From an uncultured Roseicyclus sp. (GTDB taxonomy: Bacteria; Pseudomonadota; Alphaproteobacteria; Rhodobacterales; Rhodobacteraceae): DNA of 64,000 bases. Below, piece by piece: positions 1 through 64,000 of this stretch (within the stretch, counting starts at the first letter, position 1; every line of letters begins with the position of its first letter). The notes below the pieces were generated by a model. It searched no databases, was not told the DNA's origin, and saw only the letters and a program-made list of their open reading frames with translations. Made by a program: the position numbers and the translations under genes. The stretch is taken from contig CANLXA010000002.1 in assembly GCA_947494975.1 (NCBI GenBank), positions 682,001 to 746,000 on the forward strand, in the 5' to 3' direction.

Positions 1-178
1 GCAAGCTCAATCGCGCCATGCCGGTGTCGGATATGGGTCGGCGGAGCGGCGACGGGCCGGTTCCGGGATATCGGCACGCGCAACGCCCACCGGAGCGATC
101 AGGGCCCCCCACCGCCTTGCACGCGGACCAAACGCCGCTAGTTTGCGCGGCTCAGGCTCCGCGAAAAGGACATCGCCC

Positions 179-1222
179 ATGCGTTCCATCCCCCTCGGCT
201 CCTCCGGCGAGACGATCACCGATTACTGCCTGGGTACGATGACGTGGGGGACCCAGACGTCGGAGGCCGACGCCCACCGGCAGATGGATATGGCGCTTGC
301 GGCGGGGATCGACGTGGTCGACACGGCAGAGATGTATCCCGTCAATCCGGTGAAGGCGGAAACGGTCGGCCAAACCGAAACGATCATCGGCAATTGGAAC
401 GGCGCCAATCCGGGACGTCGTGGCGAGTACAAGCTCGCCACCAAGATTTCCGGCCTGAACGACGCCTTTGTGCGCCCGGGCCAACCGATCACCGGGGCGA
501 CCTTCGCCGAGGCGCTTGATGGATCGCTGCGGCGGTTGCAGACGGATTACGTCGATCTCTACCAACTGCACTGGCCCAATCGCGGATCCTACATGTTCCG
601 GCAGCATTGGACCTATGCGCCCAAGGCCGACCGCGCGGCGATCATCGCGAACATGCGCGATGTGCTGGAGGCCGCGGCGGCGGCGCGAAAGGCCGGAAAA
701 ATCAGGCATTTCGCGCTCTCCAACGAAAGTGCGTGGGGCACTGCGAACTGGTTGCGGCTGGCAGAGGACCACGATTTGCCGAGGGTGCAGACGATCCAGA
801 ACGAATATTCGCTCCTGTGCCGGATGTATGACACCGATCTTGCGGAACTGGCGGTGCAGGAAGGTGTGACCTTGCTGGCGTTCTCCCCGATGGCGGCGGG
901 GCTTCTGACCGGTAAGTATCAGGCCGGTGCCGTGCCCGATGGCAGCCGCATGTCCCTGACGCCGGATCTGGGCGGCCGCAAGACCGCGCGCGCGTTCGAG
1001 GCGGTGGCGGCCTATCTGAGGGTGGCGCGAAGGCATGGGCTGGACCCGGTGCACATGGCGCTGGCCTTTACCGTGCAGCGGCCCTTTGCGGTCTCCACCA
1101 TCTTCGGGGCGACGACCCGTGACCAGCTTCAGCACATCCTTGATGGGCGCGATACCGTCCTGAGCGATGAGGTTCTGGCGGATCTCGATGAGGTCCACCA
1201 GGCCCATCCGCTGCCCTATTGA
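179..1222 (+). CDS. tas: Aldo/keto reductase, Tas-like
   Basis: NADP(H)-dependent aldo/keto reductase, 347 residues, probably cytosolic. The N-terminal LGTMTWG and TSEADAH and the TAEMYPV segment closely resemble E. coli Tas as I recall it. The catalytic tetrad is visible as Asp48, Tyr53 (DTAEMY), Lys89 (ATKIS) and His131 (QLHWP). The C-terminal half has the cofactor-binding features of the family, including FGATT near residue 315. I chose the ATG at 179 because a GAAAAGGA ribosome-binding site lies about 10 bases upstream and the protein then begins like its relatives; an in-frame TTG at 143 is less likely. The physiological substrate is unknown. The stop is followed after 4 bases by the next start, so the two genes are probably co-transcribed. 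Confidence 0.9.
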   Translation: MRSIPLGSSGETITDYCLGTMTWGTQTSEADAHRQMDMALAAGIDVVDTAEMYPVNPVKAETVGQTETIIGNWNGANPGRRGEYKLATKISGLNDAFVRPGQPITGATFAEALDGSLRRLQTDYVDLYQLHWPNRGSYMFRQHWTYAPKADRAAIIANMRDVLEAAAAARKAGKIRHFALSNESAWGTANWLRLAEDHDLPRVQTIQNEYSLLCRMYDTDLAELAVQEGVTLLAFSPMAAGLLTGKYQAGAVPDGSRMSLTPDLGGRKTARAFEAVAAYLRVARRHGLDPVHMALAFTVQRPFAVSTIFGATTRDQLQHILDGRDTVLSDEVLADLDEVHQAHPLPY

Positions 1223-1226
1223 ACCG

Positions 1227-1922
1227 ATGCTGCGCGAGATTGCCCTTGCGCCGATCGTGATCCCGCAAGCCCTGTGGGTGGCCGCCCGCGCGGCGCGTCT
1301 GCCCGAGGCCGCCGGGCCGCGGGCGGGGCAGGTGGGGCAGGGGCCGCTCTTGCGGCTGCTGATCCTGGGCGACAGTTCGGCGGCCGGCGTTGGCGTGGCA
1401 CATCAGGATCAGGCGCTGGCCGGGCAATTGAGCACCGATCTGGCGCGCGATCACCGGGTGGAGTGGCGGCTTGTGGCGCGGTCCGGCGCGACGGTGGCCA
1501 CGGCCTTGGACATGGCCGCGGGCCTGGACGATCGCGGGTTCGATCATGCCCTGATCGCGCTGGGCGTGAACGACGTGAAAAACGGCGTGTGGCTGGGGGA
1601 TTGGACCCGGCGCTACGATGCGTTGCTCGGCCTGCTGCGGGAGCGGGCACAGGTGAGGCACATTATTGTCACCGGCCTGCCGCCGATTGCGCATTTTCCC
1701 TTGTTGCCAAGCCCCCTGCGGGACGTTCTGGGCGCGCGGGCCGAGCAATTCGATGCCGCCCTGCAAGACGTTGCGGCCCGCCACGGGGCGGCGCACCTGC
1801 CGGTTGGTCCGCTGGACGATCCCGCGCTGATGGCCTCCGACGGGTTTCATCCCGGTCCTGTGGTCCATGCCGAATGGGCGCGGCGGGCAGCCGAGGTGAT
1901 GCGCGGGCTTCAGGGGTCTTGA
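1227..1922 (+). CDS. SGNH/GDSL hydrolase
   Basis: SGNH-family esterase or lipase of 231 residues. Block I is LILGDSS (nucleophile Ser50), block III is LGVND (Asn115, Asp116), and block V is DGFHP (Asp205, His208), giving the expected Ser-Asp-His set. The first 25 residues are fairly hydrophobic but do not form a convincing cleavable signal peptide, so the location is uncertain. The ATG at 1227 follows the tas stop by only 4 bases. A second SGNH gene starts 43 bases downstream, so two hydrolases of the same superfamily stand in tandem; their sequences differ enough that recent duplication is unlikely. The substrate cannot be told from sequence. Confidence 0.85.
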   Translation: MLREIALAPIVIPQALWVAARAARLPEAAGPRAGQVGQGPLLRLLILGDSSAAGVGVAHQDQALAGQLSTDLARDHRVEWRLVARSGATVATALDMAAGLDDRGFDHALIALGVNDVKNGVWLGDWTRRYDALLGLLRERAQVRHIIVTGLPPIAHFPLLPSPLRDVLGARAEQFDAALQDVAARHGAAHLPVGPLDDPALMASDGFHPGPVVHAEWARRAAEVMRGLQGS

Positions 1923-1965
1923 CCCCGCCCGCGCCGCTGGCCACCGTCTGCCCCGAGGGGGCACC

Positions 1966-3159
1966 ATGGCGAACATCCTGATTTACGGCGACAGCAACAC
2001 GCATGGCACGGTCCCGCTGCGGGAGCTTGGGCAATCCACGCGGTATCCGGCCGGGCAGCGCTGGACCGATATTCTCGCCCGCCAATTGGGGCCCGGCCAT
2101 ACGGTTGTTGCGGAGGGGTTGCCCGGGCGCACGAGTGTGCATCACGATCCCGTCGATGGCGGCAATCGCAACGGGCTTGATGTGTTGCCCGCAGTCTTGG
2201 GCAGCCACGTTCCGCTTGATCTTGTGGTCGTCATGTTGGGCACCAATGACCTCAAGCCGCGCTTTCCCGGGACGGCGTTCGAGATTGCGCGCGGGGTGGA
2301 GCGGGTTGTGGGTGCGGCGCAGGCGCTGTTGCCCGAGGGGCTGATCGTGCTGGTCTGTCCCGCTCCGGTGCGCGCCGCGGGCGTTCTGGTGGATGCGTTC
2401 GAGGGTGCGGAGGCGCGGCAGGCCGGGCTGGAAGATCAGATGCGCGCGGCCGCCGCGCGAGCGGGTGTGCCTTTCGTGGCGGCAGGTGATCACGTGGCCG
2501 TCTCCGACATCGACGGGGTCCATTGGGAGGCCGAGGCCCATGCCGCGTTCGGGGCCGCGATGGCGGACATCCTGGGCGGGCTTCTGGCCGAGCGGGGGCT
2601 GTCGGAGGGTGAAAAGGCGGTGGCCAAGGCGGCCAACGCACTGCCCGCGCCCGACCCGGATGCCCCGGAACCGCTTATCACTGCAACCCGCGCCGTGCCG
2701 CCCCATTGGGCCGATTACAACGGCCATATGAACGAAAGCCATTTCCTGACCGTGTTCTCGGATGCCTGTGACCAGCTTCTGCATTGGGCCGGAATGGATG
2801 CGGATTGTGTTGCCGAGGGCTACTCCGTCTTTACCGTCGAAACCCATATCCGGCATCTCGCGGAGGTGGATCTGGGGGATCACATGGAGGTGCGGTGCCG
2901 GGTGATCGAGGGCGGCGGCAAGAAACTCCATATCTGGCAGGAGATCTGGGTGGGCGAGCGGCTCTGCGCCACGGGCGAACAGCTGCTGCTCCATGTGGAT
3001 CTGGGCCTGCGCCGCCCGGCCCCGCCGCGGGCCGATGTGGGCGGCTGGTTTGCCCGGGTCAAGGCGGCGCAGGCGCATCTGCCGGTGCCCGATGGGTTCG
3101 GGCGCCATGTCGGGCAGCCGCGCCAGGCGGTCAACGCACCTGATCACGCAAGGTCTTGA
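1966..3159 (+). CDS. SGNH hydrolase fused to hot-dog thioesterase
   Basis: Two-domain protein of 397 residues. Residues 1-210 form an SGNH hydrolase with IYGDSNTHG (Ser10), MLGTND (Asn94, Asp95) and DGVH (Asp183, His186). A charged linker at about 210-237 leads into a hot-dog thioesterase domain at about 238-380. Its signature HWADYNGHMNESHF (from His248) is that of the 4-hydroxybenzoyl-CoA/acyl-CoA thioesterase class and resembles the betainyl-CoA thioesterase of carnitine catabolism. The single reading frame runs through both domains without interruption. I infer that both halves hydrolyse esters or thioesters in one pathway. It overlaps the convergent regulator gene by 29 bases. Confidence 0.85.
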   Translation: MANILIYGDSNTHGTVPLRELGQSTRYPAGQRWTDILARQLGPGHTVVAEGLPGRTSVHHDPVDGGNRNGLDVLPAVLGSHVPLDLVVVMLGTNDLKPRFPGTAFEIARGVERVVGAAQALLPEGLIVLVCPAPVRAAGVLVDAFEGAEARQAGLEDQMRAAAARAGVPFVAAGDHVAVSDIDGVHWEAEAHAAFGAAMADILGGLLAERGLSEGEKAVAKAANALPAPDPDAPEPLITATRAVPPHWADYNGHMNESHFLTVFSDACDQLLHWAGMDADCVAEGYSVFTVETHIRHLAEVDLGDHMEVRCRVIEGGGKKLHIWQEIWVGERLCATGEQLLLHVDLGLRRPAPPRADVGGWFARVKAAQAHLPVPDGFGRHVGQPRQAVNAPDHARS

Positions 3160-3994
3160 CATAATCCGGGATGTCACGGGCGGAAATCGTCGCCTCGCGC
3201 ACCAGCCAGTCGAAATGCCGGGTCAGGGTCTGCACCCGCTCCCGGTCCCGAAACGCGATGTAGTGCCGCCCCATATAGATCACGGCCATTTTCGGCCCGA
3301 AGACGGTGATGGGTGAGGAATAGACGACGCGCGCATCGAACAGGAACATCCGTAGTCCGGGATACCGGCGATCATACACCTCGATCATCCAATCCAGTTG
3401 CTGGCGCCGCGTCTCCGCGTCCAGACCGGCATAATACCCCTCGCCCCGGGCGAAGCTGTCCAGCTCGTGGACAGGCAACGCCATCTCGTAGTCGCTCAGC
3501 GTCAGGCGGAGCCAATCAAGCCGCTCCGCTGCGGCGTCAATCGCCTCGGCCGGCCGTCGGTGGGTGATCGGCGCGTATTCCCAGCGCAGGACATCGGCGG
3601 TTTTCAACACATCGGGCAGGGTCGCAGGGACGTGGCGGATCTTGTAGCCCTCGGCCTCCTGCTGCCATTCGAAGATCTGATCGTCGAGGGTGGTGGCGCG
3701 CCCTGTCTCGGAAATCGACAGGCTGGAATCCAGCAAGGCGCCTGCCTGTTCGGGCCGGTCGCTCAGCCCCAGGAGCCAATCGGCTGAGACATCGAGGGCT
3801 TGGGCGCTGGCCGCCACGACATGGCCACCGGGCATCCGCGTCTCCCCCTCCGCCAGCATCTGGGTGATCGTGGAGCGGTCGACACCGACCTGCCGGGCCA
3901 GAGCCGCGCGGCTCAGGTCAGATGCGGTCAGGGCGGTCAGAAGCCGCTCCCTGAAGAGCGATGCACGAGTCCGTTTGTCGATTTTATCCCGCAT
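3131..3994 (-). CDS. XRE-type helix-turn-helix regulator
   Basis: Transcriptional regulator of 287 residues. The N-terminal 25-80 region is an XRE-family helix-turn-helix (SRAALARQVGVDRSTITQML) followed by ALDVSADWLLGLS, typical of phage-repressor-like domains. The remaining 200 residues hold no motif I can name but are rich in aromatic residues and may bind a ligand. The ATG at 3994 lies inside a 9-base direct repeat (3991-3999 and 4010-4018), with a TATTAT box about 7 bases upstream of the start, so the mRNA may have little or no leader. It is divergent from the desaturase gene at 4123, which it may control. Confidence 0.85.
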   Translation of the reverse strand: MRDKIDKRTRASLFRERLLTALTASDLSRAALARQVGVDRSTITQMLAEGETRMPGGHVVAASAQALDVSADWLLGLSDRPEQAGALLDSSLSISETGRATTLDDQIFEWQQEAEGYKIRHVPATLPDVLKTADVLRWEYAPITHRRPAEAIDAAAERLDWLRLTLSDYEMALPVHELDSFARGEGYYAGLDAETRRQQLDWMIEVYDRRYPGLRMFLFDARVVYSSPITVFGPKMAVIYMGRHYIAFRDRERVQTLTRHFDWLVREATISARDIPDYVKTLRDQVR

Positions 3995-4018
3995 TGTTGA
4001 TAATACTCAGCATTGTTG
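3991..4018. promoter_or_regulatory. Direct repeat over regulator start, candidate operator
   Basis: GCATTGTTG occurs at 3991-3999 and again at 4010-4018 with identical sequence, 19 bases apart (about two helical turns). The first copy overlaps the start codon of the XRE regulator. Between them, on the minus strand, TATTAT at 4001-4006 is a good -10 box. The arrangement suits autorepression, but this is inference. Confidence 0.4.
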
Positions 4019-4122
4019 TTTTGACGTGGAGAAAACACTGACTGCTCCTGACAATCAAGCTGTCATAGCCTTGTCATATTGGCGCAGGGGACGCGCCGAG
4101 CATCGACAATGTTGGAGAAGGT

Positions 4123-5004
4123 ATGCGGATCGAGTGGCCGACGCTGGGCCTGATCGTGTTGTGTTATGCGGCATGGGGGCTGGCGCTTTGGGTCTTGCCG
4201 GAATTTGCGGTGGGGCTGGCGATTGCCGTCCTGGTGCCGGTGATTGCATTGCACTCGTCGCTCCAGCACGAGGTCCTGCACGGCCACCCGTTCGGGCAGC
4301 GAAAGTGGGGCGAGCCGCTGGTGATCGCCTCCCTGAACCTCGCCATTCCCTATCTGCGCTTTCGCGATACGCACCTCGCCCATCACCGCGACGAAAACCT
4401 GACCGATCCCTATGATGATCCCGAAAGCAATTATCTGGATCCGGCGGTCTGGTCCGGCCTGCCGGGCGGGCTGCGCACGGTGCTGACGATCAACAACACC
4501 CTGTTGGGGCGGATGCTGATCGGGCCGTTGCTGGCCCAGGCCGTGTTCATGCTGGGTGATTGGCGCCTGATCCGCGAGGGCAACCGCTCCGTTCTTTTCG
4601 GCTGGCTGCTCCACATCCTGATGTCAGCGGCCATGCTGGTGCTGGTCGCGGCCGCGCCGCTGCCAGTCTGGGTCTACCTCGTAGCCTGTTATGCCGGCCT
4701 GTCCGTCCTGAAAATCCGCACCTTTCTGGAGCACCAGGCCCATGCCCGCGCCCGGGGCCGCACCGTCATCATCGAGGATCGCGGCCCGCTGGCTTTCCTC
4801 TTCCTCAACAACAACTTGCATGTCGTCCATCACATGCATCCCAAGCTGCCCTGGTACCGGTTGCCGCAGGCCTATTTCAAAGATCCGGGCAAATATCTGC
4901 GCCGCAACGACGGCTATCGCTACACCAGTTACGGCCAGATTTTCCGGCGCCATCTTCTGCGCGCCAAGGATCCGGTGCCGCATCCGCTTTACCCGCAGAA
5001 ATAA
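4123..5004 (+). CDS. Membrane fatty acid desaturase-like protein
   Basis: Integral membrane di-iron protein of 293 residues in the fatty acid desaturase/hydroxylase superfamily. Three histidine clusters are present: HEVLHGH (His49, 53, 55), HLAHH (His84, 87, 88) and HVVHH (His233, 236, 237). About four hydrophobic segments lie at roughly 8-45, 125-145, 160-180 and 182-197. It is shorter than acyl-lipid desaturases and may instead act on another lipid, such as a carotenoid or alkane. Divergent from the XRE regulator. It is followed after 36 bases by an EamA transporter, possibly in one transcript. Confidence 0.85.
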   Translation: MRIEWPTLGLIVLCYAAWGLALWVLPEFAVGLAIAVLVPVIALHSSLQHEVLHGHPFGQRKWGEPLVIASLNLAIPYLRFRDTHLAHHRDENLTDPYDDPESNYLDPAVWSGLPGGLRTVLTINNTLLGRMLIGPLLAQAVFMLGDWRLIREGNRSVLFGWLLHILMSAAMLVLVAAAPLPVWVYLVACYAGLSVLKIRTFLEHQAHARARGRTVIIEDRGPLAFLFLNNNLHVVHHMHPKLPWYRLPQAYFKDPGKYLRRNDGYRYTSYGQIFRRHLLRAKDPVPHPLYPQK

Positions 5005-5040
5005 CTTGGCATCGGCGCGCGCCGGGCGCATTGGGGCGTT

Positions 5041-5961
5041 ATGCCATTCTGGGTCGTCGCCACCGTCTTTGCCGCCTTCATGCAGAACCTTCGGTTTCTG
5101 CTGCAACGCCACCTGAAGGTCACCAGCCTGTCGACGGGCGGTGCCACCTGGGCGCGCTTCGTCTTTGCCACCCCACTGGTCGCGCTGGCCCTGGTGGTCT
5201 ACAAATCCATCTCCGGTCAGGACTGGCCGATGCCGCAGGCCGGTGCGGGCTATTGGGGGTATGCGGTGACCGGCGCGCTGGCGCAGATGCTGGCCACGGC
5301 CTGCGTCGTGGCGCTCTTCGCGCGGCGGCATTTCTACGTCGGCATCACGCTCAAGAAATCCGAGGTGATCCTGACGGCCCTGATCGGCCTTGTGGTTCTG
5401 GGCGAGGCGGTCTCGCCCCCGGTTCTCGTCGCCATCGCCATCGGATTTGTCGGCGTGCTGGTCCTGTCCGACCCTCCACAGGAGGACGGATTGCCCTGGA
5501 CCGCGCGCATCTTCAACGCGGCTTCGGGCTACGGGTTGGCCTCCGGCCTGCTTTTCGGCGTCTCTGCCGTCTGTTACCGGGGCGCGACGCTGGCGCTCGA
5601 TGGCGGTGACGCGCCGCTTCGGGCCGCAACGGCCCTGCTGACGGCGACCCTCGTCCAATCGCTCAGCCTCGGCCTCTGGCTTGCGCTCCGCGAACCCGGC
5701 GAAATCGGGCGTGTGATCACCTCCTGGCGTATCTCCAGCCTGACGGGCCTCACCTCCATGCTCGGATCGCTCGGCTGGTTCACGGCTTTCGCGCTTCAAA
5801 CGGCGGCCTATGTCAAGGCGCTCGGTCAGATCGAGCTGGTCTTCACCTTCCTCTTCTCCGCCTTCTGGCTGCGGGAACAGACCTCACGCGGCGAAATAAT
5901 CGGCATCGCTCTGATCATCGTCTCATTAACCCTCGTCCTCTGGGCCGGGCTGTCAGGCTAG
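5041..5961 (+). CDS. EamA/DMT-family transporter
   Basis: Ten-helix drug/metabolite transporter type protein of 306 residues located in the inner membrane. Two EamA repeats are recognisable, about 1-142 and 160-305, each ending in hydrophobic helices (for example IAIGFVGVLVLS near 135 and IGIALIIVSLTLVLW near 290). The conserved TWARF segment near residue 38 and the KKSEVILTALIG segment near 106 are typical. The substrate is unknown. It lies 36 bases after the desaturase gene and is followed by a GC-rich hairpin. Confidence 0.87.
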   Translation: MPFWVVATVFAAFMQNLRFLLQRHLKVTSLSTGGATWARFVFATPLVALALVVYKSISGQDWPMPQAGAGYWGYAVTGALAQMLATACVVALFARRHFYVGITLKKSEVILTALIGLVVLGEAVSPPVLVAIAIGFVGVLVLSDPPQEDGLPWTARIFNAASGYGLASGLLFGVSAVCYRGATLALDGGDAPLRAATALLTATLVQSLSLGLWLALREPGEIGRVITSWRISSLTGLTSMLGSLGWFTAFALQTAAYVKALGQIELVFTFLFSAFWLREQTSRGEIIGIALIIVSLTLVLWAGLSG

Positions 5962-5970
5962 CCACCTCTT

Positions 5971-6015
5971 CCATTGGTTCAAAATACCCTGGGGGTCTGG
6001 GGGTGAAACCCCCAG
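5971..6015. repeat. Hairpin with Roseobacter-type intergenic motif, inverted copy
   Basis: CTGGGGGT at 5997-6004 pairs perfectly with ACCCCCAG at 6008-6015 around a three-base loop. On the minus strand the block reads CCCCCAGGGTATTTTGAACC, resembling the CCCCCCGGAGTTTCTTGCCA block at 46.8 kb. It lies between the converging EamA and Nudix genes and may act as a terminator, although no T-run follows directly. Confidence 0.5.
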
Positions 6016-6054
6016 CCGGTCGACGACGACGTCGGCGACATAAATCTGCCAGGA

Positions 6055-6750
6055 TCATAAGCGGCGAAAGCGGCTCACATCGGTGGCGTTGTCGAAAAAC
6101 GGCACGCCCGGCGCGGCGCGGCCGTCGATCCGCGCGGCCAGTTCGGCCAGAACCACCTCGGTGATGAACGGCATGTCAAACCCGCGCACCTTGCTCAGCG
6201 GGATCCATTGCAGATGGCTCAACTCATCTTCTGCGCCCGAGAAATCATCGGCGTCCGAGGCCAGCGCCCCGGCATCCACCAGGAAAAAGCGCGCATCGAA
6301 CCGGCGCGGGCGGCCGGGCGGGGTGATGGCGCGGAACACGTATTCCAGCGCGGCTCCGTCGGGCAGATGGCCGGTGGCAAGATAGCCGCGCCAGCCGCGC
6401 GGAGCGTCGATCGTGGCGGATTTCGCATCCTTGCGCCCCAGAAGGAGCCCGGTTTCTTCCCAAAGTTCGCGGACCGCCGCGGCCATCAGCGCCTCGGGCT
6501 GTCCGCCATCCTCCGCCAACCGCGCGTGGCAGGCTGACGCGGCCGGGCGGGCCAGCGGGATGGTTGCGTCCGCCGCATCCATTGCCCCGCCGGGGAAGAC
6601 GAATTTGGAGGGCATGAAGACGGCCCCCTTGCCGCGCTGGCCCATCAGCACGCGGGGCGTCGTCGTGTCCGCATCACGCAGCACGATCACCGTGGCCGCG
6701 TCGCGGATCGGCACGGTCTCGTTCAAAAGCCGTGCATCCGTTTGGCCCAT
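6055..6750 (-). CDS. Nudix hydrolase
   Basis: Nudix pyrophosphatase of 231 residues. The box begins at FVFPGGAMD (Gly54, Gly55) and, after an insertion of about 30 residues, continues as AVRELWEETGLLLG (Arg94, Glu95, Glu98, Glu99). The long insertion within the box and the FPGG entry resemble the NUDT7/NUDT19 class, some of which act on CoA derivatives. The substrate here is inference only. The start ATG at 6750 overlaps the end of the upstream DUF983 gene by 28 bases, so the two are likely one transcription unit. Confidence 0.87.
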   Translation of the reverse strand: MGQTDARLLNETVPIRDAATVIVLRDADTTTPRVLMGQRGKGAVFMPSKFVFPGGAMDAADATIPLARPAASACHARLAEDGGQPEALMAAAVRELWEETGLLLGRKDAKSATIDAPRGWRGYLATGHLPDGAALEYVFRAITPPGRPRRFDARFFLVDAGALASDADDFSGAEDELSHLQWIPLSKVRGFDMPFITEVVLAELAARIDGRAAPGVPFFDNATDVSRFRRL

Positions 6751-7115
6751 TGTACGCCCACGATCAGCCCCTTGAATCGCGGCAGCAGCGCCAGTGCCAT
6801 CACAGTCACCCCGACCGAGAACGTGACGGCCATCACCCAGGGCTCGGGCTGTAGCTGCTCATACGTCACCAGTTGCAGCGTGCCCATGATCTTCGCGGTC
6901 ACGAGGATCGACAGATAGGCGGGGCCGTCATCGGCCCGCGCATGGCTCAGATCCTCGCCGCAGGCCGGGCATTCCGTGCGGAGCTTGAGATAGCGTTCGT
7001 AGAGCGCGCCCTCGCCACAATTGGGGCAGCGATGGCGCAGGCCCTTGGCAATCGCGGGCCAGGTCGCGCGTTCGGGCAGGGCGGGCGCATAATGATCGTG
7101 CGTGTCGGTTTCCAT
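6723..7115 (-). CDS. DUF983 membrane protein with zinc ribbon
   Basis: DUF983 family protein of 130 residues. A CPxCG pair (Cys30/Cys33 and Cys49/Cys52) forms a probable zinc ribbon, followed by two membrane segments at about 67-86 and 93-112. Function is not established; the family is common in alphaproteobacteria. I start it at the ATG at 7115 because the protein then matches the family length, although the frame stays open upstream. It overlaps the Nudix gene. Confidence 0.82.
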   Translation of the reverse strand: METDTHDHYAPALPERATWPAIAKGLRHRCPNCGEGALYERYLKLRTECPACGEDLSHARADDGPAYLSILVTAKIMGTLQLVTYEQLQPEPWVMAVTFSVGVTVMALALLPRFKGLIVGVQWAKRMHGF

Positions 7116-7271
7116 GGTCGGAAGATGGGCCCGATGGGTCGGCAGGTAAAGGCCCCAGGGCCGCGACCTTGGCGCGCGGGCCGATCGTGCAGGGCAGCCA
7201 TGCATTTTTTCGACGGAACCCGCGTCCTGGCCCGTGAGACCCATCAGACACGAACAAGAGGAGTTATTCGC

Positions 7272-7760
7272 ATGTCTTTCTGGAAAGCTGGCATTCTTGC
7301 CCTGATGATCCCTGCCGCCCTGGCCGCCCCTGCCATGGCGCAGGACGGCCCCGGCCAGGGCCCGCGCTTCATCTTCGAGGAACTCGACGCCGATGGCAGC
7401 GGCGCGGTGACGCTTGAGGAGATGGAGGCGGCAGGCGCAAGCCGCTTTGCGCGGGCCGATGCCAATGGCGACGGAACCCTGACCCGCGCCGAACTGGTCG
7501 CGCAAGGGCAGGCCGGCGTGGAAGCCCGTGTCGACCGGATGCTGGAGCGCGCCGATACCGATGGCGACGGTCAACTGACCCTGGCCGAGATGGAAGAGGC
7601 CCGCGAGAACGGGCGTGGTCGCCGTGGCCCCGATCCCGAGCGGATTTTCAATCGTCTCGACGCGGATGGCGACGGCTCGGTCACGCAAGCCGAGTTCGAC
7701 GATGGCGTTGCCCGGTTCATCGAGCGGATGGGCCGCCGTCACGGCGGACATCGCGGCTGA
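7272..7760 (+). CDS. Secreted EF-hand protein with four calcium loops
   Basis: Periplasmic or secreted protein of 162 residues. A signal peptide occupies about residues 1-23 (cleavage near AMA-QDG). Four EF-hand loops follow: 39-50 (DADGSGAVTLEE), 63-74, 95-106 and 130-141, each with Asp at positions 1, 3 and 5 except for the Ser at position 5 of the first loop, and Glu at position 12. The tail is Arg/His-rich. AAGAGGAG 8 bases before the ATG is a strong ribosome-binding site. The ECF sigma-factor gene starts 72 bases downstream on the same strand, which suggests but does not prove a link between calcium or metal sensing and that sigma factor. Confidence 0.88.
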   Translation: MSFWKAGILALMIPAALAAPAMAQDGPGQGPRFIFEELDADGSGAVTLEEMEAAGASRFARADANGDGTLTRAELVAQGQAGVEARVDRMLERADTDGDGQLTLAEMEEARENGRGRRGPDPERIFNRLDADGDGSVTQAEFDDGVARFIERMGRRHGGHRG

Positions 7761-7832
7761 GACGTGATTTGGGCGGTGCAGCAGGGTGCGCCGCCCATTT
7801 CCAACGAAACGGCCACGGGGTAAGCAGGGCGC

Positions 7833-8420
7833 ATGGTGCAGGGAGACGCAGAGCTTGGGGCGCTGGAGGACGGGGCCCTGATGGTCCTCTTCGCCAATGG
7901 CGACCCGGGGGCTGCGCGTGTTTTGTCCGAACGCCTGTTGCCGCGGGCCTTTCGCCACGCTGCACGGGTTCTGGGGGACCGGACCGAGGCCGAAGACGTG
8001 GCGCAGGACGCGATGTTGCGCCTGTGGCGCGCGGCACCGGACTGGCGCACCGATGGCGCGGCCAAGCCCTCGACATGGCTGCACAAGGTGGTGGCCAATC
8101 TCACGATCGACCGCCTGCGCCGATCGGGCCGCTCGGTTGAACTGGGGGATGACGATTTCGCCGATGACGCGCCGGGCGCGGAGGCGCGGCTGATGCAGGC
8201 CGGACGGCTCGACGCGCTGGATGCAGCACTTGCCACATTGCCGGATCGTCAGCGGCAGGCAGTGGTGCTGCGTCACATCGAGGATTTATCGAACCCCGAG
8301 ATTGCCGAGGTGCTCGGCGTCGGAGTGGAAGCGGTGGAAAGCTTGACGGCCCGCGGAAAACGAGCGTTGAAGGCAGCGCTTTCTGGTCAGAAGGAGGCCT
8401 TGGGATATGGCGACGAATAG
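7833..8420 (+). CDS. ECF-type RNA polymerase sigma factor
   Basis: Extracytoplasmic-function sigma factor of 195 residues. Region 2 spans about 25-95, with DRTEAEDVAQDAMLRLWR and WLHKVVANLTIDRLRR. Region 4 spans about 125-180, with LPDRQRQAVVLRHIEDLSNPEIAEVLGV as its first part and the recognition helix in VEAVESLTARGKRAL. It is the first gene of a tightly overlapping trio: its stop overlaps the start of the next gene by 14 bases. Target promoters are not visible with certainty. Confidence 0.92.
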   Translation: MVQGDAELGALEDGALMVLFANGDPGAARVLSERLLPRAFRHAARVLGDRTEAEDVAQDAMLRLWRAAPDWRTDGAAKPSTWLHKVVANLTIDRLRRSGRSVELGDDDFADDAPGAEARLMQAGRLDALDAALATLPDRQRQAVVLRHIEDLSNPEIAEVLGVGVEAVESLTARGKRALKAALSGQKEALGYGDE

Positions 8421-8772
8421 AGACGATGACGCCTTCGATGTGCTGATCGCCGAGGCCCGAGCCGATCGGCCCGGCCCCGACCTGATGGCCCGCGTGCTGG
8501 CCGATGCAGCGGAGGTCCAGGCCGCGCAGACCGGGCCGCGCGTCGCCGCGACCGCCCGCCAGTCTTGGCTGGCCGGGGCGTTGGGGGCGGTTGGCGGCTG
8601 GGGCGCCGCGTCGGGTATTGTGGCTGCCGGCGTGATGGGCCTGGCCGTAGGGTTCTACGCGCCCGACGAGATTGATCTGTGGCTTGGGGGCGACACGCTG
8701 AGTTTCGGGGAAACGGGTTATGCGATCACCCCGGATCTTGGCGAATTGTGGACGGAGGGCGACGATGTCTGA
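8407..8772 (+). CDS. Small membrane protein, putative anti-sigma factor
   Basis: 121-residue protein with a charged N-terminal cytoplasmic part (1-50), one membrane segment at about 53-80 rich in Gly and Ala, and a short acidic tail. Sequence alone does not identify a family. Its position immediately after an ECF sigma gene (14-base overlap) and single-pass topology make an anti-sigma role the simplest reading. No ZAS zinc motif (HxxxCxxC) is present. It overlaps the next gene by 8 bases. Confidence 0.7.
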   Translation: MATNRDDDAFDVLIAEARADRPGPDLMARVLADAAEVQAAQTGPRVAATARQSWLAGALGAVGGWGAASGIVAAGVMGLAVGFYAPDEIDLWLGGDTLSFGETGYAITPDLGELWTEGDDV

Positions 8773-9253
8773 AGGGAACGAGACGTCGAGGCGGACTGGT
8801 AGGGCCGTGAAGATCGCGCTGGCGCTGTCGCTGGCGTTGAACCTTGCGATTGTCGGGGTGATCGGCGGCGCCGTTATCGGGCGGGACAGGCATGACGGTG
8901 GGCCACCGGCCCTGCGGACGTTGGGGCTTGGGCCCTTTGTGGTGGCGTTGTCGCGCGATGACCGGGCGGCCCTGCGGGATCGGATCGAAGCGCAAGGCGC
9001 GCCGCTTCGCGAGGAACGCCGTGCCATCGGTGGTGCGTTGCGGGCGGTGCAGGCAGCTCTTCTGACGGATCCGTTTGATCGCGCTGCGGCAGAGGCGGCG
9101 CTGGCCCGGAGCCGGGCCAGCGCTGGCAGCCTTCAGGAGGCCGGGCACACGGCGCTGCTCGATCAGATCGAGGGGATGGATGCCGAGGCCCGCGCGGCCC
9201 TGGCCGAGCGGTTGAACCGCGTCATGCGGCGGCTGGGCGGACCGCGCCGCTGA
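8765..9253 (+). CDS. Periplasmic heavy-metal-sensor-like protein
   Basis: 162-residue protein with an N-terminal signal anchor at about 16-38 and a helical periplasmic domain. The segment LSRDDRAALRDRIEAQ followed by EERRAIGGALRAVQAALLTDPFD is characteristic of the CpxP/CnrX-like heavy-metal-resistance domain. Together with the sigma factor and the small membrane protein it forms a probable envelope-stress or metal-response module. ATG at 8765 sits inside the end of the preceding gene (ATGTCTGA), so translation is probably coupled. Which metal, if any, is unknown. Confidence 0.78.
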   Translation: MSEGNETSRRTGRAVKIALALSLALNLAIVGVIGGAVIGRDRHDGGPPALRTLGLGPFVVALSRDDRAALRDRIEAQGAPLREERRAIGGALRAVQAALLTDPFDRAAAEAALARSRASAGSLQEAGHTALLDQIEGMDAEARAALAERLNRVMRRLGGPRR

Positions 9254-9263
9254 CGAACCCGCC

Positions 9264-10655
9264 TCAGGCCGCGGTCACCGACACCTGGCTGACGCGGTCG
9301 CGGCCATGGGCCTTGGCGCCGTAAAGCGCGGCGTCGGCTTGCCGGATCAGCATATCGGCCTTGGGCGACGGACCCTGATCGCCGGGAAGCGCGAGGCCGA
9401 CGCTGGCCGTGACCTTCACCGGCAGCGTGTCGCGGGCCAGGTTGAACGTCTTGCCCCCCACCGCATTGCGCAGGCGTTCGGCGCAATCGATGGCACCCGC
9501 ATGGTCCGTATCGGACAGGACCACCAGGAATTCCTCGCCCCCGATGCGCGCCAGCAGGTCATTGGCCCGCAATTGCGCGCGGAGCCGGTGGGCCACCTGT
9601 TGCAGGACCTGATCACCGGCGGCGTGGCCGTATTGGTCATTGATCGTCTTGAAGAAATCAAGATCGATCATCATGACCGCAAGATCGGCGCCGTTGCGTT
9701 CGATCATCTGCTCCATCCGATGGAGCGCGTAGCGGCGATTGTGGAGTCCCGTGAGTGGATCGGTAATCGCAGCTTCAAGTCCGGCGCGCACACCCGCACG
9801 CATCCGGTCGGATTGGCGCTTGCGGTCAAGCTGCACACCAATGCGAATGGCAAGTTCCTTGGCATCGAACGGATCGTGCAGCACATCGCTTGCACCCAGA
9901 TCCAGCGCGATGGCAGCCCGTTCGCTATCGCCTTCGGGCAGGATCATCACCGTGGCCGCATGGCGTGTGCCGGGCCGCGAGCGCAGGTCCGACAGCAGGC
10001 GAAGGCCTTCATTGCGTTGCGCCAGATCCGCGGAGATCACGAAGACATCGGGCGCCTCGGACGCGTCCGACGTGGCTTCGGACAGCGCGGTTTCGCGCGG
10101 GATGATGCGCACCTGGGCGCGCAGCCTGTCATCGATGGCGGATTTCCAAAGCACCGCGCCGCGCGGGCCGGGGGCCACAAGCGCGATCTGGCCCGGGCGA
10201 TCCTTGCCCTCGAAGCCCGAGGCGGCTTCCGCGAAGCCGAAGGCCGACACGGTATCGTCGCGCATCTGCAATTCCCGCACACCGTCCTGCGCCCGCAAAA
10301 GCGACCGGACGCGTGCCAGCAGCGTGACCTCTTCCACCGGCTTGGTCAGGAAGTCGTCGGCCCCCGCCTCCAGCCCCTCCATCTTCGCGTCACGGTCCGA
10401 CAGGGCGGTGATCAGCACGACCGGAATGCTGGCTGTGGCCGGGTCCCGCTTGAGGGCGCGGCAGACGTCCAGCCCGCTCATATCGGGCATCATGACGTCG
10501 AGAAGGATAAGGTCGGGCCGCGTCTCCCGGGCCGCGGCAAGAGCGGACGCCCCATTCTCGGCCTGGTCGACCGTGTAGCACGCGGCTGCGAGCTTCACTT
10601 TCATGACGATGCGGTTTGTCGCTACGTCATCTACGACTAGAATTCGCCCCGCCAT
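9264..10655 (-). CDS. pleD: PleD-like response regulator and diguanylate cyclase
   Basis: 463-residue cytosolic enzyme making cyclic di-GMP. Residues 1-120 are a receiver domain with phosphoacceptor Asp53 (LLDVMMP) and Lys near 103 (LTKP). A second receiver-like domain (about 150-285) lacks a clear phosphoacceptor set, as in Caulobacter PleD. The GGDEF domain (about 300-455) has an intact GGEEF active site at 372-376 and an RxxD inhibitory site (RAND, 363-366), so product feedback is expected. I start at the ATG at 10655 (MAGRILVVDD) because the receiver then begins correctly. Divergent from the DUF3572 gene. Confidence 0.93.
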   Translation of the reverse strand: MAGRILVVDDVATNRIVMKVKLAAACYTVDQAENGASALAAARETRPDLILLDVMMPDMSGLDVCRALKRDPATASIPVVLITALSDRDAKMEGLEAGADDFLTKPVEEVTLLARVRSLLRAQDGVRELQMRDDTVSAFGFAEAASGFEGKDRPGQIALVAPGPRGAVLWKSAIDDRLRAQVRIIPRETALSEATSDASEAPDVFVISADLAQRNEGLRLLSDLRSRPGTRHAATVMILPEGDSERAAIALDLGASDVLHDPFDAKELAIRIGVQLDRKRQSDRMRAGVRAGLEAAITDPLTGLHNRRYALHRMEQMIERNGADLAVMMIDLDFFKTINDQYGHAAGDQVLQQVAHRLRAQLRANDLLARIGGEEFLVVLSDTDHAGAIDCAERLRNAVGGKTFNLARDTLPVKVTASVGLALPGDQGPSPKADMLIRQADAALYGAKAHGRDRVSQVSVTAA

Positions 10656-10688
10656 GGGTACCTCATTTCTACCTGTCACCAGACGCTG

Positions 10689-10717
10689 TATATAAGGAGC
10701 ATCAGTAGCTTGACCCA
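10689..10717 (-). promoter_or_regulatory. Candidate pleD promoter
   Basis: On the minus strand TTGGGT, an 18-base spacer and TATATA (10689-10694) precede the pleD start by about 34 bases. The match to a housekeeping promoter is moderate and is a by-eye call. Confidence 0.3.
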
Positions 10718-10767
10718 AATTTGACGGGCATTAGTTAACAAACCCTTTATGGAGAAAGCGAACTAAA

Positions 10768-11049
10768 ATGATGCGGCAAGAATTCGCCGAAGCCCGCGCC
10801 CTGACTCTGTTGGCGTGGCTCGCGGCCAATGACGAATTGCTGCCTGTTTTCATGGGGGCGACGGGGGTTGGTGAAGATGATTTGCGCAACCGGGCCGGAG
10901 AGGCGGATTTCCTTGCGTCAGTCGTTGACTTTTTGTTGATGGATGACCGCTGGGTATTGGAGGCAGCCGAGGACACCGACATTCCCGCCAATGACTTTGC
11001 GCAGATCCGCGCCGTCCTGCCCGGCGGTAACCTGCCGAATTGGACATGA
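10768..11049 (+). CDS. DUF3572 family protein
   Basis: 93-residue protein of the alphaproteobacterial DUF3572 family, recognised from ALTLLAWLAAND, the FLASVVDFLLMDD core and the acidic stretch that follows. It is soluble, helical and of unknown function. Its place beside pleD fits my recollection that DUF3572 genes often neighbour the divK-pleD locus. TGA overlaps the ATG of the next gene (ATGA), so the HAD phosphatase is probably translationally coupled. Confidence 0.83.
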   Translation: MMRQEFAEARALTLLAWLAANDELLPVFMGATGVGEDDLRNRAGEADFLASVVDFLLMDDRWVLEAAEDTDIPANDFAQIRAVLPGGNLPNWT

Positions 11050-11762
11050 GCATGGTGCGTCGGGATGTTGCGGGTATCCTGTTCGACAAGGATGGCGTGC
11101 TTTTCGATTTTCAAGGCACATGGGGGCGTTGGGTGGTGGATATCATCGCTCATTTTGCCGCCGGTGACGGGGCGCTGGCGACTCGATTGGCCGATGCGTT
11201 GGACGTTGATCTGACCACCGGGCTGGTGCGCCGGGGCAGTTTCATGATCGCGGGCACTGCAGACGAAGTGGCCGATGCGTTTACATCGGTTCTGAACCAC
11301 CGTGATCCGCGTGACGTGATCCGCGTGCTGGAAGAGACGGCGGAGCGCGTGCCGCTGGTCCCCGCCGTGGCTTTGCGCCCGACGTTCATGGATCTGCGGG
11401 CGCGCGGGCTGAAGATCGGGTTGGCCACCAATGATCTGGAGGCCGCTGCCCGCGCCCATCTGAGCACAGCGGGTGTCTTGGATTGCTTCGACTTCATCGC
11501 CGGGGCGGATAGCGGGCATGGCGCGAAACCGGCACCGGGGATGTGCAACGCCTTTGCCTCGGCCATGGCCCTCCCGTCCGAGCGGCTGGTGATGGTGGGC
11601 GACGCGACCCACGATATGCATGCTGGCCGCGCCGCGGGGTTTACCTGTGTGGCGGTGCTGACGGGTGTGGCCCATGCGAAGGATCTTGCCCCCCATGCCG
11701 ATGCCGTCTTGCGGGATATCGCAGCACTGCCCGATTGGCTGGATCGGCCTGCCGGGGCCTGA
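11046..11762 (+). CDS. HAD-family phosphatase, Gph-like
   Basis: Haloacid-dehalogenase superfamily hydrolase of 238 residues. Motif I is ILFDKDGVLFD (Asp14, Asp16). Motif II is near LATNDLE, the motif III lysine is in GAKPAPG, and motif IV is VMVGDATHDM. The cap domain inserted after motif I places it with phosphoglycolate-phosphatase-like subfamily I enzymes, although the exact substrate is not clear. Start is the ATG overlapping the DUF3572 stop. A nested hairpin follows the stop codon. Confidence 0.87.
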   Translation: MSMVRRDVAGILFDKDGVLFDFQGTWGRWVVDIIAHFAAGDGALATRLADALDVDLTTGLVRRGSFMIAGTADEVADAFTSVLNHRDPRDVIRVLEETAERVPLVPAVALRPTFMDLRARGLKIGLATNDLEAAARAHLSTAGVLDCFDFIAGADSGHGAKPAPGMCNAFASAMALPSERLVMVGDATHDMHAGRAAGFTCVAVLTGVAHAKDLAPHADAVLRDIAALPDWLDRPAGA

Positions 11763-11774
11763 CAACAGGGTGAT

Positions 11775-11820
11775 CCCCAAATGCGACGCTCCGGCGTCGC
11801 ATTCCGGCACCCTTTTGGGG
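11775..11820. terminator. Nested stem-loop after HAD gene
   Basis: A perfect 9-base stem, ATGCGACGC (11781-11789) with GCGTCGCAT (11794-11802) around a TCCG loop, sits inside an outer pairing of CCCCAA (11775-11780) with TTGGGG (11815-11820). There is no downstream T-run, so it may stabilise the mRNA end rather than terminate on its own. Confidence 0.5.
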
Positions 11821-11885
11821 CCGCGGGTGGGCGAGGGTAAAGGCCAGCTACCCATTGCCCAATTTGCCAAAAGGCCCACGCTGCC

Positions 11886-13493
11886 ATGACAGATTCCGCC
11901 CCCGACACGACCGCCGAGACCGCACCGGAGTCGACCACCCCCGCCGCGTCCCCCCGCAGGCGCCGTGCTGGAGGACGCGCGGCCACCACGGCACGCGCGT
12001 CGGCCCACGCCATCGAGCAAACGCCGTGGCGCCTGCCGGTCAACAATGACCGCCCGACCGAACCGTTGGACGAGGAGGGCGTGCAAGCGCTTCACCGCGG
12101 TGCGATGCGCATTCTGTCGGAGATCGGGATCGAGTTCCTGAATGACGAGGCGATTGGCCACCTGAAAGAGGCGGGCTGCAGGGTGGAGGGACCGAACGTG
12201 TTCTTCGACCCGGCCTTCGTGGAAGAGATGGTCGCGCGCGCGCCTGCGACGTTCACCATCACCCCGCGCAACCCCGACAGACAGCTGATCCTGGGCGAAA
12301 AATACATGCTGTTCGGCAATGTCTCTTCGCCGCCCAACGCGTGGGACCTGGAGCGCGGCAAGCGGCCGGGTGACATGGAAACCTATGTCGAATTCATCAA
12401 GCTGACGCAGTATTTCAACTGCATCCACTTCGCGGGTGGCTACCCGGTGGAGCCGATCGATATTCACCCCTCCATCCGCCATCTCGACTGCCTGTTCGAA
12501 AAACTGACGCTGACCGACAAGGTGGCCCATGCCTATTCGCTCGGGGCCGAGCGGGTGGACGACGTGATGGAGATGGTGCGGATCGCCGGTGGTCTGAGCC
12601 ATGAGGAATTCGAGGCCAGCCCCCGGATGTACACCAACATCAATTCGGTCAGCCCGCTGAAGCACGATTTCCCGATGCTGGACGGAGCGATGCGTCTGGC
12701 GCGGCGGGGGCAGCCTGTCGTGGTGACGCCGTTCACACTCGCGGGCGCAATGGCGCCGGTGACGCTGTCGGGCGCCGTGGCGCTGTCGATTGCGGAGGGG
12801 TTGGCCGCGATCGCGCTTTTGCAATGGATCGCCCCGGGCTGCCCGGTGGCGATCGGCACGTTCACCTCCAACGTGGACATGAAATCCGGCGCGCCCGCCT
12901 TCGGTACACCGGAATACATGCGCGCCACCCAGATGACAGGCCAGATGGCACGGCTTTATGGCCTACCGATGCGCGCCTCGGGCGTATGTGCCGCCAATGT
13001 GCCCGATGGTCAGGCGATGTGGGAGACCTCCAATTCGCTCTGGTCCGGCGTGCAGGCGGGGGCCAACATGATCTACCACGCCGCCGGTTGGCTGGAGGGG
13101 GGGCTTATCGCAAGCCCCGAGAAATTCGTCATGGATTGCGAGGTGCTCCAGCAGATCCAGCGGTATTTCGAGCCGCAGATTCTGGGTGTGTCAGACGACG
13201 ATCTGGCCATCGATGCGATCAGGGAGGTCGGCCCAGGCGGACATTTCTTTGGCTGCCAGCACACCCAGGACCGCTACCAGGACGCGTTCTATGGCCCGTT
13301 TCTGTCGGATTGGCGGAACTTTGAATCGTGGCGTCTGGATGGTGCGGTGTGGACCGCGGAGCGTGCCCACAAGACCTATAAGTCGATCCTGGCGGAGTTC
13401 GAAGCGCCACCCATGGATGCGGCCATTCGTGACGAGTTGGCCGACTTCGTGGCGCGCCGAAAGGCCGAAGGCGGCGCACCTACGGATTTCTGA
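11886..13493 (+). CDS. MttB/MtgB-family methyltransferase homologue
   Basis: 535-residue member of the trimethylamine methyltransferase family (COG5598). The N-terminal 45 residues are low-complexity and charged. The remainder has the family's barrel pattern, with ALHRGAMRILSEIGIEF near 60 and a C-terminal HFFGCQHTQDRY near 455. It is read through without an in-frame amber codon, so it belongs to the non-pyrrolysine group, whose characterised members demethylate glycine betaine and related quaternary amines using a corrinoid partner protein. No corrinoid protein, MtgA-type enzyme or reactivase lies in the window. Substrate is therefore inference. It stands alone between a hairpin and the H-NOX-like gene. 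Confidence 0.85.
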   Translation: MTDSAPDTTAETAPESTTPAASPRRRRAGGRAATTARASAHAIEQTPWRLPVNNDRPTEPLDEEGVQALHRGAMRILSEIGIEFLNDEAIGHLKEAGCRVEGPNVFFDPAFVEEMVARAPATFTITPRNPDRQLILGEKYMLFGNVSSPPNAWDLERGKRPGDMETYVEFIKLTQYFNCIHFAGGYPVEPIDIHPSIRHLDCLFEKLTLTDKVAHAYSLGAERVDDVMEMVRIAGGLSHEEFEASPRMYTNINSVSPLKHDFPMLDGAMRLARRGQPVVVTPFTLAGAMAPVTLSGAVALSIAEGLAAIALLQWIAPGCPVAIGTFTSNVDMKSGAPAFGTPEYMRATQMTGQMARLYGLPMRASGVCAANVPDGQAMWETSNSLWSGVQAGANMIYHAAGWLEGGLIASPEKFVMDCEVLQQIQRYFEPQILGVSDDDLAIDAIREVGPGGHFFGCQHTQDRYQDAFYGPFLSDWRNFESWRLDGAVWTAERAHKTYKSILAEFEAPPMDAAIRDELADFVARRKAEGGAPTDF

Positions 13494-13594
13494 GCCGTAA
13501 ATCCGCTTGGCGGACAAGGGTTTGTTTACATATTTTCCGTAGCGTCCGCTTTGACGGCGCGTCATGCGCATTCGAGGTGAGGGACGGACCGGCA

Positions 13595-14182
13595 ATGCAC
13601 GGTATGATCAATCGCGCGCTGCAGAGTTTTCTGGTGGCGACCTATGGCAATGATGTCTGGGTCGAGGTCCGCAACCTGGCCAAATTGCCGTTCGACGATT
13701 TCGAATCGATGCTGACCTACGATGATGCGCACACGATGGATTGCTTCACGGCGGCGTGTCAGACGATGCACCAATCACCCATCGCGCTTTTGGAGGATCT
13801 GGGCACGTTCCTGATTACCCATCCGCCGCTGGATCCGCTGCGGCGGTTGTTGCGGTTCGGCGGCGCCAGTTTTCAGGATTTCATCCTGTCCCTGGATGAA
13901 TTGGCCGATCGGGGGCGGATGGCCATGCCCGCCATCGAAATGCCCGAGATCGAAGTTACCGAACTGGGTGCCAATACCTATCGGCTCGGTGCGCATTGGA
14001 AACTGCCGGGCATTGGCCCGATTCTGTTCGGCGCGCTCAGGGCGATGGCAGACGATTACGGAAGCCTCGCCACGCTCAAACTGGCCGGCGTGCGCGACGG
14101 CGCGGAATGCGTCGAGATCGAGGTTCACGATACCCGCCACGCCGAAGGGCGCAGCTTTCAGCTCGCGGAAATGACATCATGA
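13595..14182 (+). CDS. H-NOX-like protein lacking haem-ligand residues
   Basis: 195-residue protein with the H-NOX (haem NO-binding) fold signature: MHGMINRALQSFL at the N terminus, YGNDVW at 17-22, and the LLRFGGASFQDFILSLDEL helix leading to MPEIEV. In canonical H-NOX proteins the proximal histidine follows that helix (D-x-x-H); here the aligned residue is Ala104 (codon GCC at 13904-13906). The YxSxR haem-propionate motif is also missing; the aligned stretch around 129-134 is YRLGAH. I therefore doubt that it binds haem. Its stop overlaps the start of the GGDEF gene (ATGA), so the two proteins are made together. Start ATG 13595 matches the family N terminus. Confidence 0.82.
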   Translation: MHGMINRALQSFLVATYGNDVWVEVRNLAKLPFDDFESMLTYDDAHTMDCFTAACQTMHQSPIALLEDLGTFLITHPPLDPLRRLLRFGGASFQDFILSLDELADRGRMAMPAIEMPEIEVTELGANTYRLGAHWKLPGIGPILFGALRAMADDYGSLATLKLAGVRDGAECVEIEVHDTRHAEGRSFQLAEMTS

Positions 14183-15198
14183 CGATCCATTCGCCGCCGC
14201 CGACGCGGCCCGAGCTTCGGTTGCCGATCGCCGTTCTCGATCGGCTTATGCCCATGCATCTGTCGATCGATCCGCGGGGGCAGATCCGCCATGCCGGGCC
14301 GACGATCCGTAAGATGCTCGGTTGGGACGGATCGGGGCCCCCCTCGATCTTCGAGCATGTGGAGATCCGTCGCCCCCAGGGTGTCGATGATGTAAAGGCC
14401 TTGATGCAACAGGCGGGATCCCGTCTGTCGCTGGCTTTGAAAACGGCGCCGGATCTGCAGTTGCGCGGGGTCCTCCTTCCGGTCGAAGATGGGGGCGGCG
14501 CGATCATTGATATCTCGCTTGGCCTTTACTTCGCGCGGGCCGTCGCCGAATTCTCGTTGACGCTGCACGATTTTTCGCCGTGTGATCAAACGGTTGAACT
14601 CCTTTATCTGCACGAGGCCAATACCTCCACGACCCGGCTTTCGACGCGTCTGTCCGAGCGGTTGCAATCGGCCCACGCAGCGGCGCAATACCAGGCACGC
14701 ACCGATGTCTTGACCGGGCTGTCGAACCGGCGGGCCATGGACGATGAACTGGAACGGCTCCTGTCCGACAAGAACCAGGATTTCACGCTGCTTCACCTTG
14801 ATCTCGATCTCTTCAAGGAGGTCAACGACACCCATGGCCATGCGGCGGGCGACGCGGTGTTGATGAATGTCGGTGCCATCTTGTCGCGCGAATTGCGCCG
14901 AAACGATTTTCCAGCCCGGATTGGGGGGGACGAATTCCTTGTCCTGTTGCGACCGACGGTTGGGGAGGAGGTGGCCGGTCGCATCGCGCAGCGCCTCATT
15001 CAACGGATCGAGGCGCCCCTTGCCTTCGAAGGAATTGAATGCGCGGTGTCGGCCAGCATCGGCATCGTGATGACCACACGATATTCGCAACGTCCGACGA
15101 TGAATGAGCTGATGGCCGATGCGGATGCCGCGCTCTATCGGGCCAAGCATGCGGGCCGGGGGCGATACGTGGTTCACAGCCAGGCGGGCCTTCACTAG
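14179..15198 (+). CDS. Diguanylate cyclase with H-NOX-associated domain
   Basis: 339-residue cytosolic protein. Residues about 15-130 resemble the H-NOX-associated PAS-like (HNOBA) domain, with VLDRLMPMHLSID and the RGQIRHAGPTI stretch. A coiled-coil-like helix at about 150-175 leads to a GGDEF domain with intact active site GGDEF (249-253) and an RxxD inhibitory site (RRND, 240-243). It should synthesise cyclic di-GMP and be regulated by the H-NOX-like protein encoded immediately upstream with a 4-base overlap. NO-responsive H-NOX/diguanylate cyclase pairs are known, to my recollection including Dinoroseobacter shibae. Confidence 0.9.
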   Translation: MTIHSPPPTRPELRLPIAVLDRLMPMHLSIDPRGQIRHAGPTIRKMLGWDGSGPPSIFEHVEIRRPQGVDDVKALMQQAGSRLSLALKTAPDLQLRGVLLPVEDGGGAIIDISLGLYFARAVAEFSLTLHDFSPCDQTVELLYLHEANTSTTRLSTRLSERLQSAHAAAQYQARTDVLTGLSNRRAMDDELERLLSDKNQDFTLLHLDLDLFKEVNDTHGHAAGDAVLMNVGAILSRELRRNDFPARIGGDEFLVLLRPTVGEEVAGRIAQRLIQRIEAPLAFEGIECAVSASIGIVMTTRYSQRPTMNELMADADAALYRAKHAGRGRYVVHSQAGLH

Positions 15199-15270
15199 AG
15201 CGCGTTGCGCTGTGCGATGGTGTGTTGGGCCCTATGTAGCGCCGTGAGCGCCGCAACCAGACCCAGAGCC

Positions 15271-16605
15271 ATGACCGATCCGATCTCCTCTCACGATGCG
15301 CCGTCCCGCGCCGTGCCGACCGGCCGCCTCGCGCGGTTCACGCGGTTGGGTGGCTTGGCGACGGGTCTAGCCGGGCGAGCGGCGGCAGGCCGGGCTCGGG
15401 CGGCGATCCTCGGGGAACCCGCGGATATGGCGGCAATCCTGCTGACGCCCGGCAATATCTCCCGCATCGCCAACCGGTTGGCGGAACTGCGTGGGGCGGC
15501 GATGAAGCTTGGCCAGCTTCTGTCGATGGAAACGGGCGACGTGCTGCCTCCGGAACTGGCACAGATCCTCGGGCGCCTGCGCGCGGATGCGGATGCGATG
15601 CCGCCGCAGCAACTCAAGACCGTCCTGTCGACGTCCTACGGCCCGGAGTTCCGCAAGCAATTCAAAGGCTTCGATACGCGCCCGATAGCTGCGGCCTCGA
15701 TCGGACAGGTGCATCGTGCGCAATCCAGGGATGGCATGCGGCTCGCTTTGAAAGTGCAATATCCCGGCGTGCGCGCCTCCATCGACAGTGATCTGGACAA
15801 TGCGGCCGGGTTGATCAGATGGTCGGGTCTCTGGCCCGCTGAGTTGGATATTGCTCCGCTGATGGCCGAGGCGCGCCGACAACTTCATGAGGAGGCCGAT
15901 TATGGGCGCGAGGGCCGATACCTAGCAAGGTTTGGTGCGCTGTTGGCCGATGATCCCCGGTTTGTCGTGCCCATCCACCGCGAAGACCTGTCGACGCCGG
16001 ACGTCTTGGCGATGTCGTTTGAGCCCTCCGCCCCGATCGAGGCCCTCGCCCAGGCGGATGCGGCAATTCGCGACCGTGCCGTCAGCGCGCTGATCGAACT
16101 GTGCTTGCACGAATTGTTCGAGTTTCGCGTGATGCAGACGGATCCCAATTTTGCCAATTACCGGTGGCGCGCGGAAACAGGGCAGATCGTCTTGCTGGAT
16201 TTCGGCGCATCGCGAGAGATACCGGCCCGTCTTGCTGATCAGCACCTCCACCTGCTGCGCGCTGGTCTGGCCGGAGATCAGGGCGATATCTACACGGCGC
16301 TGGAGGAGATCGGGTTTATCAAGCCCGGCCTGTCACCGGCGCATCGCCAAGCCATTCTGGACATGGCCGATATGGGCCTTGCGGCCTTGCGCGGACCGGA
16401 TTCCTTCGACTTTGCGACGAACCGTCTTGCCGACGACCTCCGCGCGCGCGGTCAGGTGATCGGGCAGGAGCGCGATCTGTGGCACATCCCGCCCGCCGAT
16501 ACCCTGTTTTTGCAGCGCAAGATCGGTGGGCTTTATCTGTTGGCTACACGTTTGGGCGCGACGGTCGATATTCCCGCGCTCGCGCGTCGCTTTGCCGACG
16601 GTTAG
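15271..16605 (+). CDS. ABC1/UbiB-family atypical kinase
   Basis: 444-residue protein of the ABC1/ADCK/UbiB family, implicated in ubiquinone biosynthesis in other organisms. The KxGQ motif is KLGQ at 79-82, the alanine-rich loop is AAASIGQVHRA near 144, the invariant lysine is in LALKVQYPG, and the metal-binding region is LLDFGAS near 308. QTDPNFANY replaces the family's usual HADPHPGN; two His positions differ (here Thr and Asn), although the Asp and second Asn remain. There is no obvious C-terminal membrane pair. I chose the ATG at 15271; a GTG at 15244 is also possible. The gene lies alone between the cyclase and an aminotransferase. Confidence 0.85.
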   Translation: MTDPISSHDAPSRAVPTGRLARFTRLGGLATGLAGRAAAGRARAAILGEPADMAAILLTPGNISRIANRLAELRGAAMKLGQLLSMETGDVLPPELAQILGRLRADADAMPPQQLKTVLSTSYGPEFRKQFKGFDTRPIAAASIGQVHRAQSRDGMRLALKVQYPGVRASIDSDLDNAAGLIRWSGLWPAELDIAPLMAEARRQLHEEADYGREGRYLARFGALLADDPRFVVPIHREDLSTPDVLAMSFEPSAPIEALAQADAAIRDRAVSALIELCLHELFEFRVMQTDPNFANYRWRAETGQIVLLDFGASREIPARLADQHLHLLRAGLAGDQGDIYTALEEIGFIKPGLSPAHRQAILDMADMGLAALRGPDSFDFATNRLADDLRARGQVIGQERDLWHIPPADTLFLQRKIGGLYLLATRLGATVDIPALARRFADG

Positions 16606-16669
16606 ATCGGGGCGAGACATTTGGCGTGGCCCGTGGCAGCGTCGGGGAAATTGCTGCCCGAGGGACAAG

Positions 16670-17596
16670 ATGCCGACAGATCACAAGACCACCCATGACG
16701 CGCTAGAAGATCCGCGCAACGCCGATATCCAGATTTACGTGAACGGAACGCTTTATCACCGGGATGAAGCCAAGGTGTCCGTCTATGACAGCGGCTTTAT
16801 GCTGGGGGACGGCATGTGGGAGGGGATGCGCCTTTACGATGGCGTTTGGGCCTTTTTCGACGAGCACATGGATCGGTTCTTCGACAGCTGCAAGGCGGTG
16901 AGCCTGGATATCGGAATGGACCGGGCGGGCGTCGCCGAGGCGCTGGAGATGACCCGGCAGGCCAATGGGATGGTGACGGATGTCCATTGCCGACTGATGC
17001 TGACGCGGGGCGTGAAGGTACGCCCGTTCCAGCACCCGGCCTTGAGCCGGTCCGGGCCGACGCTGGTGATTATCATGGAGCATTCCAAGCCGGTGGACCG
17101 GTTGCAATCGGCGGGCATCCGGCTGGCCACGGTACCACAAGTGCGGGGCTTGCCGATGAGCCAGGATGCAAAATACAACAGCCACTCCAAGCTGAATTGC
17201 GTGATCGCGTGCCTTCAGGCCGAACAGGCGGGCGCCGACGAGGGGCTGATGCTTGACCCCCATGGCTTCGTCAACACGACCAATGCGTGCAACTTCTTCG
17301 TTGTCCGGAAGGGCGCGGTTTGGACTTCGACCGGGGATTACTGCATGAATGGCGTGACACGGCAAAAGGTGATCGATCTGTGTCGCGCGGATGGCATCCC
17401 GATCTTCGAGAAGAACTATTCGCTTTATGAAGCGTATAGCGCGGATGAAGCGTTTTTGACCGGGACCTTCGGGGCGCAAACCCCGGTTGCGCAGATTGAC
17501 GGAAAACCCATTGGAACAGGCGATCGCCCGGTGACCGCTCGGATCCGTGAACTCTACAAGAACATGATCCGCGACCACGTGGCAGACCGAGGCTGA
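16670..17596 (+). CDS. Class IV aminotransferase (BCAT/D-amino-acid type)
   Basis: PLP-dependent class IV aminotransferase of 308 residues, in the group that includes branched-chain and D-amino-acid aminotransferases and aminodeoxychorismate lyase. Visible features are the substrate loop YDSGFMLGDGMWEGMRLYDG (about 36-55), the region AKYNSHSKLN (about 166-175) containing the probable PLP lysine, and TNACNFFVV (about 203-211) with the conserved Asn-Phe element. GAGGGA lies about 5 bases before the ATG at 16670. Substrate specificity cannot be told from these motifs. Confidence 0.86.
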   Translation: MPTDHKTTHDALEDPRNADIQIYVNGTLYHRDEAKVSVYDSGFMLGDGMWEGMRLYDGVWAFFDEHMDRFFDSCKAVSLDIGMDRAGVAEALEMTRQANGMVTDVHCRLMLTRGVKVRPFQHPALSRSGPTLVIIMEHSKPVDRLQSAGIRLATVPQVRGLPMSQDAKYNSHSKLNCVIACLQAEQAGADEGLMLDPHGFVNTTNACNFFVVRKGAVWTSTGDYCMNGVTRQKVIDLCRADGIPIFEKNYSLYEAYSADEAFLTGTFGAQTPVAQIDGKPIGTGDRPVTARIRELYKNMIRDHVADRG

Positions 17597-17603
17597 CCTG
17601 TTG

Positions 17604-18332
17604 TCATTCCGCTGGCCCATCGGCTTCGGCCCCGAGGGTCAGCGTCACCCGATCTGCCGCGAACCATGAGCGTCCGTACTCGACGGGTGTGCCCGCGCCA
17701 TCCACGTTGATGCCGATGGTCCGTAAGATCGGGCTGCCGGGCCTCACGCCCAGGAGGCCAGCCTGCGTTTTGGACGCCACCTTTGCCGTGATCTCGGTTG
17801 AGGCTCTTGTGTAATCGTTCACGTCATGGGCGGCGAAGGCTGTGGTGACAGATTGTGTGTCGCGCAGATAATCCAAAAGGTCCGGGAAGCGTCGCGCCGG
17901 AAAAACGGATTGAAAAAAGGCGAGAGACACGCCGTTGGACAGGCTGATCCCCTCGTAGACATGCACCCGCGCCGGTGGCTCCAACCGCAACGCCGTGCTT
18001 TCGCGTTCGTTCGCGGCGCGGGTTTCGAGATGCAGGATGCGTTTCTCGGGAACGTGTCCAGCGGCCAGAAGGTTCTGGTGAAATCGAACGCGACGCCCGA
18101 TCGGGTAGGAGGTTGGCGCGTGCATTACGAAGACACCCGCGCCGCGCCTAGCATGCACGATCTCCCGCTCGGCCAGGGCGGCAAGGGCCCGTCGGATCGT
18201 GTGGCGGTTCACTCCGAAGCGGTCGGACAGTTGGGCCTCGGTCGGCAGGCGATCACCGGGGGCATAATGGCCTTGGGCTATTTCGTCGGACAGAGTGTCT
18301 TGGATCGCGGTCCAGAGTGCAGCACGGCCCAT
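17604..18332 (-). CDS. phnF: GntR/HutC-family regulator, PhnF-like
   Basis: 242-residue repressor-type regulator. The N-terminal winged helix (about 5-70) has YAPGDRLPTEAQLSDRFGVNR followed by RRALAALAERE. The C-terminal UTRA domain (about 95-235) has the HutC-family ligand fold, ending with EYGRSWFAADRVTL. The PhnF assignment rests on similarity and on phnN, a DUF1045 gene and phnM lying next to it. I start at the ATG at 18332 rather than the longer frame because the winged helix then begins at residue 5. It probably controls the divergent promoter where TTGTATA direct repeats lie. Confidence 0.82.
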   Translation of the reverse strand: MGRAALWTAIQDTLSDEIAQGHYAPGDRLPTEAQLSDRFGVNRHTIRRALAALAEREIVHARRGAGVFVMHAPTSYPIGRRVRFHQNLLAAGHVPEKRILHLETRAANERESTALRLEPPARVHVYEGISLSNGVSLAFFQSVFPARRFPDLLDYLRDTQSVTTAFAAHDVNDYTRASTEITAKVASKTQAGLLGVRPGSPILRTIGINVDGAGTPVEYGRSWFAADRVTLTLGAEADGPAE

Positions 18333-18855
18333 GAGATACCCTCCTTCGCCGAATAGGGCTTGCGCCGACCGACCGGGCAACGGTACATATTTGTATAGTT
18401 GTATAAATAAATGGACAACTCCGCAAGATGTCGAAATCCGAATTACGTTGTTCACGGCAAGGGGCGGAGTGCGCCGATCTGGATGCGCCGCAGGGCCTCT
18501 TCGTGGAACGCCCGAGAAGCGACGTGTTTCGCCGCGACCCGGACCATCCGGCAGCCTACGTTTTCAACCGCCACGTCAAGCTGACCAGGTGGCAGCCGCG
18601 CGGGATCCCGCCGCACGGCTTTGATCGCCATGCGCGTATCGGCCTCCGCCATGCGGCGCTGAACGCGTCGAATGAAGCCTCGTTGAACGCGCCGTTCGAG
18701 CGGGTCGGTGACACCATCCCGGCAGCGTGGTCGAATTCAACTCCGCGCCGTCGGGCCACAGGCCGAAGGTGCATTTGATGGTGCGCAAATCCGGTGGCAC
18801 GCATTTGGAGCATATTCATGATCCGCGCTGAATGCATCTTGGCACGAGTGACCAC
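18333..18855. other. Gene-poor gap in phosphonate cluster
   Basis: This 523-base stretch lies where phnG and the other C-P lyase core genes would be expected between phnF and phnN. I find no confident gene. Two coding-like fragments with GC-rich third positions are visible on the plus strand: 18428-18778 (116 codons, best from about codon 13) and, in another frame, about 18721-18831, ending just before phnN. A 66-codon minus-strand frame (18452-18652) is also GC3-rich. None matches a family I recognise. They may be scars of a deletion, but that is inference. Confidence 0.4.
18391..18408 (+). promoter_or_regulatory. Candidate PhnF operator and -10 box
   Basis: TTGTATA occurs at 18391-18397 and 18399-18405, separated by one G, in an AT-rich patch within the phnF upstream region. 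TATAAAT (18402-18408) is a good -10 box for rightward transcription. HutC-type regulators often bind such TATA-containing repeats upstream of their own genes, so autoregulation is plausible. Confidence 0.4.
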
Positions 18856-19401
18856 ATGAAACCGGGACGGTTCATCGCGGTGGTCGGCCCGTCCGGTGCC
18901 GGCAAGGACAGCGTGATCGACGGGGTGTGTGCGGCACGGCCTGATCTGCATCGCGTGCAACGCGTCATCACCCGCGCCGCCGGATCAGGTGGTGAGCTGT
19001 TCGACGCCGTCTCGGAACAGGTCTTTGCCACCCGCGCCGCGCAGGGCGCGTTTGCGCTGCATTGGACGGCCCATGGATTGTCATACGGGATACCGACCTT
19101 GGTCCATCATGTATTGCAGCACGGGCAGGATGCTGCGGCCAATCTGTCGCGGGCGATGTTGGGCGCGGCAGCGGAGGAATTCGACAATCTGATCGTACTG
19201 CATGTAACGGCACAGCCCGAGATGCGTGCGCATCGCCTGTCCCGCCGGGGGCGTGAGACCGGCCAGGATGTCAATCGCCGTCTGGCCCGGCCTGACCCCG
19301 AAATGCCGGGGAGTCTGACCACGTTGACTATCGACAATTCCGGCGCTCTCGAGGACAGCGTCGCGGCCGCCCTGGCCGCGCTTTATCCGGACAGGGCGTA
19401 G
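18856..19401 (+). CDS. phnN: Ribose 1,5-bisphosphokinase
   Basis: PhnN, 181 residues, converts ribose 1,5-bisphosphate to PRPP in phosphonate catabolism. The Walker A loop is GPSGAGKDS (about 9-17), and a guanylate-kinase-like layout follows: RVITRAA near 38, LHWTAHGLSYGIP near 70 and SRRGRE near 132. The start at 18856 puts the nucleotide-binding strand (GRFIAVVG) at the N terminus; an in-frame ATG at 18832 is possible. It is convergent with, and overlaps by 19 bases, the DUF1045 gene. The C-P lyase core that would feed this pathway is not in the window. Confidence 0.88.
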   Translation: MKPGRFIAVVGPSGAGKDSVIDGVCAARPDLHRVQRVITRAAGSGGELFDAVSEQVFATRAAQGAFALHWTAHGLSYGIPTLVHHVLQHGQDAAANLSRAMLGAAAEEFDNLIVLHVTAQPEMRAHRLSRRGRETGQDVNRRLARPDPEMPGSLTTLTIDNSGALEDSVAAALAALYPDRA

Positions 19402-20063
19402 CGATGCACGAGGTGAAACGCCCCATCCACGGCCTCCCCCATCAAGGCGAGACTATCGATCACGAAGGGTTCGGGCAGGATCGGCGCGAAATGCGCCGCC
19501 AATGCGGTGCGGACTGCGTCGGCGTTGTCGGTGCGGCCCGTCAGCGTCATATGAAAGCGGAATTCCTCCATCATATAGGGGTAGCCCCAGGCTTGCAACA
19601 TCTTGTCCTGCCGATCGGTCAGGCCGGCCTTGCGGCGGCGGGCCAGGTCCGCATCGGAGGCTGGTGCGCGAAACCCGTCGAGGGTGGCGACCGCGGCACC
19701 CGCCAGATCCGCCAATGCGTCCGACCGCTCGGATGGGGTCAGGGCCACGAAGGTGCTCATCCGACAGACCTCCAATGCCGGGATAATGACGGGTGCGCGG
19801 CCAGCGCAGAAGGCGCGCGCGGCTCCATCGAGCGCCGGGAACGTCGCGCCCGGGGCGAGGTGAAACGGCGGTTTGATCGTGCCGTGGAAGCCGTACTTGC
19901 CAGGTGTGGCGGTCAGGGCTTCGGGGGGCTCGGGCAGGTTGGCTACAAGGGGATGGGTAACCGAGACTCCCGCGACGCTGTCCCATCCAAGCCAAGCCGA
20001 GGCCGCGTCGAAGAACGGGCCTTCGGGCACCACGTAGAGGCCATATCGTTTGAATTCATCCAT
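19383..20063 (-). CDS. DUF1045 phosphonate-cluster 2H phosphoesterase
   Basis: 226-residue DUF1045 protein, a family found in phosphonate operons. Two histidine motifs of the 2H phosphoesterase superfamily are visible: HGTIKPP near residue 61 and HMTLTG near 178, each a hydrophobic-His-x-Thr element. Superfamily members hydrolyse cyclic phosphodiesters. I infer a role like that of PhnP on ribosyl cyclic phosphate, which the phn pathway needs and for which no phnP is visible here. It lies opposite phnN and phnM and its start codon overlaps the phnM region head to head. Confidence 0.83.
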   Translation of the reverse strand: MDEFKRYGLYVVPEGPFFDAASAWLGWDSVAGVSVTHPLVANLPEPPEALTATPGKYGFHGTIKPPFHLAPGATFPALDGAARAFCAGRAPVIIPALEVCRMSTFVALTPSERSDALADLAGAAVATLDGFRAPASDADLARRRKAGLTDRQDKMLQAWGYPYMMEEFRFHMTLTGRTDNADAVRTALAAHFAPILPEPFVIDSLALMGEAVDGAFHLVHRYALSG

Positions 20064-20076
20064 GTCCGAGGTTCCG

Positions 20077-21243
20077 ATGCCTGAAGATGCCGCCGTGATG
20101 CCCCAGCCGATCACACTTGCCAATGCCCGACTGATCCTGCCCGAAGGTGAGATGCGGGGTCGGATCACGATGGCGGGCGACCGGATCGTTGATATTGCCG
20201 AAGATGCGTCTGTTCCCATGGGCGCGGTGGATTGCGTGGGTGACATCGTGGCGCCGGGTCTGGTGGAGCTGCACACCGACAATCTGGAGCGGCATATACG
20301 CCCGCGTCCGGCGGTTCACTGGCCCCATGCCGCCGCGCTGATCGCCCATGACGCCGAGCTTGCCTCTTGCGGGATCACGACCGTTTTCGACGCGATCCGC
20401 GTCGGCTCTGTCGAAGGGAAGGGAAGCGTCGGTTGGGTACGCTATGCCCGTGATCTGGCCGATGAGGTCCTGGCGATCCGGGCGCGCGGTGCCCTGAAGA
20501 TCAGCCACCACCTGCATCTGCGGGCCGAGATCTGCTCACATTCCTTGATCGACGAACTGGCGCAGTTTGGGGAAGAGGACCGCGTTGGGATCGTCTCGTT
20601 GATGGATCATACGCCCGGGCAGCGGCAATTTGCGGATATCGGACAATACGAGATCTACATGAAGGGCAAACACGGCCTGAGCCACCAGAGCTTCGAAGAG
20701 CATGTGGCGACCCGGCAGGCCCTTGGAGCGAAGGTGCGTGATGTCCATGAGGCTGCGGCGGTTGCTGCCGCGGCACGGTTCGGCGCGGTTCTGGCCAGCC
20801 ATGATGACACGACACCCGATCATGTGGCGCGTTCGGCCGGGTACGGGATCGCGCTTGCGGAATTTCCGACGACCCGCGCGGCGGCCGAGGCGTGCAGATC
20901 CCTCGGCATCGCCGTCATGATGGGAGCGCCAAATCTGATCCGCGGCGCGTCCCATTCCGGGAATGTCGCGGCCGAAGATCTGGCGCGGGCAGGGCTTCTA
21001 GATATCCTGTCGTCGGATTACGTACCCTCCGCGCTGCTTTACGGCGCGGTGCATCTTGGGGAGATATGGGGAGACATGGTGCGGGCGATGGCAACCGTCA
21101 CATCCAGGCCCGCCCGCGCCGCAGGCCTGACAGATCGGGGTGTGTTGGCCCTTGGCAAGCGCGCCGACCTGATCCGGTTCAGGCCGATGAACACAGTTCC
21201 GGTTCTGCAAGCCGTGTGGTGCGCCGGGACGCGCGTGGCCTAG
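20077..21243 (+). CDS. phnM: RPnTP diphosphatase PhnM
   Basis: Metal-dependent amidohydrolase-superfamily enzyme of about 388 residues that removes pyrophosphate from ribose-1-phosphonate triphosphate. The metal-binding signature is LVELHTDNLERH (His-x-Asp, near residue 62). Further ligands are likely in LKISHHLHLRAE, SLMDHTPGQ and LSSDYVP. Possible starts are the ATGs at 20062, 20077 and 20098. I prefer 20077, but 20062 would overlap the opposite-strand DUF1045 start codon directly. No promoter-sized gap separates these divergent genes, so its transcript must start inside DUF1045 or upstream. Confidence 0.87.
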   Translation: MPEDAAVMPQPITLANARLILPEGEMRGRITMAGDRIVDIAEDASVPMGAVDCVGDIVAPGLVELHTDNLERHIRPRPAVHWPHAAALIAHDAELASCGITTVFDAIRVGSVEGKGSVGWVRYARDLADEVLAIRARGALKISHHLHLRAEICSHSLIDELAQFGEEDRVGIVSLMDHTPGQRQFADIGQYEIYMKGKHGLSHQSFEEHVATRQALGAKVRDVHEAAAVAAAARFGAVLASHDDTTPDHVARSAGYGIALAEFPTTRAAAEACRSLGIAVMMGAPNLIRGASHSGNVAAEDLARAGLLDILSSDYVPSALLYGAVHLGEIWGDMVRAMATVTSRPARAAGLTDRGVLALGKRADLIRFRPMNTVPVLQAVWCAGTRVA

Positions 21244-21570
21244 GCGCAAACGTGAAGGTTGGTGGTCTCCCTCCTCCGATGCAAACGTGCAGGTTTTCTT
21301 GCCGTTCAACTGTTGACCGCTTCCCGTCTGAGCGGCGGATGCTCGTGGCGTCGTGAAAGATGACGGCCTTCAGCCGCCAGTGTTCGCCGCATCGGAGGCA
21401 ATGCCCTATCCGCCACCATCTTGAGCAGGCCCTGGGGTCGTTCCACAGCTGCGCCGGGGCCGATGCGCCACGTTGGCAGCCATCGGCACCACCCGCCGCG
21501 ACGGCACCGCGTTGCCCAACCAGTGTCGGTTCGGCCAAAGTGCAGTTTTTGAATGTAAATCGGGAACAAA
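21244..21570. other. Intergenic stretch with short direct repeat
   Basis: No convincing gene is seen between phnM and tRNA-Glu; open frames here have shadow-like composition. Two near-identical 15-mers, GCAAACGTGAAGGTT (21246-21260) and GCAAACGTGCAGGTT (21281-21295), differ at one base and lie 35 bases apart. Their role is unknown; they might be a regulator site or a chance duplication. Confidence 0.35.
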
Positions 21571-21645
21571 TGGCAGCCCGTAGGGGAATCGAACCCCTCT
21601 TTCCAGGTTGAAAACCTGGCGTCCTAACCGATAGACGAACGGGCC
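21571..21645 (-). tRNA. tRNA-Glu (anticodon UUC)
   Basis: On the minus strand the 75-base gene folds as a normal tRNA. The acceptor stem starts GGCCCGT and pairs with ACGGGCT (one G-U closing pair). The D-arm contains GGTTAGGA, the anticodon arm is CCAGG-TTTTCAA-CCTGG with TTC in the anticodon position, and the T-arm is AGGGG-TTCGATT-CCCCT. CCA is encoded at the 3' end (21571-21573). Placed between phnM and recJ. Confidence 0.97.
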
Positions 21646-21714
21646 GCGCTTGGCGGTGAGGGGTGTCTAAGAAAACCGGCGCGATGGTTCAAGCGGATTC
21701 TTTCGGAAAATGAG

Positions 21715-23454
21715 CTACTCGGCCCAGGCGGCATCGTCGAGGCGCAGCTGGACACGCGCGTGACCTTGCCAGTGATTCAGCTCGATCTTGCCCGCGACGT
21801 GGACGGGGCGGCCATTATGGGATTGCAGCGCATCGAGCCCGAGGCGTACGGCGTCAAAGCATATCGCATCCAGGCTCACCGGTCCGCCATCGCTCAGCGT
21901 CAGTTTCAGGTGGCCATCGCCGACCGGACGGGTGTGGCGTATCCGCATTGCGGGAAGGGCAAAGCGGGGTGCGGGCGCGCCAGCTCCATAGGGTCCGGCG
22001 GCCTCTATCTTTTCGATCAGCTCCGGCGTCGCGGCCTCGGGCATCAGGGTACCGTCGAGGCGCAGATCGGCCGGTCCGCCTTCGCCCGCGCCCTGTTTGG
22101 CCAGCAGATCCGACAGGCGCGCCATGGCGGGTTCCAGTTGCGCGCGCGACAGCGACAGACCGGCGGCCATCTTGTGCCCGCCACCCTTCTGGATCAGGCC
22201 CTCTGCGGCGAGTTTCTGGATCGACGCGCCAAGATCCACCCCGGCGACGGAGCGACCGGAGCCTTTGCCGTCATCCCCGTCAAAGCCGATCACGATGGCA
22301 GGGCGGCGGGCGTGATCCTTGAGGCGGGAGGCGACGATGCCGACGACGCCGGGATGCCAGCCATCTTCGGCGGCCCAGATCAGAGGCGCATCAAGCCCGC
22401 GGGCATCCGCCTGGGCGAGGGCGGCTTCGCGCACCCGCTGTTCGATGTCGCGTCGATCGGTGTTGAGGTTGTCGAGTTTTTCGGCCAGAGCCTGCGCCTC
22501 CGCAGGGTCGTCGGTGCTCAGGCACCGCGCGCCCAGGTCCGCGGCCCCGATCCGCCCGCCCGCATTGACGCGCGGGCCCAAGACATAGCCGAGATGATAG
22601 GAGGTCGGTGCCCGGTCGAGCCTACCGACGTCAGCCAACGCCACAAGGCCGGGCCGCTGGCGGCGCGCCATGACAGCAAGGCCCTGACGAACAAGGGCGC
22701 GGTTCACGCCGATAAGTGGCGCCACATCGGCGACCGTGGCTAGCGCCACCAGATCCAGCAGCGCCATCAGATCCGGGCCTTTTACCCCAGCCGCGCGCAG
22801 GCGGCGATTGGCATCCACCAGAACAAGGAACACAACGCCAGCGGCGCAGAGATGGCCGAGGTCCCCCGGCTCATCCTGTCGGTTCGGGTTCACGACGGCT
22901 ACGCAATCGGGCAGGTCGGCAGCGGCCAAATGGTGATCGAGTACGATCACGTCAGCCGCTCCGGCGGCGGCAATCGGGCCGTGGGACAACGTTCCGCAAT
23001 CCACGCAAATGATGAGATCATGTTCGGCCGCCAAAGCCGCCATGGCCTCATCATTCGGGCCGTAGCCTTCGTCGATCCGGTCGGGCACATAGAGCGTCGC
23101 CTGCCGGCCCAAGTCGCGCAGCCACCAGATCAGCAATGCGGCCGACGAGCCCCCATCAACGTCATAATCCGCGAAGATCGCGATGCGTTCGCCGGTTCGG
23201 GCGGCAACCACGATCCGTTCGGCAGCGGGCTCCATATCCTTCAGACGCATCGGGTCGGGCAGCAGATCGCGCAGGGCGGGGGCAAGGAACCCAGCGGCGT
23301 CTTCAGGGGCCACGCCGCGACGGGCCAGGATGGCGGCCACGGCAGGCTCGAGGCCCGCCCGCTGCATCAGCGCCTCGGATTGCCGCGAGACATCATCGGA
23401 CGGTCCGACCCAGCGCCGCCCGGTCAGGGAGGTATCGACGCCCAGAAAGCTCAT
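21715..23454 (-). CDS. recJ: Single-strand-specific exonuclease RecJ
   Basis: RecJ, 579 residues, the 5'-3' ssDNA exonuclease of recombination and mismatch repair. The DHH phosphoesterase motifs are present: FADYDVDG (near 94-101), LIICVDCGT (near 147) and VLDHHLAA (near 171). DHHA1 features follow, including GYVLGPRVNAGGR near 290 and GGHKMAAG near 424. Length is normal for the family. The ATG at 23454 overlaps the TGA of the upstream isochorismatase-like gene, so it is probably translated from a longer message that may include glpX and hom. Confidence 0.95.
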   Translation of the reverse strand: MSFLGVDTSLTGRRWVGPSDDVSRQSEALMQRAGLEPAVAAILARRGVAPEDAAGFLAPALRDLLPDPMRLKDMEPAAERIVVAARTGERIAIFADYDVDGGSSAALLIWWLRDLGRQATLYVPDRIDEGYGPNDEAMAALAAEHDLIICVDCGTLSHGPIAAAGAADVIVLDHHLAAADLPDCVAVVNPNRQDEPGDLGHLCAAGVVFLVLVDANRRLRAAGVKGPDLMALLDLVALATVADVAPLIGVNRALVRQGLAVMARRQRPGLVALADVGRLDRAPTSYHLGYVLGPRVNAGGRIGAADLGARCLSTDDPAEAQALAEKLDNLNTDRRDIEQRVREAALAQADARGLDAPLIWAAEDGWHPGVVGIVASRLKDHARRPAIVIGFDGDDGKGSGRSVAGVDLGASIQKLAAEGLIQKGGGHKMAAGLSLSRAQLEPAMARLSDLLAKQGAGEGGPADLRLDGTLMPEAATPELIEKIEAAGPYGAGAPAPRFALPAMRIRHTRPVGDGHLKLTLSDGGPVSLDAICFDAVRLGLDALQSHNGRPVHVAGKIELNHWQGHARVQLRLDDAAWAE

Positions 23455-24011
23455 GGCCCCTCGTTCAGGATGGCGTTGGTGCTCATCGCGCGGGCAAATT
23501 CACCGTGGAGGTGGTTGATCGCCGTCTCGTGGATGGCCTGAGGGTTCATCGGGGCCACGTTCTGGGCCCAGTCGGTCTGCACGTTGGAGGTAAAGGCCGC
23601 GCAGGCATCATGGGCAAGACGGACGTTGAACCCCAAATTCGCAGCCATGCGGGTGGTGGTGGAGACGCAATGGGGCGTGGTCAGCCCACAGATCACCAGA
23701 TCGCCGACGCTGGAATGGGTCAGGTGATGTTCCAGCTCGGTGCCGATGAAGGCGGAATTGACCGATTTCTCGAAAATCGGCTCCCCGTCCCGCGGCGCAA
23801 CCTCGGGTTTGAAACGCGTGCCTTCGCCGGGGCCAAGTGGGCTGCCGGGCTCCACCGAAACATGCCGGATGTGGCAAATCGGGGCGGCAAATCCGCGCCA
23901 GGCGGCCAAGAGGCGGGCGGCGTTGCCTTCTGCGTCCGGATTGCTGCGGGCGCCCCAAACCGGATCGTCGAAGCCTTGCTGGATATCGATCAGGATCAGC
24001 GCGGAGGTCAT
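23451..24011 (-). CDS. Isochorismatase-like cysteine hydrolase
   Basis: 186-residue cysteine hydrolase of the isochorismatase superfamily. The catalytic set is visible as Asp9 (LILIDIQ), Lys82 (FEKSVNSAF) and Cys115 (GLTTPHCVSTT), with the cis-peptide GLTT element before the cysteine. Characterised relatives include nicotinamidases and N-carbamoyl hydrolases; the substrate here is unknown. TGA overlaps the recJ ATG. The gap to glpX is only 1 base, so it appears inserted between two housekeeping genes in one operon. Confidence 0.86.
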   Translation of the reverse strand: MTSALILIDIQQGFDDPVWGARSNPDAEGNAARLLAAWRGFAAPICHIRHVSVEPGSPLGPGEGTRFKPEVAPRDGEPIFEKSVNSAFIGTELEHHLTHSSVGDLVICGLTTPHCVSTTTRMAANLGFNVRLAHDACAAFTSNVQTDWAQNVAPMNPQAIHETAINHLHGEFARAMSTNAILNEGP

Positions 24012-24012
24012 A

Positions 24013-24975
24013 TCAACTGCGCGGGTTGCGGTAGCTCATCCGCCGCACGGAGCCCGTCTTGGAGCGCATCAGGATCGTTTCGGTCGTCAGGTGGGTAGGC
24101 TCGCGGCGGATGCCGGGCAGGATGGAGCCATCCGTGACGCCAGTTGCGGCGAAGATGACATCGGCCGTTACCATGTCATCGCGGGAATAGATCCGGTCCA
24201 GATCCTCGATACCCGCCTTCGCGGCCCGGCCTTTTTCATCATCGTTGCGGAAGGTCAGGCGGCCCCACATCTGCCCACCCATGCACTTCAGCGCGGCGGC
24301 GGCCAGAACCCCTTCGGGCGCGCCACCTAGCCCCATATACATGTCGATGCCGGTTTTCTCGGACTCCGCGCAATGGATCACGCCAGCCACGTCGCCATCG
24401 GTGATCAGTCGGATCGCAGCCCCGGTTTTGCGCAATTCCGCGATCATATCCTCATGGCGCGGACGGTCGAGCACACAGACGGTGATATCGGACGGTGTGC
24501 ATTGCTTGGCGGCCGCCAGAAGGCGGACACGTTCCCCCGGTGTCTGATCCAGCGAGACGATGCCGTCGGGATATCCCGGCCCGATTGCGAGTTTTTCCAT
24601 GTAAACGTCGGGTGCATGCAACATCGACCCGCGCGGGCCCATGGCAATCACGGTCAGCGCGTTGGGCATGTCCTTGGCGGTCAGCGTGGTGCCTTCCAGC
24701 GGATCCAGCGCGATGTCGACGTCGGGGCCCGCGCCGCTGCCGACCTCTTCGCCGATATAAAGCATCGGCGCTTCGTCCCGTTCGCCTTCACCGATCACCA
24801 CGACGCCTTTGATATCAAGGCGGTTGAGCTGTTCGCGCATGGCGTTCACGGCGGCCTGGTCGGCGGCCTTCTCATCGCCACGCCCGATCCAGAGCGCAGA
24901 CGCAATCGCTGCCGCCTCGGACACACGGGCCAGCCCCAGCGAAAGCAAGCGGTCGTTGAAATCGGTCTTGGCCAT
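24013..24975 (-). CDS. glpX: Class II fructose-1,6-bisphosphatase
   Basis: GlpX, 320 residues, acting in gluconeogenesis and (in some relatives) the Calvin cycle. The lithium-sensitive phosphatase signatures are visible: VIGEGERDEAPML near 57-69 and DIALDPLEGTTLTAKD near 85-100, which carry metal ligands, and the glycine-rich GLGGAPEG near 212. I start at ATG 24975, which gives the normal family N terminus (MAKTDFNDR) and leaves 94 bases to the PhoD-like gene. The frame upstream of this ATG is open but not family-like. Confidence 0.93.
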   Translation of the reverse strand: MAKTDFNDRLLSLGLARVSEAAAIASALWIGRGDEKAADQAAVNAMREQLNRLDIKGVVVIGEGERDEAPMLYIGEEVGSGAGPDVDIALDPLEGTTLTAKDMPNALTVIAMGPRGSMLHAPDVYMEKLAIGPGYPDGIVSLDQTPGERVRLLAAAKQCTPSDITVCVLDRPRHEDMIAELRKTGAAIRLITDGDVAGVIHCAESEKTGIDMYMGLGGAPEGVLAAAALKCMGGQMWGRLTFRNDDEKGRAAKAGIEDLDRIYSRDDMVTADVIFAATGVTDGSILPGIRREPTHLTTETILMRSKTGSVRRMSYRNPRS

Positions 24976-25069
24976 GAAGTGTCCCTGCGTTTTCCGGTGT
25001 TTGGTGACCTTTGCCTTAGCGGCCACGGCAAGGGGCGGCAAGCCTGTGGGCGCTAACACCTCAGTCTGG

Positions 25070-26491
25070 TCAGATCGGGAGCGGCGCCGTAGGGCCGCTC
25101 TCCTCGAAGTCCCAGAAGGCCTGCCATGTGTCGCCCTCGCGCGTCAGGATCAGCGCGTTGCGTTCCGCGACATAGCGAAGGCGGTGGCCGGGGATCCGGT
25201 GTATCCGGATCCGGTGACCGGGCAGCGGCGCGTCACCCAGGGCAGCCAGATAATGCAGGGCGCGGGCCCAGGCCTTGGGCGGTGCGCGATGGGTGATACC
25301 GGAGGCGACAAGTTGGTGCAGTGGTGTGTCCGATGTAGCCATCGTCGCGTGAGTGGCAAGGTGGATCTCACCGGACAGGATCGTGACGTCATGGGCCGGC
25401 CTGCTCTGCATCTGATCCATCAGCCGCAAGGCCCGCTGCCACGACGCACGGTGGGCTCGGCTTTGCCACTGGTCGCGCAGGTCATCTTCGTATTTCTGCA
25501 TCCTGGGGGTCAGGACCATGAGCGTTTCCAGAATGGACAGACGCGGCCCGAGGAGAGGCACGGACGACAGGATCAGCGTGCGGCCCTCAAATTCCGCACG
25601 AGCCTGCCCTTCAAGGACCGCCCATGCCGCGTCGCTCATGACCTGCCGGCGAGTCCGTTCCGACCGCAGATCCGGCGCGATCAGGCGCAGGCCGGGGGCG
25701 TCAACCTCCCATCCCAGATGGTAGCCCTCTGGATCTGTGAACCGGGGCGGAAGGTCACCCGCCACGGTGCCGTGCTGGAAAACGAGCGCTGCCTCCTTGG
25801 CCACCTCAAAGAGGGTCTGACCAACGGGCGAATAGGTGCGGGATCGGCGCAGGGAACCCCAGCCGTCGCAGATGTCGTGATCGTCCCATTGCGCCAGCGA
25901 GGGCACGCGCGCAATCAGCCACGCGTAATCCGTTTGAGCCAGCTGTGACAGGTATCTTTCCAGAAACCGGGCGCGCAGATGCTGGCGCAGGTCATCGAGG
26001 TCGTGGGGCAGGGGGTCCTTCGGGATGTGATCGGGCCAGTCCTCGCTAAGCGGATGGCCGAGTGTTGCCTCATCGGCATAGATCTGGTCGCCGCCATGGA
26101 GCAGGAGCGTGAACGGGGCCTCCCGATGCCGCGCGGCCAGACGCGCCCACATTGCGTTGCGTTCGGTCTCATCCCGGTCCAGATCGCCATGCTCTTCGCC
26201 ATTGCACGACGCATAGGCGATCCGCAGATCACCGCTGACATCACTGGCCACGTCGTATCGCGTGTCGTTCCAGTGATAGAGAGACGGTGCATCGGCGGGC
26301 AGGTGGAACCGCGCTCTGAAAACATGGTGGCTGCCGTAATCCGCCAGCAGGCTCGGCTTGATCGTGTGGTCCGGGGTTTGCACGGGCCCAGGGGTCTGTC
26401 CCGGTGGTGCTACGAAGATCGCGGCCAGATGCAACCGTCCGTTGGCGATCTGATCGAGGATCAGGAGGGGGCCGAGGATAGGCTTAGCCAT
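25070..26491 (-). CDS. PhoD-like phosphatase family protein
   Basis: 473-residue protein with the metallophosphatase core of the PhoD/alkaline-phosphatase-D family. The metal-ligand clusters are LLHGGDQIYAD near 130, AQWDDHDICDGWGS near 199 and ILSGEIHLATH near 371. No signal peptide (Tat or Sec) is visible at the N terminus, unlike secreted PhoD, so it probably stays in the cytoplasm. Its substrate is unknown. It lies 14 bases downstream of hom and 94 bases upstream of glpX on the same strand. Confidence 0.82.
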   Translation of the reverse strand: MAKPILGPLLILDQIANGRLHLAAIFVAPPGQTPGPVQTPDHTIKPSLLADYGSHHVFRARFHLPADAPSLYHWNDTRYDVASDVSGDLRIAYASCNGEEHGDLDRDETERNAMWARLAARHREAPFTLLLHGGDQIYADEATLGHPLSEDWPDHIPKDPLPHDLDDLRQHLRARFLERYLSQLAQTDYAWLIARVPSLAQWDDHDICDGWGSLRRSRTYSPVGQTLFEVAKEAALVFQHGTVAGDLPPRFTDPEGYHLGWEVDAPGLRLIAPDLRSERTRRQVMSDAAWAVLEGQARAEFEGRTLILSSVPLLGPRLSILETLMVLTPRMQKYEDDLRDQWQSRAHRASWQRALRLMDQMQSRPAHDVTILSGEIHLATHATMATSDTPLHQLVASGITHRAPPKAWARALHYLAALGDAPLPGHRIRIHRIPGHRLRYVAERNALILTREGDTWQAFWDFEESGPTAPLPI

Positions 26492-26505
26492 GGGGGTGCT
26501 GTGCC

Positions 26506-27792
26506 TCAGACATCCTCGATGCGGAGGGCCACCGGCTCAGCTGAGACGACGCCGGTGGCGGGGAGCGCGGCCAAGGCGGCGTCAAGATCAGGCCGGGCGG
26601 ATTTGTGCGTAATGATCAGGACGGGCGCTGTGCCCTCGGCGTGATCATACTGGCGCATCCGGTCAATCGAGATGCCGTTTTCCCCAAGCGCCGTTGCAAC
26701 CTTTGCCAAGGCCCCGGGTTTGTCGACCAGTTCCATCCGAAGGTAGAAACGCGCCGGGCTTTCGGCGTTGGCAGGCGTCGCGGGCACCAGAGTTTCGGCA
26801 GGCTGGCCGAAGACGGGCAGGCGCAGGCCGCGCGCAATATCGCAGATGTCGCCCATGACGGCCGATGCCGTGGGGCCTTCGCCTGCGCCCGGACCGCGCA
26901 ACACGACCTGATCGACGGCATCGCCCTCGATCACGACCATGTTCGTGCCGCCCACCAGCTGCCCCAGGGGCGAGGTTGCGGGCACAAGGCACGGCGTCAT
27001 GCGCTGCTCCAGGCCGCGGCCCGTCATCTGCGCCACGCCAAGCAGTTTGATCTTGTACCCCAGATCGCCCGCGCGACGGATATCGTCGATCGAGACCTTG
27101 CCGATCCCATCAAGTCGCATGTCTCCGAAGGCCACTTGCGTGCCGAAGGCGATGGAGGCGAGGATCGCCAGTTTGTGGCCGGCATCTATGCCGCCCACAT
27201 CCAAATTCGGATCCGCCTCCAGAAAGCCCAACCCGTCCGCCTCGTCAAAGGCCTCCTGATAGCTGAGGCCGTCTTCATCCATGCGGGTCAGGATGTAATT
27301 GCAGGTGCCATTCATCACCCCCATGACGCGGGTGATCCGGTTGCCGGCCAGCCCCTCCATGAGCGATTTGATCACCGGGATGCCACCGGCCACAGCGGCC
27401 TCATAGCGCAGCGACACGTTCTTGGCCTCGGCGAGTTCGGCGAGCGTCTGCCCGTGATGGGCCAGCATCGCCTTGTTGGCGGTCACCACATCCTTGCCTG
27501 CGTTCAGGGCCGCTTCTGTCGCGTCCTTGGCCGGGCCTTCATCGCCGCCCATCAATTCGACAAACACATCCACATCGGCGCGCTTGGCGAGATCGACGGG
27601 ATCGTCCTCCCACGCATAATCGCCCAGATTGATGCCGCGATCCTTGTCGCGAGAGCGGGCTGAGACGGCTGAAATCGTTACCGCCCGTCCGGTGCGCGCA
27701 CCCAGAAGGGACGCATGGCGCTGGACGATCTTCACGACACCGACACCCACGGTGCCAAGCCCGGCAATGCCAAGGCGGATCGGGTCACTCAT
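26506..27792 (-). CDS. hom: Homoserine dehydrogenase
   Basis: 428-residue NAD(P)-dependent homoserine dehydrogenase of the threonine/methionine pathway. The nucleotide-binding motif is GLGTVGVGVV near 10-19. The catalytic domain carries MNGTCNYILTRM near 163 and EADPNLDVGGIDAGHKLAIL near 195-214. A C-terminal ACT domain starts near 350 (FYLRMELVDKPGALAKV), so threonine feedback is expected. Length is typical. The ATG at 27792 is followed by a normal N terminus. A small lipoprotein gene lies 78 bases upstream. Confidence 0.96.
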   Translation of the reverse strand: MSDPIRLGIAGLGTVGVGVVKIVQRHASLLGARTGRAVTISAVSARSRDKDRGINLGDYAWEDDPVDLAKRADVDVFVELMGGDEGPAKDATEAALNAGKDVVTANKAMLAHHGQTLAELAEAKNVSLRYEAAVAGGIPVIKSLMEGLAGNRITRVMGVMNGTCNYILTRMDEDGLSYQEAFDEADGLGFLEADPNLDVGGIDAGHKLAILASIAFGTQVAFGDMRLDGIGKVSIDDIRRAGDLGYKIKLLGVAQMTGRGLEQRMTPCLVPATSPLGQLVGGTNMVVIEGDAVDQVVLRGPGAGEGPTASAVMGDICDIARGLRLPVFGQPAETLVPATPANAESPARFYLRMELVDKPGALAKVATALGENGISIDRMRQYDHAEGTAPVLIITHKSARPDLDAALAALPATGVVSAEPVALRIEDV

Positions 27793-27870
27793 TGGGGGCT
27801 CTCCGGACGGCTGAATGTCTTGGCGCCCGTTTAGCGGCTTCGCAAAGGGGCTGCAACGTGGGGCGATGGT

Positions 27871-28122
27871 TCAGAGGGCCATATTGCGTAGCCACGCCGC
27901 GCGGCGGCGCAGGTCGGCGGCGCGGGCCTCCAGGCTGGCCCCTTCGCCAGCCGCGCTTCGAGCCATTGGTGCCTCGGACTGTGCAAGAAGCGGGCCAAGT
28001 GGCACCAGCGCCGGGTAGTCGGCCGCGCGCGCCTCGGCGCTCAGGCGATCATGCAGGTCCGGCATCCCAGGCGCGCAGGCGGCGACGGATAGAATCGCGA
28101 TGAGGCAGGCGGCATGACGCAT
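27871..28122 (-). CDS. Small putative lipoprotein
   Basis: 83-residue protein. Residues 1-15 are hydrophobic (HAACLIAILSVA) and end in a lipobox (SVAAC, Cys16), so an outer- or inner-membrane lipoprotein is likely. The mature part is Ala/Arg-rich and helical, with no family I recognise. The ATG at 28122 faces the divergent TetR gene at 28215, and the two share a 92-base intergenic region with a perfect palindrome. The longer open frame upstream is probably not coding. Confidence 0.65.
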   Translation of the reverse strand: MRHAACLIAILSVAACAPGMPDLHDRLSAEARAADYPALVPLGPLLAQSEAPMARSAAGEGASLEARAADLRRRAAWLRNMAL

Positions 28123-28185
28123 GGCACATGGGTAGCGCGGGCCATGGGGCCAAGTCCATATCTGCTGTTCAGGCGCGCCTTGAAT

Positions 28186-28199
28186 TGAACGCTCGTTCA
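28186..28199. promoter_or_regulatory. Palindromic operator for TetR regulator
   Basis: TGAACGCTCGTTCA is a perfect 14-base palindrome (TGAACG-CT-CGTTCA) 15 bases before the TetR start. Its shape fits the TNAACGNNCGTTNA site type used by several TetR regulators of acyl-CoA metabolism, so autoregulation is likely. A role on the opposite lipoprotein gene is possible. Confidence 0.6.
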
Positions 28200-28214
28200 G
28201 ATACGCTGCGATGC

Positions 28215-28799
28215 ATGGCACGAACCCAGGGCAGTCACGCCGGAACCACCGGCCCGAAAGTGCGTGATGCGGCCTTGCGCCTGTTCGCCCGACATGGATT
28301 TGCGGCGGTCTCCATGCGCCAGATCGCGGCGGAGGTAGGCGTGCAGGCCGGGGCATTGTACCTCTACACGGCAGACAAGCAGACGCTTCTGTTCGAGTTG
28401 ATGCGAGACCATCTGCACGATCTGTTGCAGGATTGGACGCCGCCCGGCGGTGGTCCTCTGCGTGAGCTCGAAGATTTCGCGCGCCACCACATCCGCTATC
28501 ATCTGGATCGCCCCGAACTCGTCTTCATCGCCTATATGGAATTGCGCAACCTGAGCCCGGAGAATTTCGCGGTGATAGAAGGGCTGCGGCGGGACTATGA
28601 GAACCGGTTGGAAGCGATCTTGCGGGACGGCGTGGCAGAGGGCGTGTTCGAGATGCCGGACCCGAAACTGGCCACGATGGGCCTGATTTCCATGCTGACC
28701 GGCGTGACGACCTGGTTTCGCGACGGTGGACGGCTGTCACGTGGCGACGTTGAGACGATCTATTGGGATATGGTCCGAAAGTCGGTGACGGCGGGGTAG
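28215..28799 (+). CDS. TetR-family regulator
   Basis: 194-residue TetR regulator. The helix-turn-helix at about 17-60 reads ALRLFARHGFAAVSMRQIAAEV and then GVQAGALYLYTADKQTLLFEL. The C-terminal domain (about 75-190) is helical, contains HHIRYHLDRPELVFIAYMELR, and resembles TetR_C_33-type domains of beta-oxidation regulators. I start at the ATG at 28215; an ATG four bases earlier is out of frame. The 14-base palindrome upstream is its likely site. Confidence 0.87.
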   Translation: MARTQGSHAGTTGPKVRDAALRLFARHGFAAVSMRQIAAEVGVQAGALYLYTADKQTLLFELMRDHLHDLLQDWTPPGGGPLRELEDFARHHIRYHLDRPELVFIAYMELRNLSPENFAVIEGLRRDYENRLEAILRDGVAEGVFEMPDPKLATMGLISMLTGVTTWFRDGGRLSRGDVETIYWDMVRKSVTAG

Positions 28800-28885
28800 G
28801 CGAGACCAGGACGTTTCGAGTCGAGCTCCATACGGAGCCGCCCGGCAAACCGCGCTACTGCTGATCAGTGCTCAGATCGAAGCGG

Positions 28886-29932
28886 TCATTCCGCCGGAAT
28901 CACCGGGACGAGACCACGATCTTCGGCGGGGAACGGCACAAGACGTTCCTGATCCTCGTCCCACAATTTGAGCGTAAAGGACCGGAACGCTTCGCGCCAG
29001 CCAATCGTCTGCACCTCGTAATGTTTGCGCAGGGCGCGGTGACAGACCCGCAGGCGGTAACTTGGGATATTGGCGTTGAAGTGGTGGATGTCGTGGTAAG
29101 TGATGTTGGCCACCGCCAGATCGAACCACCAGCCGAGATCCAGCGCGGAGGAGCCTTGCAGCGCCGCGCGCGCGGCGTTCAGCTCCGGTTTGCGGTCCCA
29201 CCAGGTATCTTCGAAATTGTGCTGCAGGTAGACGAGGAACACGCCGATGCATCCGGCCGTGAAGACCGTGCCCGCATAGATGATCAGCCCGGGTATTCCG
29301 GCCAGCAACCAGATCGCAACCACCCAGGCCACGATCCCGAGATTGTGGGCCAGCACCTTGAAAGGTGCGATGCGCAGCGAGTTCTTTGGCCAGCGATAGG
29401 CCAACACGTATGTGAACAATCCCCCGACGGGGATCATGAGGAGTGGGTTGCGATAGAGGCGATAGTAGAGCCGTTTCCAGAACCCGGCTGCGCGCCATTC
29501 GCGCAGGGTCATGGTGAAAATCTCGGTCGTGTCGCGCTCGTCGAGATTGCCGAGGTGGCTGTGATGTTCGTTGTGGTTGAACTGCATGACGTTGAAGGGC
29601 GTCAGGGTGAAGATGCTGAGCCCGTGGCCCGCCAGAGTATTCAGACGGCTGGTGGAAAACAGCGAGTTATGGCCGGTATCATGCTGCAACACGTAGAGCC
29701 GAACACCAGAAAAGGCGTTGACGATGATCAGCGGCACGACAAGCCACCAAGTCGGCCAAGCCATCACGGCCAGCGTGAGCGTCAGAAAGTAGACCGCGAA
29801 CGTGCCGAAATAGCTCAGCGCCGCCAGGCGATCGTCGCGCGTCGTCCAATCGCGGACAAAACGACGAATCTCTCGCTCCGCCTCTTGGCGGTAGTTTGGT
29901 GTGATCTCGGGAAGGGACGATGTGGCGTGCAT
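28886..29932 (-). CDS. Membrane fatty acid desaturase
   Basis: 348-residue di-iron membrane desaturase. Histidine boxes are HDTGH near 84-88, HNEHHSH near 120-126 and HDIHH near 281-285, and four membrane segments lie at about 42-66, 66-80, 170-190 and 195-220. It is larger than, and clearly different from, the desaturase-like protein at 4.1 kb. A TetR regulator lies divergently 264 bases away and may control it. The physiological substrate, probably phospholipid acyl chains or a related lipid, is inferred. Confidence 0.87.
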   Translation of the reverse strand: MHATSSLPEITPNYRQEAEREIRRFVRDWTTRDDRLAALSYFGTFAVYFLTLTLAVMAWPTWWLVVPLIIVNAFSGVRLYVLQHDTGHNSLFSTSRLNTLAGHGLSIFTLTPFNVMQFNHNEHHSHLGNLDERDTTEIFTMTLREWRAAGFWKRLYYRLYRNPLLMIPVGGLFTYVLAYRWPKNSLRIAPFKVLAHNLGIVAWVVAIWLLAGIPGLIIYAGTVFTAGCIGVFLVYLQHNFEDTWWDRKPELNAARAALQGSSALDLGWWFDLAVANITYHDIHHFNANIPSYRLRVCHRALRKHYEVQTIGWREAFRSFTLKLWDEDQERLVPFPAEDRGLVPVIPAE

Positions 29933-30196
29933 GGGTCCGGTCCAAGTCTCGCAGGATTTTGTTAATATTGAATCTTTTCGGGTCAGGCGTAGGGGTTAAC
30001 CATCGGCAGCGTGTCCTGCCAATACGGGTATTTAGGTACTCTCTTCGGAAGTGCAAATTGCCATGTGCTGTGCTGCACTGCAACAATACGTCGTTCAGCC
30101 GGGGTGTTGCGCAGAAAGTGGCCAGCCGTACGGAGGGTTTTCCTTACCTCGACAGATTTGATAGGGCCTTGAACGGCGTTCAGGGCGGGGAGTCCG

Positions 30197-30796
30197 ATGG
30201 CAGGTAAAGTTGAGGCGAGAAAGGCCGCACTGCGCGAAAAGCTGGTGGATCTGGCAGAAGCGCAGATCGCGGCCGACGGGTTGGCCTCGCTTCGGGCACG
30301 GGAGTTGGCGAAACGGGCTGGGTGCGCGGTTGGTGCGATCTATTCGCATTTCGAGGATATGCACGCCCTGACCCTGGAGGTGAACGGGCGGACCTTCACC
30401 CGCTTGGGCGCCGCGGTTGGTGCAGTTGTGGCGCAGGGGCGGGGCGACACGCCCAATGATCGCCTGATCGCAATGTCCCATGCCTATCTGGCATTCGCGG
30501 GTGACCATCCGAAACTCTGGCGCGCGCTCTTTGATGTGGAGATGCGCAGCGACGGCCCAGTGCCGAACTGGTACGCCCAGGCGATGGCGCAGCTGTTTGC
30601 CTACATCACGGCGCCCTTGGCCGAGATTTTCCCCGATTTCGATGATGTGCAGCTGGATCTGATGACGCGGACGCTGTTTTCCAGCGTGCACGGGATTGTC
30701 CTTCTGGGCCTCGAAAACCGGATCTCCGGTGTGCCCGGTGCGCAGTTGAAGACGATGATCCGCCTGCTTCTGGAGCAGGTCGGTCAGAAAAGCTGA
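30197..30796 (+). CDS. TetR-family regulator
   Basis: 199-residue TetR regulator. The DNA-binding domain (about 12-58) has [19 protein letters not shown] followed by [21 protein letters not shown]. The C-terminal domain (about 80-195) is of the TetR_C_13/WHG-like helical type, with [19 protein letters not shown]. It is divergent from the desaturase gene and may repress it; this is inferred from position only. The 264-base gap holds a weak GTGC-N6-GCAC repeat near 30065-30078 but no strong operator. Confidence 0.85.
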
Positions 30797-30948
30797 GTGG
30801 TGTCGATCTCACAGGTTGGGGGGTCACGGCTTGGATGACCCTCATTGATTACACCAATGCCTGACGGATGAGCTGATCAGCGCTAGCAGCTCAATTGATC
30901 AGATGATCGCGACGGGCTCTGGGGTTGCCGCTGACAAGAAAGCACCCA

Positions 30949-30962
30949 AGGCCTGAAGGCCT
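30949..30962 (-). terminator. Weak hairpin after glyA
   Basis: AGGCC (30949-30953) pairs with GGCCT (30958-30962) about 28 bases after the glyA stop. On the minus strand the sequence then runs TTGGGTGCTTTCTT, a poor T-run, so termination strength is uncertain. Confidence 0.35.
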
Positions 30963-30989
30963 CGGGCATCGTTTCGCCGTGTGGATCGT

Positions 30990-32285
30990 TCAGAGCGACG
31001 GATAAATCGGGAACTTGTCGCACAGCGCTTGGACCTCGGCCCGCACTTTCGCTTCGACCGCATCGTTGCCGTCTTCGCCGTTGGCGGCCAGGCCATCGAC
31101 GACCTCCACGATCCAATCGGCGATTTGGCGGAATTCAGGCTCGCCGAAGCCCCGGGTGGTGCCCGCCGGTGAACCAAGGCGGATGCCCGATGTCACCATA
31201 GGCTTCTCGGTGTCAAACGGAATGCCGTTCTTGTTGCAGGTTATGTGGGCGCGGCCCAACGCCTTTTCGGTCGCGTTGCCCTTTACGCCCTTGGGGCGCA
31301 GGTCCACCAGCATGAGGTGTGTATCGGTGCCGCCGGTGACGATGTCGAGCCCGCCTTTCATCAATTGATCGGCCAGTGCCTGCGCATTGGCGATCACCTG
31401 CGCCTGGTAATCCTTGAAGCCCGGGCGCAGAGCTTCACCAAACGCAACAGCCTTGGCGGCGATCACATGCATTAGTGGGCCACCCTGAATGCCGGGGAAG
31501 ATGGCCGAGTTGACCTTCTTCGCGATGGCTTCGTCGTCGGTCAGGATCATGCCGCCGCGGGGGCCGCGCAGGGTCTTGTGGGTGGTCGTCGTGGCGACAT
31601 GGGCATGGGGGAAGGGGGAGGGGTAATGGCCCGATGCCACCAGACCTGCGAAATGCGCCATGTCGACCAGAAGATACGCGCCGACACTGTCTGCAATCTC
31701 GCGCATTCTTGCGAAATCTATGATCCGCGGGATGGCGGAGCCGCCGGCGATGAGCATTTTCGGCCTGTGCTCGGCCGTCAGTTCGGCGATCTGATCGTAG
31801 TCGATCTCCATATCCTGCTGACGGACGCCATACTGGATCGCGTTGAACCATTTGCCAGACTGATTGGGCTTGGCGCCGTGGGTCAGGTGACCGCCTGCGT
31901 CGAGGCTCATCCCAAGGATCGTATCGCCGGGCCGCAAGAGTGCGGTGAATACGCCCTGGTTCGCCTGAGAGCCGGAGTTCGCCTGCACATTGGCAAAGTC
32001 ACACCCGAAAAGCTGCTTGGCGCGGTCAATCGCCAGCTGCTCGGCGATATCGACATATTGGCATCCACCGTAGTAGCGGCGGCCCGGGTAGCCCTCGGCG
32101 TATTTGTTCGTCATGACGCCGCCCTGAGCCTCCATCACGGCCGCTGAGACGATATTTTCGGAGGCGATCAGCTCGATTTCATCGCGCTGGCGCCCCAACT
32201 CCTGACGGGTAGCCGCAAAGATCTCTGGGTCGCGTGTTTCGAGCGCTTCGGTGAAAAAGCCTTCATCACGATGGGGGGCGTTCAT
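30990..32285 (-). CDS. glyA: Serine hydroxymethyltransferase
   Basis: GlyA, 431 residues, PLP enzyme interconverting serine and glycine and supplying one-carbon units. The PLP lysine lies in [14 protein letters not shown] near residue 235. Conserved elements include LIASENIVS near 40, [15 protein letters not shown] near 59 and [10 protein letters not shown] near 98. The start ATG at 32285 is preceded by AAGGAGAGG, a strong ribosome-binding site; longer in-frame readings are not needed. Divergent from nadK with a 198-base gap in which I see no recognised riboswitch. Confidence 0.96.
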
Positions 32286-32483
32286 GGGCCTCTCCTTGCC
32301 ATGGCGAAAAACAATATGGCTTGCGATGTAGGCCAGATCAGCCTTTCGGGAAAGCCCGGATTGCGGCGCTGTCCCGGTGAAAAGCGGCAAGGGAACTGGC
32401 CCGTGTTGCCCATGCGGGATTGTGTTTCCCATGGGCGCGGGCAATGGTCTGTGGGGTAACTGACTGATTGGAAGGGGCGTTTC

Positions 32484-33251
32484 ATGCCCGCCGCGCGTAA
32501 CATCGCGTTCATGGCGTCCGATACGCCGCTGGCGCAGGAGGCCAAGGTCGCGCTTGAGGCGCGCTATGGCAGTTTCGCGCCCGGCGAGGCGGATGTGATA
32601 GTGGCGCTGGGGGGGGACGGCTTCATGTTGTCCACCCTGCATGGCACACAAGGGCTGCCCGCGCCGGTCTATGGCATGAACCGGGGCACTGTCGGGTTCC
32701 TGATGAACGGCTACGGCGAAGACGACCTGATCGCGCGGCTGGAGGCGGCGGAAGAAGCGGTGCTCAACCCGCTGCACATGCGCGCCGTCTGCGTCGACGG
32801 CAGTGTCGTCGATGCACTGGCGATCAACGAGGTGAGCCTGCTGCGCGCGGGGCCGCAGGCCGCAAAGCTGAAGATCTTTGTCGATGGCAAATTGCGGATG
32901 GAAGAACTGGTCTGCGATGGTGCTTTGATCAGCACGCCGGCAGGATCGACTGCCTACAATTACTCGGCCCACGGTCCCATTCTGCCGATCGGGGCGGACG
33001 TTCTGGCGATGACGGCGGTTGCGGCCTTCCGCCCCCGTCGTTGGCGCGGGGCGCTGCTGCCGAAATCCGCCGTCGTAAGGATCGAGGTGGTCGAGGCTCC
33101 GAAACGCCCGGTCATGGCTGATGCCGACAGCCGGTCAGTCAAAGGCGTTGCCTCGGTCGAGATCCGGTCCGAGCCGGCGGTGGAGCATAGAATCCTGTTC
33201 GATCCGGGCCATGGGCTGGAAGAGCGTTTGCTGCGCGAGCAGTTCCAATAG
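32484..33251 (+). CDS. nadK: NAD kinase
   Basis: NAD kinase (NadK), 255 residues, making NADP from NAD. The glycine-rich motif GGDGFML is near 41-47. [10 protein letters not shown] lies near 64-73 and the conserved [17 protein letters not shown] near 150-166. The protein is about the usual length for alphaproteobacterial NadK. Start ATG 32484 has GAAGGGGC 8 bases upstream. It precedes the malic enzyme by 82 bases, so NADP supply and use may be transcribed together, though a promoter between them cannot be excluded. Confidence 0.95.
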
Positions 33252-33333
33252 GCGACGCGCGGTGTCGCAGGGGCACGGTCCCTGGCCCGTGATAGAGAAT
33301 GTTCAGCGTTAAACGATTAGGGCGGGAGACGAG

Positions 33334-35610
33334 ATGAGCGACGATAAGCAGGATGGGTTGCGCGAGGCGGCGCTGCATTATCATGAGTACCCGCGCCCCG
33401 GGAAGCTGGAGATCCGCGCAACCAAACCCTTGGCCAATGGTCGCGATTTGGCCCGCGCCTACTCACCCGGCGTGGCCGAGGCCTGCCTTGAGATCAAGGC
33501 GGATCCAGCAGACGCCGCGCGCTATACCGCTCGCGGCAATCTGGTGGCGGTGGTTACGAACGGCTCGGCAGTTCTGGGCCTGGGCAATATCGGCGCGCTG
33601 GCCTCCAAACCAGTGATGGAGGGCAAGGCCGTTCTTTTCAAGAAATTCGCCAATATCGATTGCTTCGACATTGAGCTGGATGAACCGGACCCCGAAAAGC
33701 TTGCAGATATCGTGTGCGCGCTGGAGCCGACCTTTGGCGCAATCAACCTCGAGGACATCAAAGCGCCCGATTGCTTTATCGTTGAACAATTATGCCGTCA
33801 GCGAATGGGCATCCCCGTTTTCCATGATGACCAGCACGGCACTGCCATTGTCGTGGGGGCGGCCGCGACCAACGCATTACGCGTGGCCAATAAGCGGTTC
33901 GAGGATATCAAGGTTGTGTCCACCGGCGGAGGCGCGGCGGGAATTGCCTGCCTCAACATGCTCCTGAAGCTTGGGGTGAAGCGCGACAACGTCTGGCTGT
34001 GTGATATAGACGGTCTTATCCATGAGGGTCGGGGCAATTCGACGCCGCAGAAGGACGCCTACGCGCAGGGCAGCGAGGCCAAGACGCTGGACGATGTGAT
34101 CGACGGCGCGGATCTGTTCCTTGGCCTGTCTGGGCCCGGCGTGCTGACGCCGGACATGGTGGCGAAGATGGCCAACCGGCCCATCATCTTTGCACTGGCC
34201 AACCCGACGCCCGAAATTCTGCCCGACGCGGCCCGCGCCGTCGCACCAGATGCGATCATTGCGACGGGACGCAGCGATTTTCCCAATCAGGTCAACAACG
34301 TGCTGTGTTTTCCGTTCATCTTCCGGGGTGCGCTGGATGTTGGCGCGACAGAGATCAACGACGCGATGCAATTGGCCTGTATCGATGGCATCGCCGAATT
34401 GGCTCGCGCCACCACCTCAGCCGAAGCTGCGGCGGCCTATAAGGGCGAACAGCTGACGTTCGGAGCCGATTACCTGATCCCCAAGCCGTTCGATCCCCGC
34501 CTGATTGCCGTGGTTGCCGGAGCGGTTGCCGAGGCCGCGATGGCCACGGGCGTGGCAACGCGGCCCCTGGACGATGTCTCGGCTTACAGGGCCAAGTTGA
34601 ACCAGTCGGTCTTCAAATCGGCTTTCATCATGCGCCCTGTCTTCGATGCCGCGGCGACGGCGGAGCGGTCCATCGTCTTCGCCGAAGGGGAAGATGAACG
34701 CGTTCTGCGTGCCGCACAGGCAATCTTGCAGGAAACCACCGACCGTCCGATCCTGATTGGCCGCCCCGAAGTAATCGAGGCGCGGATTGAACGGGCCGGG
34801 TTGGTGATCCGCCCGGGTGAGGATTTTGCGCTGGTGAACCCGGAAAACGATCCCCGCTATCGGGATTATTGGGAGACGTATCATGGGCTGATGGCCCGGC
34901 GCGGCGTCTCCCCCGATCTGGCGCGCGCCATCATGCGCACGAATACAACCGCCATCGGTGCCGTCATGGTGCATCGCGGTGAGGCCGACAGCCTTATTTG
35001 CGGGACGTTTGGCCAATATCTATGGCACTTGAATTACGTCAGCTGCGTGCTGGGCCGCCAGGATCTGCATCCCATCGGCGCGTTGAGCCTCATGATCTTG
35101 GAGGATGGCCCGTTGTTCATCGGCGACACGCAGGTGCACCCGACGCCCACGCCGGAGCAGATTGCGGAAACGACGGTGGCCTGCGCGCGCCACATCCGCC
35201 GTTTTGGAGTGGAGCCCAAGATCGCGCTGTGTTCCGGGAGCCAATTCGGGAACCTTGACAGTGACAGCGGGCGGCGGATGCGGGCGGCGCTGGAGATATT
35301 GGACAGCACACCGCAGGACTTCATCTACGAAGGCGAAATGCATGTCGATAGCGCCCTGGATGCCGAGCTGCGCGCGAGGGTCTTTCCCGATTGTCGTTTG
35401 GACGGGGTGGCAAACGCGCTTGTATTCGCGTCGACCGACGCGGCAGGTGCCACGCGCAACATCCTGAAAACGCGCGCCAACGGATTGGAAGTTGGTCCGA
35501 TCCTGATGGGAATGGGCAACCGCGCCCATATCGTCACCCCGTCGATTACGGCGCGCGGCTTGCTCAACATCTCGGCTCTCGCCGGAACGCCGGTCAGTCA
35601 CTACAGCTGA
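33334..35610 (+). CDS. maeB: NADP-malic enzyme with phosphotransacetylase-like domain
   Basis: 758-residue malic enzyme of the MaeB type, oxidatively decarboxylating malate to pyruvate and producing NADPH. Residues about 15-420 form the malic-enzyme core with [12 protein letters not shown] near 72, the catalytic lysine in [14 protein letters not shown] near 91, DDQHGTA near 165 and the NADP-binding [11 protein letters not shown] near 193. The C-terminal about 440-758 resembles phosphotransacetylase ([34 protein letters not shown]), thought to be regulatory rather than catalytic in this family. Good full-length match. Confidence 0.95.
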
Positions 35611-35763
35611 CCACGCCACCTGTGCGGCGGTTTGTGGATAAACGGTGGAGAGTTCAGCCCTCGTCGGTCTGATAGAAGCGTTGCAAGAACAAGACGTTTG
35701 CGAACGATCTGGCGTGCGGCATGGATCGGCCCGCGCAAATCCTCTACCATAGGGTCACAAGTC

Positions 35764-37311
35764 GTGAGTGAGATGCCGCCTTTGGTCGCCGATCCAGATC
35801 CCGATGCCCTTTCCTCGTCCGCCGCTGAGCCCTCGGTTCAGATGCACGAGGTCTTGCAGCAACTATCCCATGATATCCGGTCTGCCATGTCGGATGTGAT
35901 TGGCGGATTGCGGCTGGTCGAGATCGACAGGCTGGATCCGCAGACGCAAACACAGATCGTTCGGGTGCGCGCCGCCGCGGACACCCTGGCCGCCTTGGTG
36001 GATGATGCCCTTCTGACCGCGTCAGGCGAAACGCGGGTGAAGCATACGGACACCTATCTGGTATTGTCGGACTGGCTGAGTGCTCTTGCCGGGCGGTGGA
36101 AGGGGCGCGCCGCGGAACGTGGCAGTCGGTTGGAAATCCGGCGGATCGGGCGGTTGCCGCAAAGCCTGATCATCTCTCCGTTGGTCTTGGATCGGATCGT
36201 TGGCAACCTGGTCGGCAACGCTTTGGTCCATGTTCCTGGTAGCGATGTAGAGGTGGAGGTCCTCGCTGATCCTATCGACGGGCTGACGATTTGCATTCGG
36301 GACGAAGGGCCGGGCTTTCCGCTTGCGGTGCTCGACAGCTTTCAGAGCAGTGGCCGTGCCGTGCCGACGGGATCCACCGGCGGCTCCGGACTTGGCTTGC
36401 GTATTGCCAGCGGGTTGACCGCCGCGGCCGGTGCCGAACTGACCCTGTCCAATGATGCCGCCACAGGGACGGGCATGGCTGTCTTGCGGATCCCGCCGGA
36501 ATTGGTGACTTGGACCGGTGGCGTGTCTGTCCCATGCACCGCCCCGAACCTATCGGGGCTGCGGATTCTGGTTGCGGAAGATAACCTGACCAACCAGATG
36601 ATCCTGCGCCAGATGCTGGAGAAAATGCAGGCCGAAACGGTGTTTGTCGGCGACGGCCTTGCGGCTCTGGACGCATTGCAGCAGGAGCGGTTCGATATCG
36701 GGTTGATCGACATCGAGATGCCGCGGAAATCGGGCCTGGAAGTGATGGAGCAGGTGCGACGTGGGCAGGAACCTCTTGCGTCTATCCCGCTGGTCGCGAT
36801 TACAGCCTATGTTCTGCGCGACAATCGAGAGGCGATCTATGCCGCCGGTGCCGACGGGATCATCGGAAAACCAATCGCGTCGGGCGAGGAATTCGGGCGT
36901 GCGATCCTGCGTTATGTTGGGCGGCCGTCCGATGCACAGCCTTTGCCGGGCGAATTGGACAGCAGCAATCGCCACCAGAAGCTGGACCGCGCCCGGTTTG
37001 ATCGCTTGTTGGACGAGGCCGGTCAGGAAAGTCGTGCTGAATTGCTGGATCGTCTTGTCGAGGATCTGAACTCGGTGCGCGACGGATTGAAGGCCGGCGT
37101 CGCAACCGCGTCGATCCCGGAAATCCGGGCACAGACCCATATCCTGATCGCAATCTCGGGTGCGGTCGGGGCAGACCGGCTGTGTCAGTTGTCTGAGATC
37201 CTCAACATCGCGGCCAAGCGCCGCCGGACGGAGCAACTTTTGCAGATTTACCAGCCTGTGCGTGCGGATCTGGACGATCTGTTGGCCGTCATCGAAGCCG
37301 CCCGGCGCTAA
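35764..37311 (+). CDS. Soluble hybrid histidine kinase-receiver-HPt protein
   Basis: 515-residue signalling protein without membrane segments. A dimerisation/histidine domain contains His36 (LQQLSHDIRSAM). The ATPase domain runs to about 240, with NLVGNALVH, DEGPGFP and GGSGLGLRIAS. A receiver domain (about 260-385) has AEDN and phosphoacceptor Asp316 (LIDIEMP), and a C-terminal HPt-like helix bundle has His459 (THILIAISGAVGA). The HPt lacks the usual lysine two residues after the histidine. The start may be the GTG at 35764 or the ATG at 35773. Input signal and partners are unknown; the gene stands just upstream of cdd. Confidence 0.87.
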   Translation: MSEMPPLVADPDPDALSSSAAEPSVQMHEVLQQLSHDIRSAMSDVIGGLRLVEIDRLDPQTQTQIVRVRAAADTLAALVDDALLTASGETRVKHTDTYLVLSDWLSALAGRWKGRAAERGSRLEIRRIGRLPQSLIISPLVLDRIVGNLVGNALVHVPGSDVEVEVLADPIDGLTICIRDEGPGFPLAVLDSFQSSGRAVPTGSTGGSGLGLRIASGLTAAAGAELTLSNDAATGTGMAVLRIPPELVTWTGGVSVPCTAPNLSGLRILVAEDNLTNQMILRQMLEKMQAETVFVGDGLAALDALQQERFDIGLIDIEMPRKSGLEVMEQVRRGQEPLASIPLVAITAYVLRDNREAIYAAGADGIIGKPIASGEEFGRAILRYVGRPSDAQPLPGELDSSNRHQKLDRARFDRLLDEAGQESRAELLDRLVEDLNSVRDGLKAGVATASIPEIRAQTHILIAISGAVGADRLCQLSEILNIAAKRRRTEQLLQIYQPVRADLDDLLAVIEAARR

Positions 37312-37382
37312 CGCGTCTGCTTGCGCTTCCCTTCCGCCCGGATCAAACTGCTGCATAAGGATCCACAGCGCGGGGCACGTAC

Positions 37383-37787
37383 ATGGCCGAGACCGACCTG
37401 ATCAAGGATGCAGCAGCCGTGCGCGAGAACGCCCACGCCCCCTATTCGGGGTTCAAGGTGGGCTGCGCACTCCGCTCGGTGGAGGGGCATGTGCACAGGG
37501 GATGCAACGTTGAAAATGTAGCCTATCCGGAAGGAACGTGCGCCGAGGCGGGTGCGATTGCGGCCATGATCGCGGCGGGTGACACACGCATCGCGGAACT
37601 GGCCGTGATTGCCGACAGTCCGATGCCGGTCCCACCTTGTGGTGGATGCCGCCAGAAGCTGGCAGAATTCGCCGATGGCGACGTGATCGTTACGATGGCC
37701 ACGACGAGCGGAACTTTCGAACAAACCAGCGTGGGCGCCCTACTGCCCGGACAATTCAATGCGGCCCACATGGTGAAAGCGCCCTGA
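37383..37787 (+). CDS. cdd: Cytidine deaminase
   Basis: 134-residue cytidine deaminase converting (deoxy)cytidine to (deoxy)uridine. The zinc site shows CNVENVAYPEGTCAEAGAI (near 40-58; catalytic Cys-Ala-Glu) and PPCGGCRQ near 83-90. Length matches the short tetrameric class. It is the first gene of the run cdd-deoA-deoB-add-upp, whose members overlap or abut, forming a nucleoside-salvage operon. Confidence 0.95.
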   Translation: MAETDLIKDAAAVRENAHAPYSGFKVGCALRSVEGHVHRGCNVENVAYPEGTCAEAGAIAAMIAAGDTRIAELAVIADSPMPVPPCGGCRQKLAEFADGDVIVTMATTSGTFEQTSVGALLPGQFNAAHMVKAP

Positions 37788-37793
37788 TCCGCC

Positions 37794-39104
37794 ATGGCTG
37801 ATGCCCAATCCATTCTGACCAAGCTGCGCGATGGCGTGCGGCTGACCGAGCACGAAGTGTTCTGGTTCGCCGAGGGCCTTGCCACGGGTGAGGTGACAGA
37901 TGCGCAGGCCGGGGCCTTTGCCATGGCCGTGTGTCAGCGTGGCTTGGGCGAGGAGGGGCGTGTGTTCCTGACCAACGCGATGCGGAATTCCGGCCAGACC
38001 ATGAAATGGCATCTGGAGGGGCCGGTCATCGACAAGCATTCGACCGGCGGCGTAGGCGATTGCGTGTCGCTGATCCTGGCGCCTGCCCTGGCCGCCTGCG
38101 GCGCGTTCGTACCGATGATTTCCGGCCGGGGCCTTGGACATACCGGAGGCACGTTGGACAAGCTGGAGGCCATTCCCGGCTATCGCACCCAGATCGCGAC
38201 GGACGATTTACAGGACATGGTGGCCGATATCGGCTGTGCCATCGTAGGGGCCAGCGTGGATATCGCGCCCGCCGACAAGCGCCTTTATGCCATACGCGAC
38301 GTTACCGGCACCGTACCGTCGATTGATCTGATCACGGCGTCGATCCTGTCCAAGAAGCTGGCGGCGGGGCTTGAGGCGTTGATCCTCGACGTCAAGGTCG
38401 GTTCGGGCGCGTTCATGACGACGGAGGCCGAGGCGTTGGAGTTGGCCCAAGCGCTCGTTACAACCGCGCAAGGTGCCGGATGCATGACATCGGCGCTTGT
38501 GACGGACATGAACCAGCCACTTGCTGCTTCGGCAGGCAACGCGCTTGAGGTGATCGAAGTGATGGAGGCGTTGACCGGTAATGCCGCCGATAGCCTTCTG
38601 GTGCGCCTGACCATAGCCCTGGGCGGAGAGGTTCTGGCCCTTGGTGGGCTGGCGGCTGATGCGGCCGATGGGGAAGGCCGCATCGCGCGCGCTGTCGAAG
38701 GCGGTGACGCGGCCTTGATCTTCGGGGACATGGTGGCGGCATTGGGCGGACCCGCCGATTTCGTTGAACGTTGGCCAGACCGCCTTCCGGCGTCGCCGGT
38801 CACGATGGATGTTCATCCGGGCGAGGCGAGCTTTGTCACATCGGTTGCGACCCGTGCCCTGGGGGAGGTTGTCGTGGCGCTCGGTGGTGGGCGACATCGC
38901 GAAGATGACCGGATCGACCCGAGCGTTGGTCTGTCCGACATCGCGCGCATCGGCGAACGGGTGGATGCAGACGTGCCGCTAGCCCGCATTCATGCCGCCA
39001 GCGAAGAGGCCGGGCGCGCCGTGGCCGCCCAAGTGCGCCAGGCGTTCCAATTGTCTGACCGCGCGGTGGATGCGCCGCCGCTGATCCATGAAAGGATTGC
39101 CTGA
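37794..39104 (+). CDS. deoA: Thymidine phosphorylase
   Basis: DeoA, 436 residues, cleaves thymidine and deoxyuridine to the base and deoxyribose 1-phosphate. The family phosphorolysis core is visible in KHSTGGVGDCVSL near 80-92, ISGRGLGHTGGTLDKLE near 109-125 and VKVGSGAFM near 201-209. The ATG at 37794 follows cdd by 6 bases. It ends just before deoB. Full length and no disrupted motifs. Confidence 0.95.
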   Translation: MADAQSILTKLRDGVRLTEHEVFWFAEGLATGEVTDAQAGAFAMAVCQRGLGEEGRVFLTNAMRNSGQTMKWHLEGPVIDKHSTGGVGDCVSLILAPALAACGAFVPMISGRGLGHTGGTLDKLEAIPGYRTQIATDDLQDMVADIGCAIVGASVDIAPADKRLYAIRDVTGTVPSIDLITASILSKKLAAGLEALILDVKVGSGAFMTTEAEALELAQALVTTAQGAGCMTSALVTDMNQPLAASAGNALEVIEVMEALTGNAADSLLVRLTIALGGEVLALGGLAADAADGEGRIARAVEGGDAALIFGDMVAALGGPADFVERWPDRLPASPVTMDVHPGEASFVTSVATRALGEVVVALGGGRHREDDRIDPSVGLSDIARIGERVDADVPLARIHAASEEAGRAVAAQVRQAFQLSDRAVDAPPLIHERIA

Positions 39105-39105
39105 T

Positions 39106-40326
39106 ATGCCAAGCAAGAAGGCTCGGGCGTTTCTGGTGGTGATCGATTCCGTCGGGTGCGGCGGTGCGCCGGATGCGGATCAGTTTTTCAACGATGGCGT
39201 GCCCGATACCGGCGCGAACACTCTTGGTCATGTTGCGGCCGCCTGTGCCGAGGGCCGGGCGGAGGAAGGGCGGAGTGGCCTGCTTCACATGCCCAATCTC
39301 GACGGGTTGGGCCTTGGCGCGGCGATCCGCATGGCGTCCGGCGCGCGGGCGGAAGGCTTGGATGCGTTACCCGAAGGGCTCTGGGGCGCTGCGCAGGAGG
39401 TTAGCCCGGGCAAAGACACTCCAACAGGACATTGGGAGCTTTCGGGCCTGCCGGTGCCCTGGAACTGGAACTACTTCACCGACAAGACCAACAGTTTCCC
39501 ACCGGATATCATCGTCGAGGTCTGCCGACTTGCGGGCACCGACGGGATCCTCGGGAACGAACATGCCAGCGGGACAGAGATTATCCAACGTCTGGGGGAG
39601 GAGCATCAAAAGACCGGCTGGCCGATTTGCTACACCTCGGCCGATAGCGTGTTTCAGATCGCGGCCCATGAGGAGAGCTTTGGCCTCGAAAGGTTGCTGA
39701 GCCTCTGCGAGGCGCTGGCCCCGATGCTGCACGAGCGCAAAATCGGGCGCGTCATCGCGCGGCCCTTTGTGGGCACGCCTGGTGCCTATACCCGCACGAC
39801 CAACCGCCACGATTACGCGATTGAACCACCCGGCCCGACGCTGCTGGACTGGGTGTTTGATGCGGACCGTCCGACCTACACGATTGGCAAGATCCGCGAC
39901 ATCTTTGCCGGGCGCGGTGCGACCCATGTGCTGAAAGGCCCGGATCGCGACCTGATGGGCTACTTGTCGCAATGTGTGGAAACGGCGGAGGACGGCGCGC
40001 TCACCTTCGCGAATTTCGTGGAGTTCGACAGCCTCTACGGTCATCGCCGGGATATCTCAGGCTATGCGCGCCATCTGGAATGGTTCGATGCCTCGGTGGC
40101 ACCCATCCTGGCGGCGTTGCGCCCGGATGATTTGATGATCTTCACCGCCGACCACGGGAATGATCCCAGTTGGACCGGCACCGACCACACGCGCGAGCGC
40201 GTTCCGATCCTTGCCAAAGGTCCGTATTCCGGGCAGGTGGGCCTGCGCGTCTTCGCCGATGTGGGTGCGTCGGTTGCGGCCCATCTGGGCCTGTCCGAGA
40301 GAGGGGCGGGGGAGAGTTTCCTGTGA
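39106..40326 (+). CDS. deoB: Phosphopentomutase
   Basis: DeoB, 406 residues, interconverts (deoxy)ribose 1- and 5-phosphate. Metal-binding signatures include VVIDSVGCGGAPDA near 11-24, KDTPTGHWEL near 105-114 and FTADHGNDPSW near 346-356. The ATG at 39106 lies one base after the deoA stop and has AAAGGA about 11 bases upstream; an in-frame upstream ATG (39088) gives an unlikely extra N terminus. The next gene starts inside its stop. Confidence 0.95.
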   Translation: MPSKKARAFLVVIDSVGCGGAPDADQFFNDGVPDTGANTLGHVAAACAEGRAEEGRSGLLHMPNLDGLGLGAAIRMASGARAEGLDALPEGLWGAAQEVSPGKDTPTGHWELSGLPVPWNWNYFTDKTNSFPPDIIVEVCRLAGTDGILGNEHASGTEIIQRLGEEHQKTGWPICYTSADSVFQIAAHEESFGLERLLSLCEALAPMLHERKIGRVIARPFVGTPGAYTRTTNRHDYAIEPPGPTLLDWVFDADRPTYTIGKIRDIFAGRGATHVLKGPDRDLMGYLSQCVETAEDGALTFANFVEFDSLYGHRRDISGYARHLEWFDASVAPILAALRPDDLMIFTADHGNDPSWTGTDHTRERVPILAKGPYSGQVGLRVFADVGASVAAHLGLSERGAGESFL

Positions 40327-41300
40327 AAGACATCAAGAAGATCGAGTTGCATCTGCACCACGAAGGTGCGGCCCCACCCGCCTTAATCCGTGGTCTTGCG
40401 GCCGAGAAGAAGATCGACCTGAGCGGAATTTTCCGCGAGGACGGCACCTATTCCTACCGCGACTTCGATCACTTCCTGTCGGTCTATGAGGCCGCTACAT
40501 CGGTCCTGACAGGGCCGGAAGAATTCGCGCGACTGACCCGGGCGGTGCTTGAGGAAAGCGCGTCACATGGTGTCGTTTACACCGAAAGCTTCCTGAGTCC
40601 TGATTTCTGCGGTGGTGGCGATGTGGGCGCGTGGCAGGACTACCTCGCCGCAATTCGGCAAACGGCCGATGAGGCCGAGCGCGATCTGGGCATTACCTTG
40701 CGCGGGATCGTGACGTGCATACGCCATTTTGGACCGGATCAGGCCAAGAGCGCGGCCCGCTGCGCCGCCGAAACGGCGGGTGATTGGATCGTGGGCTTTG
40801 GAATGGGTGGGGACGAGAAGGTCGGCCATCAGGCCGATTTCAAATGGTCCTTCGATTGCGCACGCGAGGCCGGCCTGAAGATCACGACCCATGCGGGCGA
40901 ATGGGGTGGCGCGGCCTCCGTGCGAGAGGCGGTGGAGGATCTGGATCCCGCTCGGATCGGCCACGGTGTGCAGGCGATTGACGACACTGCGCTGTGTGAC
41001 GTGTTGGCCGAGCGCGGCATCGTGCTGGAGGTGTGCCCGGGCTCGAACGTGTTCCTCGGCGTCTACCCGCGCCTAAAGGATCATCCGATCCAGCGTTTGC
41101 GCGAGCGCGGCGTGAAGGTGACGGTCTCCACCGACGATCCGCCTTTCTTTCATACCACAATGACCCGCGAATTCGAGGGGCTGGCCCAGGTCTTCGGTTG
41201 GGACGAGCCGGATTTCGACGAGATCACGACCAATGCGTTGGAGGCCGCCTTCTGCGACACGGCCACGCGCGACACGATACGGGAGCGCCTGAAGACATGA
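40323..41300 (+). CDS. add: Adenosine deaminase
   Basis: Adenosine deaminase, 325 residues, converts adenosine to inosine. The zinc-site start is [11 protein letters not shown] near 5-15 (the usual HLHLEG with His for Leu). Further motifs are THAGEWGG near 187-194, GHGVQ near 215 and STDDPP near 270-275. The start is GTG overlapping the deoB stop (GTGA), consistent with translational coupling. It sits between deoB and upp in the salvage operon. Confidence 0.93.
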
Positions 41301-41929
41301 ACGATCACCTGACAATCGTCGATCACCCGCTGGTGCAACACAAACTGACGCTGATGCGCGACAAGGAGTGTTCGACCAAGAGTTTCCGCCAATTGCTGCG
41401 CGAGATCAGCCACTTGCTGGCCTATGAAGTGACACGAAACCTGCCGATGACTACAACGCGGGTGGATACGCCGATCGAGCCGATGGATGCGCCGACGATC
41501 CGGGGCAAGAAGCTCGCTCTGGTGTCGATCCTGCGGGCGGGCAATGGCCTTCTCGATGGCATCCTTGAACTGGTTCCCAATGCGCGCGTGGGCTTTGTCG
41601 GCCTCTATCGGGACCCCGAAACGCTTCAACCGGTGCAGTATTACTACAAGGTGCCGGAGGCTCTGGAAGACCGGCTCACCATTGTGGTCGACCCTATGCT
41701 GGCCACCGGCAATTCGTCGGCTGCAGCGATTGATCTGCTGAAGGAGGGCGGCGCGAAGAACATCCGGTTTCTGTGCCTTCTGGCGGCGCCGGAAGGGGTG
41801 GAACGGATGCGTGAGGCCCATCCCGATGTGCCTATCGTGACGGCCGCCCTCGACAGCCATCTGAACGATCACGGCTACATTGTGCCCGGTCTGGGCGATG
41901 CCGGTGACCGGATGTTCGGCACCAAATAA
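41297..41929 (+). CDS. upp: Uracil phosphoribosyltransferase
   Basis: Upp, 210 residues, forms UMP from uracil and PRPP. The PRPP-binding loop reads [14 protein letters not shown] near 131-144. The uracil-binding end reads [16 protein letters not shown] near 193-208. ATG overlaps the add stop (ATGA). It is the last gene of the cdd-deoA-deoB-add-upp run and closes uracil salvage after cytidine deamination and thymidine/uridine phosphorolysis. Confidence 0.96.
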
Positions 41930-42002
41930 TCCTTTCGCTGCCTTTACTTGCAGGAGCGACTCGCCCAGACTTCCCGTAAGCGATGACTTTGGGGAGTTTC
42001 GC

Positions 42003-43100
42003 ATGGCGAAGATGCTATGGCTTCGCGTTGGTGTCCTGGGCCTTGCTGCAACCCTCGGCACATCCAGCGCAACACTTGCACAGGCGGTTCCGGCTGAGAC
42101 GCCGCCCTCCGGTTTTTCTGGTGATCAATACGTGGACAGCCAGGGCTGCGTGTTCGTCCGTGTCGGCTTCGGCGCGGCGACGGAATGGGTCCCGCGCGTT
42201 GGTCAGGATCGGCAGCAGATCTGTGGATTTGTTCCCTCCGGCGGCGGGGGCCAGGCTGCCCCTGATCTGACGGCCGATAGCAGCGTTACCGTGATTGGCG
42301 GCACACCATCGGCCCCAGTGGCGGATACGACGCCGGCGTCATCGCCCGCGCCTACGCGCCTCGCCCCCGTGGCCGCGGCTCCGTCTGCAACAGGCTGCCC
42401 GAACTTGCCGCTGGAACATCAGCCATATTTTATGGGGGATGACGTGCGTTGCGGCCCGCAAGCGAACCACCCCGGCGACGGCCTGCCCATTGGATCGCAA
42501 GCGAGTGTTGGTGGGGGTGCGGCCGCCACGGGCACCCCGCGCAGCTTCGCGCTGAGTGCGCCGCCCCCCGGCTATCAGCTGGCTTGGGACGATGGCCGCC
42601 TGAACCCTTATCGGGGCCTTGGGACGCCCGCCGGCGAGGTGCAGATGCAGCAGGTCTGGACCAACACGGTGCCACGACGTCTGGTATCGGTTCCCGTGAC
42701 TGGCAGCACAAATGCCCAGATCACATATGCACTGAACGGCAATCAGGGCCATCTGGCCGTTGCGCCTTCCACACGGGCCCCCGTTGCCGAGGACGTCGTA
42801 CGCGCACCCCGCGCGCGTATTCCGACGGCCGAAGAACCCACAGCCCCGGCAAACGAAGTGCGGGTCGGCGCGGGGCATCGCCATGTGCTTGCGGGCACCT
42901 ATGCATCGCAGGGTGAGGCGGTAGCGATCTATCAGCAGCTGTCGGCCCTGGGTCTTCCGACCCGGATCGGACAGGTCCGACGGCAAGGTACAGTCTTCTT
43001 CGTGGTGATGGCTGGCCCTTATGGCGACCCGCAATCACTTGGTCGGGCTCTGCTCCAGACGCGGAATGCCGGGTTCTCAGGTGCGATCACGCGCAACTGA
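42003..43100 (+). CDS. Secreted SPOR-domain protein
   Basis: 365-residue exported protein. A signal peptide runs to about residue 27 (GTSSATLAQA). A middle Pro/Ala/Ser-rich region (about 75-130) has little structure, and a C-terminal SPOR-type domain (about 290-365) reads HRHVLAGTYASQGEAVAIYQQL and ends in VMAGPYGDPQSLGRALLQTRNAGF. SPOR domains bind denuded septal peptidoglycan, so a cell-envelope or division role is likely. Start ATG 42003 is the most upstream that gives a clean signal peptide. A symmetric hairpin follows the stop. Confidence 0.83.
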   Translation: MAKMLWLRVGVLGLAATLGTSSATLAQAVPAETPPSGFSGDQYVDSQGCVFVRVGFGAATEWVPRVGQDRQQICGFVPSGGGGQAAPDLTADSSVTVIGGTPSAPVADTTPASSPAPTRLAPVAAAPSATGCPNLPLEHQPYFMGDDVRCGPQANHPGDGLPIGSQASVGGGAAATGTPRSFALSAPPPGYQLAWDDGRLNPYRGLGTPAGEVQMQQVWTNTVPRRLVSVPVTGSTNAQITYALNGNQGHLAVAPSTRAPVAEDVVRAPRARIPTAEEPTAPANEVRVGAGHRHVLAGTYASQGEAVAIYQQLSALGLPTRIGQVRRQGTVFFVVMAGPYGDPQSLGRALLQTRNAGFSGAITRN

Positions 43101-43109
43101 CGTTGAATT

Positions 43110-43137
43110 GCCCAGGCGCGGGACTCCCCGCCTGGGC
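43110..43137. terminator. Bidirectional terminator hairpin
   Basis: GCCCAGGCG (43110-43118) pairs with CGCCTGGGC (43129-43137) around a GC-rich loop. It lies just after the SPOR gene stop and just before the converging stop of the minus-strand gene, so it can serve both. Neither side has a long T-run. Confidence 0.6.
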
Positions 43138-44160
43138 CTAGCTCGAACAGATTTCCTGCAGGCTGACCCAATCGCCGTCGTCTAGCACAGGTTCGGCCGC
43201 CTGCCCGCGCATGGGGTTGGCTTCGATCAGGCCCAAAACACTTTCCCCCGATACATCAAGCGCGAAGGCGTAGGGTTCCGATGAGATCCGCGCGGCCGCA
43301 AATCTCTCTATCAGGGCATCGTCGGGGGCCATCTCGGTGTCCCGTGATAAGAGGCGCGCGGCGTGGGCGTGGATCGGGTCGGGTGCAATCTGCCCGGTCG
43401 TGAGGAGGCGGAACGTGACGTTCAGACCGGCCTCTGCCAGAAACACCTCGACGGGATCTCGGAGATCGGCGCGAAGGTTTTCGGCGAGCAGATAACCCGC
43501 AAACACCTCCGGGGTTTCGAAGTCCTCGACGAGGGCGGCCGAGGCAACGATGAAATTGCCCGGCAAGCTGGTCGTGTCGGGGATCAGTTCGGGGAAGAGG
43601 ACGACACGGGGTGTCGGCCCGTCTCCTCCGAAGGTCCGCGTGACCAGCCGCAGCAGCGCGGTGCGTCCGCCTTGGCCGCCGCAGGGGCGGCCGGCGATGG
43701 TGATCATCTCGCCCAGAAGCTGCTCTCCGATCTCGATGCGTTTGGCTTCGGGCAGCAGAGACACCGTCTGCCGCGTCAACGCACCGGGCAGCCAGAAGAC
43801 GGCGATCAAGCCACCGGCCGCGATCAAACCCACCGTCAGCGCCACACGCAGGCGACCAGGGCGCGGCCGCGACCGGGCGATGGCGGACCGCACCCGTTCG
43901 ATTGCCTCGATCATCTCCGGGTCGGACAGCTCAAGCTCTTCCTCGCTGTCGCGGGCGGGGGTGTAGAGGGCGGGCAGCTTGCCGGGATTGAGCCGTTCGA
44001 CGGCGGGCAGGGACCAATGGCCCAGGGCTGCCCCGGAGACTGACGACATCACGAGTGATGCGTCGCCGAGCGAGACGATCACCTCACGCCGCTGGTCGGC
44101 GGCATGTTCGCGCCACAGGCCGATGGCCTCAAGCCGCCTATATTCCCGTAGGGCTGTCAT
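43138..44160 (-). CDS. Degenerate M48-like membrane protein
   Basis: 340-residue protein with one membrane segment at about 103-127. The region after it has the order of an M48 metalloprotease: VVLFPELIPDTTSLPGNFI resembles the pre-catalytic strand, followed by VASAALVEDFETPEVFAGYLLAEN. Where M48 enzymes carry HExxH, this protein has AENLR, so both zinc histidines are missing. I infer a non-catalytic relative or a diverged member. Function unknown. A typical start at ATG 44160 is used. It is convergent with the SPOR gene. Confidence 0.75.
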   Translation of the reverse strand: MTALREYRRLEAIGLWREHAADQRREVIVSLGDASLVMSSVSGAALGHWSLPAVERLNPGKLPALYTPARDSEEELELSDPEMIEAIERVRSAIARSRPRPGRLRVALTVGLIAAGGLIAVFWLPGALTRQTVSLLPEAKRIEIGEQLLGEMITIAGRPCGGQGGRTALLRLVTRTFGGDGPTPRVVLFPELIPDTTSLPGNFIVASAALVEDFETPEVFAGYLLAENLRADLRDPVEVFLAEAGLNVTFRLLTTGQIAPDPIHAHAARLLSRDTEMAPDDALIERFAAARISSEPYAFALDVSGESVLGLIEANPMRGQAAEPVLDDGDWVSLQEICSS

Positions 44161-44243
44161 TGACCTGCTCGTGCCCGCCGATTGTCAGAGCACGAGGATA
44201 GGCCAGTGCGTTCCATCTCTCAACGGTGAGTCTGTGCGGCGCG

Positions 44244-44537
44244 TCAGCACCGGGTCAGCGGGATGATCCGTTGCCCATCGGTCCAGGTCACGCGGCGCCC
44301 ATTCTCGAAGAACGTGTAGATCGCGCCGGTGGGCGACACGTATCTGTTGGTCTGGCCCACGCGTTCATAGAACAGCGTATTGCCGGGGCGACCTGCGGCA
44401 TGGGCCAGAAAGCCGTTCCCCTGAAAGATGAACACGTTGACGCTGTTGGAATTGCCGAAGCAATAGCTGACCGGGTTGGCCAGGGCCGATGCGGCGCTGA
44501 AAAGGAACGCAGCGAGGCAGATCAAAAGGCGCGGCAT
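44244..44537 (-). CDS. Small secreted protein
   Basis: 97-residue protein with a signal peptide of about 20 residues (LLICLAAFLFSAASALA, cleavage before NPV). The mature part has two cysteines (one near 26, one at the C terminus) and aromatic residues, suggesting a compact disulfide-bonded domain. No family recognised. ATG 44537 chosen; longer in-frame starts would put a non-signal stretch first. It stands alone. Confidence 0.65.
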   Translation of the reverse strand: MPRLLICLAAFLFSAASALANPVSYCFGNSNSVNVFIFQGNGFLAHAAGRPGNTLFYERVGQTNRYVSPTGAIYTFFENGRRVTWTDGQRIIPLTRC

Positions 44538-44708
44538 GGGAAGGCTCCAGCAATGAATATCGGTGAAGCATAGCCGATCAGGGCGCGCACCGGGCAATAA
44601 TCGCATCGGCCTGTGGCCGCAAGGGAGTGCGGGGTGTCGCGGAGGGCTGGGTGCCCGACCGCTTACTGTTCCGAGCGGTGGATTCCGGCCGCTTGGCGCA
44701 AGGCGCGC

Positions 44709-45020
44709 TCAATACATCTCTTCGCTGGATTGCTGGCCTTGGTTGAAGCGTCGAATGGCGGCTTCGCACCCAGCAACCGTCGGGCCACAATAAACGGTGG
44801 CCCCTTGTCCGACACGCACATAGACGGCCCGCGTGGCATCGGGGTCGTTTCTTGGATGGTCGACGGTGGCATTGGTGCTGCGGACGCGTTCGTAAACGGT
44901 ATATTCGGTGTTCTCGAACGTGATCGGGGACAGTTCGTAGGTTTCACCGCCGGAAAAGATATTTTGGCAGCCGGTCAGTACGATCAGGCTGGTTGCCAAG
45001 GCAATCACTTGAAAGTTCAT
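44709..45020 (-). CDS. Small putative lipoprotein
   Basis: 103-residue protein. The N terminus has a lipoprotein signal with lipobox LTGC (Cys18). The mature part is 85 residues with two further cysteines (near 78 and 84) and no recognised domain. It is encoded upstream of the unrelated small secreted protein at 44.2 kb, on the same strand with 171 bases between, and 67 bases downstream of the acyl-CoA synthetase stop. Function unknown. Confidence 0.65.
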   Translation of the reverse strand: MNFQVIALATSLIVLTGCQNIFSGGETYELSPITFENTEYTVYERVRSTNATVDHPRNDPDATRAVYVRVGQGATVYCGPTVAGCEAAIRRFNQGQQSSEEMY

Positions 45021-45086
45021 GATGTTTTCCCCCAGTTCATTAGGAGCGTCCTATCAGAAAACGAGGATGCTCGCAATTTTTGGCGG

Positions 45087-46718
45087 TCAGAGGGTCTTGG
45101 CCCGTTTGCGCAGTTCGAACTTCTGGATCTTGCCGGTGGAGGTTTTGGGCAGCTCTTCGAACACCACCTGTTTTGGGGTTTCGAACCCGGCGAGGTGCTC
45201 GCGCGCGAAGGCGATGATCTCGTCCGCGTCGCCGGTGGCACCCTCTTTCAACTCGACAAAGGCGCAGGGCACTTCGCCCCATTTGTCGTCGGCCTTGGCC
45301 ACGACGGCGCAGAGCGAGACGGCGGGGTGGCGCATCAGCACGCCCTCGACCTTGACCGAGCTGACATTCTCGCCGCCCGAGATGATGATGTCCTTGGCGC
45401 GGTCGGCGATCTGGATGTAGCTGTCGGGATGCTGCACGGCGATGTCGCCGGTGTGGAAATAGCCGCCCGCAAAAGCTTCCGCCGTGGCGTCGTGGTTCTT
45501 GTAGTAGCCTTTCATCGTGGAGTTGCCGCGCATCATGATTTCGCCTTGCGCGGTGCCGTCCATGGGCACCTGATCCATCGTGGCCGGGTCCATCACGGTG
45601 ATGTTGTCCATGTTCGGGAACGCCACCCCTTGTCGCGCCTTGATTGCGGCGCGTTCCTCTCCCGTCAGATCGCCCCAGCGATGCTCTTGCCATGTGCATT
45701 CGGTGGCAGGGCCGTAGACTTCAGTGAGGCCATAGACCTGGGTGACGTTAAAGCCCATCGTCTCGATCGCGGCCAATGTGGCAGCGGCAGGCGGAGCGCC
45801 GGCGGTGAAGACCTCCACCACATGATCGAAACTGCGCCTGTCCTCAGCCTTGGCGTTGACCAGCATGTTCAGCACGATGGGCGCGCCGCCGAAATGGGTC
45901 ACCCCTTCATCGGCGATGGCGTTGTAGATCTCGGGCGCGGTGATGTCGCGGCAGCAGATGGTGGTACCACCCACGGCGGGCATCGTCCAAACATGGCACC
46001 AATTGTTGCAGTGAAACAGCGGCACGATTGTCAGGTATTTCGGGTACAGCACCATACGCCATGAAATCGGCGTGCCCATGGTGATCAGGTAGGCGCCGCG
46101 ATGGTGGTAGACGACACCCTTGGGCCGCCCGGTAGTGCCGGAAGTGTAGTTGAGCGCAATGCTCTCCCACTCATCTTTTGGCATGATCCAAGCTGCGTCG
46201 GAGTCACCTTCGGCGAGAAGATCTTCATAGGTGGTGTAGCGTCCTGTCGCGGGATGGCCTGCCGCTGCGTCGGGCACTTCGATCAGGATCGGGGGAGGGC
46301 CGTCCATCGCGGCAATGGCCTGTTCGGCAAGCGGCAGGAATTGCGTATCGGCCAGGAGGAGCGCCGCTTCGCCGTGGTCAAGGATGTAGGCGACGGTGCT
46401 GACATCCAGCCGGATGTTGATCGAGTTCAGCACGGCCCCCGCGGCGGGCACGCCGAAATGAGCCTCCACATGGGGGTAGGTGTTGGGAAGAAGCGCTGCA
46501 ACGACATCCCCGGATGCGACACCGCGGCCCGCAAGAGCGGAGGCCAGGCGGCTGACGCGGGCATGGTATTCGGCGTAGCTGGTCCGGTGCGCGCCATCGA
46601 TCACGGCGTCCCGTTCGGGAAACACCCTTGCGGCCCGCGCCAGATGGCTGAGTGGTGTCAGTGGCACATAATTGGCCGCATTTTTCTCCAGCCCGGCCTC
46701 GTCCTTCATCCAACCCAT
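45087..46718 (-). CDS. AMP-forming acyl-CoA synthetase
   Basis: 543-residue adenylate-forming acyl-CoA ligase activating a carboxylic acid to its CoA thioester. The P-loop-like motif is YTSGTTGRPKGV near 188-199. VYGLTEVYGP (the family's A5-type motif) lies near 321, GYFHTGD near 417, DRAKDIIISGGENV near 434-447 and the C-terminal lysine in STGKIQKFELRKRA. Chain-length preference cannot be told. ATG 46718 has GGGAGG upstream. It likely feeds the beta-oxidation genes that follow at 49-57 kb. Confidence 0.92.
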   Translation of the reverse strand: MGWMKDEAGLEKNAANYVPLTPLSHLARAARVFPERDAVIDGAHRTSYAEYHARVSRLASALAGRGVASGDVVAALLPNTYPHVEAHFGVPAAGAVLNSINIRLDVSTVAYILDHGEAALLLADTQFLPLAEQAIAAMDGPPPILIEVPDAAAGHPATGRYTTYEDLLAEGDSDAAWIMPKDEWESIALNYTSGTTGRPKGVVYHHRGAYLITMGTPISWRMVLYPKYLTIVPLFHCNNWCHVWTMPAVGGTTICCRDITAPEIYNAIADEGVTHFGGAPIVLNMLVNAKAEDRRSFDHVVEVFTAGAPPAAATLAAIETMGFNVTQVYGLTEVYGPATECTWQEHRWGDLTGEERAAIKARQGVAFPNMDNITVMDPATMDQVPMDGTAQGEIMMRGNSTMKGYYKNHDATAEAFAGGYFHTGDIAVQHPDSYIQIADRAKDIIISGGENVSSVKVEGVLMRHPAVSLCAVVAKADDKWGEVPCAFVELKEGATGDADEIIAFAREHLAGFETPKQVVFEELPKTSTGKIQKFELRKRAKTL

Positions 46719-47031
46719 GGTGACCCTCCCCCGATACAGCATTGGATCAAGTGATGGCGGATGCCGAGCCAAAAAGATAGATCGACGCGGGGTTCTCGGA
46801 CCGTGGAGGGGGCGCCGCCCCCGAGGCTTCGCCGCCCCCCGGAGTTTCTTGCCAAGATGAAAGCCCGGGCGGCGTCGGGCGGCCGTTTGTGCAGGAGGTT
46901 GGCCTGATCGCCTGCACGCGAATTCCGGAGAGTGACGCAATTCCCCGATCTTGCGGCAGGTTTCCTTTGCCTCGAAGGGGTGTGATGGCTTATCCACAGG
47001 ACAAAACAAACAACAACCTATGAGGCAAGCT
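46719..47031. other. Intergenic stretch with hairpin repeat
   Basis: This 313-base gap lies between the divergent acyl-CoA synthetase and beta-barrel genes. It holds a repeat element (46805-46861): a long GC-rich hairpin (GGGGGCG/CGCCCCC and further pairing to 46840) followed by GGAGTTTCTTGCCAAGATGAA. I see no gene. The region near 46990-47020 is AT-rich (ACAAAACAAACAACAA) and may contain promoter or leader sequence for the barrel gene. Confidence 0.5.
46805..46861 (+). repeat. Roseobacter-type intergenic hairpin repeat
   Basis: A GC-rich stem-loop (GGGGGCG at 46808-46814 with CGCCCCC at 46816-46822, extendable to 46840) is followed by GGAGTTTCTTGCCAAGATGAA. From memory, this kind of block recurs between genes of Roseobacter genomes. 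A related tail occurs at 61001-61021 and an inverted, more diverged one at 5971-6015. Confidence 0.55.
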
Positions 47032-47592
47032 ATGCAGTTTATGCGCGTTTTCGCGGTTTTTCTCTTTATGGGCTCCGCCGCCCAGGCCCAAGGCACGGAT
47101 TGGTCCGGGCTTTACGGCGGTGTCGTTCTGGATTTCGCATCGGTCGAGATAGAGAATGCGGCCGGGGCGGTCACCAACGATGGCAATGGCCTAATGGCCG
47201 GGCTGGAGGGCGGATATCGCTACGATCTGGGTGATATTGTTCTGGGCGCGAACACGTCCGTCATCTTCGGGAGCGTCGACATCCCGCCCGTGACAGGCGC
47301 CTTGCCGCAAGACCCGTCGCTGGATTTCCTGGCCAGTGTCGGGATCGAGGTCGGCTATGATCTGGGGCAGGTTCTTGTCTATGGCGGGATCGGTTATTCG
47401 TGGGCGACGGCCACAAATGCCTCCAATAACCGTATCTACGATTCCGGGGCGCAATTCGGGATCGGTGCCGACTACATGCTGAGTGACACCGTGATCGTCG
47501 GCGGCGGGATCACACGCACGAATCTCAATGATTTCAACGGGTCCGATATGCGGGTGACGTCATTTGGGTTGCGGGCCGCCTACCGGTTCTGA
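47032..47592 (+). CDS. Small outer-membrane beta-barrel protein
   Basis: 186-residue exported protein ending in Phe, as outer-membrane barrels do. A signal peptide of about 19 residues (FAVFLFMGSAAQAQ) is followed by alternating hydrophobic strands with the DWSGLYGGV motif near 22-30 typical of OmpA-like/Opa porin domains. The start may be ATG 47032 (GAGG upstream) or in-frame ATGs at 47020 or 47041; the protein is the same after the signal. Function unknown. Confidence 0.75.
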   Translation: MQFMRVFAVFLFMGSAAQAQGTDWSGLYGGVVLDFASVEIENAAGAVTNDGNGLMAGLEGGYRYDLGDIVLGANTSVIFGSVDIPPVTGALPQDPSLDFLASVGIEVGYDLGQVLVYGGIGYSWATATNASNNRIYDSGAQFGIGADYMLSDTVIVGGGITRTNLNDFNGSDMRVTSFGLRAAYRF

Positions 47593-47790
47593 CGGAGAGA
47601 GGATCGCCATGCAAAGCGGAGGCGTTGGACCGCATCGTTTTGCATCTACGTATCCTTGCCGCCACCTTCTGACCTAACGAGCGCCCTTTCGCCGATTTCG
47701 GCGGCGGTCTGCGCGTCGCGCGATGGTTTGTCAAATTCATACCATAGTTCCGTGGTCCGAAGCATTCGTGACACGAGCGGGAATGTACCA

Positions 47791-48885
47791 ATGGCGATCC
47801 AACCAATCCTGATCTTCAACGCGGCGAGTTTTCTGAACGCCGCGGGGCAACAGGGCTTTGACGACGATACAACCAATTCGATTGTGAACGGCAGCGGGCC
47901 GTTCAGCCTGGTGCAGGGTAATCCGACCTCGGTCCTGATCGACGACCAGGAGAATGGAACGAACGAGGCCGTCCTGAACGATGGTACATCGCGCCCGCAA
48001 TTCCTCGCCTCCGACGTCGAACTGGAATATGTGCAGGACGGGGTGACGCAAACGACGACCTTCCCCGCGGGCAGCACACAGGTGCAGGGCGAGTTCACCA
48101 TCGTATTCGACAGCGGCTACACGCTGGTTGTGATCCGCATGACCGACCCCAATAGTGCGACCACCGGGGATACGCTGGTCAATGCGGGCTATGCCTTGAT
48201 CCCGCCTGCCGGCGGATCGGTGCCGCCGCCCTACGACCCCGTGACGGGCGAATTCGTTCTGGGGAACGTGGTTGGCGGCAGCAATAATGGCGCCACGCCG
48301 TATTCCGAAATCCCCTGTTTCGTTGCGGGAACGATGATCGACACGCCCGATGGGCCGCGCGCGGTCGAGGATCTGAAATCAGGCGATTTTGTCTCGTCCG
48401 ACGATGGCCGAGTGGTGCCCCTTGTCTGGGTCGGTCGGCACGAACTGACTGCGGCGGATCTGAAACGGGCCCCTAATCTTGCGCCGATCCGGTTCGAGGC
48501 GGGCAGTGTGGGCAATGCGCGGGCCTTGCGTGTCTCACCGCAGCATCGGCTGGTCCTGGATGCGGCGGATGTGGAGATCTGGTTTGGCGAGCCGGAAGTG
48601 CTGGCGCCCGCCTTGGCTTGGCTGGGGCAGGAGGGTGTGCAGCAGGAAGCGCCTGTTTCGGCCGTGACCTACTGTCACTTCGCCTGTGCCCGGCACGAGA
48701 TCATCCGGGCCGACGGTGCGCGGGCCGAAACACTTCTGCCAGCTGCCGCACGGGCCAGTCATCTGCGCAGGATGCTGAATGACCTGAACGGCGTGGCGTT
48801 CAGCGGCGAGGGCAAGCCTGCCCGGCCTGTTGTGCGCCTTTACGAGGCACAGGCATTTTTAGCGGGCCGGTCCCAAGCGGCGTAG
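47791..48885 (+). CDS. Hint-domain protein, Roseobacter type
   Basis: 364-residue protein whose C-terminal half (about 175-345) is a Hint (Hedgehog/intein) domain. The catalytic-style entry is IPCFVAGTMIDTPDGPRAVEDL near 175-196 with Cys177 leading. VLVWVG-type core and later SPQHRLVLD near 250 and HFACARHEIIRADGA near 295 match the family. The N-terminal part (1-170) is beta-rich with no recognised family and may bind a ligand. Such proteins are common in Rhodobacterales; their function and self-processing activity are unproven. Start ATG 47791 chosen; upstream frame is non-family. Confidence 0.78.
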   Translation: MAIQPILIFNAASFLNAAGQQGFDDDTTNSIVNGSGPFSLVQGNPTSVLIDDQENGTNEAVLNDGTSRPQFLASDVELEYVQDGVTQTTTFPAGSTQVQGEFTIVFDSGYTLVVIRMTDPNSATTGDTLVNAGYALIPPAGGSVPPPYDPVTGEFVLGNVVGGSNNGATPYSEIPCFVAGTMIDTPDGPRAVEDLKSGDFVSSDDGRVVPLVWVGRHELTAADLKRAPNLAPIRFEAGSVGNARALRVSPQHRLVLDAADVEIWFGEPEVLAPALAWLGQEGVQQEAPVSAVTYCHFACARHEIIRADGARAETLLPAAARASHLRRMLNDLNGVAFSGEGKPARPVVRLYEAQAFLAGRSQAA

Positions 48886-48892
48886 GCTGAAC

Positions 48893-48924
48893 AAAAAAGG
48901 CGCCGCCCTTGGGGCGACGCCTTT
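48893..48924 (-). terminator. Bidirectional intrinsic terminator
   Basis: AAAGGCG (48896-48902) pairs with CGCCTTT (48918-48924), with an inner stem CGCCC/GGGCG. Read on the minus strand it ends in TTTTTTGT, a good intrinsic terminator for the FadJ operon; on the plus strand it follows the Hint gene. Confidence 0.75.
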
Positions 48925-48945
48925 GTCGGTAGTTGTCTTGCCGTG

Positions 48946-51147
48946 TCAGGCCGCTTTCGCGTCGACGCCCGTTCCGAAGCGTCCGTAGAAGCTTTGGCCC
49001 TTTTCCGCCATTTCGCGCAGGAGCGGCGGGCAGGCGAAGCGTTCGCCATAGGCTTCGGTCAACTGGTCGCAGCGCTCTGCCGCATAGGCCGTGCCGAGGA
49101 TGTCGAGCCAGGCGAACGGGCCGCCGGACCAGGGCGCAAAGCCCCAGCCGAGGATGGCCCCCACATCGCCTTCGCGGATGTCCATGAGAACACCGGCTTC
49201 GAGCGCGCGAACGGCTTCAAGCACTTGCGCGAAGAGCAGGCGATGCTGGACTTCGATCAGCTCGGGCTGGTCGTCCGCCGTGGGGTAGCGGGCGGTCAGT
49301 CCGTCCCAGAGACCCTGTCGCTTGCCGTTATAGTCGTAGCTGTAGAAGCCCGCATTGGCTTTGCGACCGAGGCGGCCTTCCTCTTCCATCCAGAAGATCA
49401 GCTCATCGGTGGTGTCGTCATAGTCCGGATCGCCCGCCTTCGTCGCGCGCGCGATTTTAGCGCCGAGGTCGATGGAGGTCTCATCGGTCAGTTGCAGGGG
49501 GCCGAGGGGCATGCCGACAAGCTTCGCGGCATTCTCGATCAGCGCGGGGGTCACGCCCTCCTGCACCATGCGGACGCCTTCGTTGACGTAGGGCAGAATG
49601 CAGCGGTTGGCGTAGAAGAAGCGCTCATCATTGACGACGATCGGCGTCTTGCGGATCTGGCGGACGAAATCGAGGGCTTTGGCGACGGCGATGTCGCCCG
49701 TCTCGCGGCCCTTGATGATCTCGACCAGCAGCATCTTGTCGACGGGTGAGAAGAAGTGGATGCCGATGAATTGCTCGGGCCGGGAGGAGGCCTTGGCAAG
49801 CATGGTGATCGGCAGGGTGGAGGTGTTGGTGGCGAAGATGCCATCGGCGTTCATGGCCGCTTCGGCCTTGGCGGTCACTTCGGCCTTCACTTTCGGGTCC
49901 TCGAAGACCGCTTCGACGATCAGGTCGCAGCCCTTGAGCGCGTCATAGTCGGTGGTGGCGGTGATCTGGCCCAGAACGGCGGCCTTCTTGTCTTCCGTGA
50001 CCTTGCCGCGCTTCATGCCCTTGTCGAGCAGGCCCTCGGAATAGGCCTTGCCCTTGTCGGCGGACTCTTGGGCCGCGTCGATCAAAACAACCTCGATCCT
50101 GGCCATGGCCGAGACATAAGCGATGCCTGCGCCCATCATGCCCGCGCCGAGGATGCCGACCTTCTTGACAGTTTGATCGGCAACGTCGGGGCGGTTCGCG
50201 CCCTTTTCCAGCGCTTCCTTGTTCAGGAAAAGCGACCGGATCATTGCGGACGATGACGGGTTCATCAGGACTTGCGTGAAGTACCGTGCCTCGATCCGCA
50301 GGGCAGTGTCGAAATCGACCAGCGCGCCTTCGTAGATCGCAGACAGCAGCGCCTTGGCGGCCGGGTAGACGCCCTTGGTCTTGCCGTGGATCATGGCCGA
50401 CGCGCCCACGAAGGTCATGAAACCTGCAGGGTGGTAGGGCGCGCCGCCGGGCATCTTGAAGCCCTTGGCATCCCACGGTTTGACGATATCGGCAGGGCCT
50501 GCGTTCAGGACCCAGTCCTTGGCGGCCTGCAGAAGCTCATCCGCGGGCACGACATTGTCGATCAGTTGGGCGGATTTGGCTTTCTTGGGGTCGAGCATCC
50601 GGCCTTCCAGCAGGACGGGGGCCGCCGCCATCGCGCCGACCATGCGCGAATAGCGGGTGGTGCCGCCCGCTCCGGGGAAGAGGCCCACGAGGATTTCGGG
50701 CAGGCCGATCTTGGCCTTCGGGTTGTCGGCCATCACGCGGTGGTGGCAGGCCAGCGCGATCTCCGTCCCGATACCGGCGCAGGTGCCGGGCAGAGCGCAG
50801 GCGATGGGCTTGCCGCCCTTGTTTGTCTTGGGCTCCATGCCTGCGCGTTCGATTTTGCGAAGGATGCGGTGGCCGTTCATGATGAAGTCAAAGAGGCCCT
50901 GTGCGGGGTTGTCACCAGACTCTTCGCGGATCGAGGCTAGCACGTTGAGGTCCATGCCACCGGCGAAGTCCTTCTTGCCGGAGGTGATGACGATACCCTT
51001 GACGTTGTCGTCGGCGAGCGCCTGATCGATCAGGTCTTCGCAGGTCGAAAACGCCTCACGATTGAGGACATTCATCGACTTGCCGGGGACGTCCCAGGTG
51101 ACAACCGCGACGCCGTCGGCGTCTACATTCATCGTAAAATCGGTCAT
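48946..51147 (-). CDS. fadJ: FadJ-type multifunctional beta-oxidation enzyme
   Basis: 733-residue bifunctional enzyme combining enoyl-CoA hydratase (about 1-190) and 3-hydroxyacyl-CoA dehydrogenase (about 310-720). The hydratase part shows DFAGGMDLNVL near 55 and the oxyanion region PGTCAGIGTEIALACHH near 110. The NAD-binding motif is VGILGAGMMGAGIAYV near 325, and HFFSPVDKMLLVEII near 455 lies in the catalytic His-containing region. ATG 51147 overlaps the stop of the upstream NTF2-like gene and is preceded by AAAGGATG. The strong terminator downstream ends this unit. Confidence 0.93.
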   Translation of the reverse strand: MTDFTMNVDADGVAVVTWDVPGKSMNVLNREAFSTCEDLIDQALADDNVKGIVITSGKKDFAGGMDLNVLASIREESGDNPAQGLFDFIMNGHRILRKIERAGMEPKTNKGGKPIACALPGTCAGIGTEIALACHHRVMADNPKAKIGLPEILVGLFPGAGGTTRYSRMVGAMAAAPVLLEGRMLDPKKAKSAQLIDNVVPADELLQAAKDWVLNAGPADIVKPWDAKGFKMPGGAPYHPAGFMTFVGASAMIHGKTKGVYPAAKALLSAIYEGALVDFDTALRIEARYFTQVLMNPSSSAMIRSLFLNKEALEKGANRPDVADQTVKKVGILGAGMMGAGIAYVSAMARIEVVLIDAAQESADKGKAYSEGLLDKGMKRGKVTEDKKAAVLGQITATTDYDALKGCDLIVEAVFEDPKVKAEVTAKAEAAMNADGIFATNTSTLPITMLAKASSRPEQFIGIHFFSPVDKMLLVEIIKGRETGDIAVAKALDFVRQIRKTPIVVNDERFFYANRCILPYVNEGVRMVQEGVTPALIENAAKLVGMPLGPLQLTDETSIDLGAKIARATKAGDPDYDDTTDELIFWMEEEGRLGRKANAGFYSYDYNGKRQGLWDGLTARYPTADDQPELIEVQHRLLFAQVLEAVRALEAGVLMDIREGDVGAILGWGFAPWSGGPFAWLDILGTAYAAERCDQLTEAYGERFACPPLLREMAEKGQSFYGRFGTGVDAKAA

Positions 51148-52109
51148 TTCTGCATCCTTTTCTGTATCTCGCGCATCGTGGGCAATTGTCCCGAGACCTG
51201 GAATTCTGGGTCGCGCAGATCCTTGTCCAACAGCGCATTCGTGACGGAGCTGCATTTCCACCGACCGTCCATCTGGCTCAGCATCATGCGGCTTTTTACC
51301 GGACCAAAGACGCATGTATCGCCTTGGGCAATGATCGTGTCGTGGTAGCCAAACACCCGGTCATCCGAGAGGAATTCGGCGAATTTGGCTTGACGCATCA
51401 TGCGCGCGCCAGGAAAGCTTGCGACCTGTTCGACCATCATTTCGAAGAAGGCCTGTACGTCATCGGGCCCATTGGCGACATGGTCGGTGGAGTCGTAGTG
51501 GATGTCATGCGGCATCGTGAAATGGTTACACCATCCCTCGAAATCGTTGGTGTTTACCGTTTGGGACAAGGAATCCAGGAACACCTGGTAAATGGGTTCG
51601 GCGCGCGCGTGGGTGGCGCTGATATCGGCCATTGCGTCCTTCCACGTCTCCTCGAAACTGCCGGGATGGGACCGTAGGAGTGTGACGGGAAAACGATCGT
51701 TTGACAGCTCATGATCGGCTTCCGACACTTTCCACGCACCGTCGATCCGGCGCATGATCATCCGATTGCCGTACGGCATCGTGACCGACATGGAATGACG
51801 CAGCACATAGGTTGTGTGCCATCCCTCGATCAGGTCTTCTTCCAGATATCGCGCTTTTTTCACCAATCTGACATAGTGGGTGACCATCTGCGCCCTGAGC
51901 GCGGCAACCACGTTGCGCACATCATTGCGCAGGTCTTCCAGGCTCTCCAAAACAGTTTCCGCCCCGCTGGTGCGCAGGATGAACGGCAGTTGGATCGCAT
52001 CCATGAAGCCGTCTTCGTCCCCGTCCATGAGGGCCGCGGATGTCCGGTCGAGCCACTCCTGGTAGATGGTGTGGGGGTCCGGCATCTTGGACGGTGTCTC
52101 AATCGGCAT
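51144..52109 (-). CDS. Tandem SnoaL/NTF2-like protein
   Basis: About 321 residues, apparently two repeated SnoaL/NTF2-like domains: roughly 10-155 and 175-310. Each has the pattern of a helix such as YQEWLDRTSAALMDGDEDGF or YQVFLDSLSQTVNTNDFEGW, followed by a beta sheet ending in RRIDGAWK or LSQMDGRWK. The matching ends suggest internal duplication. NTF2-like proteins bind or transform small hydrophobic molecules; no active-site residues are clear. The start may be ATG 52109 or 52085. Its stop overlaps fadJ, so it is probably co-translated with beta-oxidation. Confidence 0.72.
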   Translation of the reverse strand: MPIETPSKMPDPHTIYQEWLDRTSAALMDGDEDGFMDAIQLPFILRTSGAETVLESLEDLRNDVRNVVAALRAQMVTHYVRLVKKARYLEEDLIEGWHTTYVLRHSMSVTMPYGNRMIMRRIDGAWKVSEADHELSNDRFPVTLLRSHPGSFEETWKDAMADISATHARAEPIYQVFLDSLSQTVNTNDFEGWCNHFTMPHDIHYDSTDHVANGPDDVQAFFEMMVEQVASFPGARMMRQAKFAEFLSDDRVFGYHDTIIAQGDTCVFGPVKSRMMLSQMDGRWKCSSVTNALLDKDLRDPEFQVSGQLPTMREIQKRMQK

Positions 52110-52239
52110 GGCGCGCGCTCTGATTTCGGGGGAGGTCGGCGGGCCATCTGATATTCTGCGTCGCATTCACGATCGTCGTGGACATCCACACGCCGTCTTC
52201 TTGCAACTGGCCCATTGAGGCTTCGCCAACCATCCTTGA

Positions 52240-53451
52240 TCAGACCCGTTCGAGGATCGTGGCCGATCCCATGCCCGCTGCGACGCACAACGTCGCGAGG
52301 CCGACTTCCTTGTCGGTGCGCTCCATCTCATCCAGAAGCGTGCCGAGTATCATGGCACCGGTGGCCCCCAATGGGTGGCCCATCGCGATGGCGCCGCCAT
52401 TCACGTTGACCTTGGCATGGTCCACATCGAAGGCCTGCATGAAGCGTAGGACAACGCTCGCAAAGGCTTCGTTCACTTCGAAGAGGTCGATATCTCCGAT
52501 CTCCATCCCGTTTTCGCGCAGAATCTTCTCGGTCACGGGCACGGGGCCGGTCAGGTTGATCGTGGGATCGGTGCCGATCTTGGTATTGGCCTTGATCCGC
52601 GCGCGCGGTGTCAGGCCCCATTTCTCGCCAAAGTCCTTGTTGCCGACCAGCACGGCCGCCGAGCCATCCACGATGCCCGAACTGTTGCCTGCATGGTGGA
52701 TGTGGTTGATGGCCTCCAGATGCGGGTATTTCATCAGCGCCACGGCGTCGAAGCCGGGCATGACCTCCCCCATTTCCTTGAAGGCGGGCTTGAGGCTGCC
52801 GAGCGATTGCATATCGGTCTGCGGCCGCATGTATTCATCGCGGTCCAGGATGGTCAGGCCGTTCTGGTCTTTCACGGTGATCACCGACTTACCGAACCGG
52901 TTGTCGGCCCAGGCCGCTGCGGCTCGGTTCTGGGATTCCACGGCGTAGGCGTCGGCTTCGTCCCGGTTGAAACCGTATTCGGTGGCGATAATGTCCGCGC
53001 TGATCCCCTGCGGAACGAAGTAGCTGTCCATGGCGAGTTGCGGGTCGACCGCCATTGCTGCGCCATCGGAGCCCATGGCAACGCGGCCCATCATCTCCAC
53101 GCCGCCGGCAATATACCCATCGCCCGCGCCACCCTTCACCTGGTTGGCCGCGAGGTTCACGGCCTCCAGACCCGAGGCGCAGAAGCGGTTGATGGCGAGG
53201 CCGGGGATGCTTTCGTCCAGATCGGAGGCCAGAACGGCGGCGCGGGCCAGGCAGCCGCCCTGTTCCATCACCTGGGTCACGTTGCCCCAGATCACATCCT
53301 CCACAGCGTGGCCTTCGAGGTTGTTGCGTTCCTTCAGCGTGTTCAGCGTGAAGGCCGAGAGGCGGGCCGATGTGACCTCGTGCAGCGCCCCGTCCTTGCG
53401 GCCCTTGCCGCGCGGCGTGCGGATCGCGTCGTAGATATAGGCATCGGTCAT
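52240..53451 (-). CDS. fadA: Acetyl-CoA C-acyltransferase (thiolase)
   Basis: 403-residue thiolase of the acetyl-CoA acyltransferase class, performing the last step of beta-oxidation. The acyl-accepting cysteine is Cys91 (INRFCASGLEAV). The C-terminal signatures are GGAIAMGHPLGATGA near 350 (catalytic His) and CVAAGMGSA near 390 (catalytic Cys). ATG 53451 has GGAGAC upstream. It lies 130 bases upstream of the NTF2-like-fadJ pair on the same strand and probably forms part of a fatty-acid degradation regulon with them. Confidence 0.93.
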   Translation of the reverse strand: MTDAYIYDAIRTPRGKGRKDGALHEVTSARLSAFTLNTLKERNNLEGHAVEDVIWGNVTQVMEQGGCLARAAVLASDLDESIPGLAINRFCASGLEAVNLAANQVKGGAGDGYIAGGVEMMGRVAMGSDGAAMAVDPQLAMDSYFVPQGISADIIATEYGFNRDEADAYAVESQNRAAAAWADNRFGKSVITVKDQNGLTILDRDEYMRPQTDMQSLGSLKPAFKEMGEVMPGFDAVALMKYPHLEAINHIHHAGNSSGIVDGSAAVLVGNKDFGEKWGLTPRARIKANTKIGTDPTINLTGPVPVTEKILRENGMEIGDIDLFEVNEAFASVVLRFMQAFDVDHAKVNVNGGAIAMGHPLGATGAMILGTLLDEMERTDKEVGLATLCVAAGMGSATILERV

Positions 53452-53473
53452 GGGGTGTCTCCAAGGCTTGCTG

Positions 53474-53490
53474 CCTGCCCGGCGGGCAGG
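53474..53490. other. Hairpin ahead of fadA
   Basis: CCTGCCC (53474-53480) and GGGCAGG (53484-53490) form a 7-base stem 23 bases before the fadA start. With no T-run it may be a weak terminator of the upstream unit or a leader structure. Confidence 0.35.
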
Positions 53491-53680
53491 GATTGTATCT
53501 GATATGGGAAGGCGCAGGCGGCGCGTGCAACTGCGGGCGGCCGAGATGACTTCAATCGTCTGTGTTCCCGCTCAACTGCGAGTGCCGGTGCCATCGCCCG
53601 AACGCCATCCCGATGCGCGAACACCCGTTCTCGGCGATGCGAACGAGAGGCGGGAACGGGGGATATGTCTGCACCGCAGA

Positions 53681-54301
53681 TCATGCAACGAAGGCCCGCT
53701 GCATCAAGTCATAGGGGTGCTTCCAGCCGGGCGTTTCGCTGATCCGCGTGAGCCACGCATCTATGGCCGGGTAATCATCACGGGAGAAGGTGAAAGGCTC
53801 TTCATAGAAGAGATAGCCGGCGCAGCTGATATCGGCGCAGGTTAGGCCATCCCCCACCAGCCAGTCCCGGTTCGAAAGCTCCCCCTCCAAGATGCGCAGA
53901 GAGGCCTTCAGCCGACCGGCGAGAAACCCGATCACATCGGCATTCCGTTTGTCTTCTGGCAGGAAATTCATCAGGAACCGCAGGGTGCCCGCCATGCCCG
54001 AGACTTTCTGGTTGTCGAAGATCGTCCAGCGCAGGACCTCCCGCCGGTCATCGCCATGCAGCTTTCCCGTCGTCTCCATCACCCAATCCTGAATGACGCC
54101 CGATTGCGTCAGGATCAGACCGTCGGCGTCCAACACAGGCACTTCGCCCATGGGATTGAGCGCGCGGAATTCCGGCGTGCGCGTCCCACCCTGAAAGAAG
54201 TCGACATGATGCGGGGTCCATTTGACGCTCGACAATTCCAGCGCCAAGGCGGCCTTGTAGGCGTTTCCACTTTCGCCGAAGCAGTAGAGCGTGTTGGTCA
54301 C
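53681..54301 (-). CDS. Glutathione S-transferase family protein
   Basis: 206-residue GST-fold protein. The thioredoxin-like N-terminal half has LYCFGESGNAYK (Ser at 10 is a possible catalytic residue) and NPMGEVPVLDADG near 50-62. The helical C-terminal half includes LVGDGLTCADI near 145. Start GTG 54301 overlaps the stop of the upstream secreted protein (GTGA), so the start is fixed by coupling. Its neighbours, an acyl-CoA dehydrogenase upstream and a thiolase downstream, suggest a catabolic or detoxifying role, but no substrate is evident. Confidence 0.85.
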   Translation of the reverse strand: MTNTLYCFGESGNAYKAALALELSSVKWTPHHVDFFQGGTRTPEFRALNPMGEVPVLDADGLILTQSGVIQDWVMETTGKLHGDDRREVLRWTIFDNQKVSGMAGTLRFLMNFLPEDKRNADVIGFLAGRLKASLRILEGELSNRDWLVGDGLTCADISCAGYLFYEEPFTFSRDDYPAIDAWLTRISETPGWKHPYDLMQRAFVA

Positions 54302-55020
54302 GGGTGATCCCCTTCGATGTCGGTGATGTTCAAAGCCGTTTCGATGCTGATCTGACCGCCGGAGAAGCTGTAGAGGATCACGACCGGGCACCATCTGTCG
54401 CCACAGGGCCTGTCCCATTCCGTGACGTCCGATGGGGGTGGATCGCTCGCGAGGTTGGGGCGGGAGGCGTGGATCAGCGCAAATTGCCATGGGGCCCATT
54501 GATTGAGCATGTCCGCCATGGCGTGCTGCCGATCCTCCGGCACGTCAGGCCCCGGATGCCACTCGACGCGACAGGTCATGCCGGTCTCTTCCGGGCGAAG
54601 CCAGATGAAAGGGTGGCCGTTGTCTTCGTCGGCGTCGATGGACCCGGTGAACGACAAAACCCTGCTCCCAGACCCGTAGTCGGGCTCGGCCAGATCGCCG
54701 AAGGAAAAGGGCAGAGTGACATAAGGCGCGAAGCCGTTGGGTGTGATATCCGCCAAGGCGGCCCCCTGTTCAAGCCCAAGGCACACATTGCGAAACATCC
54801 GCAGCACCATGAGCGCGCCCAATTCGGTCGGCACTGGCTGGCTGACGGTGCCGTATAGATCGGGGAGCAGGTCATCGTACCCCTGGACCCCCGCAAAAAC
54901 CTCAAGCGCGCGCGGTGTGTCGCGCAGCGCGGGGCCACTGCCAAAGGTGAACCCTGCGGACTGGGCCAAGGCCGTGTGCGGAACGGCGAGCGCCATCAGC
55001 AAGAGCCAGACCGCCTTCAT
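54298..55020 (-). CDS. Secreted protein of unknown function
   Basis: 240-residue exported protein. A signal peptide of about 19 residues ends at TALA-QSA. The mature part has five Cys residues at mixed spacing, including CGDRWC near 211-216, which may form a disulfide. No family recognised. Its stop overlaps the GST start (GTGA), and its start overlaps the stop of a 70-residue upstream protein (ATGA), so three genes here appear to be translated in series. Confidence 0.7.
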   Translation of the reverse strand: MKAVWLLLMALAVPHTALAQSAGFTFGSGPALRDTPRALEVFAGVQGYDDLLPDLYGTVSQPVPTELGALMVLRMFRNVCLGLEQGAALADITPNGFAPYVTLPFSFGDLAEPDYGSGSRVLSFTGSIDADEDNGHPFIWLRPEETGMTCRVEWHPGPDVPEDRQHAMADMLNQWAPWQFALIHASRPNLASDPPPSDVTEWDRPCGDRWCPVVILYSFSGGQISIETALNITDIEGDHP

Positions 55021-55229
55021 CGTTTCCGCTCATCGATTTCGGAGTTGAAGATCCGCATCCGTGCGATGAACTTTTCCTCGTTGATCACGCTGCCCCAGTT
55101 TTCGAACAGAAAGGACAGGAACTCTCCCTCATCCAATCCGGCCTCACGGGCCAGGCTCCGCAGCTTGCGGAAGCCGTCCTCGCTCATGGCGATGTTCGGG
55201 CGGCGGGTCAGGCGAAGGCGTTTGGGCAT
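55017..55229 (-). CDS. Small basic protein, possibly DNA-binding
   Basis: 70-residue protein with a basic N terminus and a predicted helix-turn pattern (EDGFRKLRSLAREAGLDEGEF) resembling ribbon-helix-helix or CopG-like proteins, but the match is weak. It overlaps the secreted-protein gene by 4 bases (ATGA). It lies 91 bases downstream of the acyl-CoA dehydrogenase stop. Function unknown. Confidence 0.55.
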   Translation of the reverse strand: MPKRLRLTRRPNIAMSEDGFRKLRSLAREAGLDEGEFLSFLFENWGSVINEEKFIARMRIFNSEIDERKR

Positions 55230-55320
55230 CAGATCTCTCTTGTCGTGGCTTTATCCCCGATCATGACGCGAAACGGCGCAGCAACAAGGCAAGAAAGCCC
55301 GTTACCGCGCCGCGCCACAT

Positions 55321-57096
55321 TCAGAAGTTCGCGGCGTCAAGCGCCATGACGGCCTCTCCGCCGGCCTGGATGCGCGCCAGATGCATCGCGGTCATCGGCA
55401 GGGTCCGGGTCATGTAGAACCGCCCGGTGGCCAATTTCGTCTCATGGAAAACCGGATCATCCGTGCCGTTAGACAGTGCTGCAAGCGAGGCTTTGGCCAT
55501 CATTGACCACATCAGGCCGAGGCACACATGCCCGAAGAGGTGCATGAAATCGTAGCTGCCCGACAGTGCGTTGTTTGGGTTTTTCATGCCTTCCTGCATG
55601 AAGTACATCCCGGCGGCCTGCAGATCCTTCGAGGCGGCCTTGAGCGGGGAGATGAACTCTTCCATCCCTTCGATCTCGGCGTTGTCCTTGCAGAAGCCCT
55701 TGACCAGATCGAAGAACGCCATGACGTGCTTGCCTCCGTCCTGCGCCAGCTTGCGCCCCACCAGATCCAGCGCCTGAACACCGTTGGCGCCCTCATAGAT
55801 CATTGCGATCCGCGCATCTCGGGTGAACTGGGACATGCCCCATTCTTCGATGTAGCCGTGCCCGCCATAGACCTGCTGGGCCTGCACGGTCATGTCGTAG
55901 CCCTTGTCGGTCAGGAAGCCCTTGATCACGGGGGTGAGCAGCGACACCAGGCCATCGGCATCCGCATCTTCCGAGCGGTGCGCGCGGTCGATAAGGGTCG
56001 AGCCCCAGAGGAGGAACGCACGGCCCGCCTCGGTGAAGCTTTTCTGCTCCATCAGGTTGCGGCGAATATCGGGGTGCACGATGATCGGATCGGCCGGGCC
56101 GTCGGGGTTTTTCACGCCGGTCACGTCACGGCCTTGCAGGCGATCCTTGGCGTAATCGAGGGCGTTCTGATACGCGACCTCGGCCTGAGCCAGGCCCTGC
56201 ATGCCCACACCCAGACGCGCTTCGTTCATCATCGTGAACATGGCGCGCATGCCCTTATGCTCTTCGCCGAGCAGGTAGCCGGTTGCCTCGTCGTAATTCA
56301 TCACGCAGGTCGAGTTGCCGTGGATGCCCATCTTCTCTTCGATCTTGCCACAGCTCACGCCGTTGCGGGCGCCAAGCGAGCCGTCTTCGTTCACGAGGAG
56401 CTTGGGCACGATGAAGAGCGAGACGCCCTTGATGCCCTCGGGCCCGCCGACGATCTTGCCGAGGACAAGGTGGATGATGTTGTCGGCCATGTCGTGTTCA
56501 CCGGCGGAGATGAAGATCTTCTGGCCGGAGATCTTGTAAGAGCCGTCGCCCTGCGGTTCGGCCTTGGTGCGCATCAGGCCCAGATCGGTGCCGCAATGGG
56601 GCTCTGTCAGATTCATGGTGCCGGTCCATTCGCAGGACACCATCTTGGGCAGATAAGTCGCCTTTTGCTCTTCCGTGCCATGAACGAGGATCGCGGAGGC
56701 CGCGCCATGGGTCAGACCCTGATACATGGTGAATGCCTGATTGGCAGAGGAGAACATCTCACCTACCGCGGTGTTCATCACATAAGGCAGGCCCATGCCG
56801 CCAAATTCCTCGGGCATGTCGATGCCGGGCCAGCCGCCTTCGGACATCTGGTCAAACGCCTCTTTGAAGCCGGTCGGTGTGCGGACCACCCCGTTTTCCA
56901 TCACGCAACCTTCGGTGTCACCGACGGTATTGAGCGGTGTCAGGACCTCGGATGCGATCTTGCCAGCTTCTTCGAAAATGGCGGACGTGAAGTCTCGCTC
57001 CAGGTCGGTATAGCCAGGGATGTCGTGGTCCGCGATATTCAGAACATCGTGCAAGATGAACTGCATGTCCTTCGTGGGGGCGGTGTAGCGGGGCAT
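55321..57096 (-). CDS. Acyl-CoA dehydrogenase, long C-terminal type
   Basis: 591-residue FAD-dependent acyl-CoA dehydrogenase of the long type with an added C-terminal domain of about 130 residues (about 460-590). Core motifs include [13 protein letters not shown] near 155-167, [10 protein letters not shown] near 190, and [14 protein letters not shown] near 425. The long type is common in alphaproteobacteria and acts on medium or long acyl-CoAs. ATG 57096 is 30 bases downstream of a MerR regulator gene on the same strand, which probably controls it. Confidence 0.9.
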
Positions 57097-57126
57097 TGAT
57101 GGTCCTCCCGGTCGTCGTGGTGTGGC

Positions 57127-57519
57127 TTATTGTGCGGCGGAATGGCGGCTCGACAACATGTCGCCAACCAATTGCATCTGGTTGCGAAGCTCGTCGATGG
57201 CTTCGTTCAGTTCGGCGCGCTGGCGCTCCATGTCGTTCAGGCGGTCCTGAGCAATGTCGAGCGTGCGGCTCAGCTGCGTTTCCTGGCTGTCGCCGACATA
57301 GTAGAGGTCCAGCAGTTGGCGGATCTCTTCGAGCGAGAAGCCAAAGCGCTTACCGCGCAGGATCAGCTTGAGCCGGGCCCGATCGCGCCGGGTGAACAGG
57401 CGGCGCTGGCCCTCGCGGACCGGGAACAGAAGCTCCTTGGCTTCGTAAAAGCGTAGGGTGCGCGGCGTTACGTCGAACAAGTCGCACATCTGGCGGATGG
57501 TCATGGTTTCAGAGGTCAT
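57127..57519 (-). CDS. MerR-family regulator
   Basis: 130-residue MerR regulator. The winged-helix part reads TIRQMCDLFDVTPRTLRFYE (about 6-25). It continues with RLFTRRDRARLKLILRGKRFG and FSLEEIRQLLDLY, then a coiled-coil dimerisation helix (about 85-115). No metal-binding cysteine cluster is seen, so it resembles LiuR/AtuR-type acyl-CoA regulators. ATG 57519 has AGGGTAG upstream. Two candidate binding sites lie upstream at 57598-57627. A close paralogue is encoded at 58.2 kb. Confidence 0.85.
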   Translation of the reverse strand: MTSETMTIRQMCDLFDVTPRTLRFYEAKELLFPVREGQRRLFTRRDRARLKLILRGKRFGFSLEEIRQLLDLYYVGDSQETQLSRTLDIAQDRLNDMERQRAELNEAIDELRNQMQLVGDMLSSRHSAAQ

Positions 57520-57597
57520 CTGACTACCCTCAATACAATCAAACATGTCGTGTCTGGACCTCATTTGCGAGTCGATACTCCAACCTACAAGAAAAGA

Positions 57598-57627
57598 TGA
57601 CGTTGACGTAAACGGGACGTTGCGTCA
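57598..57627. promoter_or_regulatory. Candidate MerR binding sites
   Basis: TGACGTTGACGTAAACG (57598-57614), a tandem TGACGT, is followed by GACGTTGCGTCA (57616-57627), which contains a GACG-TTG-CGTC inverted repeat. They lie 79-108 bases upstream of the MerR start. Similar spaced ACGT-containing boxes are typical of LiuR-like MerR proteins, but binding is inference. Confidence 0.45.
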
Positions 57628-57702
57628 TTTGCGGCTTGACGAAAGGTCAGTAAAGGTGCCGTAGGGGAAGGCGAAATAATCCTGCTGTGCCGGAAGCCGA
57701 TA

Positions 57703-58191
57703 TTATCGCCGGTTCAGGCTTAGATTCTTGCCAAAGCGCCAATTTTGGCCGTCGTTCGTCTCGAACAGCCAGCCGTTCTCGGACCACACGTAGCCCATGA
57801 TCCAGGCGTAATGGGACACCGTGCGTTGCATGTCTTCCGGCTGCATGATCGAGCGCAGGGGAATCGTCGCGATCAGATCGCCCGGGGGCCTGTAGAGCCG
57901 CAGAACGATCGCGTCGGGGTTACCTTCCCAAGACAGCAGATTGGCACCAAGACTAGAGACGAGAACAAACGCGCCATCCGGCGATGGATGGATCGCGAAT
58001 GACAGTGCCCAAAACGGCAGAATCCATGCGGGACTACTGGGCGGGGTAATCGTTGTTTGTTCGGTCTCGACGACGCTTTCCACAATCACGCCGCCGGAAT
58101 GGGTGACGCGCCAATCCTCAGCCGGTGGCAAAGGGGTATCAGCCAACGCAGGAGTGCAGATAATAACGGCCATCAGAAGCCGCCGGATCAT
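57703..58191 (-). CDS. Secreted protein of unknown function
   Basis: 162-residue protein with an N-terminal signal peptide of about 17 residues (LLMAVIICTPALA, cleavage before DTP). The mature part contains hydrophobic strands and no cysteines or recognised motifs. ATG 58191 overlaps the stop of the upstream MerR gene (ATGA). It is placed between two related MerR regulators. I cannot assign a function. Confidence 0.62.
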   Translation of the reverse strand: MIRRLLMAVIICTPALADTPLPPAEDWRVTHSGGVIVESVVETEQTTITPPSSPAWILPFWALSFAIHPSPDGAFVLVSSLGANLLSWEGNPDAIVLRLYRPPGDLIATIPLRSIMQPEDMQRTVSHYAWIMGYVWSENGWLFETNDGQNWRFGKNLSLNRR

Positions 58192-58553
58192 CCCGCGGCG
58201 GTCTCGTCGCGCAAAGTCTTCAATTCGGCAATGATCTCATCAAGCTCATCTCGTCGGGTCCGCAACTCGTCCAATTGCTCATCGGCCTTGGCGATCCAGA
58301 TCTCGCGCTGCCCCTCCCAACCCTCGCCGCGATCATAGATTTCCAACCATTGCCGGATCTCTTCCAGCGAGAAGCCGAAGCGTCGCCCGCGCAGGATCAG
58401 GGTCATCCGGGCCAGTTCTCTCGGCCCGTAGAACCGGGCGCGGCCTTCCCGCTCGGGGGCCAGCAATTCAATGTATTCGTAGTGGCGTAACGTGCGCGGG
58501 GTTACGTCGAACCGGGCACACATCGCTTTGAAATCCAGACGCTCCTCAGACAT
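58188..58553 (-). CDS. MerR-family regulator
   Basis: 121-residue MerR regulator similar to the one at 57.1 kb: FDVTPRTLRHYEYIELLAP, then RGRRFGFSLEEIRQWLEIY and a C-terminal coiled coil. It likewise has no metal-binding cysteines. The start ATG 58553 gives a short N terminus; the upstream frame is unlikely to be coding. GTTACTTAAC, a small palindrome, lies about 60 bases upstream (near 58613-58622). It is translationally coupled to the secreted protein that follows. Confidence 0.82.
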   Translation of the reverse strand: MSEERLDFKAMCARFDVTPRTLRHYEYIELLAPEREGRARFYGPRELARMTLILRGRRFGFSLEEIRQWLEIYDRGEGWEGQREIWIAKADEQLDELRTRRDELDEIIAELKTLRDETAAG

Positions 58554-58694
58554 GAGCTTTGCCGTCTCCCTCAGTCCGTCAGGGCTGATTATGCCGCGCA
58601 GGTCGCGGCTTGTTAAGTAACTTCCCCTTGCACCCAGCGATGGGCGGCGCGAAACCAAGTAACAGATGACGTGCAGTTGGCAGGGGCGGGCAGA

Positions 58695-59147
58695 ATGACA
58701 GACGAGACAGAAGACCGAGCGGCCGACAAGGCCCGCATCGCCCGCCAATTCATCGAGGCGATCCCGTTTTCGAAGGCACTGGCGATGAGCCTAGATGAGA
58801 TCGGGGATGGTTTGGCCGTGATCTCGATGCCCTATTCCGACGATTTGGTGGGCGATCCCAGCACCGGTGTGATCCACGGAGGGGCGGTTTCAGCCCTGAT
58901 GGACACATGCGGTGGCGCGGCGGTGATGAGCCATCCGGAGGCCCTCGCGGGCACGGCGACGATTGACCTGCGGATCGACTATATGCGCCCTGCGACACCG
59001 GGCCAGACGATCACGGCCCGCGCGCAGTGTTATCACGTGACCCGCAGCGTGGCGTTCATTCGCGCCGAGGCCTTCGACCACGATATGGACCGCGCCGTCG
59101 CCGCGGCGACCGGGGCCTTCACCGTCGAACGGAGGGCCAAATCATGA
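58695..59147 (+). CDS. PaaI-like hot-dog thioesterase
   Basis: 150-residue acyl-CoA thioesterase of the PaaI/YdiI hot-dog type. The active-site region reads HGGAVSALMDTCGGAAVM near 64-81, with the conserved His-Gly-Gly and the Asp in a position common to PaaI enzymes. Start ATG 58695 is preceded by a purine-rich stretch. It overlaps the start of a second thioesterase gene by 4 bases, so they are probably co-translated. The precise acyl substrate is unknown. Confidence 0.86.
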   Translation: MTDETEDRAADKARIARQFIEAIPFSKALAMSLDEIGDGLAVISMPYSDDLVGDPSTGVIHGGAVSALMDTCGGAAVMSHPEALAGTATIDLRIDYMRPATPGQTITARAQCYHVTRSVAFIRAEAFDHDMDRAVAAATGAFTVERRAKS

Positions 59148-59650
59148 ACCGCCCGCCGCCAGAACCCGTCCACATCGTAAAAGAGCGTCGCGACAGGGCG
59201 CTGGCCGCTTTAGTGGAGCGGACGCCTTATATCCGTACGCTTGGCATCAGTTTCGATCGCCGCGGCGATGAATTGACCGCAGTTTTGAACTACGACGATA
59301 AGCTCATCGGGAATCCGTTCCTTCCCGCACTTCATGGTGGCGCGATTGCCTCGTTCTTGGAAGTCGCCGCGATTATGGAATTGGGTTTCCACATCCTGTG
59401 GGATGAGATCGAGAATGGCCGTGTGTCGGCGGATGAGTTGAGCCCGGAAACCTTGCCAAGAATGCCGAAAACCATCGATTTCACGGTTGATTACTTGCGA
59501 TCTGGCCTGCCCAGGGATGCCTATGCCCGGGCGCGGGTGAACCGGTCTGGTCGGCGTTACGCGTCGGTGCATGTGGAGGCGTGGCAGGACAATCGCCAGC
59601 GCCTGTTTGCGCAGGCAACCGGCCATTTCCTGATGCCGACGCGAGGTTGA
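59144..59650 (+). CDS. PaaI-like hot-dog thioesterase, longer type
   Basis: 168-residue hot-dog protein with LHGGAIASFLEVAAIMELG near 62-80, which carries the HGG motif of PaaI thioesterases but has Glu instead of Asp in the following active-site helix. A stretch of about 25 residues (VSADELSPETLP) before TIDFTVDYLRSG is an insertion relative to its partner. ATG overlaps the preceding gene (ATGA) and has GGAGGG upstream. The two unequal proteins might form a heteromer, an inference. It is followed 7 bases on by a MATE transporter. Confidence 0.85.
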   Translation: MNRPPPEPVHIVKERRDRALAALVERTPYIRTLGISFDRRGDELTAVLNYDDKLIGNPFLPALHGGAIASFLEVAAIMELGFHILWDEIENGRVSADELSPETLPRMPKTIDFTVDYLRSGLPRDAYARARVNRSGRRYASVHVEAWQDNRQRLFAQATGHFLMPTRG

Positions 59651-59657
59651 GCGGGGT

Positions 59658-60989
59658 ATGACCGCCCCCACTGCAACGGACCCTCCCAAACCCCTGACGC
59701 ATCGCCGGGTGCTGAAGGTGGCGGTTCCGATCGTGTTGTCGAATGCGACCGTGCCGATCCTGGGGCTGGTCGATGTGGGCGTTGTGGGGCAGTTGGGCGA
59801 GGCCGCGCCGATTGGCGCGGTCGGGCTGGGTGCGATCATCCTGTCGACGGCGTTCTGGATCTTCGGGTTCCTGCGGATGGGGACCGTGGGCCTCGTGGGG
59901 CAGGCCGAAGGGGCAGGCGACATGGCCGAGGTTTCGGCGATCCTGACCAGGGCACTGATCATTGCCGGCGTCGGGGGCGCCCTTCTGATCTGCGCCTATC
60001 CGCTAATCACGTTCGCCGCATTTTCCTGGGACCCAACCAGCGAGGAGGTGGAGGCCCTTGCGCGCCAATACCTGTTCATCCGGATCTGGACGGCACCCTT
60101 CGCCATTTCCGTTTACGCGTTGACGGGCTGGCTGATCGCTCAGGAGCGGACGGGGGCGGTCTTCTGGATTCAGCTCCTCATGAACAGCGTGAACATCGCG
60201 TTGAATTTCCTGTTTGTTCTGGGTTTCGATTGGGGCGTACCGGGTGTTGCGGCCTCGACAGCCATTGCTGAAGTGGTGGGCGCGGGCCTTGGCCTGTGGT
60301 TTTGTCGCGCGGCATTCAAGCGGCCAGACTGGCGGGACTGGCCGCGCGTGTTCGAAAAGGCGCGCCTGATCAAGATGGCGCTTCTGAACGTGGATATCCT
60401 GATCCGGTCCGCATTGCTGATGGCGATCTTCACCTCGTTCACGTTTCTGGGGGCACAATTCGGCGATGTGACCTTGGCGGCCAACGAGGTGCTGATTCAG
60501 TTCCTGTATGTGACGGCTTACGCGATGGACGGGTTTGCCTTTGCGGCCGAGACCTTAGTCGCCCGGGCCTACGGGCGCAGCGATCCCGGCCGGGTTCGCA
60601 GGGCATCGATGATGACGGGGATCTGGGGCTTCGGTACCTGCGCGGCGCTGGGCATTGCGTTCTGGTTGGGCGGGCCATGGCTCATCGACCTGCTGGCCAA
60701 GGATCCCGACGTGCAAGACTTGGCCCGCGTCTTCCTGCCCTGGATGGCACTTGCGCCGTTCATCGGGTGCGCGGCGTGGATGTTCGATGGGATTTTCATC
60801 GGGGCAGCGCGGGGGCGCGACATGCGGAACATGATGGTGCTGAGTGCCGTGGTCTACGTGGGTGCGGCCCTGATCCTGATCCCGAGTTTCGGCAATCACG
60901 GGGTCTGGGCCGCGTTGCTGGTCAGTTTCGCGGCCCGGGGTGTCACATTGGGGGCTCGATACCCGGCGTTGGAGCGTGGGGCGGGCTGA
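59658..60989 (+). CDS. MATE-family efflux transporter
   Basis: 443-residue MATE-type multidrug and toxin exporter (DinF-like). About twelve hydrophobic segments are spread over the protein; conserved features are PIVLSNATVPILGLVDVGVVG near 17-37 and GFLRMGTVGLVGQAEGAGD near 73-91. It belongs to the MatE duplicate fold. Start ATG 59658 lies 7 bases after the thioesterase stop, so thioester hydrolysis and export might be functionally linked, although transport substrate is unknown. A repeat motif follows the stop. Confidence 0.9.
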   Translation: MTAPTATDPPKPLTHRRVLKVAVPIVLSNATVPILGLVDVGVVGQLGEAAPIGAVGLGAIILSTAFWIFGFLRMGTVGLVGQAEGAGDMAEVSAILTRALIIAGVGGALLICAYPLITFAAFSWDPTSEEVEALARQYLFIRIWTAPFAISVYALTGWLIAQERTGAVFWIQLLMNSVNIALNFLFVLGFDWGVPGVAASTAIAEVVGAGLGLWFCRAAFKRPDWRDWPRVFEKARLIKMALLNVDILIRSALLMAIFTSFTFLGAQFGDVTLAANEVLIQFLYVTAYAMDGFAFAAETLVARAYGRSDPGRVRRASMMTGIWGFGTCAALGIAFWLGGPWLIDLLAKDPDVQDLARVFLPWMALAPFIGCAAWMFDGIFIGAARGRDMRNMMVLSAVVYVGAALILIPSFGNHGVWAALLVSFAARGVTLGARYPALERGAG

Positions 60990-61000
60990 GCCGCTCTTTT

Positions 61001-61021
61001 GAGTAATTTTGACAAGATGAA
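61001..61021 (+). repeat. Tail of Roseobacter-type intergenic repeat
   Basis: GAGTAATTTTGACAAGATGAA follows the MATE stop by about 12 bases and resembles GGAGTTTCTTGCCAAGATGAA at 46841-46861. Here the GC-rich hairpin part is missing or much reduced. It is probably a partial copy. Confidence 0.45.
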
Positions 61022-61081
61022 GAGGGTGCGGCGCAAAACGGGAGGCGTGTCTGAAAAGCGCGCGGCCACCTTCATCAACGA

Positions 61082-61423
61082 TTAGACGAGGGTGAGAACG
61101 GCCTCGGGCGGACGCCCGATCACAGCCTTGTCGCCGTTCAGAAGGACGGGGCGCTCAATCAGGATCGGATGCGTGGCCATCGCGATGATCAGGGCCGCGT
61201 CGTCAGCCTCGTTCAGGCCCAGATCGCGGTAGAGTTTTTCGCCCCGGCGGATCAGGTCGCGAGGCGTGATCTTGAGGCGGTCGATCACGTCTGTGATCTC
61301 GGCTTCGGTTGGGGGCGTCGCAAGATAGAGTCGGACCCTGGGCGCGTGGCCGCCATCTTCCAGCAGGGCCAGCGCCTGCCGAGATTTCGAGCAGCGGGGA
61401 TTGTGCCACAATGTCATGTCCAT
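61082..61423 (-). CDS. ArsC/Spx-family arsenate reductase-like protein
   Basis: 113-residue glutaredoxin-type ArsC family protein. The active-site cysteine lies in [10 protein letters not shown] near 7-16. [16 protein letters not shown] and [12 protein letters not shown] follow as in ArsC. The conserved Arg in ERPVL is present, so arsenate reduction with glutathione is possible, but many such proteins have other roles. ATG 61423 has GGGAG 8 bases upstream and overlaps the end of pyrD; an ATG at 61417 overlapping the pyrD TGA is the alternative. Confidence 0.85.
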
Positions 61424-62472
61424 TCGCTTACTCCCGTTCCGACGGCTTGGGCGACGCTGTCAAACCCGTCGCGGGCCAAATGGGCGTCGAGGCCCTTGGC
61501 AATCTCTGTCACAAGGCTGAGCCCGCCATATACCAGCGCCGTATAGAGCTGCACCGCCGATGCGCCAGCGCGGATCTTGGCATAGGCCTGATCGGCATTG
61601 GACACACCGCCGACCCCGATCAAGGGGATGGTGCCGCGGGTCAAGGTGTTGAGCCGGGCCAGAACACGCGTGGATTTTTCAAAGAGTGGCTGGCCGGACA
61701 GGCCGCCTTGCTCGGTGCGATCGGCGCTGACCAACCCGTCTCGGGAAAGTGTGGTGTTGGTGGCGATGATCGCCTGAATCCGGCCTGGATGATCGAGGAT
61801 CACATCGACAATATCAGCCAGTTCCATGTCCGTCAGGTCGGGTGCAATCTTGAGGAATAGGGCCACCGGCTCGGCCTCGATCAGTCGGACCGCGTCGATC
61901 TTCTCGATGATGGCGGCCAGCGCCTCTTTGCCCTGCAGATCGCGCAGCCTTTCGGTGTTGGGAGAGGAGACGTTGATCGTGGCGAAATCGATATGCTGCG
62001 AGCAGGTGCTATAAACGGTGCCGAAATCCGCAATCCGATCTTCGCTGTCCTTGTTCGCGCCGAGGTTCAGACCGATGGGAATTTCGCGGGGCAGGCCATT
62101 CAGACGTGCGGCAATGGCCTCAGCGCCGTCATTGTTGAACCCGAAGCGATTGATGGCGGCCTGGTCTTCGCCAAGACGAAACAGGCGTGGCTTTGGGTTG
62201 CCGGGTTGCGGGAGCGGCGTGGCAGCGCCGACCTCGATAAAACCGAAGCCCGCACGTTGCAGCGGCCCCGCGGCCTCGGCGTTCTTGTCGAACCCCGCCG
62301 CGAGACCGATGGGGTTGGGCAGCTTGATGCCCGCAACGGACGTGGCGAGACGCGGGGTGGTGAAGGGCCCCTGAAGCGGACCAAGGCCGAGCTTGAGCGC
62401 CGTCAGCGCCATCCCATGGGCGCGCTCGGGATCGAAGGAGCGCAGAAGTCTCAGGCCGAGGGTTTCGAGCAC
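61414..62472 (-). CDS. pyrD: Dihydroorotate dehydrogenase (quinone)
   Basis: Class 2 dihydroorotate dehydrogenase, about 352 residues, passing electrons from dihydroorotate to quinone in pyrimidine synthesis. The start is likely GTG 62472, just after the DUF952 stop, giving an N terminus like the family's ([18 protein letters not shown]). [14 protein letters not shown] near 55-68, NPKPRLFRL near 96, [11 protein letters not shown] near 165-175 and IGVGGVSN near 285 match the fold and FMN site. The protein is soluble apart from an amphipathic N terminus, which may associate with the membrane. Overlaps arsC-like gene by 10 bases. Confidence 0.92.
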
Positions 62473-62473
62473 C

Positions 62474-62809
62474 TCAAAGATCCTCAGGGAAATCGTGGGC
62501 GCCGTCCACCAATGGCAGCGGCGCGTGCCATACCACATCGGCCAGTCGCAAAGGGGCATAGAGGTGCGGGAATTTCGCACCGCCGCGCGAGACTTCCCAT
62601 TTCAGGTCCGCGCCTAGCGCATCGGTGTCCACCGCTGCGAGGATCAGTCCGTCTTCACCGGCGAAATGCTTGGCCGCCGTTTCCAGCGCCTGATCGGCGG
62701 TGGAGAAATGCACGTACCCATCGGCCACATCTATGGGCGCGCCCTGGCTCACGCCTTTGGCTTGCAACTCGGCCCATTCCTCGGCTCGCAGGATCTTGTA
62801 AATACGCAT
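62474..62809 (-). CDS. DUF952 family protein
   Basis: 111-residue DUF952 protein. The family shape is seen in [33 protein letters not shown] and the [13 protein letters not shown] segment. DUF952 has been related to the ADP-ribosyltransferase-like fold, but biochemical function is not known to me. ATG 62809 is the first that matches the family N terminus. It ends one base before the pyrD start, so the three genes DUF952-pyrD-arsC probably form an operon. Confidence 0.85.
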
Positions 62810-62933
62810 GGCGCCCGTTTCCCCCGCGTGCTCCGTGGCGTCAAGTGTCACCGGCGCGTCATCTAGCGGCTTTACTTGCCGGGGGCGTGCCGCCAATCTG
62901 ATATCTGTCCAACGATAAAACCGGGAGAATTTC

Positions 62934-64000
62934 ATGCTTGCTCGTATTCTGGGGTCAACGGCGATGCTGGCGGGGCTGACCGTGGCCGCCCCCCTCGCTG
63001 CAGATACCACCCTGCATTTGCTGCATATCAACGACCTGCACAGCCGCATTCAGCCGATCAACCGCTTTGACAGCACATGCAACGCGGAAGACGATGCCGC
63101 GGGCGAATGCTTTGGTGGCGTGGCCCGGGTGGCCACCGCGATCAACACGCTGAGGGGCGAATTGGAGGCCGCGGGCGAGAACGTTCTGGTTCTGGATGCG
63201 GGCGATCAGTTCCAGGGCTCGCTCATGTACACGACCTATAAGGGCGATGTGGAAGCGGAGTTCATGGAGGCCATCGGCTTCGACGTCATGGCCGTCGGCA
63301 ACCACGAATTCGACGACGGGCCAGAGAATCTCGCACGTTTCGTCGACATGGTCAGCTTTCCGGTGATCTCGGGCAACCTCGACCTCAGCCAATCCAATGT
63401 GTTGTCCGAGGAAATGGTGCCCGATCACGTGGTGCTGGATGTGAACGGCGTGCAGGTGGGCATCATCTCGGCACTTGCCACGGATACGGCAGAGACCTCA
63501 TCACCCGGCCCCGCGATCATCTTCCAAGATGAGGTTGACGCGCTTCAGGCCGATGTCGATGCACTGACCGAGCAGGGAGTGAACATCATCATCGCGCTCA
63601 CCCATGTGGGCCTGCCAACGGATATCCGCATCGCGGAAGCCGTGACCGGGATCGACGTGATCGTGGGCGGCCATTCGCACACCTACCTGTCATCCTCTGA
63701 CCCTGACCGGGCAGGTGCATACCCGACGGTCATCACCAACCCGGATGGGGCCTTCGTACCGATTGTGCAGGCCTATGCCTACTCCAAGTATCTCGGGCAT
63801 CTTGAAGTGACCTTCGATGATGACGGCAACGTGGTCTATGCGGGCGGCGACACGATGGTGCTTGATGCGTCGGTCACGCCAGACGCGGACATCGCTGCGC
63901 GCGTCGCCGAACTGGCAGGCCCCATCGAAGAGGCGATGGCCGAGGTGATTGGCGAGGCGACCGACGTCATCGAAGGCTCACGCGAGGTTTGCCGAGCGAT
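62934..64000 (+). CDS. Secreted 5'-nucleotidase, UshA-like (partial)
   Basis: The N-terminal 355 residues of a periplasmic 5'-nucleotidase/metallophosphatase; the gene runs past the window end. A signal peptide of about 23 residues ends near PLAA. The metal-binding motifs are LLHINDLHSRI near 29-39, VLDAGDQFQGS near 84-94, VGNHEFDDG near 120-128, THVGLP near 222 and GGHSHTY near 244-250. ATG 62934 has GGGAGAA 5 bases upstream. It probably releases nucleosides for the salvage operon at 37-42 kb. Confidence 0.9.
   Translation, partial: MLARILGSTAMLAGLTVAAPLAADTTLHLLHINDLHSRIQPINRFDSTCNAEDDAAGECFGGVARVATAINTLRGELEAAGENVLVLDAGDQFQGSLMYTTYKGDVEAEFMEAIGFDVMAVGNHEFDDGPENLARFVDMVSFPVISGNLDLSQSNVLSEEMVPDHVVLDVNGVQVGIISALATDTAETSSPGPAIIFQDEVDALQADVDALTEQGVNIIIALTHVGLPTDIRIAEAVTGIDVIVGGHSHTYLSSSDPDRAGAYPTVITNPDGAFVPIVQAYAYSKYLGHLEVTFDDDGNVVYAGGDTMVLDASVTPDADIAARVAELAGPIEEAMAEVIGEATDVIEGSREVCRA

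Follow-up and report, generated by a model that had tools for sequence, protein, structure and literature searches.

An H-NOX-like protein without the proximal histidine, coupled to a diguanylate cyclase in Roseicyclus, a member of an already described kind of Rhodobacteraceae operon

In the window, by which is meant the whole 64,000-nucleotide stretch of DNA from an uncultured Roseicyclus sp. that was analysed, an H-NOX-like gene and a diguanylate cyclase gene form a genuine pair, and the proximal histidine that ligates haem in canonical H-NOX proteins is absent. By the traits that have been described for Group 5 H-NOX proteins, the two genes make up another Rhodobacteraceae operon of that H-NOX/HNOBA-GGDEF kind. 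The earlier note on this DNA had suggested a haem-independent H-NOX cyclic-di-GMP switch; that suggestion agrees with the sequence evidence, but such a switch is not a new type, since the Group 5 description already in print covers proteins of this sort, and the window alone therefore adds no new type of system to a kind that is known and unsolved. What appears to be novel here is a tree that sets the window's His-less clade beside the His-bearing protein presumed to be that of Dinoroseobacter shibae. The pair has the following features.

13595-14182, + strand: H-NOX-like protein of 195 amino acids, with Ala at the position of the proximal His (open reading frame, Pfam HNOB, Nostoc alignment)
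13904-13906, + strand: codon 104 (GCC, Ala), which in canonical H-NOX encodes the haem-ligating His (HMMER alignment, codon read)
13991-14005, + strand: residues 133-137 (AHWKL), aligned with the YxSxR of canonical H-NOX (alignment)
14179-14182, + strand: ATGA overlap between the stop of the H-NOX-like gene and the start of the cyclase gene (ends of the open reading frames)
14179-15198, + strand: diguanylate cyclase of 339 amino acids (Pfam GGDEF, HNOBA-like N terminus, model)
14923-14937, + strand: GGDEF active-site motif, cyclase residues 249-253, with the RxxD I-site just before it (translation)

The earlier note had described a protein that keeps the H-NOX fold and carries Ala104 in place of the proximal haem His, and both statements stand. 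The protein scores 71.1 bits against Pfam HNOB (cut-off 25.5), and a phmmer search against solved structures returned Nostoc H-NOX (E 2.4e-12) as well as sGC beta1; among NCBIfam profiles, no model matched it at E <= 0.001. In the HMMER alignment, the proximal His of Nostoc H-NOX (4iae; the H of NLDNLHARV) falls opposite Ala104 (LDELADRG), and with Leu103 and Asp105 flanking that residue no other His fills the proximal position. The same Ala occurs in a 99 % identical protein (L003/L171) and in all 13 genomes counted as the window's genus, which speaks against a sequencing error at this codon. The YxSxR motif, whose role is at the haem propionates, is gone as well, as had been claimed; the stretch first given as its replacement, YRLGAH (129-134), begins four residues too early, and the true counterpart, with which the Nostoc YQSTR aligns gap-free, is AHWKL (133-137).

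On the side of the cyclase, the proposed ATGA coupling and the intact GGDEF and RxxD motifs were borne out, in that bases 14179-14182 are common to both genes, the Pfam GGDEF match reaches 143.3 bits, the GGDEF motif occupies residues 249-253, and the I-site reads RRND at residues 240-243. Across 55 aligned partner cyclases, G249, G250, D251, E252, F253 and D243 are invariant and R240 is nearly so. The N terminus had been called an HNOBA domain, and here a weaker wording is needed, as the match to Pfam HNOBA, at 22.9 bits, lies just below the cut-off of 23.4 and covers 60 of the 216 positions (residues 14-73); matches of this kind at E <= 0.01 were found in 48 of the 55 aligned cyclases, the window's own included. 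The protein is laid out as an HNOBA-like domain at about residues 14-135, as delimited in the model, a long helix (137-175) and a GGDEF domain (174-328). The genome from which the window comes encodes one HNOB protein, seven GGDEF domains and six EAL domains.

The AlphaFold2 model of the H-NOX-like protein, built with 60 aligned sequences, has a mean pLDDT of 89.3 and a pTM of 0.84, and places residue 104 within a helix spanning residues 93-110. Its top Foldseek matches are Nostoc H-NOX structures (E 1.5e-13), and VIA-align superposes it on Nostoc H-NOX 2o09 with a Z of 21.6 over 178 residues (rmsd 2.3), the best 13 rows all being to Nostoc H-NOX and human sGC beta1 (Z 20.5-22.5; 177-185 residues; 2.0-2.7 A). 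Beyond the H-NOX family, the best VIA-align matches are to TRAPP Bet3-type and BcsD-type proteins, with Z 8.4-8.8. The model of the partner cyclase (pLDDT 90.3, pTM 0.53) consists of a PAS-like N-terminal part, the helix 137-175 and the GGDEF domain; Foldseek puts PAS-GGDEF-EAL proteins and sGC beta1 near the top, and the VIA-align matches are GGDEF domains (Z about 22), sGC being absent from the 50 rows listed. The likeness to sGC beta1 lies in the fold of the H-NOX domain and in the alignability of the cyclase protein (6jt2_B, 353 columns, E 2.4e-14 in Foldseek), but H-NOX is on a separate protein here, the partner carries GGDEF and not the sGC cyclase, and the TM-score of that alignment is only 0.36. 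In sGC, the H-NOX domain of the alpha subunit is not known to carry haem.

Matches to the H-NOX-like protein were found in 47 of 101 genomes (the window's own and 100 relatives), including all 13 of its genus, and at least one HNOB protein is encoded in 296 of 394 genomes of the family. In a class-wide sample, seven of 289 genomes match the clade profile; four of these belong to the same family, among them the source of a His-bearing protein (L032, from G346), and the other three matches score better with a profile of His-bearing proteins and all carry His. L032 has both the His and YYSER, and its gene overlaps by four bases one for a cyclase like those of the clade (296 bits); this is apparently a canonical version of the operon within the family. 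The 249 matching loci reduce to 232 non-identical proteins, of which profile scores assign 198 to the window's clade and leave 34 outside. Among the 198, position 104 is Pro in 116, His in 19, Ala in 18, Ser in 12, Gly in 6, Glu in 6, Gln in 5, Arg in 5, Asn in 3, Asp, Thr and Lys in 2 each, and Tyr and Val in 1 each. The proximal His is absent from 179 of the 198 clade proteins and present in all 34 sampled H-NOX proteins from outside the clade, a comparison in which sampling is uneven, since the matches listed for the family are biased towards high-scoring, His-bearing proteins and supplied most of the 34, and since the scan keeping the best 80 of 577 relatives is biased towards the window's close kin. 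In the relatives sample, 2 of 45 clade proteins have His; a canonical protein (G016) and a protein cut short (G042) were left out, and the copy in G048 is broken. Five further loci with records titled Roseicyclus (L174, L175, L180, L181 and L184) have Gly or Asp at this position, and none has His, and the nearest titled relative, among the best 80 of 577 confirmed relatives, is the uncultured Roseicyclus locus L171, at 99 % identity.

The string Y-x-S-x-R occurs in 32 of the 34 proteins outside the clade and in 3 of the 198 inside, and the aligned Tyr is present in 34/34 and 2/198, respectively; the motif is therefore gone from nearly all clade members, the His-bearing ones included. Separately, an in-frame TAA interrupts the H-NOX-like genes of L076 (G048) and L091 (G323), each in a single genome, so that the sensor-like gene is sometimes disrupted.

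An HNOBA-GGDEF-type gene lies directly downstream in 197 of the 198 clade members, the sole miss (L095) being a stretch that reaches only to the start of its contig. The 4-base overlap recurs in 114 of 204 pairs (197 from the clade and 7 from outside, with starts set by rule), the GGDEF motif is present in 196 of the 197 downstream cyclases, and RxxD precedes it in 193 of those 196.

Just upstream, at 11886-13493 on the + strand, lies a homologue of MttB-type methyltransferases; it scores 258.8 bits against TIGR02369, below the equivalog cut-off of 525, a score that does not mark it as a trimethylamine enzyme. Of 65 full titled loci, 48 have a relative of this gene upstream of the pair and in the same orientation. 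Approximately 3 kb away, at 9264-10718 on the - strand, is a gene for a PleD-like response regulator with two receiver-like stretches (recognized by eye) followed by GGEEF. Among the GGDEF proteins of this genome, its product and the H-NOX partner alone lack an adjacent EAL domain, and in 9 of the 65 full titled loci a PleD-like gene stands upstream in the opposite orientation. As regards regulation, the H-NOX gene of D. shibae is described as being under CtrA control (PMC7232146). Within the 300 bases upstream of the clade's genes (196 regions, 2 more being too short), a CtrA-like pattern (TTAA-N7-TTAA) occurred in 1 region vs 6 of 3,920 shuffled ones (about 0.3 expected), and an Fnr-like pattern in 3 vs 21 of 3,920 letter-shuffled ones (about 1 expected), numbers too few for a claim in either case.

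For the placement of the window's protein among its relatives, we take genome G047 to be D. shibae DFL12 and genome G103 to be R. sphaeroides. The presumed D. shibae genome has one HNOB gene (G047/L062), which belongs to the window's clade and keeps the His (LDDLHDRARL). Dinoroseobacter had been named in the earlier note as a canonical comparison; the single H-NOX of the presumed D. shibae genome lies in the window's own clade. The presumed R. sphaeroides protein (G103, L083) has Pro at the proximal position, which fits the statement in print that R. sphaeroides lacks the His (PMC5588039). On a 47-row tree computed with the trait columns removed, the His-less clade that holds the window's protein comprises 30 rows (100/100) with Ala, Gly, Ser, Pro or Asp, and is sister to the presumed D. 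shibae protein together with L205, which has Lys (98/95); both are nested in a 39-row clade (100/99), and His is present in six of the seven remaining rows. On a 72-row tree, where the window sits on a long branch with its near relatives left out, it groups with the His-bearing L244 (89/17, a weak node) and next with D. shibae (86/80), within an 8-row group (82/93) whose other seven rows all have His, and is not the direct sister of D. shibae. The simplest reading of either tree is that the ancestor of the window's line would have been His-bearing.

The His has changed state repeatedly, losses and regains being indistinguishable. Eight changes are counted on the best 72-row tree, at least five of them forced by well-supported branches (with the bootstrap not settled), and the 196-row FastTree tree has 12, a number that rises to 26 when regain of His is disallowed. 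A single origin of the His state was rejected, none of 200 bootstrap trees having one change. In 10 within-genus pairs, dN/dS of the H-NOX-like gene (Nei-Gojobori) is 0.03-0.17 and lies below that of the cyclase gene in 9; the values are rough, as dS exceeds 1 in 8 of the 10, and for the two pairs without saturation they are 0.05 and 0.03. Such ratios indicate that the gene is under purifying selection and is being kept, not decaying.

The pair resembles several systems already in the literature. A 2022 review (PMC8738867) describes Group 5 as a very large H-NOX cluster with the proximal His in <10 % of members, mostly Pro in its place and no conserved Cys, gives GGDEF and MTTB among the neighbour families in a figure legend, and poses the question of how these proteins sense anything. 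The window's clade is similar in its proportions of His (19/198) and Pro (116/198), in having no conserved Cys, and in the GGDEF gene directly downstream and the MttB-type gene nearby; it differs in that the window's genus has Ala, not Pro. The Group 5 section of that review gives no tree of losses, and a literature search that covered few subscription papers found no paper mapping His losses on a tree or pairing D. shibae with a His-less clade.

A second comparison is with HnoX/DgcA of P. denitrificans (Pden_3719/3720). According to one report (PMC5588039), the H-NOX proteins of R. sphaeroides and P. denitrificans lack the proximal His, and the dgcA gene overlaps hnoX; an hnoX mutant of P. 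denitrificans forms less biofilm and a double cyclase mutant more, which led the authors to suggest inhibition of DgcA by H-NOX, with NO drawn as the input to H-NOX; NO also acts there without H-NOX. In a 2025 study, c-di-GMP was undetectable in P. denitrificans (PMC12582929), which leaves inhibition by a His-less H-NOX a proposal in biochemical terms. Compared by description, this pair shares with that of the window the His-less H-NOX and the overlap with a GGDEF gene, and the other GGDEF protein of P. denitrificans has a receiver domain, like the window's 9264-10718 neighbour; mutant phenotypes are reported for the P. denitrificans pair, whereas the window's pair is known from sequence alone. 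The third comparison is with H-NOX/Dgc1 of D. shibae (Dshi_2815 and its neighbour), where NO-bound H-NOX is reported to inhibit Dgc1 (PMC7232146, PMC8846402). This operon is the same, with a 4-base overlap (presumed G047/L062), and represents the sister lineage on the 47-row tree, but its protein keeps the proximal His and has reported NO sensing through haem, whereas the window's protein has Ala104.

There is, in our judgement, about an even chance that the pair works by haem-independent docking of the H-NOX-like protein on the cyclase's HNOBA-like domain, most likely as a constitutive brake on c-di-GMP synthesis. The docked partner would set cyclase activity without a His-ligated haem. A His-less form would resemble a protein with a permanently severed Fe-His bond, and could be regarded as permanently NO-bound-like because the NO-bound D. 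shibae orthologue is reported to inhibit its cyclase; the direction of the brake is thus inferred, being borrowed from relatives. The brake might be set by the protein's own level or by a ligand in the vacated pocket. An H103G variant of the S. oneidensis protein (2kil), with its ligand severed, reportedly mimics the NO state; a literature search for 'H103G' together with H-NOX found no paper. The computed basis for the docked brake consists of the predicted H-NOX fold, the missing His and YxSxR, the intact cyclase motifs, the purifying selection, the cyclase linkage and the His-bearing sister lineage.

The loss of haem on which this docked brake depends is itself suggested by the absence of both the His and the YxSxR motif and by a pocket that seems relaxed. 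Positions 104, 112 and 133-137 vary freely between lineages. Pro at 112 is present in 34/34 proteins outside the clade, in 16/19 His-bearing clade members and in 108/179 His-less ones; Ser8 is found in 17/19 His-bearing vs 45/179 His-less members; and residue 137 is Leu, Met, Ile or Val in 119/179 His-less members and not so in 17/19 His-bearing ones. These raw differences match what might be expected of a pocket released from haem; counted on independent pairs, the association between pocket residues and His is not significant (5 supported pairs, a number with which significance is out of reach).

It is unlikely, although not negligibly so, that some other small molecule occupies the vacated pocket and that the pair senses a signal other than NO. 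Many clade-specific residues, namely E67, D68, G70, R84, R87, F88, G90, P117, G146, D153 and G156, are invariant in the 60 aligned members, as a new ligand might demand, but the free variation at 104, 112 and 133-137 points to a relaxed pocket more readily than to a single new and specific ligand. The Bet3-type TRAPP proteins are the best non-H-NOX structural matches (2j3w, Z 8.8; 6aq3, Z 8.7), and one of them holds a bound palmitate, a likeness which suggests that an H-NOX-type fold is able to hold other hydrophobic ligands; SCOP places H-NOX together with Bet3. However, Z values of 8-9 lie close to what VIA-align rates as common, and BcsD-type proteins do equally well (8.4-8.6). The question of what such proteins sense is also raised in the Group 5 review (PMC8738867).

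Rather more doubtful is the reading in which the protein keeps its haem, held by a different residue or simply by the porphyrin pocket, and goes on sensing NO. The genetics of P. denitrificans tie hnoX to NO consumption and biofilm (PMC5588039), and His2 is kept in 171/179 His-less members. However, it is just as common in the His-bearing ones (17/19), and it is hence not a replacement ligand. Further candidates that are close to fixed (M39, M151, Y17, Y42 and Y155) are likewise common in His-bearing members, and H76, H98, H163, C133 and Y72 each occur in at most 75 % of His-less members; the Tyr of YxSxR is also wanting in all but 2 of the 198. A substitute haem ligand was accordingly rejected, as no His, Cys, Met or Tyr column common among His-less members looks like a replacement.

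A cysteine/zinc redox sensor is very improbable: a haem-independent mode of this type is described for the haem-free H-NOX of V. cholerae (PMC7108781, PMC8738867), but the conserved 3-Cys zinc site of the V. cholerae type is absent among the 179 His-less members, and the only column with Cys in >40 % of them is 133 (100/179), which is Ala in the window. That the protein is merely a decaying or mis-sequenced H-NOX is barely conceivable: occasional broken copies do exist, in G048 and G323, but Ala is uniform in the 13 genus genomes and dN/dS is low, below that of the partner in 9 of the 10 pairs.

Setting the docked brake in its family context, it is possible, and we say so tentatively, that several independent conversions in one family have turned an NO sensor into a haem-free cyclase regulator by the loss of a single His, the product being either an NO-bound-like brake or a sensor of a new ligand, perhaps a hydrophobic one. 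Most members of the H-NOX clade sampled in this family are His-less (179/198). Because the tree sets a His-less clade next to proteins that share its type of cyclase partner and have the His, one of these proteins being reported to be NO-responsive, the question of what the His-less form responds to can be tested by the swap of one residue or of one protein. If the proposal is true, sister pairs, the D. shibae-like with the His and the Roseicyclus-like without it, would constitute a natural experiment on the role of haem in H-NOX signalling.
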